Shown piece after piece: positions 1 to 27,078 of a stretch of 27,078 bases of DNA. The translations under genes were made by a program, and so were the position numbers. Source of the stretch: a virus. The notes beneath the pieces were generated by a model that saw only the letters and a program-made list of their open reading frames with translations, was not told the origin of the DNA and made no database searches. How positions within the stretch are numbered: the stretch's first letter is position 1; every line of letters starts with the position of its first letter. Location: the IMG/VR virus record IMGVR_UViG_3300032278_000095, positions 1 to 27,078 of that record. One strand, written 5' to 3'.

Positions 1-2
1 AG

Positions 3-776
3 AGAGTCTATACTTATATAAACGATAATTCTAAGACAATAAATTTGCCCATGAATAATAGACCCGTTAAAATTTATAAAAGTACAGACAGTTTAATATC
101 TTTTCGAATAAAGGATCAAGATAGAAAACCCATGAATCTAAATGGACTTGATCTGACAGCCAATCTAACAAAAACACAAGATAAAGCATCTACTATTAGT
201 AGACCTTTATTATTAACAGATGAATACAATGGTGCGGCACAATTATCATTAACAGAAAAAGATATAAGACAATTAGAATCAGGATTATATTATCTTACTG
301 TCACAGTTAAAGATGCTGATGATATTGTTAGACCTTTATATTCAGACTATAATCAACGAGTAAGTGGAACAGTAGAAATTTTAGATACTGAATTACCTAC
401 ATTAATTGATAGTACAACATTATCTACATTTACTGAATTAGGCGGTACGCCCGTAGGCGGTACTGCTAAATTTTATGCAGATGTAATAGAAGGTGATGCT
501 AGAAAACATGACAAAACAGGACTACATACATTTGCTGTATATGCTACTGATTTTACCGGTAAATTATATGCAGAAGGTACATTAGATCTTATTGGCAATG
601 ATTCTAGTGATTGGTTTACATTAGACTTATCACTTGCTAATCCTTATGCTCTTCTTACTGCATTTTCTGGAGTAGATGCTTTTAACTTTAGTGGAAATAT
701 AGCATGGGTTAGATTTTATTATGAAAAAGATCCTGCTAATACTGGAACAATTGACAAAATACTATATAGACATTAA
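3..776 (+). CDS. Phage virion structural protein, 5'-truncated
   Basis: The reading frame is open to the left window edge and reads smoothly through the first possible in-window starts (TTG at 45, ATG at 51). Neither has a convincing SD, so the gene most likely begins upstream and only its 3' part is here. The visible protein is rich in Thr, Asp and aromatics with beta-strand character and no membrane segment. It ends in a Trp-Val-Arg-Phe-Tyr-Tyr stretch followed by DPANTGTIDKILYRH. From memory, such domains occur in virion or fibre-type proteins of marine T4-like phages; I cannot name the T4 counterpart. The gene lies 9 bp upstream of the primase gene, and its last codons contain the primase promoter candidate. 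Confidence 0.7.
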   Translation, partial: RVYTYINDNSKTINLPMNNRPVKIYKSTDSLISFRIKDQDRKPMNLNGLDLTANLTKTQDKASTISRPLLLTDEYNGAAQLSLTEKDIRQLESGLYYLTVTVKDADDIVRPLYSDYNQRVSGTVEILDTELPTLIDSTTLSTFTELGGTPVGGTAKFYADVIEGDARKHDKTGLHTFAVYATDFTGKLYAEGTLDLIGNDSSDWFTLDLSLANPYALLTAFSGVDAFNFSGNIAWVRFYYEKDPANTGTIDKILYRH

Positions 777-779
777 ACT
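751..779 (+). promoter_or_regulatory. Sigma70-like promoter for primase
   Basis: TTGACA at 751-756, a 17-bp spacer, then TAAACT at 774-779. The -10 matches four of six positions, including the first two and the last. The predicted start of transcription, 7 nt past the -10, is position 786, which is the A of the primase ATG. There is no SD upstream of that ATG. The promoter lies inside the end of the preceding gene, so it could be chance. It is supported by four other TTGACA-N17 promoters in the window with similar geometry. Confidence 0.5.
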
Positions 780-785
780 AGTAAT

Positions 786-1841
786 ATGAGTTTAGTTCTG
801 GAGTTTGTACAACAATACATACCCTTTGGATATCGCAAAACACCTAGCGGCTGGTTAAGTGGTAATTGTCCAATGTGTATTCATAATGGACAATCTCGAC
901 CAGATAAAAGAGGACGAGGGGGTTTCTTTTTTGATGTAGACAAATTTCAATATAATTGTTTTAATTGTGGTTATAAAACTGGATGGTCTGCTGGTCGACA
1001 TATAACTGCTAGACTACAAAAATTATTAGAAATATTAGGTGCTGATGTAGCAGACATACAACGATTAAAATTGCAACTTGCAACAGAGCAAGAAGTTTTT
1101 CAAGAATTTGAATATCAAACAGCAGAAGAAGAACCTATAAAATTTAACTGGCCAGAAATAGAATTACCCAAAGTATCACAGCCATTGTTTAATTGGGTTC
1201 AACAATTAAATTTTGGTTATAATGATCCTGAAAATGATTATTATGATGAAACAAATTGTTCTCATGTAATTGAATTTTTAACAAAGCGAGGATTTAGTGC
1301 ATATGATAAAAGATTGTATTGGTGTAATAATGAAACGTTTCAATTAAATAAACGCTTGTTTATACCTTATGTATATAAAGGAAAAGCAGTAGGGTACACT
1401 GCAAGATGGGCATCCCGGGAATTATGTCCTGACAATTTGCCAAAGTTTTATACACAACAACCAAAAGATTTTGTGTTTAATTTAGATGCTCAAGTATACG
1501 AAAGAAAGTATGTAATAGTTGTAGAGGGTCCGATGGATGCATTAACAGTAGATGGAGTTGCAGTAACATCTAATTTAGCAAATCAAACACAGTGTAAAAT
1601 TATAGAAAAGTTAGGCAAGAAAATAATACTGTGTCCAGATAGAGATCATGCTGGAGCAAGATTAGTAGCTATTGCAAGAAAAAGAAAATGGGCAGTAAGT
1701 TTCCCTCCATGGAAAGATTGTAAGGATGTATCGGATGCAGTAGTAAAATATGGAAAGTTATTTGCACTAAAAAGTATAATAGAGTGTGCAGAAACTAATC
1801 AAGGAAAAATTAAAGTACTTACAAAAAAGTATTGTAAATAG
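786..1841 (+). CDS. DNA primase, DnaG/T4 gp61-like
   Basis: 351 residues. The N-terminus has a zinc-binding module with C28-x2-C31 and C58-x2-C61, as in DnaG-type primases, which recognises the single-stranded template. A TOPRIM domain follows: the hydrophobic strand VIVVEGPMDA carries the catalytic Glu (E247), and CPDRDHAG carries the metal-binding D285-R-D287. The role is synthesis of RNA primers for lagging-strand replication together with the helicase encoded 3 bp downstream. That pairing and order match T4-like gp61/gp41. There is no SD before the ATG; a TTGACA promoter ends 6 bp upstream, so the mRNA may be leaderless. Confidence 0.93.
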   Translation: MSLVLEFVQQYIPFGYRKTPSGWLSGNCPMCIHNGQSRPDKRGRGGFFFDVDKFQYNCFNCGYKTGWSAGRHITARLQKLLEILGADVADIQRLKLQLATEQEVFQEFEYQTAEEEPIKFNWPEIELPKVSQPLFNWVQQLNFGYNDPENDYYDETNCSHVIEFLTKRGFSAYDKRLYWCNNETFQLNKRLFIPYVYKGKAVGYTARWASRELCPDNLPKFYTQQPKDFVFNLDAQVYERKYVIVVEGPMDALTVDGVAVTSNLANQTQCKIIEKLGKKIILCPDRDHAGARLVAIARKRKWAVSFPPWKDCKDVSDAVVKYGKLFALKSIIECAETNQGKIKVLTKKYCK

Positions 1842-1844
1842 GCT

Positions 1845-3227
1845 ATGGCAGAAACAAAAGAATATAGTGCAGAATTACAAAAATTGTTTATTGAATTTTT
1901 GTTAAAAAATCACGATTTGTATGCAAGGTGTAGGGGTATATTAGACAGCGAATATTTTGATCATGAATTACGTGATTGTATAAAATTTATAATGAAACAT
2001 GCAGATAAGTATTCTGCTGTTCCAACTAAAGATCAAGTAGAAGCAACTACACAAATTAAATTAGGAGACATGACAAGTGCTACTGAAAAATATGAAGGTT
2101 GGTTTTTAGATGAGTTTGAACAGTTTTGTAAACATAAAGCATTAGAACAAGCAATTTTAAAAAGTTATGATAAACTAGAAAAGCAAGAATATGGTACAGT
2201 CGAAAAATTAATAAATGATGCAGTACAAATAGGATTAGCAAGAGAATTTGGCATAGACTATTGGGAAAATCCTGCTAAAAGATTAAAAGATATACAAGAC
2301 AATCACGGGCAAACATCTACTGGATGGACTACATTAGATAAAAAGTTGTTTGGTGGATTCAATAAAGGTGAGTTGAATATTTTTGCAGGAGGTAGTGGTG
2401 CAGGTAAAAGTATATTCTTACAAAATTTAGCAATCAATTGGGCCAAGTTAGGACTTAATGTATTATATGTATCCTTAGAGTTATCAGAGCAGTTAACTAG
2501 TATGCGAATGGATGCAATGCATACAGATATGTCAACAAAAGAGTTGTTTAAAAATCTCGAAGATGTAGACTTAAAAGTTCGTTTGTTGGGAAAGAATGCG
2601 GGGCGATTACAAGTAGTACAGTTACCAAATGGTTGTAATGTAAATGATATAAGAGTATTCTTAAAAGAATTCCAAATCGAAACAAATACAGTTATGGATT
2701 GTGTATTGTTGGATTATTTAGATCTTATGATGCCGTTGAATAGAAAAATTAGTGTAGGAGATCTATATACTAAAGATAAATTAGTATCAGAAGAACTACG
2801 TAATTTTGCATTAGAGGGTAACTTTTTGTTTGTGACAGCAAGTCAGTTGAACCGAGGAGCAGTAGACGAAATAGAATTTGATCATAGCCATATTGCAGGA
2901 GGTTTAAGTAAAATACAAACTGCTGATAATGTTATAGGTATATTTTCTAGTAGAGCAATGCGGGAACGTGGCAGGGTACAAATACAGTTTATGAAAACAC
3001 GTTCTTCTAGTGCAGTTGGGCAAAAGTTGGATTTTGGATTTGATATTAACAGTTTAAGAATAACAGATCTAGAAGATGATGAAGACGATAATCAAACTAC
3101 TTCGTCTTTGTATGAAAAATTAAAGCAAAAAAGTCAAGTATCAGATACTGTGGAAACAAACACTGTAATTGAAAAAGCAGTAGATTCCCAAGATCGACTC
3201 AGGAATCTACTGCGTAAATTAGAATAA
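1845..3227 (+). CDS. Replicative DNA helicase, DnaB/T4 gp41-like
   Basis: 460 residues, close to T4 gp41. The N-terminal part is helical (about residues 1-150). The RecA-like core has Walker A GGSGAGKS at 182-189, the GWTTLD segment just before it, the LSLELSEQL-type region typical of DnaB, and Walker B LLDYLDLM around 288-295. A TASQLNRGAVDE motif and the GLSKIQTADNVIGI segment follow. The C-terminus is acidic and probably flexible. It acts as the hexameric 5'-3' helicase at the phage fork and should partner the primase. The start is 3 bp after the primase stop, with a weak AGG just upstream, so translation is probably coupled. It is convergent with the minus-strand gene at 3231-3722, with only 3 bp between stop codons. 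Confidence 0.95.
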   Translation: MAETKEYSAELQKLFIEFLLKNHDLYARCRGILDSEYFDHELRDCIKFIMKHADKYSAVPTKDQVEATTQIKLGDMTSATEKYEGWFLDEFEQFCKHKALEQAILKSYDKLEKQEYGTVEKLINDAVQIGLAREFGIDYWENPAKRLKDIQDNHGQTSTGWTTLDKKLFGGFNKGELNIFAGGSGAGKSIFLQNLAINWAKLGLNVLYVSLELSEQLTSMRMDAMHTDMSTKELFKNLEDVDLKVRLLGKNAGRLQVVQLPNGCNVNDIRVFLKEFQIETNTVMDCVLLDYLDLMMPLNRKISVGDLYTKDKLVSEELRNFALEGNFLFVTASQLNRGAVDEIEFDHSHIAGGLSKIQTADNVIGIFSSRAMRERGRVQIQFMKTRSSSAVGQKLDFGFDINSLRITDLEDDEDDNQTTSSLYEKLKQKSQVSDTVETNTVIEKAVDSQDRLRNLLRKLE

Positions 3228-3230
3228 CTT

Positions 3231-3722
3231 TTACCTTTGAGTTTTATCTCGTTGAAGGTCACTCCTAATTCTATTGAAGAGACTCATATCACTTGTTATG
3301 AGGGTTATTAGTTTATCAAGAACAGTTAGGAGAACTGCTCTTTGCTGTGTATTTGGAACCTTGCCATCTAGCATTACTTTGAAACTTTGTCTAAGTTTCA
3401 TAACGCTATCATGGTCTAACAGGCCTGCTTTACCTAATATGACTAATTTGTTCATTGTTCGGTGGAACAGTATAGGATCTTTATCTTCGTCGGACTCTCC
3501 TTTCCCCGACCGCGTAAAGGGTGTTAATTCGTCATCTGGTGTATCTTGTACATCAGTGACAGTTTTATCAAAATGTGTTGGTTTTTTAATAGAAGGTACA
3601 TCTCTATCTAAACGATGAATAGGCCTATATTCTGGCTTTTCTTCAGGTTCAGGTGTTTTTTCATCCTTTGTTGTAGGATTCTCAACTACATTTATAAATG
3701 TTTTATACCAATTTTCTGACAT
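3231..3722 (-). CDS. Conserved-looking phage hypothetical protein
   Basis: 163 residues; function not recognised. The N-terminal half (about 1-85) is acidic, Pro- and Lys-rich and looks disordered. The C-terminal half is amphipathic helical: NKLVILGKAGLLDHDSV, then RQSFKVMLDGKVP, then VLLTVLDKLITLITSD. On the minus strand an AGGAAT lies just before the ATG at 3722, a fair SD. The normal charged composition favours this frame over the Ser/Cys/Leu-rich frame on the opposite strand. It is one of only three minus-strand genes in the window, is convergent with the helicase gene, and is divergent from the gene that follows. Confidence 0.75.
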   Translation of the reverse strand: MSENWYKTFINVVENPTTKDEKTPEPEEKPEYRPIHRLDRDVPSIKKPTHFDKTVTDVQDTPDDELTPFTRSGKGESDEDKDPILFHRTMNKLVILGKAGLLDHDSVMKLRQSFKVMLDGKVPNTQQRAVLLTVLDKLITLITSDMSLFNRIRSDLQRDKTQR

Positions 3723-3790
3723 GATGTATTCCTATGCTCCAAAACTATTTAGCAAGATCACATAAATATATAAAATACAGAGACAGTGTT

Positions 3791-4042
3791 ATGAAAAAAC
3801 GTACAAAGAGTTTATTAGAAGAAATTAATAATATGGTACATGATAGGGATAAACACCTAATCATTGAAAGTAAAGCAGATCATATTATTGCTAGTGCTAT
3901 TAATTTAGTACAATTAATAAATGAAAGTTATGAAGGAGATGAAGCAGCTGATTTAACTAAACGATTGTACAATTCTATCAAAACACACGATCCTCGAAAA
4001 TTTAAACGTGGAATATTTAGAATCAAAAATGAAAATAAATGA
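3791..4042 (+). CDS. Small helical phage hypothetical protein
   Basis: 83 residues from the ATG at 3791 (MKKRTKSLLEEI...). An upstream in-frame ATG at 3734 would add 19 residues. I prefer 3791 because the 3734-3790 stretch is AT-rich with a CATAAATA box at 3761 that looks like promoter DNA; neither start has a clear SD. The protein is helical and charged and ends in a basic segment (RKFKRGIFRIKNENK). Its function is unknown. Its last codons overlap the start of the next gene within a 20-nt sequence that recurs at 4985. Confidence 0.7.
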   Translation: MKKRTKSLLEEINNMVHDRDKHLIIESKADHIIASAINLVQLINESYEGDEAADLTKRLYNSIKTHDPRKFKRGIFRIKNENK

Positions 4043-4046
4043 AGTA
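4027..4046 (+). repeat. Stop-start junction repeat, copy 1
   Basis: This 20-nt sequence is identical to 4985-5004. One frame encodes the ENK-stop end of the upstream gene; the other encodes MKINEV, the start of the downstream gene. Exact recurrence at two consecutive junctions suggests duplication or recombinational shuffling of a leader cassette. Confidence 0.85.
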
Positions 4047-5000
4047 TTGGATGAAAAGATTCAACAAACACGGTTACCTCCACTACCCGCAGTAGGGTCT
4101 GATAACACATCAAGCAATAATCAATCTGATGTATTCACTGGCGACGAAACAAAAGTATCTACTTTCATAGGCCCAAATGCGAGGGTAGATTGGAATAAAA
4201 AAGCATTGAGAGACGCAGAACGGGCAGTTAACCGAGGCGATAGTCGAGAGGATATTTGGCTCAAGCATGGTACTCTTTGGGCCGCCGATCATCTCCCTAG
4301 GCAAGAAATTTCAAATCATAAAGATAAAATTATTAATAAATTACCTCGAGGCGGCAGTATGTTTTTAAGAGATTTTCTACATGCACCGGAGGTTTATAAA
4401 AATTACCCACATATAGCCAATGCTACTGTTACTCATGATATAAGTATGGATGCTGATACAGATGCATGGGCCAGAGGGACCGACGAAATAGGTGTTGGTG
4501 CGAACCCGAAATTGAACGATTTGATGCATGAAGTACAACACCTTGTAGATAATAGTGAGATGCATTCTGCGGGCCAGAGTATGGACAGGGCAAAGACGAT
4601 TGCTGATCGCGAAGGTGGCAAGTATACCAAGGGAGATGTTTATTGGGGAAGTACAGGTGAAAGAAGTGCGTTTAGTACCGGTCAACGGCAACCATTGACC
4701 CCTAATCAGCGGCGCCAATTTTTTCCTGATAGGTTAGATACGAGATCACCACATAATAAGTCGTATATACATGTAAATCAAAGTGAACCATATGGTAGCT
4801 ATGAAATTCGACCTCTAGACGATGGGCGATATGCACCGCAGACAACGACAACAACGACACCCACAAAACCTAAGTCGACACCTGTGAAACCTAAGTCGAA
4901 ACCCAAGAAGAGTCCAACTATCACTGTTACTGGCGGAACTCATATAGGGGCAGGTACAACATCGGATCCGGCAGATTGGAAAGCAAATGAAAATAAATGA
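4029..5000 (+). CDS. LPD23-like zincin (HEVQH) protein with capsid-targeting-like N-terminus
   Basis: 323 residues from the ATG at 4029; an in-frame start at 4008 would add seven residues and hide the MKINEV N-terminus shared with the next gene. Residues 110-175 read FLRDFLHAPEVYKNYPHI...IGVGANPKLNDLMHEVQH. This matches the pattern of the large polyvalent protein domain LPD23: a YP-containing segment followed by an HExxH metal site (H167, E168, H171). E211 in GERSAF is a possible third ligand. The C-terminal part (about 275-310) is a low-complexity Thr/Pro/Lys linker. A virion-carried metallopeptidase is plausible, but peptidase activity is not proven, and the domain may be catalytically divergent. 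The MKINEVLDE start resembles a T4 capsid-targeting leader. Confidence 0.82.
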   Translation: MKINEVLDEKIQQTRLPPLPAVGSDNTSSNNQSDVFTGDETKVSTFIGPNARVDWNKKALRDAERAVNRGDSREDIWLKHGTLWAADHLPRQEISNHKDKIINKLPRGGSMFLRDFLHAPEVYKNYPHIANATVTHDISMDADTDAWARGTDEIGVGANPKLNDLMHEVQHLVDNSEMHSAGQSMDRAKTIADREGGKYTKGDVYWGSTGERSAFSTGQRQPLTPNQRRQFFPDRLDTRSPHNKSYIHVNQSEPYGSYEIRPLDDGRYAPQTTTTTTPTKPKSTPVKPKSKPKKSPTITVTGGTHIGAGTTSDPADWKANENK

Positions 5001-5004
5001 AGTA
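4985..5004 (+). repeat. Stop-start junction repeat, copy 2
   Basis: Second exact copy of the 20-nt junction at 4027-4046. It again fuses an upstream ENK-stop terminus to a downstream MKINEV start, 958 bp from the first copy. Confidence 0.85.
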
Positions 5005-5466
5005 GCTAACATACATCCAGTATTTGATTCACATGCATTATTTGAAGCAGATTTGGAAAGGAAGGTGGAAATCGTGAGGAATCTTTTTAAGAAGGCAAAC
5101 AAATATGCAAAAGATCATCATTTAACTGATATAGCCGCGCAGAAAGCATATGAAAGGGAGTTAAAGGCTTTACAAAGAAAGGGTGTTAAAATAACAGACA
5201 TCCATAAGTTTACAGGATTTTTTAGAAAGCATCCTAAACTAATAGGTGCCGCAGTTGGTATAATGTTTTTTGCTGGTAAACCATTAGCAGATACATTGGG
5301 TATGGATATAGGCCCAGCATTAAATCTTATTGCTTCTATATTGGCAGGAATGTATGCGGCGGACATAGCATCACCGCTTGTTAAAACACATGCTGAAAGA
5401 GAGTATGATGCCGAAGTTGAATATGAAAAAAAGAAACAGGCTCGAATGAATAAGGAAAAAGTATGA
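4987..5466 (+). CDS. Small membrane protein with capsid-targeting-like leader
   Basis: 159 residues. The start overlaps the end of the zincin gene by 14 nt. The N-terminus is MKINEV, and L18-F19-E20 followed by Ala matches the (L/I)-x-E cleavage pattern of T4-type prohead proteases. Two hydrophobic segments follow, around 88-108 (KLIGAAVGIMFFAG...) and 114-134 (GPALNLIASILAGMYAADIA), then a charged helical tail. The function is not recognised. A membrane protein with a virion leader could be packaged and ejected into the host envelope; that is inference. It overlaps the next gene by 4 nt (ATGA). Confidence 0.78.
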   Translation: MKINEVANIHPVFDSHALFEADLERKVEIVRNLFKKANKYAKDHHLTDIAAQKAYERELKALQRKGVKITDIHKFTGFFRKHPKLIGAAVGIMFFAGKPLADTLGMDIGPALNLIASILAGMYAADIASPLVKTHAEREYDAEVEYEKKKQARMNKEKV

Positions 5467-6842
5467 GAATAGAAGATATTACTTCAGGGTATCCTCGGCG
5501 TTATTCTAGAACTAACAGAACTTCTCGCCTACCCCAACCCACCGATAAAGGATTTCATCGTAATTCAAACTCTGATGACACGGAAGAGTTAAAAGAAGAT
5601 AAGGAAGGAAAAAATGTTCATCTAGAGCATATAGAAGATGAAATTTTAAATGGTGGATATGCTGGTGTACAAAAGTCCATAGACATAATGCGTGGGTTAC
5701 TTTCTATGTTAAAAGGTCGATCAAAGAATTCTACAAAAATAACAATCAAATGGGATGGCGCACCTGCTATAATTACTGGTACAGATCCTAGTGATGGTAA
5801 ATTTTTTGTAGGTACAAAAGGTGTATTTGCACAAGATCCAAAATTAAATAAGAAGCCTGGCCACATTGCAAAGAATCATCCAGATGTAATGAACGACGGT
5901 AAAGTTGATAGTAAACAAGGTTTACGGAACAAACTAGGAGATGCATATAAGCATCTAAGAAAACTAGGTATAAAAGAAGTCCTGCAGGGCGACTTATTGT
6001 TCACACCCGATATGTTAGAAGTATATGAAATTGATGGTAAGGATTATTTAACATTTAAACCTAATACAATTATGTATGCTGTACCTAACGATAGTAATCT
6101 TGCAAACGAAATAAGACGTGCTAAAATAGGTATTGTTTTCCATACAATGTATGAAGGTGCTAATCTAGCAGACATGAATGCTAATTTTAACATTGACGTG
6201 AGTGGGTTAAAAGGTAAATCTGCAGATGTTTGGGTAGATGATGCTTATATAAAAGACTATAGTGGCGCGGCAACATTAACCGATAAAGAAAGTAAAGAAA
6301 TAGCAAAGGCAATTAATGACAATGTTGCATTTGCTAATAAAGCAACAAGTGCAACATTTGATATTTTAAATAACAGTCCAATTAAGAAAGTAGGTGATGA
6401 ATTAAAAGCACATGTTAATAGTTATGTACGTACCGGCAGTTTTCAAGAAGATCCTTCACGTTTTGTAGATGATTTTGTTGAAAGATTAATTGATAATACA
6501 GATAAAGCAGTTGCAAAATTAAAAACGGGCTCAGAAGGACCGGCGGGACAAAAGAGATTAGAATATTTGAATACAGCAATTGAATGGGTGCAATCCAATA
6601 AACCACAACTTGAAGGAATATATGGATTGTACTTAAGAACAATTGCCGCTAAGAGTCTATTAGTTAATAAGTTGAATCAAATTAAAAGTATGGATGCATT
6701 TTTAATGCACCCCGACGGTACAGTAGAAGTAACTGCACCAGAAGGATTTGTTGCAGTCGATCATTTAGGTAATGCTGTTAAATTAGTAGATAGACTTACA
6801 TTTTCTTCTGCTAATTTTGCTCCAGATAAGAAATTTGGATAA
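5463..6842 (+). CDS. Conserved marine phage protein with ligase-like nucleotidyltransferase motifs
   Basis: 459 residues. Residues 1-48 form a variable, Arg/Ser-rich extension starting MRIEDI; the conserved region begins near VHLEHIEDEILNGG. Motifs appear in the order of covalent nucleotidyltransferases: IKWDGAP with K96-x-D-G99 (motif I), FFVGTKG 114-120 (III-like), QGDLLF 175-180 (IIIa-like), PEGFVAVD with E427-G (IV-like) and AVKLVDR with K440 (V-like). A roughly 200-residue helical insertion separates the third and fourth. From memory, T4-like marine phages carry a conserved family (DUF6267-like) of this type. Activity as an RNA or DNA ligase or other nucleotidyltransferase is inferred, not shown. 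It is translationally coupled to the previous gene. Confidence 0.85.
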   Translation: MRIEDITSGYPRRYSRTNRTSRLPQPTDKGFHRNSNSDDTEELKEDKEGKNVHLEHIEDEILNGGYAGVQKSIDIMRGLLSMLKGRSKNSTKITIKWDGAPAIITGTDPSDGKFFVGTKGVFAQDPKLNKKPGHIAKNHPDVMNDGKVDSKQGLRNKLGDAYKHLRKLGIKEVLQGDLLFTPDMLEVYEIDGKDYLTFKPNTIMYAVPNDSNLANEIRRAKIGIVFHTMYEGANLADMNANFNIDVSGLKGKSADVWVDDAYIKDYSGAATLTDKESKEIAKAINDNVAFANKATSATFDILNNSPIKKVGDELKAHVNSYVRTGSFQEDPSRFVDDFVERLIDNTDKAVAKLKTGSEGPAGQKRLEYLNTAIEWVQSNKPQLEGIYGLYLRTIAAKSLLVNKLNQIKSMDAFLMHPDGTVEVTAPEGFVAVDHLGNAVKLVDRLTFSSANFAPDKKFG

Positions 6843-6843
6843 G

Positions 6844-6872
6844 TTGACACAACATACAATATAAATTATAAT
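6844..6872 (+). promoter_or_regulatory. Consensus sigma70 promoter, early type
   Basis: TTGACA at 6844-6849, 17-bp spacer, TATAAT at 6867-6872: both hexamers are perfect consensus. Predicted start is about 6879-6880, only 3-4 nt before the ATG at 6883, with no SD. An AATAAATA box (6870-6877, one mismatch to the T4-late TATAAATA) overlaps the -10, so the site may serve both early and late. Confidence 0.85.
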
Positions 6873-6882
6873 AAATATTACT

Positions 6883-7629
6883 ATGGAACTATCTTTTATA
6901 AACAAAGAAATAACAGAAGCAAGAATGTTTCGAAATAGAACAGTTATGGCTAAACAAGGCATAGACGATATTGCTAACTTTGCCTTTTTAAATACGCTTC
7001 TTTTATACATGCTATATTCCGAATATGACTCTGCTCCTTCCGCAATTGATTATGCAGATAAAACAATTCGCTATAATTCTTTTGATCATTATAGAGTATC
7101 AGGAACAGATCTTTATCTAGCATATTATATATTATTTGATCGTAGTGGAGACTCGGACAGACTAATAGGTGGTACCCCTGAAAAGAATGCTATTGCAAGA
7201 ACCCGTATAAACATGCCATATCATTTGTTGCGTAAATTCTTTAAAGAAATGTCTAATAATACGTTACAAACAGACGGTGCATTTATTCCTCGCTTTTTTC
7301 TAACACTAGAAAAGAAATTAAATATTAAAACAAGCAATTATAAAAGTATCAGACGATTGGTTCAAAATTGGCATAAAGCTTCTACAACTGAAAAACATTT
7401 AGCAGTAACAAGATTGTTAATGTACTTCAGAACAAATGCTAGATTGGCAGAATTAATGCCTCTTCTAGATGCATTATCTAGAAATAAGAATTTGGGTATA
7501 GACAATGCAAATAATCCTGAAACAAAAAGCGGCATGAAAAAGATTGCCGGCGTTGCCTTAAAAACTATTGGAGCCGCTGTTGCTGGTTATGCGGCAGGAT
7601 ATCAAATAGGCAAACGAACCTATAGGTAA
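6883..7629 (+). CDS. Phage hypothetical protein, possible virion cargo
   Basis: 248 residues; family not recognised. The N-terminus MELSFINKEITEARMF contains I10-T11-E12 followed by Ala, which fits a T4-type prohead-protease cleavage site. The middle is helical (FAFLNTLLLYMLYSEYDS; LYLAYYILFDRSGDSDRL). The C-terminus has a Gly/Ala-rich hydrophobic stretch (IAGVALKTIGAAVAGYAAGYQIG) that could insert into or associate with membrane, ending in KRTYR. It has a perfect sigma70 promoter immediately upstream and no SD, so translation may be leaderless. A role in the virion is inferred from the leader and neighbours only. Confidence 0.75.
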   Translation: MELSFINKEITEARMFRNRTVMAKQGIDDIANFAFLNTLLLYMLYSEYDSAPSAIDYADKTIRYNSFDHYRVSGTDLYLAYYILFDRSGDSDRLIGGTPEKNAIARTRINMPYHLLRKFFKEMSNNTLQTDGAFIPRFFLTLEKKLNIKTSNYKSIRRLVQNWHKASTTEKHLAVTRLLMYFRTNARLAELMPLLDALSRNKNLGIDNANNPETKSGMKKIAGVALKTIGAAVAGYAAGYQIGKRTYR

Positions 7630-7631
7630 AA

Positions 7632-8084
7632 ATGACAAATCCTACCCCCAGTGGAATCTTTAGACCTGGTGAATTTAGCCACGGTGACACAGAATTTTTC
7701 ACTATATACACATTAATAGATGTTACAGATACAGGTATAACATCCGGATCTGGTAAAGAATATCAACAGGCACAAAATCTTAGTGTACTATTACAAACAA
7801 TAGGACTTCGATGCCAACCTTTTATTAGTTCTGTTATGAAATTAGCAGGACAAGATTTATCTAATTATGAATTTGGTACTGGTCATGCAGGCAATCATTC
7901 TATATGGATTACTAAATTTGCAACAGAATTTGCTAATCAAACAAGTGTAGAAGGATTAGTAGGAGATATTAATGCTGTTCCTATATTCAATAACCTAGAT
8001 GAATCAGCAACAGTCGGTGCTACGTTTGATTGTACGTCTGCAGATGACAAAAATACCTATATTATCAAAAATACAGAGCTATAA
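7632..8084 (+). CDS. Phage hypothetical protein, probably structural
   Basis: 150 residues, 2 bp after the preceding stop, with AGG in the preceding codons as a weak SD. It is a compact globular-looking sequence with no membrane segment: an opening GIFRPGEFSHGDTEF, a central Cys-containing QTIGLRCQPFISSV and an aromatic HSIWITKFATEF. I recall similar small proteins near structural genes of marine T4-like phages, but I cannot assign a function. Its stop codon lies inside the late promoter at 8080-8087. Confidence 0.7.
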   Translation: MTNPTPSGIFRPGEFSHGDTEFFTIYTLIDVTDTGITSGSGKEYQQAQNLSVLLQTIGLRCQPFISSVMKLAGQDLSNYEFGTGHAGNHSIWITKFATEFANQTSVEGLVGDINAVPIFNNLDESATVGATFDCTSADDKNTYIIKNTEL

Positions 8085-8087
8085 ATA
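8080..8087 (+). promoter_or_regulatory. T4-like late promoter
   Basis: TATAAATA, an exact match to the T4 late consensus, overlapping the stop of the upstream gene. The predicted start is near 8093, giving a leader of about 140 nt before the ATG at 8234. Confidence 0.75.
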
Positions 8088-8233
8088 CAAGTGTAACAAA
8101 AATATAAGTTACAAATTTGTAAAGGCTAATACAGGCACAATTTTAATAACTAACTTAGGCTCATTTTAGGCACGCTCAGGCTCTCGAACTGATATTCTAC
8201 TTATTTGAAAAGTAGTTCAAGAGGAATTAATAT
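8085..8233 (+). promoter_or_regulatory. Long leader with AGGC repeats and hairpins
   Basis: A 149-bp intergenic stretch without a gene. It holds GTAAC/GTTAC (8093-8097, 8108-8112), the palindrome ACAAATTTGT (8111-8120), and five AGGC words at 8123, 8133, 8157, 8168 and 8178; the last four read AGGC[A/T]C. A CTACTT/AAGTAG hairpin at 8198-8216 follows, then an AGAGGA SD. Spacing of 10, 24, 11 and 10 bp puts most copies on one helix face. A protein-binding array or structured leader is possible; no function is known. Confidence 0.5.
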
Positions 8234-8500
8234 ATGCCAAATGGTAAGACTGTATATAAGATAGAAAAAGAATCGCTTGAAGCTCACGTAGATTTATGTG
8301 CGGAGAGGTATTCTACTATGCATGAGAAATTAAAAGTGATAGAAAATAGACAAGATACTTTATATACGATTGTTTTGGAACTAAAAGACCAAATTACAAA
8401 GTCGCACCATAGCATGACCAAGGTTATTATTGGTGCAACAGGTACTATATTGGCAGGCCTCGTATCTACTATTGTAGTCTTGCTTATTCAAATGGGATAA
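8234..8500 (+). CDS. Small coiled-coil plus C-terminal membrane-anchor protein
   Basis: 88 residues. Residues 8-60 are charged and heptad-like (CAERYSTMHEKLKVIENRQDTLYTIVLELKDQI), and a single hydrophobic segment follows at about 64-86 (VIIGATGTILAGLVSTIVVLLIQ). This architecture resembles XhlA/hemolysin-type small phage proteins that work with holins, and also general membrane-anchored coiled coils. A lysis role is a guess from shape. A clear SD (AGAGGA) and an exact late promoter upstream at 8080 point to late expression. Confidence 0.78.
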   Translation: MPNGKTVYKIEKESLEAHVDLCAERYSTMHEKLKVIENRQDTLYTIVLELKDQITKSHHSMTKVIIGATGTILAGLVSTIVVLLIQMG

Positions 8501-8538
8501 TTTTGCTAAATATTATAATATAATATTAAGGTTATCCA

Positions 8539-8835
8539 ATGCAACTGAACGAGTTTTTTAATCCAAATCCCTTAATTGCCGAGACCAAAATGGTCTGGGC
8601 TCGTCGCGGTCAAAAGGTTATACGTAAGTATAGATGTACTTTTGGTCGTAGAAAAGGTCGTGTTGTTGCAAATATGGGCCAATGTTCTGCACCACTGGAT
8701 ATTAAAAAACGTTTTACTCTTAAACGGACTAAAGCAAGGATGGGTAGCAGAATACAGCGAAAGATCCAACGAACAAAACGAGTTAATCCAGCAAGTAAGC
8801 GAGTGGCACGCCTTAACAAAATTGGTAAAAAATAA
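8539..8835 (+). CDS. Small highly basic phage protein, possible packaged DNA-binding protein
   Basis: 98 residues, extremely rich in Arg and Lys (RKYRCTFGRRKGRVVANMGQ; RMGSRIQRKIQRTKR; NPASKRVARLNKIGKK), with two Cys. The N-terminus MQLNEFF...LIAE followed by Thr resembles a capsid-targeting leader with an I13-A14-E15 cleavage site. The basic body would remain after cleavage, much like T4 internal proteins packed with DNA. I recall similar basic proteins in marine T4-like phages, with no proven function. SD AAGG lies 9 nt before the ATG. Two other frames are open across this gene; this one is chosen for its SD, start and composition. Confidence 0.83.
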   Translation: MQLNEFFNPNPLIAETKMVWARRGQKVIRKYRCTFGRRKGRVVANMGQCSAPLDIKKRFTLKRTKARMGSRIQRKIQRTKRVNPASKRVARLNKIGKK

Positions 8836-8836
8836 A

Positions 8837-9397
8837 ATGACAATTTTTTTCAAAGCATTAAAAGAAAATAATAGTGTAGCAAAAACATTAACTTCTGTAT
8901 TACAGAACTATAGTGATTATAATATAGATTCTTCTGATATAGAATCTGCTATGAAACATATACGATTGAGCGATTTATTGTCATTAAATGATGCAGTAGA
9001 AGAAAATGATATGAATACTATATTAGATATTTTAGGTCCTCATATTCCTGGTCTTCATATACAAGCAAATGAAAGATTATCACCTACTCATGCAACAGGT
9101 AGAAATACAGGTAATAATATAAAACAGTCTAGGGAAACTGTACCTATGCAACCCACAGGCACCACTGGATATTCTTCTGCATTTTCGGATAAGGGTGCAA
9201 TTGCTGGCGGTAGAAAAGAAATGAGAGCAGTTGCAGGCAAAGGTGCTCAGGGTAAACAGCCAACCGGTGTTGCAGTTAGAAATCCAGCAGATATGCCTAC
9301 TGCGTCAGTTACTAAAGCAGACGGTACAATTATACCAGCAGATAAAAGAACATCAGATAAAATAGATAGATTATTAAAAACAGCAGGCTTGACATGA
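8837..9397 (+). CDS. Phage hypothetical protein, probably virion-associated
   Basis: 186 residues from the ATG at 8837, one base after the previous stop. The frame is open further upstream to 8576, but that would overlap almost the whole basic-protein gene. The N-terminal half is helical (KTLTSVLQNYSDYNIDSSDIESAMKHIRLSDLLSLNDAVEE). The C-terminal half is Gly/Thr/Lys-rich and probably disordered. No known family is recognised. It overlaps the next gene by 4 nt (ATGA). Confidence 0.75.
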   Translation: MTIFFKALKENNSVAKTLTSVLQNYSDYNIDSSDIESAMKHIRLSDLLSLNDAVEENDMNTILDILGPHIPGLHIQANERLSPTHATGRNTGNNIKQSRETVPMQPTGTTGYSSAFSDKGAIAGGRKEMRAVAGKGAQGKQPTGVAVRNPADMPTASVTKADGTIIPADKRTSDKIDRLLKTAGLT

Positions 9398-9636
9398 GAA
9401 TAATAGAAATACAAGGCGGTTTAATCATGCCTGTTGGTAATAGAGAATATAAATTAATTAACAAAATAAACGAATCTACGGATGGTTTCCTTTATAAAGA
9501 AGATTTATCGGAAAGAGAAAATGAACTTGCGAGAAACCTAGTTAGTAGAGGTGCATTATTGCGCCTACAAGATGGTGACAGTATTAAGTTTGGTACTAAT
9601 ACAAATACTGTTACTTGCATTGATTATACTATATAA
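9394..9636 (+). CDS. Small phage protein, possible winged-helix fold
   Basis: 80 residues. It begins MRIIEIQGG, another MR/MK-I-x-E start, coupled to the previous gene by an ATGA overlap. The middle reads EYKLINKINESTDGFLYKEDLSERENELARNLVSRGALLRLQDGDSIKFG. The alternation of helices ending in RGALLRLQDGD and a short beta hairpin is reminiscent of small winged-helix proteins of marine phages. DNA binding is not shown. A second in-frame Met (residue 12) could be the start. Confidence 0.7.
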   Translation: MRIIEIQGGLIMPVGNREYKLINKINESTDGFLYKEDLSERENELARNLVSRGALLRLQDGDSIKFGTNTNTVTCIDYTI

Positions 9637-9650
9637 AGGAGATATAAGAA

Positions 9651-9794
9651 ATGAAAAAGTTCAGCGAAATGGGCAAAAAGCAAAAAATTCTACTCATAGT
9701 AGTAGCAGTTATTGTAGTAGGTTTTATTGGTGACGCCGCCGGATGGTGGGAAATGTCATCGATGATCGGCGGTGGTGGTGAAGGCGCCGCGTAA
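9651..9794 (+). CDS. Tiny single-pass membrane protein
   Basis: 47 residues. The ATG at 9651 has a strong SD (AAAGGAGA, 9636-9643). The N-terminus is basic (MKKFSEMGKKQK), followed by one hydrophobic span ILLIVVAVIVVGFIG (about 13-27), then DAAGWWEMSSMIGGGGEGAA. The polarity suggests N-in with a Gly-rich exterior tail. Size and shape are compatible with a pinholin, holin-associated or virion membrane peptide; nothing decides between these. The gene sits between two virion-type genes and ends 10 nt before the next ATG. Confidence 0.72.
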   Translation: MKKFSEMGKKQKILLIVVAVIVVGFIGDAAGWWEMSSMIGGGGEGAA

Positions 9795-9804
9795 GTAATA
9801 TATT

Positions 9805-10368
9805 ATGGCACATACACCAGAAGATACAAAAGCCATGAAAGACTTATTGTCTAAATTAAATGGCAATGGTAGTGCAGATCGGACCAAGACATCGGGGTCT
9901 TCGAACCCCGATGTTAAGGCCATGGAAACTATCATGAGTAGATTAAATGAATCTACTAGTAAAGTAGCAGAGCAGGCTAGAAAAGATAAAAGCGCCGGCG
10001 ATATTATTGCTATGACAAACAAAACCAAATCTGGTGTTGGTATATTAGATTATGAAATAATAATTGAAAACAAATCATACAAAGTTTTAAATAAACATAA
10101 AGAAATGTTGTATGATAATATATCTTTATTTGAAAGTGCAGTAGGAATTGTTAATGCACTTCTTAAAAATAGAGATATGGAAGCAAATAACATCTATAAA
10201 TTAGATGGTACATATGGTAGTAAATTAAACGAAGCAAAGCATTATAAAACTCTCTTAAAGAGAGCAGAAGATTCGTTTAACGTAGAATTGTACGAAACAC
10301 AATTTGAAGAAAATAAACGTAAAGTAATACATACTAGACGTGAAATAAGAAAACAAATGTTTAGGTGA
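9805..10368 (+). CDS. Phage hypothetical protein, probably virion-associated
   Basis: 187 residues. The N-terminal 75 are charged with two related segments (DTKAMKDLLSKLNG and DVKAMETIMSRLNE), suggesting a short internal repeat. A domain of strand-helix type follows (YEIIIENKSYKVLNKHKEMLYDNISLFESAVGIVNALLK), then a long basic helix to the C-terminus. From memory, this domain type recurs in T4-like marine phages with no function assigned. The linker between the two repeats is encoded by a perfect 10-bp hairpin (9889-9914). Confidence 0.75.
   Translation: MAHTPEDTKAMKDLLSKLNGNGSADRTKTSGSSNPDVKAMETIMSRLNESTSKVAEQARKDKSAGDIIAMTNKTKSGVGILDYEIIIENKSYKVLNKHKEMLYDNISLFESAVGIVNALLKNRDMEANNIYKLDGTYGSKLNEAKHYKTLLKRAEDSFNVELYETQFEENKRKVIHTRREIRKQMFR
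9889..9914 (+). repeat. Intragenic 10-bp perfect hairpin
   Basis: ACATCGGGGT and ACCCCGATGT flank a 6-nt loop (CTTCGA). The stem is much more GC-rich than its surroundings. No T-run follows, so it is not a standard terminator. It could be an RNA processing site, a structure pausing ribosomes, or a T-arm-like relic. Confidence 0.75.
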
Positions 10369-10372
10369 TAAC

Positions 10373-12883
10373 ATGTTTTTAAACGATTTAAAAAATAAAG
10401 AACAAGAACATACGGATATTAAAAATATTCTTGAAAAAGATTATGGTTATACTATAAAGAATCCAGTATACGGTAATTCTGTTAAGAAAGTACTTCAGCA
10501 AGTACAAGATGCAAAACAAGAATTATATAGAGATTTTGATTTAGCAGAATATAATAGAGTTGTTTTATTTGAACAATATTTAAAACAGTTAATTGAGCGC
10601 AAAGTTCCAGGACGCACACCTACTAAATCTAAAGAAGATGAAACTGAAAAATATACATTACCAACATTAGTAGATCCTAAAACAGGAAAACTTATATCGT
10701 CGAGTGGAGATGATAAAGATTTAAAATTTATATATAAAACAGACGACGGAAAATCTATAGACGTTACAGAAATATTAACAAAAAAACCTGAACTAGCACA
10801 ACGTTTTGCAAATGAACTTAATATTAATTCTGCTAGTATTACAACAGCGGCTGGATTAACAGCTGCTCGAGCGGCATTTTCAGGAGTTCCTACTGGAGTA
10901 TATGCAAATGTTGGAACTACAGTAGTAAATGCGGCAGATGATAGTATAGGTTGGTTAAATAAAGCATTAGGTGGTGCTAAAGCAGGAGCCATTGCTAAGG
11001 CAGTACTTAAAGGTGTAAATTTTATAGGTTTAATGACACATTCGGCGGATGCTGGTGATGCAAATGAAATGGTAGCATTGGCAAACTTTGAACTTGCACG
11101 TGAGTTGGCTATACAAGGAGCATTCATACAAGCAACTTCTCTTTACCCGCACGTTCATGGCGGCTGGAAAGATTTTGTTAAAGGAGAACCAGAATATCAA
11201 CAAAAAGTAGCAGCTGAAGCGGCAGCTGCCGCGGCAGTCACAGCCGCCACAGCCGCACAAATAGTTATAGATGCCGGCGACACGTCAGGAGTAAACAACG
11301 CAGAACCAGTGTTAGCGGCCGCAGTAGACTCTATAATTCAAGTACATCCTGACATGAAAGGAGCCAATTATACAGACGCACAAGCTGACCAGGTCAGAGC
11401 AAAATTAGATAGTGATGTTGCGGCAACTATTAATGCTATTAAAAAGCAACCAGCAAGTGATGCAAGTGAATGGGATATGATGGCCGAACCAACAGGACGA
11501 ACAGCATCACCTTCCTATGTTACACCACAACATGCAATTGATGCACAACAAGCACAAATTGCCGCGCAACAAGCAGCCGATGCTATTGCGGCACAAGGAT
11601 ATCAACAAGACGATACACGAGGATTTGATGATACGGCCGCAGGAGCTGCAATACCACGTACTGGTGTTGATATGGGCGCCAAATATACTGCCGCACAACA
11701 AGCACAAATTGCCGCGCAACAAGCGGCCGATGCGGCAACAGCCGCCGATGCTATTGCGGCACAAGGATATCAACAAGACGATACACGAGGATTTGATGAT
11801 AGAGCTGCAGGAGCTGCAATACCACGTACTGGTGTTAGTATGGCAGATATAACAGTACCTGATACTGATACTGATACTGTAGACCATGCTCCTCCAACAG
11901 GTGGAACTGTCGACACTGGTATAGACCATTTTGTTCCAGGAACAGGCATCGATGTCACTGGCGGTATAGTTGCTCCTGCTATAGCAGGAACCGGCACTAA
12001 AGATGGCACTAAAGATGTACCAAATACCGATATAATAAAATTAGGAACAATGACAGGTGCTCCTACGATAGTCAAAGGACTAACTAACGTGGGTACAGGT
12101 ACACAGGCCACAACAGCAAACAGAACAAATCCCAACAAGGGAAAGAAAGGAAAAAAAGGCCGAAAACCTAAATGGATTCCTAAATTAGGTACTCCGTCAA
12201 TGGATACAGGTGGGCATAAAGATACACCCGAACCAAGAGGGCAGACATTTGGTGCTCTTGGAGGACACGGTGTTTGGCCGTACGGCAAACTAAATAGTAG
12301 TATTAAACGTAGAGGAAACGTAATGAATGAAGAAGCAACTTTTAAAAATTTGAAAAAACTTTTAGAGCAAGATCTTGATCAGGCAGAATTAGCATTAGCT
12401 GCGAAGGATATGGTAGTACAACTACAAGATATCGCAGAAGATTTGGCTAAGATGCAAGTTGAAAATTTAATGCCTCTAGTAGACAGAATTAAAGAAGAGT
12501 ATGGCCCAGAAGCGGGTGAGCAATTTAATGGTTCTGTTGAAGCTGCACTAGGTAGTGCATTAGAAGGAATTAAAGGAACACATGAGCAAGTTCAAGATGC
12601 AGTATTAGTTTTAACTGGTGAAAAGTCTGCTATGTCAACAGACATGGGATCAGATGATATGTCCATGGATATGGGCGACACTGATATGGACGACGGATTA
12701 GGTGGCGACGACGAAATTAGTTTAGATGGAGCCGAAGCAGCTGCTGGTCCAGCAGACGTATCATTGGGTAGAGCAGTTAAGAAAGAAAGTGTAGAAAAAG
12801 CAAAACGTGCTCTACAGACTGCACTAAAAGAAGGCAAATACAACGATAAAGTTTTACGTCAAATTATCCAATCAATGAAATGA
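10373..12883 (+). CDS. Large Ala-rich phage virion protein with internal duplication
   Basis: 836 residues. The N-terminal region (1-125) is charged and helical. Residues about 155-260 are Ala-rich and moderately hydrophobic (TTAAGLTAARAAF; AGAIAKAVLKGVNFIGLMTH). Residues about 280-490 are Ala/Gln-rich and include two copies of an AQQAQIAAQQAADA...QGYQQDDTRGFDD...AAGAAIPRTGV unit. A Gly/Thr/Pro linker with a KKGKKGRKPK basic patch follows. The C-terminal 185 residues (MNEEATFKNLKKLLEQDL...) are an acidic helical module with a DMSMDMGDTDMDDG run. I recall that module in virion or prohead-core-type proteins of T4-like marine phages, with low certainty. An internal SD-ATG at 12311-12325 could give the C-terminal module separately. 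Confidence 0.8.
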   Translation: MFLNDLKNKEQEHTDIKNILEKDYGYTIKNPVYGNSVKKVLQQVQDAKQELYRDFDLAEYNRVVLFEQYLKQLIERKVPGRTPTKSKEDETEKYTLPTLVDPKTGKLISSSGDDKDLKFIYKTDDGKSIDVTEILTKKPELAQRFANELNINSASITTAAGLTAARAAFSGVPTGVYANVGTTVVNAADDSIGWLNKALGGAKAGAIAKAVLKGVNFIGLMTHSADAGDANEMVALANFELARELAIQGAFIQATSLYPHVHGGWKDFVKGEPEYQQKVAAEAAAAAAVTAATAAQIVIDAGDTSGVNNAEPVLAAAVDSIIQVHPDMKGANYTDAQADQVRAKLDSDVAATINAIKKQPASDASEWDMMAEPTGRTASPSYVTPQHAIDAQQAQIAAQQAADAIAAQGYQQDDTRGFDDTAAGAAIPRTGVDMGAKYTAAQQAQIAAQQAADAATAADAIAAQGYQQDDTRGFDDRAAGAAIPRTGVSMADITVPDTDTDTVDHAPPTGGTVDTGIDHFVPGTGIDVTGGIVAPAIAGTGTKDGTKDVPNTDIIKLGTMTGAPTIVKGLTNVGTGTQATTANRTNPNKGKKGKKGRKPKWIPKLGTPSMDTGGHKDTPEPRGQTFGALGGHGVWPYGKLNSSIKRRGNVMNEEATFKNLKKLLEQDLDQAELALAAKDMVVQLQDIAEDLAKMQVENLMPLVDRIKEEYGPEAGEQFNGSVEAALGSALEGIKGTHEQVQDAVLVLTGEKSAMSTDMGSDDMSMDMGDTDMDDGLGGDDEISLDGAEAAAGPADVSLGRAVKKESVEKAKRALQTALKEGKYNDKVLRQIIQSMK
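11543..11836 (+). repeat. Direct repeat in the Ala-rich gene
   Basis: Unit 1 is 11543-11668 (126 bp) and unit 2 is 11693-11836 (144 bp). They are nearly identical. Unit 2 carries an 18-bp in-frame insertion that adds another Ala-Ala-Asp-Ala-type block. Near identity at DNA level indicates a recent duplication. Confidence 0.88.
12311..12325 (+). promoter_or_regulatory. Internal ribosome binding site and in-frame ATG
   Basis: AGAGGA at 12311-12316 followed, 6 nt later, by an in-frame ATG at 12323. Initiation here would give a 186-residue protein equal to the conserved C-terminal module of the 836-residue product. Confidence 0.4.
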
Positions 12884-13215
12884 GATTAACAGAACTTTTT
12901 GAGGCCGGTGAATATGTAAATGATTTGCGTGATGAGATAATTAATCTTCTCGTCACAGCGTCTGCTGAAGGTACAACTGAAGTAAACACAGATCAAGTAG
13001 TTTTGGACTTAAAAAGTATGGGATATGTAGGTGTAGATCCAGTAACAGTAGTTCAGATATTATCCGGACATCCTGTTGTAGCAATGGCAAATCGAGATAC
13101 AATTAAAATTGCAACAACAGACGCTGAAAGATATGTATCGCCAGATGTAGCAGATAAAGAAGAACGAACAATAAGTAAAATGGCCAAGCGTCAACTTAAG
13201 AAGGAAATTAAATAA
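12880..13215 (+). CDS. Small phage protein with capsid-targeting-like N-terminus
   Basis: 111 residues, ATGA overlap with the upstream gene. It starts MRLTELFEAG: L6-F7-E8 followed by Ala is a good (L/I)-x-E prohead-protease site. The rest is a compact alpha/beta sequence (NDLRDEIINLLVTASAEGTTEVNTDQVVLDLKSMGYVGVDPVTVVQIL) and a basic tail. Function is not recognised; a packaged or head-associated role is inferred from the leader. Confidence 0.75.
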   Translation: MRLTELFEAGEYVNDLRDEIINLLVTASAEGTTEVNTDQVVLDLKSMGYVGVDPVTVVQILSGHPVVAMANRDTIKIATTDAERYVSPDVADKEERTISKMAKRQLKKEIK

Positions 13216-14069
13216 TGGTAGCAATGTTAACAGCCAGTCAGGCACGAACAAAAGCAAGAATTGATTCTGTTATACATCAAGAAATTCGTGACATTGAAAC
13301 AGAAATATTAACTGCTGTTGAAGCAGGACTATTATCTGTTGAAGTGGATGGCGATACTGTTATGACATGGTCGACTCAAATAGACGGTACTGCAACTGCA
13401 AGTAATTTAGATCATTTGTATCAGAATTTGTATAAAGTAACTTCAATTTCTGTGGCTACTGCTGGCGAAGGATACACATCTGCTCCAACTGTAACAATAG
13501 GCGCACCGGATGGAGAAACAGCAACAGCAACAACTACAATAACAGGCGGTGCATTGAGTAATATTGTACCAGCAACATATGGTTCTGGGTATGACGCAAC
13601 TACAGCACCAATAGTAACAATAACAAATGCAGTCGGTGATACAACAGGTGCAGGTGCTACTGTTGTTGCTACAACAGATGCAATAGGACGAGTAATAGGA
13701 TATGGACTAACAGCCGCTGGTGCAAATTATACATTACCACCAGTAGCAGTAGTTGCTTCTCCCAATGTACAAGCATTGGCAACAGTAACAGTTTCAAGCG
13801 GAGGAATAGATACCTTCACAATAACAAATGCTGGTGGAGGTTATGTAACAGCACCAACTGTAACAATTACAGGCGGAGCCGCAACAAATTCTACAAAATA
13901 TTTACTAGCACAAGACTATTACAAAACATGGCAGAATCTTATTACAGATAAAGTAAAACTTGATCAGATGGCACAAGTTCTTAAACATTTTAAAGATTTG
14001 TCTTATTCTATATCACAGCAAGTTAATAGTACATCCACAATAACATTTAAATGGTCAATTGAATGGTAA
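13215..14069 (+). CDS. Virion protein with GY-x-APxVTI beta repeats
   Basis: 284 residues; TAATG overlap with the previous stop and an AAGGAA SD upstream. Helical N-terminal (1-75) and C-terminal (225-284) parts flank a beta-rich centre. At least three repeats are visible there: GEGYTSAPTVTI, GSGYDATTAPIVTI and GGGYVTAPTVTI, with GANYTLPPVAVV as a degenerate fourth. Such repeats are common in marine phage fibre, decoration or neck proteins. The helical flanks suggest the repeats are an inserted surface domain. Exact role unknown. Confidence 0.77.
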   Translation: MVAMLTASQARTKARIDSVIHQEIRDIETEILTAVEAGLLSVEVDGDTVMTWSTQIDGTATASNLDHLYQNLYKVTSISVATAGEGYTSAPTVTIGAPDGETATATTTITGGALSNIVPATYGSGYDATTAPIVTITNAVGDTTGAGATVVATTDAIGRVIGYGLTAAGANYTLPPVAVVASPNVQALATVTVSSGGIDTFTITNAGGGYVTAPTVTITGGAATNSTKYLLAQDYYKTWQNLITDKVKLDQMAQVLKHFKDLSYSISQQVNSTSTITFKWSIEW

Positions 14070-14075
14070 AATAAC

Positions 14076-14104
14076 TTGACAATTTCGTGTATATTATGTA
14101 CAAT
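14076..14104 (+). promoter_or_regulatory. Sigma70-like promoter, leaderless
   Basis: TTGACA at 14076-14081, 17-bp spacer, TACAAT at 14099-14104 (5/6). The predicted start, 14111, is exactly the A of the nuclease ATG. No SD is present. Confidence 0.8.
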
Positions 14105-14110
14105 TAGTAT

Positions 14111-14806
14111 ATGTCATTATTAGTCGAATTATATCCGTATACCTCTCTTAAGAGAACAACAAAACAAAGCAAAAGATTATATTCTACACCCTCAGGTGAT
14201 GTTCCTAGTGTAACAACTATTTTAGATGCAACAAAATCTGCAGAGTCACGTAGGGCGTTATCTGCATGGCGGAAACGTATAGGTATACAAGAAGCACAAA
14301 AAATAACAAGTGAAGCAGCTAATATGGGAACGGTTGTTCATTCAATGTTAGAAAACCATATAAATGGAAAGGAAACAACAACAAAATCTAACATTATATA
14401 TAAGCGAGCAGAAAAATTAGCAGATATAGTTATTGAACAAGGTTTTAAGAATTTAAATGAAGTATGGGGGACAGAAGTATCTTTATTTTATCCTGATCTA
14501 TATGCAGGAACAACAGACTGTGTAGGCGTATGGAAAAATAAACAGACAATAATAGATTTTAAAACAACTAAAAAACCAAAGAAACGAGAATGGGTAGATG
14601 ACTATTTTTTACAAGGTGTAGCATATGCACTTGCCCATAATTCGTTATATGATACACATATAGAAAATATAGTTATCATGATGATTACATGGGATGGAGA
14701 AAATGCTGGGTTGTATCAAGAGTATGTTATTGATGAAAATGAGTTTGAACTTTATGCCGAGAAATGGGGCGAAAAAGTTAGTGAGTATTACAATCTCGAT
14801 AAATAA
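14111..14806 (+). CDS. PD-(D/E)XK nuclease, RecB/Cas4-like exonuclease family
   Basis: 231 residues. The N-terminal PSVTTILDATKS segment and the GTVVHSMLENHING helix (H77) are typical of RecB-family phage nucleases. The active site follows: E122 in GTEVSLF, D136 in GTTDCVG, and D149-F-K151 in TIIDFKTTKKP. The DYFLQGVAYALA helix provides the QxxxY-like motif (Q168, Y172). It probably acts in phage replication/recombination or host DNA breakdown; its exact T4 counterpart is unclear. It is flanked by virion-type genes but has its own early-type promoter, with transcription predicted to start at the ATG. Confidence 0.87.
   Translation: MSLLVELYPYTSLKRTTKQSKRLYSTPSGDVPSVTTILDATKSAESRRALSAWRKRIGIQEAQKITSEAANMGTVVHSMLENHINGKETTTKSNIIYKRAEKLADIVIEQGFKNLNEVWGTEVSLFYPDLYAGTTDCVGVWKNKQTIIDFKTTKKPKKREWVDDYFLQGVAYALAHNSLYDTHIENIVIMMITWDGENAGLYQEYVIDENEFELYAEKWGEKVSEYYNLDK
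14798..14805 (+). promoter_or_regulatory. Late promoter variant GATAAATA
   Basis: CGATAAATA has one mismatch to TATAAATA. It overlaps the end of the nuclease gene, 30 nt before the fibre-type gene at 14835. The same variant recurs at 18695, again upstream of a gene with a leader. Confidence 0.55.
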
Positions 14807-14834
14807 CAAAAACAACCAAATCAGGATTTAAACC

Positions 14835-15506
14835 ATGGCTACAACTAAAATTTCTCGTATATTGTTTCGCCGGGGAGATATGATAGACCTCCCCCTACTT
14901 AATGAAGGCGAGCCGGGTTACGCAACAGATAAACAACGACTATTCATTGGTAACCCCTTACAAACTTTTACAGCGGCAACTCCCACACCGAGCCTAACAT
15001 ACACATTAGAAGCTCGAGTTGCTAGAAGTACAGTAAAAGTTCTTGTTAACGATGTTCCTAAAACTCCAGGAACAGATTATACAATCACAGGATTAACCCT
15101 AACATTTGCCTCTGGCATATTAACAGCAGGCGATACTATAAAAGTAGGGTTCAACTCAGAAATTGATGTTGAGCAAAATGAAGAATATACACGGGTGCTT
15201 CAATTTAATGCATCTGTAACAGACGAAGTTACTGGATTCCTTTTTGATGGCACGATATTTAATACGTGTGTAGTGGATTATTCAATAAAGAATGCTAGTG
15301 GTGTAATGTCTGTAGGTACAATAAGAATTTTATATGATGGAACGAATCCACCAGTTTTTGATAACGATTTTCTCGAGACAGCATCAACAGGAATTACTTT
15401 CTCAGTTGTAAAAGTAAGTGATGATATTATATTAAAATATACTAATTCACTTTCTTCAACTGCTAAATTTTACTATAATGCAAAACTTTGGAACACGCTA
15501 GGCTAA
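14835..15506 (+). CDS. Fibre or appendage-type virion protein
   Basis: 223 residues. The N-terminus ISRILFRRGDMIDLPLLNEGEPGYATDKQRLFIGN is the familiar phage motif (FRRG...L.EGEPGY.TD..RL.IG) found at the start of tail-fibre and Mtd-like proteins, where it mediates attachment or trimerisation. A beta-sandwich-like region follows (TVKVLVNDVPKTPGTDYTITGLTLTF) and then a second beta domain. A weak AGGA lies before the ATG. It overlaps the next gene by 19 nt. Confidence 0.85.
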   Translation: MATTKISRILFRRGDMIDLPLLNEGEPGYATDKQRLFIGNPLQTFTAATPTPSLTYTLEARVARSTVKVLVNDVPKTPGTDYTITGLTLTFASGILTAGDTIKVGFNSEIDVEQNEEYTRVLQFNASVTDEVTGFLFDGTIFNTCVVDYSIKNASGVMSVGTIRILYDGTNPPVFDNDFLETASTGITFSVVKVSDDIILKYTNSLSSTAKFYYNAKLWNTLG

Positions 15507-15931
15507 GGACAATTTGGTCTGAATTACCTAAAGAGCGTCTTCGAAGTTGGAAAAAATTTAGAGAGAGTTTAAACGAATTAACTAAAAAAGATGCTTTATA
15601 CCAGACCGCAAAATTATGGGGAACGGTACCTTTAGAAAACAGAACAATTGATCCATACAATTCTATAGATTGGCCCACGCCGTGGGAAATGATCTATGGC
15701 AATCACTTTTGTTCTTATAGTAGGGCGTTAGGAATATATTATACATTATTATATTCCAACCAAGATTTTGAATTAGACATTAATCTAATTCAATGTCAAG
15801 AGTTAAATGACATTATACTCGTTATCATTGCTGACAATGAAATAGTATTAAATTATATATTTGATGATTTAGAAAATTGGAATGAAATACAGAAACATTG
15901 TCGTATACTACAAAATTTTTATTTAAAATAA
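15488..15931 (+). CDS. Conserved phage protein of unknown function
   Basis: 147 residues from a TTG at 15488, inside the end of the fibre-type gene; no ATG lies near the beginning of the conserved sequence. It reads RTIWSELPKERLRSWKKFRESL...DWPTPWEMIYGNHFCSYSRALGIYYTL. I recall related proteins near structural genes of T4-like marine phages. No catalytic motif is visible. The Trp-rich WPTPWEMI motif is a useful search handle. The start codon is the least certain part. Confidence 0.75.
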   Translation: MEHARLRTIWSELPKERLRSWKKFRESLNELTKKDALYQTAKLWGTVPLENRTIDPYNSIDWPTPWEMIYGNHFCSYSRALGIYYTLLYSNQDFELDINLIQCQELNDIILVIIADNEIVLNYIFDDLENWNEIQKHCRILQNFYLK

Positions 15932-15941
15932 GGAAGATCTA

Positions 15942-17858
15942 ATGAGCATAGAGTTACCTACGTTATACCAACAATTCATTCATTTATCTAGATATTCACG
16001 ATATCGATATGAAGACTCACGCCGCGAAACATGGACAGAAACAGTTGATAGATATTTTGGCTTTTTCGAAGAACATTTATCAGAACAATGTAATTTTAAA
16101 GTTTCTACTCAAGCAAAAAATACATTAAGAAATGCAGTTTTAAATTTAGAAATAATGCCTTCAATGCGTTGTCTTATGACAGCAGGTGAAGCATTAAAAC
16201 GAGAAAATGTATCAGGTTATAATTGTTCGTATGTTGCAATAGATTCTATACGAGCATTTGATGAAGTTCTTTATGTATTAATGAATGGTACAGGTGTGGG
16301 GTTTAGTGTAGAGCGTCAATTTGTAAATTTACTTCCTGTTGTTAATGAAGAATTTTTTGAAACAGATACAACTCTTATTATCTCAGATAGTAAACTAGGA
16401 TGGGCCAAAGCATTACGTGAATTAATTCATCTATTGTACGCAGGACAAGTTCCCCGGTGGGATTTAAGTAGAGTCAGACCCGCAGGCGCACCTTTAAAAA
16501 CATTTGGAGGTAGAGCATCAGGTCCGCAACCATTAGAAGATTTATTTAGATTTACATCGGATGTTTTTCGGCAAGCTGCTGGTAGAAAATTAACATCATT
16601 AGAGTGTCATGACATTGTTTGTAAAATTGCAGAGATAGTAGTAGTGGGTGGTGTAAGACGTTCTGCGTTAATTAGTTTATCAAATTTAAGTGACGATAGG
16701 ATGCGTTTAGCAAAATCAGGGCAATGGTGGGAACGTAATGTACAGCGAGCACTTGCTAATAATTCTGCTTGTTATACTGAACGACCCGACATGGGTATTT
16801 TTATGGACGAATGGCAATCTCTTTACGAATCCAAGTCGGGCGAGCGTGGTATTTTTAATAGAGCCGCCGCAAAAGAACAAGCAGGAAACAGTGGTAGACG
16901 AGATCCAGATCATGATTTTGGAACTAATCCGTGTTCAGAAATAATTTTGCGATCGCGTGAATTTTGTAATTTGTCTGAAGTTGTTATTCGTGAAGATGAT
17001 ACAGAAGAATCTTTAAAAGAAAAAGTAAAGTTAGCAACTATATTGGGCACATGGCAATCTACTTTAATTAATTTTAAGTATATAAGTAGAAAATGGTCAG
17101 AGAGTTGTTATGAAGAAAGATTGCTAGGTGTTTCTTTAACAGGAATAATGGATAATAAATTAACTAACGGTAAAGGCAAAGGCTTAGAAAATTTATTACA
17201 GCAATTAAAACAAGTATCGATAAACACAAATAAAGAAGCATCTAAACTATTGGGTATTAATCAATCAGCCGCTATTACTTGTGTTAAACCTTCTGGTACA
17301 GTATCACAATTAGTTGATAGTGCTTCGGGCATACATGCACGACATAATCCTTATTATATTAGAACAATACGTGCAGATAAAAAAGATCCATTAGCAAAAA
17401 TGATGTTAGAAGCAGGATTTCCTTGTGAACCAGATGTAACAAAACCTGAACATACATTAGTATTTTCTTTTCCGGTTAAAGGACCCAAAAATGGTGTATA
17501 TAGAAAAGACATGTCTGCTATTGAACAATTAGAACTATGGAAAGTATATCAAGATAACTGGTGTGAGCATAAACCTTCTGTTACTGTATCTGTACAAGAG
17601 CACGAATGGATGAATGTAGGATCATGGGTTTATGAACATTTTGATCAAATGTCGGGTGTTTCTTTCTTGCCGTTTACAGAACATACATATAGACAAGCAC
17701 CTTATCAAGATTGTACAAAAGAAGAATATGATAACTTAACTGCTGATATGCCTAAAGATGTAGAATGGTCATTGTTAAGTGAGTATGAAGAACAAGACAT
17801 GACTACTGGGGCTCAAGAATTGGCCTGTTCAGCCCCCACCGGATGCGAAATAATATAA
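15942..17858 (+). CDS. nrdJ: Adenosylcobalamin-dependent (class II) ribonucleotide reductase
   Basis: 638 residues, shorter than the 739-residue monomeric Lactobacillus enzyme. It converts ribonucleotides to deoxyribonucleotides for phage DNA synthesis using host B12. Visible family segments in order: PSMRCLMTAGEAL, NCSYV, NGTGVGFSVE, RPAGAPLKTFGGRASGP, GGVRRSALISLS, GTNPCSEIILR with the active-site Cys region, CVKPSGTVSQLVDSASGIHARHNPYYIRTIRADKKDP, and a C-terminal CSAPTGC Cys pair suited to re-reduction. The gene has an AGGAAG SD. A glutaredoxin gene lies downstream but follows a late promoter that overlaps the nrdJ stop. Confidence 0.95.
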   Translation: MSIELPTLYQQFIHLSRYSRYRYEDSRRETWTETVDRYFGFFEEHLSEQCNFKVSTQAKNTLRNAVLNLEIMPSMRCLMTAGEALKRENVSGYNCSYVAIDSIRAFDEVLYVLMNGTGVGFSVERQFVNLLPVVNEEFFETDTTLIISDSKLGWAKALRELIHLLYAGQVPRWDLSRVRPAGAPLKTFGGRASGPQPLEDLFRFTSDVFRQAAGRKLTSLECHDIVCKIAEIVVVGGVRRSALISLSNLSDDRMRLAKSGQWWERNVQRALANNSACYTERPDMGIFMDEWQSLYESKSGERGIFNRAAAKEQAGNSGRRDPDHDFGTNPCSEIILRSREFCNLSEVVIREDDTEESLKEKVKLATILGTWQSTLINFKYISRKWSESCYEERLLGVSLTGIMDNKLTNGKGKGLENLLQQLKQVSINTNKEASKLLGINQSAAITCVKPSGTVSQLVDSASGIHARHNPYYIRTIRADKKDPLAKMMLEAGFPCEPDVTKPEHTLVFSFPVKGPKNGVYRKDMSAIEQLELWKVYQDNWCEHKPSVTVSVQEHEWMNVGSWVYEHFDQMSGVSFLPFTEHTYRQAPYQDCTKEEYDNLTADMPKDVEWSLLSEYEEQDMTTGAQELACSAPTGCEII

Positions 17859-17861
17859 ATA
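17854..17861 (+). promoter_or_regulatory. T4-like late promoter
   Basis: Exact TATAAATA overlapping the nrdJ stop codon. The predicted start is near 17867, followed by AGGAG and the ATG at 17884. Confidence 0.8.
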
Positions 17862-17883
17862 CTATCAACCAGGAGAATAATAT

Positions 17884-18075
17884 ATGTGCCCAGCTTGTGT
17901 GATACCGTGGTTTGTAGTAGTATTTGGTTTAACTGGAACAACGTTTGGCATGTGGCTTGCAGAGCATTCGTGGGTATTTTACACAGCAATAGCATTTAAT
18001 TTGGCACTAATTGCCTGGGGCGGCTTAAAACTCAAAAAATATTATGGTAAACATAAAGGATGTGACATCGAATAA
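17884..18075 (+). CDS. Small two-pass membrane protein with CPAC motif
   Basis: 63 residues, strong SD (AGGAG). The N-terminus is M-C-P-A-C (C2-x2-C5), followed by two hydrophobic spans around 7-25 and 30-48. A basic tail follows (KLKKYYGKHKGCDIE) with a third Cys. The CxxC and the TAATG overlap with the glutaredoxin gene suggest a redox or metal role at the membrane, but no family is recognised. It follows directly on an exact late promoter. Confidence 0.75.
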   Translation: MCPACVIPWFVVVFGLTGTTFGMWLAEHSWVFYTAIAFNLALIAWGGLKLKKYYGKHKGCDIE

Positions 18076-18326
18076 TGTTAACTGTATATACTTCACCGCG
18101 GTGCCATCATTGCACCAATGTTAAAGAATATTTGCAAGAACTCGACATATCATATAAAGAAGTAGATATATCAACAGACCGGGCATCGAAAGATTGGATA
18201 CTAGAGCAAGGACACAGAACAGTACCACAAATTTATCAAGGTAATACATTAGTAGTAGAAGATGGTGCCGCTTCGTTACTTCGGTTGACAAAAGACCAAA
18301 TAGAAGATATAATAGATAATATCTAA
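18075..18326 (+). CDS. Glutaredoxin
   Basis: 83 residues. Thioredoxin fold with C10-H-H-C13 active site after TVYTSPR, the cis-Pro segment GHRTVPQIY (P51), and the DGAASLL C-terminal helix region. It reduces disulphides, classically those of ribonucleotide reductase, so NrdJ is the likely partner. It overlaps the membrane-protein stop by one base (TAATG). Its last codons contain a perfect sigma70 promoter for the next unit. Confidence 0.92.
   Translation: MLTVYTSPRCHHCTNVKEYLQELDISYKEVDISTDRASKDWILEQGHRTVPQIYQGNTLVVEDGAASLLRLTKDQIEDIIDNI
18285..18313 (+). promoter_or_regulatory. Consensus sigma70 promoter with overlapping inverted repeat
   Basis: TTGACA at 18285-18290, 17-bp spacer, TATAAT at 18308-18313: perfect in both hexamers. 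The inverted repeat AGATAT-N8-ATATCT (18305-18324) covers the -10 and the predicted start (about 18320), a position suited to a repressor. All of it lies in the end of the glutaredoxin gene. Confidence 0.82.
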
Positions 18327-18328
18327 TA

Positions 18329-18451
18329 ATGAAATATATAGACTATGTTCATTGGCGGATACAGTTACTAAAACACAAAAATATAACATTATTTCCTATA
18401 GAGAAAATAGTAAACAATAGGGAGAAAGGAAATGAAATATTAACGAAATAA
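18329..18451 (+). CDS. Tiny ORF downstream of an early-type promoter
   Basis: 40 residues from the ATG at 18329, about 9 nt after the predicted transcript start and without SD: MKYIDYVHWRIQLLKHKNIT...ILTK. Basic and aromatic, no recognisable family. The perfect promoter and terminator of this unit make expression likely. Whether the product is this peptide, the peptides downstream or an RNA is open. Confidence 0.4.
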   Translation: MKYIDYVHWRIQLLKHKNITLFPIEKIVNNREKGNEILTK

Positions 18452-18481
18452 TTTAAGGAATAGATCACTTCCTTATGCTCG

Positions 18482-18577
18482 GTGAAAGCCAAAATAGATA
18501 CCTTACCAAGTAGATTTAAATATAATATAGAATCGCCCGATGATGTTGTAATGACTAGGGCATATAGAGAAATATGA
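18482..18577 (+). CDS. Tiny ORF, possible early peptide
   Basis: 31 residues from a GTG with no clear SD: (V)KAKIDTLPSRFKYNIESPDDVVMTRAYREI. The composition looks protein-like. Its stop overlaps the next ATG (ATGA), hinting at coupling. Alternatively this is non-coding RNA. Confidence 0.33.
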   Translation: MKAKIDTLPSRFKYNIESPDDVVMTRAYREI

Positions 18578-18627
18578 TAGTTGTACAATACAATAAAAAA
18601 CAAATAGATTATTCGAAGTATAAGTAG
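18574..18627 (+). CDS. Tiny ORF coupled to the preceding one
   Basis: 17 residues (MIVVQYNKKQIDYSKYK), with its ATG overlapping the previous stop. Too short to judge; listed because it is part of the same promoter-terminator unit. Confidence 0.22.
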   Translation: MIVVQYNKKQIDYSKYK

Positions 18628-18642
18628 ATTATTTATTAAAAC

Positions 18643-18656
18643 ACGCCATATGGCGT
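18643..18656. repeat. 14-bp perfect palindrome
   Basis: ACGCCATATGGCGT, just upstream of the terminator and followed by TATAAATT. It could be an operator or a small hairpin. Confidence 0.7.
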
Positions 18657-18664
18657 ATAAATTA

Positions 18665-18692
18665 AAGGGAGCCGCAAAGGCTCCCTTTTTTT
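18665..18692 (+). terminator. Rho-independent terminator
   Basis: AAGGGAGCC and GGCTCCCTT form a 9-bp stem with a GCAAA loop, running into seven T. It is the clearest terminator in the window and closes the early-type unit that begins near 18320. Confidence 0.95.
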
Positions 18693-18694
18693 AC

Positions 18695-18702
18695 GATAAA
18701 TA
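18695..18702 (+). promoter_or_regulatory. Late promoter variant GATAAATA
   Basis: CGATAAATA starts 2 nt after the terminator T-run and lies about 25 nt before the ATG at 18727, with an AAGGAG SD between. One mismatch to the T4 late consensus; same variant as at 14798. Confidence 0.65.
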
Positions 18703-18726
18703 GTTAGGTTGAAAAGGAGAATAAAA

Positions 18727-18903
18727 ATGTCAATACATGATGAAATTATTTCACAATTCGATTCATATATGAATGAATCAGTCAAATTCGAAGAAAAAGG
18801 CGTTAAAGCATCTGCGGCGAGAGCCCGCAAAGCACTAGGTGAATTAGGAAAACTATCCAAAGCACGTAGAAAAGAAATACAAGAAAAAAAGAGTGCAATG
18901 TAA
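18727..18903 (+). CDS. Histone H1-like small basic protein
   Basis: 58 residues from the ATG at 18727, which has an AAGGAG SD 8-9 nt upstream; an in-frame TTG at 18709 is rejected. The sequence FDSYMNESVKFEEKGVKASAARARKALGELGKLSKARRKEIQEKK resembles the histone H1/Hc1-like family seen in T4-like marine phages: a helix with a K-G-x-K-A-x-x-x-R-A-R-K-A core. It probably binds DNA or nucleoids. It is the first gene after the terminator and late-type promoter, and TAAATG connects it to the next gene. Confidence 0.82.
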   Translation: MSIHDEIISQFDSYMNESVKFEEKGVKASAARARKALGELGKLSKARRKEIQEKKSAM

Positions 18904-19224
18904 ATGTTAGTAGAAAAACATAAGAAAAATGATGTTGTTGCATTAAAACTTGTAAGTGGTGACGAAATACTCGCCCAATGGGTTGACGATGACGACAATA
19001 CAATAACATTAAGAAAGCCATTAGCATTAGCAATGGGACCAGAAGGTGTAGGATTAATACCCATGATGGTGTCGTTGGATATTTCAGCAACTCCAATTGT
19101 TTCAGTAAACAAAGATAAAGTTGTTATGATTATATCGCCTAATAAAATATTAGCAGATTCTTATGTCCAAGCAACAACAGGAATATCTTTAGCAACACCT
19201 AACACTCAAAAAATAATTACATAG
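18904..19224 (+). CDS. Sm-like (LSM-type) small phage protein
   Basis: 106 residues, starting immediately after the previous stop. ALKLVSGDEILAQWVDDDDNTITLRKPLALAMGPEGVGLIPMMVS fits the Sm1/Sm2 beta-barrel pattern: a strand with SGDE, an acidic turn, then strands with a Pro-Leu. I recall similar proteins in marine phages. RNA binding is not shown. The C-terminus is Thr-rich. Confidence 0.7.
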   Translation: MLVEKHKKNDVVALKLVSGDEILAQWVDDDDNTITLRKPLALAMGPEGVGLIPMMVSLDISATPIVSVNKDKVVMIISPNKILADSYVQATTGISLATPNTQKIIT

Positions 19225-19233
19225 GAAACAAAT

Positions 19234-19560
19234 ATGGCCAAACGAGTACATAGAATGAATGATTGGAATTCTGCCGGAGGAACCATAACAAGTATTCCTC
19301 AAGGAACTGTATTTGCAAACAATCTTCTTGTATCGGTCGACGGTTCAATAGGCACGGGACATCCACCGTGCCCATTACCTTCAATACATTGTCACAGTAG
19401 TTGGGATACAGCAGAAGGAAGAAATACAGTATTTGCTCATAATATTCCTGTTAACTGCGAAGGTGATTCGGATACATGTGGACATCCTAGAATAAATGGA
19501 AGTCCTAATGTATTTGCTGATGATACAAGTTATGGATTTGCTATTATTGATAGTACATAG
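19234..19560 (+). CDS. PAAR-motif spike-tip protein (T4 gp5.4-like)
   Basis: 108 residues. Gly/Pro/Asn-rich beta-repeat sequence with GTVFANNLLVSVDG, NTVFAHNIPVNCEGD and PNVFADDTSYGFA modules. Cys and His are placed for metal binding (HPPCPLPSIHCHSS; DTCGHPR), as in PAAR proteins that sharpen the tip of contractile-tail spikes. The next gene is a large baseplate-type protein, which supports a tail-tip role. Confidence 0.87.
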   Translation: MAKRVHRMNDWNSAGGTITSIPQGTVFANNLLVSVDGSIGTGHPPCPLPSIHCHSSWDTAEGRNTVFAHNIPVNCEGDSDTCGHPRINGSPNVFADDTSYGFAIIDST

Positions 19561-19568
19561 GATATAGA

Positions 19569-21719
19569 ATGGCCACTCTTAAAAATTTACAAAAAACTGC
19601 TGGGAAATTATCAAGCATTGCCAATACTCGATTACCTGATGTACAAGGAGTTGTGGCGGCAAGTGCTGATGGGAATATCCGGCTTGTTAATAAAACTCAA
19701 TTACCTAATACTATCAGGGATATAATATGTCAAATTTTAGCAGGAGGTCTTCGAAATCCATTTGAAGGCCAAATGCTTTGTTTAGAAATTGCTTTAGGTA
19801 ATCTTATTGGTACGCCAGGCATGCCGGAAGGTTTACAAGATCAATTAAACACTATGAAAAATACTCTTAGTGGTTTATTAGATCATTTAGGTGTAAACAG
19901 TACTATAGCAAGAATGCAAAATGTTATAAATCAAATGGCAACTATATATTCATTGGTTAATTTTTGTGACAATCCAGTTACAGCACCAAACATAGGAGCC
20001 TTATTAGATAAAGCATTGGGTTCATTATTTGGTCCTGGACAAAGTCATATTAATGCTTTGGGTAATATAGGAGATGTGAGTTTATGTTTAAATTCAGATG
20101 GTAGTTTTGATTTTAGTGGATTAAGTAGCGGTCTTCTTAAAGACATTAGCGACGACTTACCTACAATAATTGCAACAGGTGTTGTATCTAGTGTAATCAT
20201 GAATAGCCTAAGTTCATGGAATACAGATGTTACTGCAATGATGGCAACAGAAAATGCTGGTGATCCAGCCGCGGCTACAGTTTCGGCAGCCTCAACAACA
20301 GCATCTAATCTTTATTCAGCACATAGTCAACTTAAAGATCATGCATTACCTAGTGGAAATGATCCATGGAGTGCAATTGCAAATAGTGATATTGTAAAAA
20401 ATCTAGAACAACAAGCTACACGTCATCCTGTAGTTGCTAGTAGACTCCCTGCTGAAAATGCAGCTGGAGAAATTACAGATACATTTTTTGATTTAAAAGA
20501 ATCAGGAACTTATAATGACTATGTATCTTCGGGTTCTACTAAACCTGGTACGTCGGATGGCATATGGTCATCTGATATATCTGAATTAGGAGGATTTGAA
20601 TCAAATGTAATTGCTCCTGATTTAGGAGGTTCATTGGGAGCTACAGGCGGCAGTACTGCTGGTACAAATCCTGGAGGGGGTATTGTTCCGGGTGCAACTG
20701 GTGCTGGTGGATCAAGTACAACAGGTACAATTATTATAAATACTTCTTCTGCAGAATTAGATTTATTTTTACAAGATGTTATAGCAACTCCACAAGATGG
20801 AACAGGACTTTTAAAGAAAGAAGCAAACAAAGCAGTATTACAATTAGTTACAGGGGAGTCTGGTAAAGTTACTATTGTAGAATCAGGTGATGGCAATCCC
20901 TATAAAACATTAACTGTAGGATTGGACCAAACATTTTTAGATTCTATACCAGACACATGGACAGACTTAACTGATACACCAAGCACTATTACTGCTAGTA
21001 AATTTGTAAAAAGCAATACCGGCGGTTCGGCACTAGAATTTGTAGACGAAGCAGATCCTGTATTTTTAGCATCAGTCGCTGGAACTATAACAGCAACTAA
21101 TGTTTCTAATTGGAATGAAGCATATGGCTGGGGCAATCATGCACTTGCAGGTTATTTAACTGCAACTGAAGATAATACTCATGCCAATATTGGGTCTGGT
21201 GCTAAAGTATATGATGAAACTAGTGGCAATGATATTAAACTCAGAACTTTAGTTGCAGGTGACGGTGTTCGAATAGAACAAAGAACACAAGATATTTTTA
21301 TTAGTGGAGATGAATATTTACTTAAAAGTAGAGCATTAACAACAGATGCGGGTGCTGTTCAAATAATGTGGGATACATCTCAAGATGGAATTTATTCTGA
21401 AACTATTGCTCCCAATGCAGACGAATGTTGGTTCTTTACAGCAACATTTTTAGCAAGAAGAACGGGCGGAACGGTTGAACGTAACGCATTTAAATTAGAA
21501 GGTCTTGTAGATAATACTTTAGGTACAGTAGGATTAGTAGGACCAGCTGCTAAAACAGTTTATCAAAACAATGCTACACAATGGGATGTTTCAGTAGAAG
21601 TTTTAATTGATAAGTTGGTGTTTAAAGTATTTGGTGAAACAGGCAAAGACATTAACTGGACGATACATTTACGATATCAACCAGCAAGTGAAACTGTTAA
21701 TTATGGATTAGATCCTTAA
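19569..21719 (+). CDS. Large baseplate or tail-fibre-type protein
   Basis: 716 residues. N-terminal half: helical and Leu/Asn-rich with conserved-looking Cys (RDIICQILAGGLRNPFEGQMLCLEIALGNLIG; LVNFCDNPV), probably the baseplate-anchoring part. Centre: Gly/Ser/Thr-rich linker (about 340-400). C-terminal half: WTDLTDTPSTITASKFVKSNTGG and NWNEAYGWGNHALAGYL, both standard repeats of phage fibre shafts, then a beta-rich end domain with ATFLARRTGGTVERNAFKLEG. The position after the PAAR gene supports a tail-tip or fibre role. It is convergent with the minus-strand pair, with no gap. Confidence 0.83.
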   Translation: MATLKNLQKTAGKLSSIANTRLPDVQGVVAASADGNIRLVNKTQLPNTIRDIICQILAGGLRNPFEGQMLCLEIALGNLIGTPGMPEGLQDQLNTMKNTLSGLLDHLGVNSTIARMQNVINQMATIYSLVNFCDNPVTAPNIGALLDKALGSLFGPGQSHINALGNIGDVSLCLNSDGSFDFSGLSSGLLKDISDDLPTIIATGVVSSVIMNSLSSWNTDVTAMMATENAGDPAAATVSAASTTASNLYSAHSQLKDHALPSGNDPWSAIANSDIVKNLEQQATRHPVVASRLPAENAAGEITDTFFDLKESGTYNDYVSSGSTKPGTSDGIWSSDISELGGFESNVIAPDLGGSLGATGGSTAGTNPGGGIVPGATGAGGSSTTGTIIINTSSAELDLFLQDVIATPQDGTGLLKKEANKAVLQLVTGESGKVTIVESGDGNPYKTLTVGLDQTFLDSIPDTWTDLTDTPSTITASKFVKSNTGGSALEFVDEADPVFLASVAGTITATNVSNWNEAYGWGNHALAGYLTATEDNTHANIGSGAKVYDETSGNDIKLRTLVAGDGVRIEQRTQDIFISGDEYLLKSRALTTDAGAVQIMWDTSQDGIYSETIAPNADECWFFTATFLARRTGGTVERNAFKLEGLVDNTLGTVGLVGPAAKTVYQNNATQWDVSVEVLIDKLVFKVFGETGKDINWTIHLRYQPASETVNYGLDP

Positions 21720-21902
21720 TTAACGCATACCACAGGGTTCGTCTAAACGACTTTCGATATATTTTAAATTATCCAACATAATTTTTTTTTCTTGTAGTAA
21801 TTGTTTACCATACTCACTAAGATTTTTATCATATGCCTTAATATATTTAATATCAGTCGCTACTTGTTTTATTTGTTCTTTAATCTCTTTTTTCGATATC
21901 AC
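21720..21902 (-). CDS. Small coiled-coil hypothetical protein
   Basis: 60 residues. Almost entirely Lys/Glu-rich helix (EIKEQIKQVATDIKYIKAYDKNLSEYGKQLLQEKKIMLDNLKYIESRL), ending DEPCGMR. It overlaps the end of the upstream minus-strand gene by 23 nt, so translation is probably coupled. Function unknown. Confidence 0.65.
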   Translation of the reverse strand: MISKKEIKEQIKQVATDIKYIKAYDKNLSEYGKQLLQEKKIMLDNLKYIESRLDEPCGMR

Positions 21903-22263
21903 CTAACTTTACCGTTAACGGTTCTCCTTTTTTCATTGGACGAATTATATCTAAACATTTACACCAACAGTCTTCATATCGTAGTCCCCAATCCCATCCG
22001 CCAGATAACATAATATCCCATAACTTTCCATTAGGATTATCTGATTCAGTGAGAAATTCACCCAATGCTGTTGTTATCCAAGAACCTTCATTGGCATGAC
22101 CAGGTCGTTTACCTATATGAATGTGGGGATGGGTAATAAATGCCGGGCCTACCATTCTTTTATGTGGTATATCCTGCGCCGCACATAAGATCCAAGTTTT
22201 CGTGGGTATAGGACCTGGTTTTAGTTCTACGTGCCTTATAGTTAAGTAAGAAGGCAAAGCCAT
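21880..22263 (-). CDS. Phage hypothetical protein
   Basis: 127 residues; not recognised. On the minus strand a GGGGGAG SD stands before the ATG at 22263. The sequence is rich in His, Trp and Cys (CAAQDIPHKRMVGPAFITHPHIHIGKRPGH; GGWDWGLRYEDCWCKCLDI), which suggests a metal site, although no known motif fits. With the gene at 21720-21902 it forms a two-gene minus-strand unit divergent from the tmRNA. Confidence 0.72.
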   Translation of the reverse strand: MALPSYLTIRHVELKPGPIPTKTWILCAAQDIPHKRMVGPAFITHPHIHIGKRPGHANEGSWITTALGEFLTESDNPNGKLWDIMLSGGWDWGLRYEDCWCKCLDIIRPMKKGEPLTVKLGDIEKRD

Positions 22264-22388
22264 TTTCTCCCCCGAAAGTAATGGGTGCTAGTACTCATAT
22301 TTAACTAAAGAAACGCATAGTGAGCGTTTTAGACGCTATATACGGGGGAATTATTAGGTACATTATAAGTATTATTTGTATTGATGAC
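22264..22388. promoter_or_regulatory. Divergent intergenic region upstream of tmRNA
   Basis: No gene seen. It holds an inverted pair TCCCCCG (22268-22274) / CGGGGGA (22343-22349), an AGCGT/ACGCT hairpin near 22323-22337, and an AT-rich stretch (22350-22380) with a TATTAT that could be the tmRNA -10. No convincing -35 is seen for either direction. Confidence 0.35.
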
Positions 22389-22592
22389 GTGCTGTAAGTA
22401 GAGGTTTTGGACGCCGGGGCAGTACCGGCCGCCTCCACCACATGGGGGCGAGATAGTTTCGACAGGGCCGGGAAAGCAGTGAAGAGATACACAACCAATT
22501 AAACGCCAACAACGACGTTTATGAGTATAAACTAGCGGCATAAATCGCTAGTCGGGGTTCGGGATGATCCTTGTTAACCAAAATCCCCTTTC
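22389..22592 (+). ncRNA. ssrA: Circularly permuted (two-piece) tmRNA
   Basis: The acceptor piece comes first: GTTTTGGAC (compare E. coli TTTCGGAC), T-stem GCCGG/CCGGC (22413-22417, 22425-22429), acceptor strand CGCCTCC, A, CCA ending at 22440. After only 3 nt the coding piece begins with GGGGGCG (22444-22450), which pairs over all 7 bp with the acceptor strand (one G-U), then AGATAGTTTCGACAGGG, the tmRNA D-arm signature. The tag frame starts at GCC 22505 and reads ANNDVYEYKLAA then TAA (22541-22543). The stop lies in the loop of a 7-bp hairpin (ACTAGCG/CGCTAGT, 22531-22552). GCAGTG and TGCTGT can form part of P2 with G-U pairs. The role is ribosome rescue and tagging for proteolysis. The outer ends are approximate. 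Confidence 0.93.
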
Positions 22593-22612
22593 TTTATGGC
22601 AAGACGCTTTGG

Positions 22613-22641
22613 TTGACAAATTCTTCGTATGACTGTATTAT
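22613..22641 (+). promoter_or_regulatory. Sigma70-like promoter, near-leaderless
   Basis: TTGACA at 22613-22618, 17-bp spacer, TATTAT at 22636-22641 (5/6). The predicted start, 22648, is 3 nt before the ATG at 22651. No SD is present. It opens the operon that carries tRNA-Glu, purM and tRNA-Gln. Confidence 0.8.
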
Positions 22642-22650
22642 TAATATGTT

Positions 22651-22968
22651 ATGAGAAGTCACGCCTGTGAAGACGGCATAAAACGGATAACAGCTAAACT
22701 GATTGTACCGATGTGTTTGGATGATATAGTGCTCTATTCGTTGAGTGCATTAGCATTTGCTAATGCGGCAGCCAACTCTTTTAATCCTGTTACTTATTTA
22801 GAAACCCTTAATAAACGACAGGTATTTACATTAGCAAAAAACGAAGTAATCGATAGAGGAAAAGACGCACCTAGATCGCGAGTTAGAAGTGTATATAGTG
22901 AAGATGATATAAATCGCGCAACAGATATCATTAAAGAAATATTCCCTGAATTAAACAATGGCTTATAA
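22651..22968 (+). CDS. Small phage hypothetical protein, early type
   Basis: 105 residues, no known family. It begins MRSHACEDGIKRITAKLIVPMCLDDIVLYSLSALAFANAAANSF; the central part is hydrophobic-helical but not a clear membrane span. The C-terminal half is charged (KNEVIDRGKDAPRSRVRSVYSEDDINRATDIIKEIF). The predicted transcript starts 3 nt upstream and there is no SD. It overlaps the next gene by 11 nt. Confidence 0.7.
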   Translation: MRSHACEDGIKRITAKLIVPMCLDDIVLYSLSALAFANAAANSFNPVTYLETLNKRQVFTLAKNEVIDRGKDAPRSRVRSVYSEDDINRATDIIKEIFPELNNGL

Positions 22969-23146
22969 ATATCATAGTATAAATGATTTCATTAAAGTTA
23001 TACGGGTAATGCATAAAAAGTCAATTACGTTAGAAGAAATTATGTATGATCCAGCAGGGGAAGAAGATAAAGAAGCACATCAACAACGGATTCAATATTT
23101 AATAGATGATATACGAGCACACGCACAACAACTATTACGTGGATAA
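22958..23146 (+). CDS. Small charged hypothetical protein
   Basis: 62 residues (MAYKYHSINDFIKVIRVMHKKSITLEEIMYDPAGEEDKEAHQQRIQYLIDDIRAHAQQLLRG), helical, function unknown. It overlaps the upstream gene's end and stops 5 nt before tRNA-Glu. A TATAAATA at 22964-22971 lies inside codons 3-5 and is probably chance. Confidence 0.68.
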   Translation: MAYKYHSINDFIKVIRVMHKKSITLEEIMYDPAGEEDKEAHQQRIQYLIDDIRAHAQQLLRG

Positions 23147-23151
23147 TACAT

Positions 23152-23226
23152 GCTCCGGTCGTCTAATGGTTAGGACATCGCCCTTTCACGGCGACAATCT
23201 CGGTTCGATCCCGGGTCGGAGTACCA
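23152..23226 (+). tRNA. tRNA-Glu (anticodon TTC)
   Basis: Cloverleaf visible. Acceptor GCTCCGG/TCGGAGT with two G-U pairs. D-arm with TAATGGTTAGGA. Anticodon stem TCGCC/GGCGA around loop CTTTCAC, anticodon TTC at 23185-23187. T-arm CTCGG-TTCGATC-CCGGG. CCA is encoded (23224-23226). It sits inside the operon, 5 nt after one gene and 6 nt before the next. Confidence 0.97.
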
Positions 23227-23232
23227 CATAAT

Positions 23233-23607
23233 ATGTCAACACATAGAATTTATTATATAGATGAAGACACAGGACATGCAGATGTTATATTAACTGATCC
23301 TAAAAAATACATTGAACATATAAGTAACTCCGGAATAGAAGCAGTTATAATGGATATAGAAGCAGACGAAGAATCTAAAACTATTACAGAACAAACAGTA
23401 CAATTTTTTAGGGATATTCGTAGTGCAATAAAAGATCCACAAATTTCTATAGAAGAATTTCAAACAATCTGTAGAAATTTTGAATTATTTATGATGGTTA
23501 ATCCGCTTGCAGTTGGGCAAGTATTTAATAATTCGGCATTGCCTTTGCAGGGGTTTACTGCTATAATGGATTTAATAGGAGAAAGACATGCCAACGTACG
23601 AATATAA
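23233..23607 (+). CDS. Phage hypothetical protein
   Basis: 124 residues: MSTHRIYYIDEDTGHADVILTDPKKYIEHISNSGIEAVIMDIEADEE..., acidic alpha/beta. It ends in a region containing FELFMMVNPLAVGQVFNNSALPLQGFTAIMDL. No family is recognised. The start follows the tRNA CCA by 6 nt without SD, so the transcript may be freed at the tRNA 3' end by processing. It overlaps the FmdB-type gene by 20 nt. Confidence 0.68.
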   Translation: MSTHRIYYIDEDTGHADVILTDPKKYIEHISNSGIEAVIMDIEADEESKTITEQTVQFFRDIRSAIKDPQISIEEFQTICRNFELFMMVNPLAVGQVFNNSALPLQGFTAIMDLIGERHANVRI

Positions 23608-23785
23608 ATGTAAGAGAAAAAATTGTGGGCACCAAATAGAATGTATACAAAAAATGAGTGAAGATCCTTTATTATATTGTCCACATTGTGGCAAAAAGTC
23701 TTTGAAAAAAATGGTATCTAAATCAACATTTGTTTTAAAAGGACAGGGTTGGACCAATAAAGTTTCCAATGATTATGGTTCATAA
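23588..23785 (+). CDS. FmdB-family zinc-ribbon protein
   Basis: 65 residues with an AGGAGA SD. The start MPTYEYKCKRKNCGHQIECIQKMSEDPLLYCPHCGKKSLKKMV...FVLKGQGW follows the FmdB/putative regulatory zinc-ribbon pattern closely. Zinc ligands: C8, C13, C31 and C34. In bacteria the family is linked to regulation of amide-utilisation genes, but in phages its role is unknown. The 4-residue gap in the first Cys pair (C8-x4-C13) is longer than the usual CxxC. Confidence 0.87.
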   Translation: MPTYEYKCKRKNCGHQIECIQKMSEDPLLYCPHCGKKSLKKMVSKSTFVLKGQGWTNKVSNDYGS

Positions 23786-23828
23786 TACACATTGATTATT
23801 AATACAAATATGTTCTTAAATAGTGTTG

Positions 23829-24482
23829 ATGACATCAACGCTAGAAAAATATGCACTTCGAAGTAAATTTATGAAAGCGGACAAAGTAATATTAACAGAT
23901 GTAGATGGAGTTCTGTTAAATTGGGAATTCGCGTTTCATACCTGGATGGAAGAACATGGACAAATAGCGGCCGAAGGTCATGAATTTAAATATTGTGTAG
24001 GCAAACGTTTTGGCATAGACCCAAAAGAAGGAAAAAGGTTTATAAACTTTTTCAATGAAAGTGCCGCAATAGGATTCCTTCCTCCCCTTAGAGATGCAAT
24101 GTACTATGTAAAAAAGTTACATGAAGAACATGGATATGTATTTCATGCTATTACTTCTTTAAGTACAAATCAACACGCAATTAATTTAAGACAACGAAAC
24201 TTATATAAATTATTTGGCGAAACAACATTTGAAAAAATTATATGCCTAGGAACAGGTGCAGACAAAGACGAAGAACTATTACCATATAAAAATTCAGACT
24301 GTTGGTGGATAGAAGACAAAATTGCAAATGCAGAAACTGGATCAAATTTAGGTCTTAATAGTATAATTATGGAACATGGTCACAATATGGACTATGCAGG
24401 AGATATTCCACTTGTTAAAAATTGGAAAGAAATATACAAGTTAGTTACTAAACCTAAAAAGAAAATTAAAAAAAAACAGTGA
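23829..24482 (+). CDS. HAD-superfamily phosphatase, nucleotidase-like
   Basis: 217 residues from the ATG at 23829 (a GTG at 23823 is also possible). HAD motif I is ILTDVDGVLLNW with nucleophile D24 and acid/base D26. A motif II Thr/Ser lies in FHAITSLS, and the acidic motif IV-like segment is WWIEDKIANAETG. Size and cap layout resemble 5'(3')-deoxyribonucleotidases; the substrate is not shown. With PurM and NrdJ it fits control of nucleotide pools. Upstream, TTGATT-N18-TTAAAT is a weak promoter candidate that would again start at the ATG. The C-terminus is a Lys run (KPKKKIKKKQ). Confidence 0.8.
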   Translation: MTSTLEKYALRSKFMKADKVILTDVDGVLLNWEFAFHTWMEEHGQIAAEGHEFKYCVGKRFGIDPKEGKRFINFFNESAAIGFLPPLRDAMYYVKKLHEEHGYVFHAITSLSTNQHAINLRQRNLYKLFGETTFEKIICLGTGADKDEELLPYKNSDCWWIEDKIANAETGSNLGLNSIIMEHGHNMDYAGDIPLVKNWKEIYKLVTKPKKKIKKKQ

Positions 24483-24685
24483 CAGTTAAAAAATGTCGAC
24501 GTTGTAAAGAAGTATTACAACGCGGATCAGTAATGTACAGGCATAATCGATTTTGGAAATGGTATACTAAAAAAGACTTTCCATATGGTTACCCCGACGA
24601 AGTAAATGACGAAGATACATTTTGTGCAAATTGTAAAAAAGCAATACAAGCAAAGCACGGATGGATGGAAAAGTGGATAGGATAA
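24479..24685 (+). CDS. Small zinc-ribbon hypothetical protein
   Basis: 68 residues from GTG 24479, which overlaps the upstream stop by 4 nt (GTGA). Two Cys pairs, C6-x2-C9 (KKCRRCKE) and C49-x2-C52 (FCANCKK), should bind one zinc. The middle is aromatic and basic (MYRHNRFWKWYTKKDFPYGYPDE). Function unknown. Its last 25 nt overlap the purM start. Confidence 0.75.
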   Translation: MTVKKCRRCKEVLQRGSVMYRHNRFWKWYTKKDFPYGYPDEVNDEDTFCANCKKAIQAKHGWMEKWIG

Positions 24686-25584
24686 CATATAAAGACGCGG
24701 GCGTAGATGTTAATAAAGCAGACAAGTTAGTTAAGCATTTAGGTATTGGCGGCTACGGTGCTGTTATTGATATAGATAAAACATTACCTCAATTTACTAC
24801 TTGGAAAAATCCTTATTGGCATACAGGTTGTAGACTTGTAATGGGTACTGATGGTGTTGGTACTAAAATATTAGTAGCAGAACAATTAAAAAAATATGAC
24901 ACTATAGGTATTGATTTAGTTGCTATGTGTGTTAACGATATTATATGTCATGGTGCAACGCCATTTGCTTTTTTAGACTACTATGCAACGGGTAAATTAG
25001 TATTAAAGAAAAGTAAAGAAATACTTAAAGGAATACAACAAGGATGTGAAATAGCAGACTGCCAATTGGTAGGAGGCGAAACTGCCGAAATGCCAGGAGT
25101 ATATACAAAGTCAAATTTTGATTTAGCAGGGTTTGCAATTGGTTTAGTACATGCACAAGATGTACGTCCTAAAAATGTTAAAGCCGGAGATCATATAATA
25201 GGTATACCTAGTAGTGGTTTACATAGTAACGGTTTTAGTCTCATAAGAAAACTTTATAATGAATACACAGAAGAGATGTTGACTCCTACTAGGATATACA
25301 CATACGATGTGTTACCAATAATAGAACACATTAATGCATTAGCACACATTACTGGAGGAGGTATACATGGTAACTTGCCGCGTGTTCTTCCTATAGGAAC
25401 TAGTTATAAATTAAAATTTAAATATAGTAAGCAGTGGCAAGAATTATATAAGAAAACTAAATTTAGTAAAGTAGAATTTGAAAGCACGTTTAATTGTGGA
25501 TGGGGAATGTTATTAGTAGCAAAAGAAACTGATAAAATTTTAGATCATATAAAAGATGCAAAAGTTATTGGGGAAGTAATATGA
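24661..25584 (+). CDS. purM: Phosphoribosylformylglycinamidine cyclo-ligase (AIR synthetase)
   Basis: 307 residues, somewhat shorter than bacterial PurM (about 345). It closes the imidazole ring in purine synthesis (FGAM + ATP to AIR). Family motifs in order: YKDAGVDV, GTDGVGTKI, GIDLVAMCVNDI, FLDYYATG, GGETAEMPGVY, FAIGLV, GIPSSGLHSNGFSLIRKL, HITGGGIHGNLPRVLP and FNCGWGMLLV. These cover the ATP site and the dimer core, so it is probably active. PurM is a known auxiliary metabolic gene of marine T4-like phages. The start at 24661 overlaps the zinc-ribbon gene; GTG at 24673 is the alternative. Confidence 0.94.
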   Translation: MDGKVDRITYKDAGVDVNKADKLVKHLGIGGYGAVIDIDKTLPQFTTWKNPYWHTGCRLVMGTDGVGTKILVAEQLKKYDTIGIDLVAMCVNDIICHGATPFAFLDYYATGKLVLKKSKEILKGIQQGCEIADCQLVGGETAEMPGVYTKSNFDLAGFAIGLVHAQDVRPKNVKAGDHIIGIPSSGLHSNGFSLIRKLYNEYTEEMLTPTRIYTYDVLPIIEHINALAHITGGGIHGNLPRVLPIGTSYKLKFKYSKQWQELYKKTKFSKVEFESTFNCGWGMLLVAKETDKILDHIKDAKVIGEVI

Positions 25585-26210
25585 CAGAATTTATTACACC
25601 GTTTGGTCCAACAATTATGTGTGTTGATATACCGATGGAATACGTCGACAAACTAAATGAATATATGGACAACGTAGTTAATGATGAACAACTTTCTATA
25701 GAAAGAGAATATAGACCCAATCTTGTAGGCCGTATTGAATTAGAAAAAGGAGTAGATGCCTCTCACGCACCTGAAATTTGGCAAGAAATGGGGTTGTACG
25801 ATTGGATGTTTAAACAATGTGAAACCTATGTCCACCATAAAACTTGTGACCGGGGAGAAATACATCCTAGTTTATTTAAAATTCCTGGAGCATGGATTAA
25901 TGATATGGTAGAAGGAGAATGGAATCCCACACACGAACATGCACCTTCTACGTTATCGGTAGTAGGATATTTAAAAGTTCCAGACAGTTTTGTAGAAGAT
26001 AAAATAGATGGGTTACTTACTTGGTATGATGGTAGGCAAGCATTATGGACTAAATCGGGATATGCTGTATTACCGATAGTAGGAAAATTTTATTTTTTTC
26101 CAGGATGGTTATCACATGCTGTTATGCCGTTTTATGGAGAGGGACTTCGGAGATCTATGTCAGCAAATTTTGATTTCACTTATAGAGATTATGGGCCACA
26201 GCAATTTTAA
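25581..26210 (+). CDS. 2OG-Fe(II) oxygenase family protein
   Basis: 209 residues, ATGA overlap with purM. The double-stranded beta-helix core is visible: WNPTHEHAPSTLSVVGYLKVP with candidate iron ligands H118/H120, FYFFPGWLSHAVMPFYGEGLRRSMSANFDF with distal H179 and the 2-oxoglutarate-binding Arg near 190. This is the common marine phage type of putative 2OG oxygenase; the substrate is unknown. It stops 2 nt before tRNA-Gln. Confidence 0.87.
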   Translation: MTEFITPFGPTIMCVDIPMEYVDKLNEYMDNVVNDEQLSIEREYRPNLVGRIELEKGVDASHAPEIWQEMGLYDWMFKQCETYVHHKTCDRGEIHPSLFKIPGAWINDMVEGEWNPTHEHAPSTLSVVGYLKVPDSFVEDKIDGLLTWYDGRQALWTKSGYAVLPIVGKFYFFPGWLSHAVMPFYGEGLRRSMSANFDFTYRDYGPQQF

Positions 26211-26212
26211 AA

Positions 26213-26286
26213 TGGGACATAGTGTAACGGTAGCACTACAGATTTTGATTCTGTCAGTTGGGGTTCGAATCCCTGTGTCCCAGCCA
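26213..26286 (+). tRNA. tRNA-Gln (anticodon TTG)
   Basis: Acceptor TGGGACA/TGTCCCA (7 bp), discriminator G283, encoded CCA at 26284-26286. Anticodon stem ACAGA/TCTGT around TTTTGAT, anticodon TTG at 26245-26247. T-loop TTCGAAT with stem TGGGG/CCCTG. The final A of CCA is also the A of the next gene's ATG. Confidence 0.97.
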
Positions 26287-26666
26287 TGAAAAATACTGCA
26301 ATCAAAGGAAAGTACATACCTAAGAATAAATCAAAATTTAATAAAAATAGTGCCATATATAGATCCATGTGGGAACGGCGGTTTATGATATACTGTGATC
26401 GTTCAGAGAACATACTAGAATGGAACAGTGAAGCAATTCATATTCCGTATGTGTCGCCCAAAGACGATCGTTTACATAATTACTATCCGGACTTTTATAT
26501 AAAGTATAAAGATGTTAACGGCAACGTTATTGAAAAGATTGTTGAGATTAAGCCGCAATGGCAAAAGAGATGGAGTGTTAACAAAGCCAAATGGAAAGCG
26601 GCAAGAAAATACTGTAAAGAACATGGCTATTTGTTTCAAGTCCTAACCGAAAAGGAATTGTTTTGA
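26286..26666 (+). CDS. Head-completion nuclease, T4 gp4-like
   Basis: 126 residues. The pattern YRSMWERRFMIYCDRSENILEWNSEAIHIPYVSPKDDRLHNYYPDFYIKYKD...KIVEIKPQ matches the T4 gp4 head-completion protein, a PD-(D/E)XK fold nuclease. Active-site residues: E30, D69 in YYPDFYI, E87-x-K89. The C-terminal AARKYCKEHGYLFQVLTEKEL is also characteristic. It should trim or seal DNA ends before tail joining. The ATG starts on the last base of tRNA-Gln, leaving no SD outside the tRNA. Confidence 0.9.
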   Translation: MKNTAIKGKYIPKNKSKFNKNSAIYRSMWERRFMIYCDRSENILEWNSEAIHIPYVSPKDDRLHNYYPDFYIKYKDVNGNVIEKIVEIKPQWQKRWSVNKAKWKAARKYCKEHGYLFQVLTEKELF

Positions 26667-26842
26667 AAATAATTAGTAGGAAGACGTTTAGAAAAGTAGT
26701 AGACGTTAGCGATAGATTAAACATTTGGTTTAAAAAAGTATTTGGGTTGGATGCTAAACGTAAGGTATTAGAAACAAAACAAAACTTAATTACTATGGAC
26801 GAGTTAGATAACACCATAGGAAAGGCATTAGGTATTAAATGA
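26663..26842 (+). CDS. Small basic phage hypothetical protein
   Basis: 59 residues from TTG 26663, overlapping the nuclease stop (TTGA), with AAGGAA as SD. Sequence MKIISRKTFRKVVDVSDRLNIWFKKVFGLDAKRKVLETKQNLITMDELDNTIGKALGIK. Helical and basic, function unknown. The tight overlaps on both sides support its being real. Confidence 0.68.
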   Translation: MKIISRKTFRKVVDVSDRLNIWFKKVFGLDAKRKVLETKQNLITMDELDNTIGKALGIK

Positions 26843-27078
26843 AAGATATAAAAATTATAAAAAATCTTTTATCGGAAGATTATGTAATAGAATTAACTCG
26901 TTTATTTTTGCCGCCAGGTGAGACTAAAGAATTTCCTTGGTTTTATAATCCAAATACTACAGATATAGAAATTCAAACCGAAAGATCTAATTATACTAAA
27001 TCTTATAAAGATTCTATTCAATTTACTCACGTCTTCTGGAATAATATGGATGTGTTTGGTCAACCTGACAAAGAATGG
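26839..27078 (+). CDS. Phage protein, possible 2OG-Fe(II) oxygenase, 3'-truncated
   Basis: The first 80 codons are visible; the gene runs off the window. ATGA overlap with the previous gene. MKDIKIIKNLLSEDYVIELTRLF...EFPWFYNPNTTD...QFTHVFWNN resembles the N-terminal part of marine phage 2OG-Fe(II) oxygenases (FPWFYN and QFTHxF segments). The iron-binding HxD...H lies beyond the window, so the call is tentative. Confidence 0.65.
   Translation, partial: MKDIKIIKNLLSEDYVIELTRLFLPPGETKEFPWFYNPNTTDIEIQTERSNYTKSYKDSIQFTHVFWNNMDVFGQPDKEW

Follow-up and report, generated by a model that had tools for sequence, protein, structure and literature searches.

A viral contig of 27,078 bases in IMG/VR (record IMGVR_UViG_3300032278_000095; its whole length is the window analyzed here) contains a circularly permuted tmRNA (ssrA) gene, the product of which is very probably an active two-piece tmRNA, phage-borne and of alphaproteobacterial type. 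From the comparisons described below, the gene is real and conserved and is probably functional. It adds a clear case of conservation from a genome of the jumbo-phage kind, with selection on both the tag and the fold.

Identity and architecture of the gene

Two Rfam covariance models match the gene on the plus strand: RF04321 (tmRNA_permuted) at 22378-22543 with 96.9 bits (E value, 6e-18) and RF01849 (alpha_tmRNA) at 22333-22591 with 71.8 bits (E value, 5.7e-18), both exceeding the gathering scores that serve as Rfam cut-offs (47 and 50 bits, respectively). Independently, ARAGORN predicted a permuted tmRNA at 22348-22634, with the tag ORF ANNDVYEYKLAA followed by a stop. The first-pass annotation, made from the sequence alone, had proposed a phage-encoded circularly permuted tmRNA and suggested a covariance-model check; the two models and ARAGORN confirm this proposal. 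Neither the cyano nor the beta tmRNA model was among the Rfam matches listed, from which the tool hides lower-scoring overlaps within a clan. Judged by these matches, the tmRNA is of the alphaproteobacterial, circularly permuted, two-piece type. The interval first annotated, 22389-22592, lay at the right locus but was slightly too narrow at the 5' end: the outer strand of P2 begins at 22377, and the precursor reaches further upstream. The parts of the locus are as follows.

22294-22345, plus strand: upstream block that hardly varies among the three phages; promoter or leader candidate
22348-22592, plus strand: permuted tmRNA (ssrA) gene (Rfam, ARAGORN, and sequence reading); precursor ends approximate, with ARAGORN running to 22634 and the pseudoknot ending at 22587
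22377-22440, plus strand: acceptor piece with the 5' strands of P2, the T-arm, the 3' acceptor strand, and an encoded CCA at 22438-22440 (Rfam alignment and sequence reading)
22413-22429, plus strand: T-arm, with a 5-bp stem and the alpha-type loop GGCAGUA
22430-22436, plus strand: 3' strand of the acceptor stem, partner of 22444-22450; U70 pairs with G3
22441-22443, plus strand: 3-nt spacer CAT, the segment between the acceptor and coding pieces, presumably removed by processing
22444-22592, plus strand: coding piece with the 5' acceptor strand, the D-loop signature GAUAGUUUCGAC, the 3' P2 strands, the tag, P5, and the putative pseudoknot
22505-22543, plus strand: tag frame ANNDVYEYKLAA with the stop TAA; resume codon GCC (ARAGORN and three-phage comparison)
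22531-22552, plus strand: P5 hairpin of 7 bp, with the stop codon inside the loop
22553-22587, plus strand: putative H-type pseudoknot (CGGGG/CCUUG and GGGAU/AUCCC), like the 3' part of alpha_tmRNA

The acceptor piece, with its T-arm and CCA, precedes the coding piece as first read, and the stop codon was likewise correctly placed in the P5 loop. A73 and CCA follow the acceptor 3' strand, and the 3' strands of P2 run to 22491. The pairing of the acceptor stem across the permutation had been called perfect, which holds for all 7 bp if G-U is allowed; one pair is a G-U wobble, the expected G3-U70. This wobble is the mark of tRNA-Ala and tmRNA and confers alanine identity. The tag terminates in the LAA degron. 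The minimum free energy of the single-strand fold over the coding and acceptor region did not separate from that of shuffled sequences (z, -0.93), and the fold still recovers the T-arm, the acceptor stem, and P5.

The window RNA resembles the Caulobacter-type alphaproteobacterial tmRNA (RF01849; merged model RF04321) in its permuted order, its GGC(A/G)GUA T-loop, its G3-U70 acceptor stem, its P2 domain, its tag with the stop in a hairpin, and its putatively pseudoknot-like 3' end. It differs from that tmRNA in having a shorter mRNA-like domain and in diverging outside a 60-nt core, and none of the sampled bacterial loci has its tag. The alpha_tmRNA match spans 259 nt versus 355 model positions, so that the RNA is below consensus length, with part of the mRNA-like domain missing.

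Conservation and genomic setting

Contigs L121 and L122, from two related phages, have the tmRNA gene at the same position, followed by the same downstream genes and tRNA-Glu. The L121 tag sequence is identical to that of the window, and all six substitutions that distinguish the tag of L122, the more distant relative, are synonymous, with none nonsynonymous; because only 21 to 30% of random substitutions in this frame would be synonymous, P is about 1e-4 to 7e-4 for six of six when the substitutions are treated as independent. Across the three phages, 98.6% of the pair cells of a 47-pair structure hold, versus 43 to 47% when the partners are slid by 1 to 3 columns. P5 of L122 has undergone a compensatory change from C-G to U-A, and one P2 pair occurs in C-G, U-A, and U-G versions. 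A covariation shuffle control was not significant for these three close sequences, in which most pairs never vary, and the complementary strands of the putative pseudoknot are invariant in all three. Since the tag changes are exclusively synonymous and the P2 and P5 changes are compensatory, the tag, P2, and P5 are, by this comparison, under selection. The tag frame and the acceptor pairing, on whose conservation in related phages the first-pass annotation had staked its reading, are thus both kept. When the tag was sought elsewhere in IMG/VR, only L121 and L122 were found to have it. Beside the tmRNA, L122 has an extra gene (4152-4592, minus strand) with a Na+/Pi-cotransporter domain (PF02690), which is absent there in the window.

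The conserved block upstream of the gene (22294-22345) has no match to the sigma-70 consensus on the plus strand, and its 3' end has no repeat within the window. A near-consensus sigma-70 promoter (TTGACA-N17-TATTAT, 22613-22641) is predicted just 3' of the tmRNA and is conserved in L121 and L122; it probably drives the next genes and not the tmRNA. Exact TTGACA-N17-TATWAT sites occur on the plus strand of the window at 6844-6872, 18285-18313, and 22613-22641, where 0.02 are expected by chance, and are candidate early promoters. Downstream of the tmRNA, ARAGORN identified two tRNA genes, tRNA-Glu and tRNA-Gln; genes for a PurM-like AIR synthase, a 2OG-Fe(II) oxygenase, and a TnsA-like endonuclease domain surround tRNA-Gln (24661-26666).

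The primase, the DnaB helicase, and adjoining genes are arranged in the same order as in the jumbo phages PA5oct, Atu_ph07, and Phosso (27 to 47% identity). The nearest relatives of nrdJ (class II ribonucleotide reductase) are from phages of SAR116, Rhizobium, and Roseobacter-group hosts (61 to 63%), with those of Streptomyces phages close behind.

Proposed function

A tmRNA releases stalled ribosomes and tags their incomplete proteins for degradation. The Caulobacter two-piece tmRNA is the model for processing, alanine charging, SmpB delivery, and tagging. By analogy, host RNase P would cleave the window transcript at 22444, host 3' processing would trim the acceptor piece after CCA, and pairing in the acceptor stem and P2 would keep the two RNAs together. 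Once charged with alanine by host AlaRS, the tmRNA would be delivered by host SmpB and EF-Tu to ribosomes that stall on broken mRNAs in the infected cell, and ANNDVYEYKLAA would be added to the stalled product, the LAA end of which would lead to degradation by ClpXP-type proteases of the host. The phage would probably benefit in that, alongside the supply of tRNA-Glu and tRNA-Gln, ribosomes are kept cycling and aborted proteins are cleared while host RNA is turned over in infection. The first-pass annotation had suggested that the RNA could redirect the proteolysis of stalled products or make up for a decaying host tmRNA.

No SmpB gene was found in 26 phage records, i.e., 20 IMG/VR records and six annotated phage genomes (four of which carry a permuted tmRNA), an absence that is firm only for complete genomes, most IMG/VR records being fragments. 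Host SmpB must therefore serve if the RNA functions, and the phage presumably also relies on the AlaRS, RNase P, and proteases of the host. The selection on tag and fold indicates that the phage gene is probably used. The gene also raises the questions of why phages keep a trans-translation RNA without SmpB and whether the phage tag routes products to proteases other than those that the host tag does.

Alternatively, the phage RNA might act mainly as a decoy that draws SmpB or AlaRS away from host tmRNA and inhibits host trans-translation. There is a phage precedent in the tag-less tmRNA of mycobacteriophage DS6A, which is reported, in work cited in PMC11915505, to do so when expressed in E. 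coli, and the mRNA-like domain of the window RNA is reduced. However, a decoy needs no tag, whereas the tag frame here is intact, ends in LAA, and still encodes the same peptide after six synonymous changes. We consider such a decoy unlikely and favor a tmRNA that is active in tagging.

Relation to other phage and host tmRNAs

Phages that infect alphaproteobacteria or marine bacteria were already known to encode two-piece tmRNAs. That of the OM43 phage Melnitz was reported by Buchholz et al. 2022 (PMC9004378), who discussed its use by the phage and counted 53 two-piece structures among phage genomes; of these, 50 were marine or aquatic. The Melnitz tmRNA gene is linked to a glutamine riboswitch (PMC9004378), for which no Rfam match at an E value of 0.1 was obtained within 22250-22700 of the window. 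Melnitz (PMC9004378) and pelagiphage HTVC008M share with the window a phage-encoded, permuted, alpha-type, marine tmRNA, and the HTVC008M tag also ends in LAA; both phages differ from that of the window in phage group. A tmRNA is also listed for Bradyrhizobium elkanii phages (PMC12656738) and for Sinorhizobium jumbo phage AP-J-162 (PMC11242549). Together with at least 119 alpha-type permuted stretches that a pattern scan detected in IMG/VR, these published cases place the window gene in a known kind.

Our analysis also revealed a permuted tmRNA in Sinorhizobium phage Phosso (L270:1501-2103; PV764938.1 349596-350198). Phosso is a jumbo phage, and its primase and helicase are relatives of those in the window. 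Its tmRNA closely resembles bacterial ones, and about 430 nt separate the two pieces, versus 3 nt in the window. There is no other Rfam match at the Phosso locus, and ARAGORN misses the gene. Permuted tmRNAs are present but unannotated in the deposited genomes of HTVC008M, Erythrobacter phage vB_EliS-L02, and RcSimone-Hastad (L268, L264, and L269, respectively); that of vB_EliS-L02 follows a tRNA cluster and adjoins a gene annotated as a proteasome subunit.

Phylogenetic trees were drawn from viral loci L002-L122 and bacterial loci L125-L348. In the first, built from about 130 columns of the tRNA-like core, the clade of 148 alphaproteobacterial sequences excluded 87 of the 89 viral ones, the exceptions on the bacterial side being Phosso (L270) and L052. 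In the second, thinned to less than 80% identity (28 bacterial and 43 viral rows), the split between viruses and bacteria had a support of 98/99. L264, L119, L270, L052, L342, and L204 were left out of this tree by name after the first tree had been seen; five of the six had been flagged as long-branched, and L270 and L052 were the viral rows on the bacterial side, so that the clean split is partly due to the choice of these rows. The position of the window trio with the other viruses is not firm, since an AU test gave a P value of 0.417 for the trio as sister to bacterial tmRNAs. Among the Rfam matches listed, beyond which weaker bacterial ones exist, alphaproteobacterial tmRNAs mostly scored about 127 to 166 bits and 15 viral ones scored 69 to 124 bits, which points in the same direction as the trees. 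Of the distinct tag tails that end in Ala-Ala, 36 of 42 viral and 36 of 79 bacterial ones have Leu before it (Fisher P value of 1.5e-5, not corrected for relatedness); this count was made without ARAGORN because an ARAGORN-only count was judged open to bias. A count of G3-U70 over the pattern-derived loci was dropped as evidence, the search pattern itself having demanded that pair. Within the limits set by few columns, pattern-based sampling, row exclusions, and fast viral evolution, these results are suggestive of phage alpha-type tmRNAs grouping apart from host tmRNAs and more often encoding a terminal LAA.

ssrA is the integration site for many phages and islands. This generally known fact (see also PMC9004378) would fit a functionless host fragment, either a copy of the attachment site or a host ssrA acquired recently. 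Yet the gene is complete and, outside the core, far from every sampled bacterial tmRNA; three phages keep it at one locus, and both its tag and its pairing are under selection; no integrase was recognized among the window genes searched; and the window tmRNA groups with those of phages and not of hosts, with the reservation that the AU test sets on the trio. A passive fragment is thus very improbable. Contaminating bacterial sequence or chance resemblance is refuted by the scores of two agreeing covariance models and by the presence of the tmRNA in the same phage gene neighborhood on three IMG/VR contigs.

The alpha-type tmRNA and the phage-gene matches (the replication genes and nrdJ) suggest an alphaproteobacterial host. 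The first-pass expectation that the tmRNA would inform host assignment holds to class level and no finer, with no genus nameable, because phage tmRNAs of this type nest in no sampled host clade and because Melnitz, with its alpha-type tmRNA, is a phage of a gammaproteobacterium (PMC9004378). Similarity between tmRNAs did not lead to the exact host: alignment to the bacterial ones is confined to the 60-nt core, and the AU test does not exclude the trio as their sister.

It is possible, and we propose it tentatively, that phage alpha-type tmRNAs, including that of the window, are an old lineage carried by phages, one kept apart from host ssrA under selection for strong LAA degrons. If so, phages would maintain their own RNA for ribosome rescue and protein disposal instead of repeatedly borrowing it from the host. 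Several alphaproteobacterial genomes (G096, G117, G185, G188, G214, and others) have two or three permuted tmRNA matches, some of which may be prophage or mobile copies.
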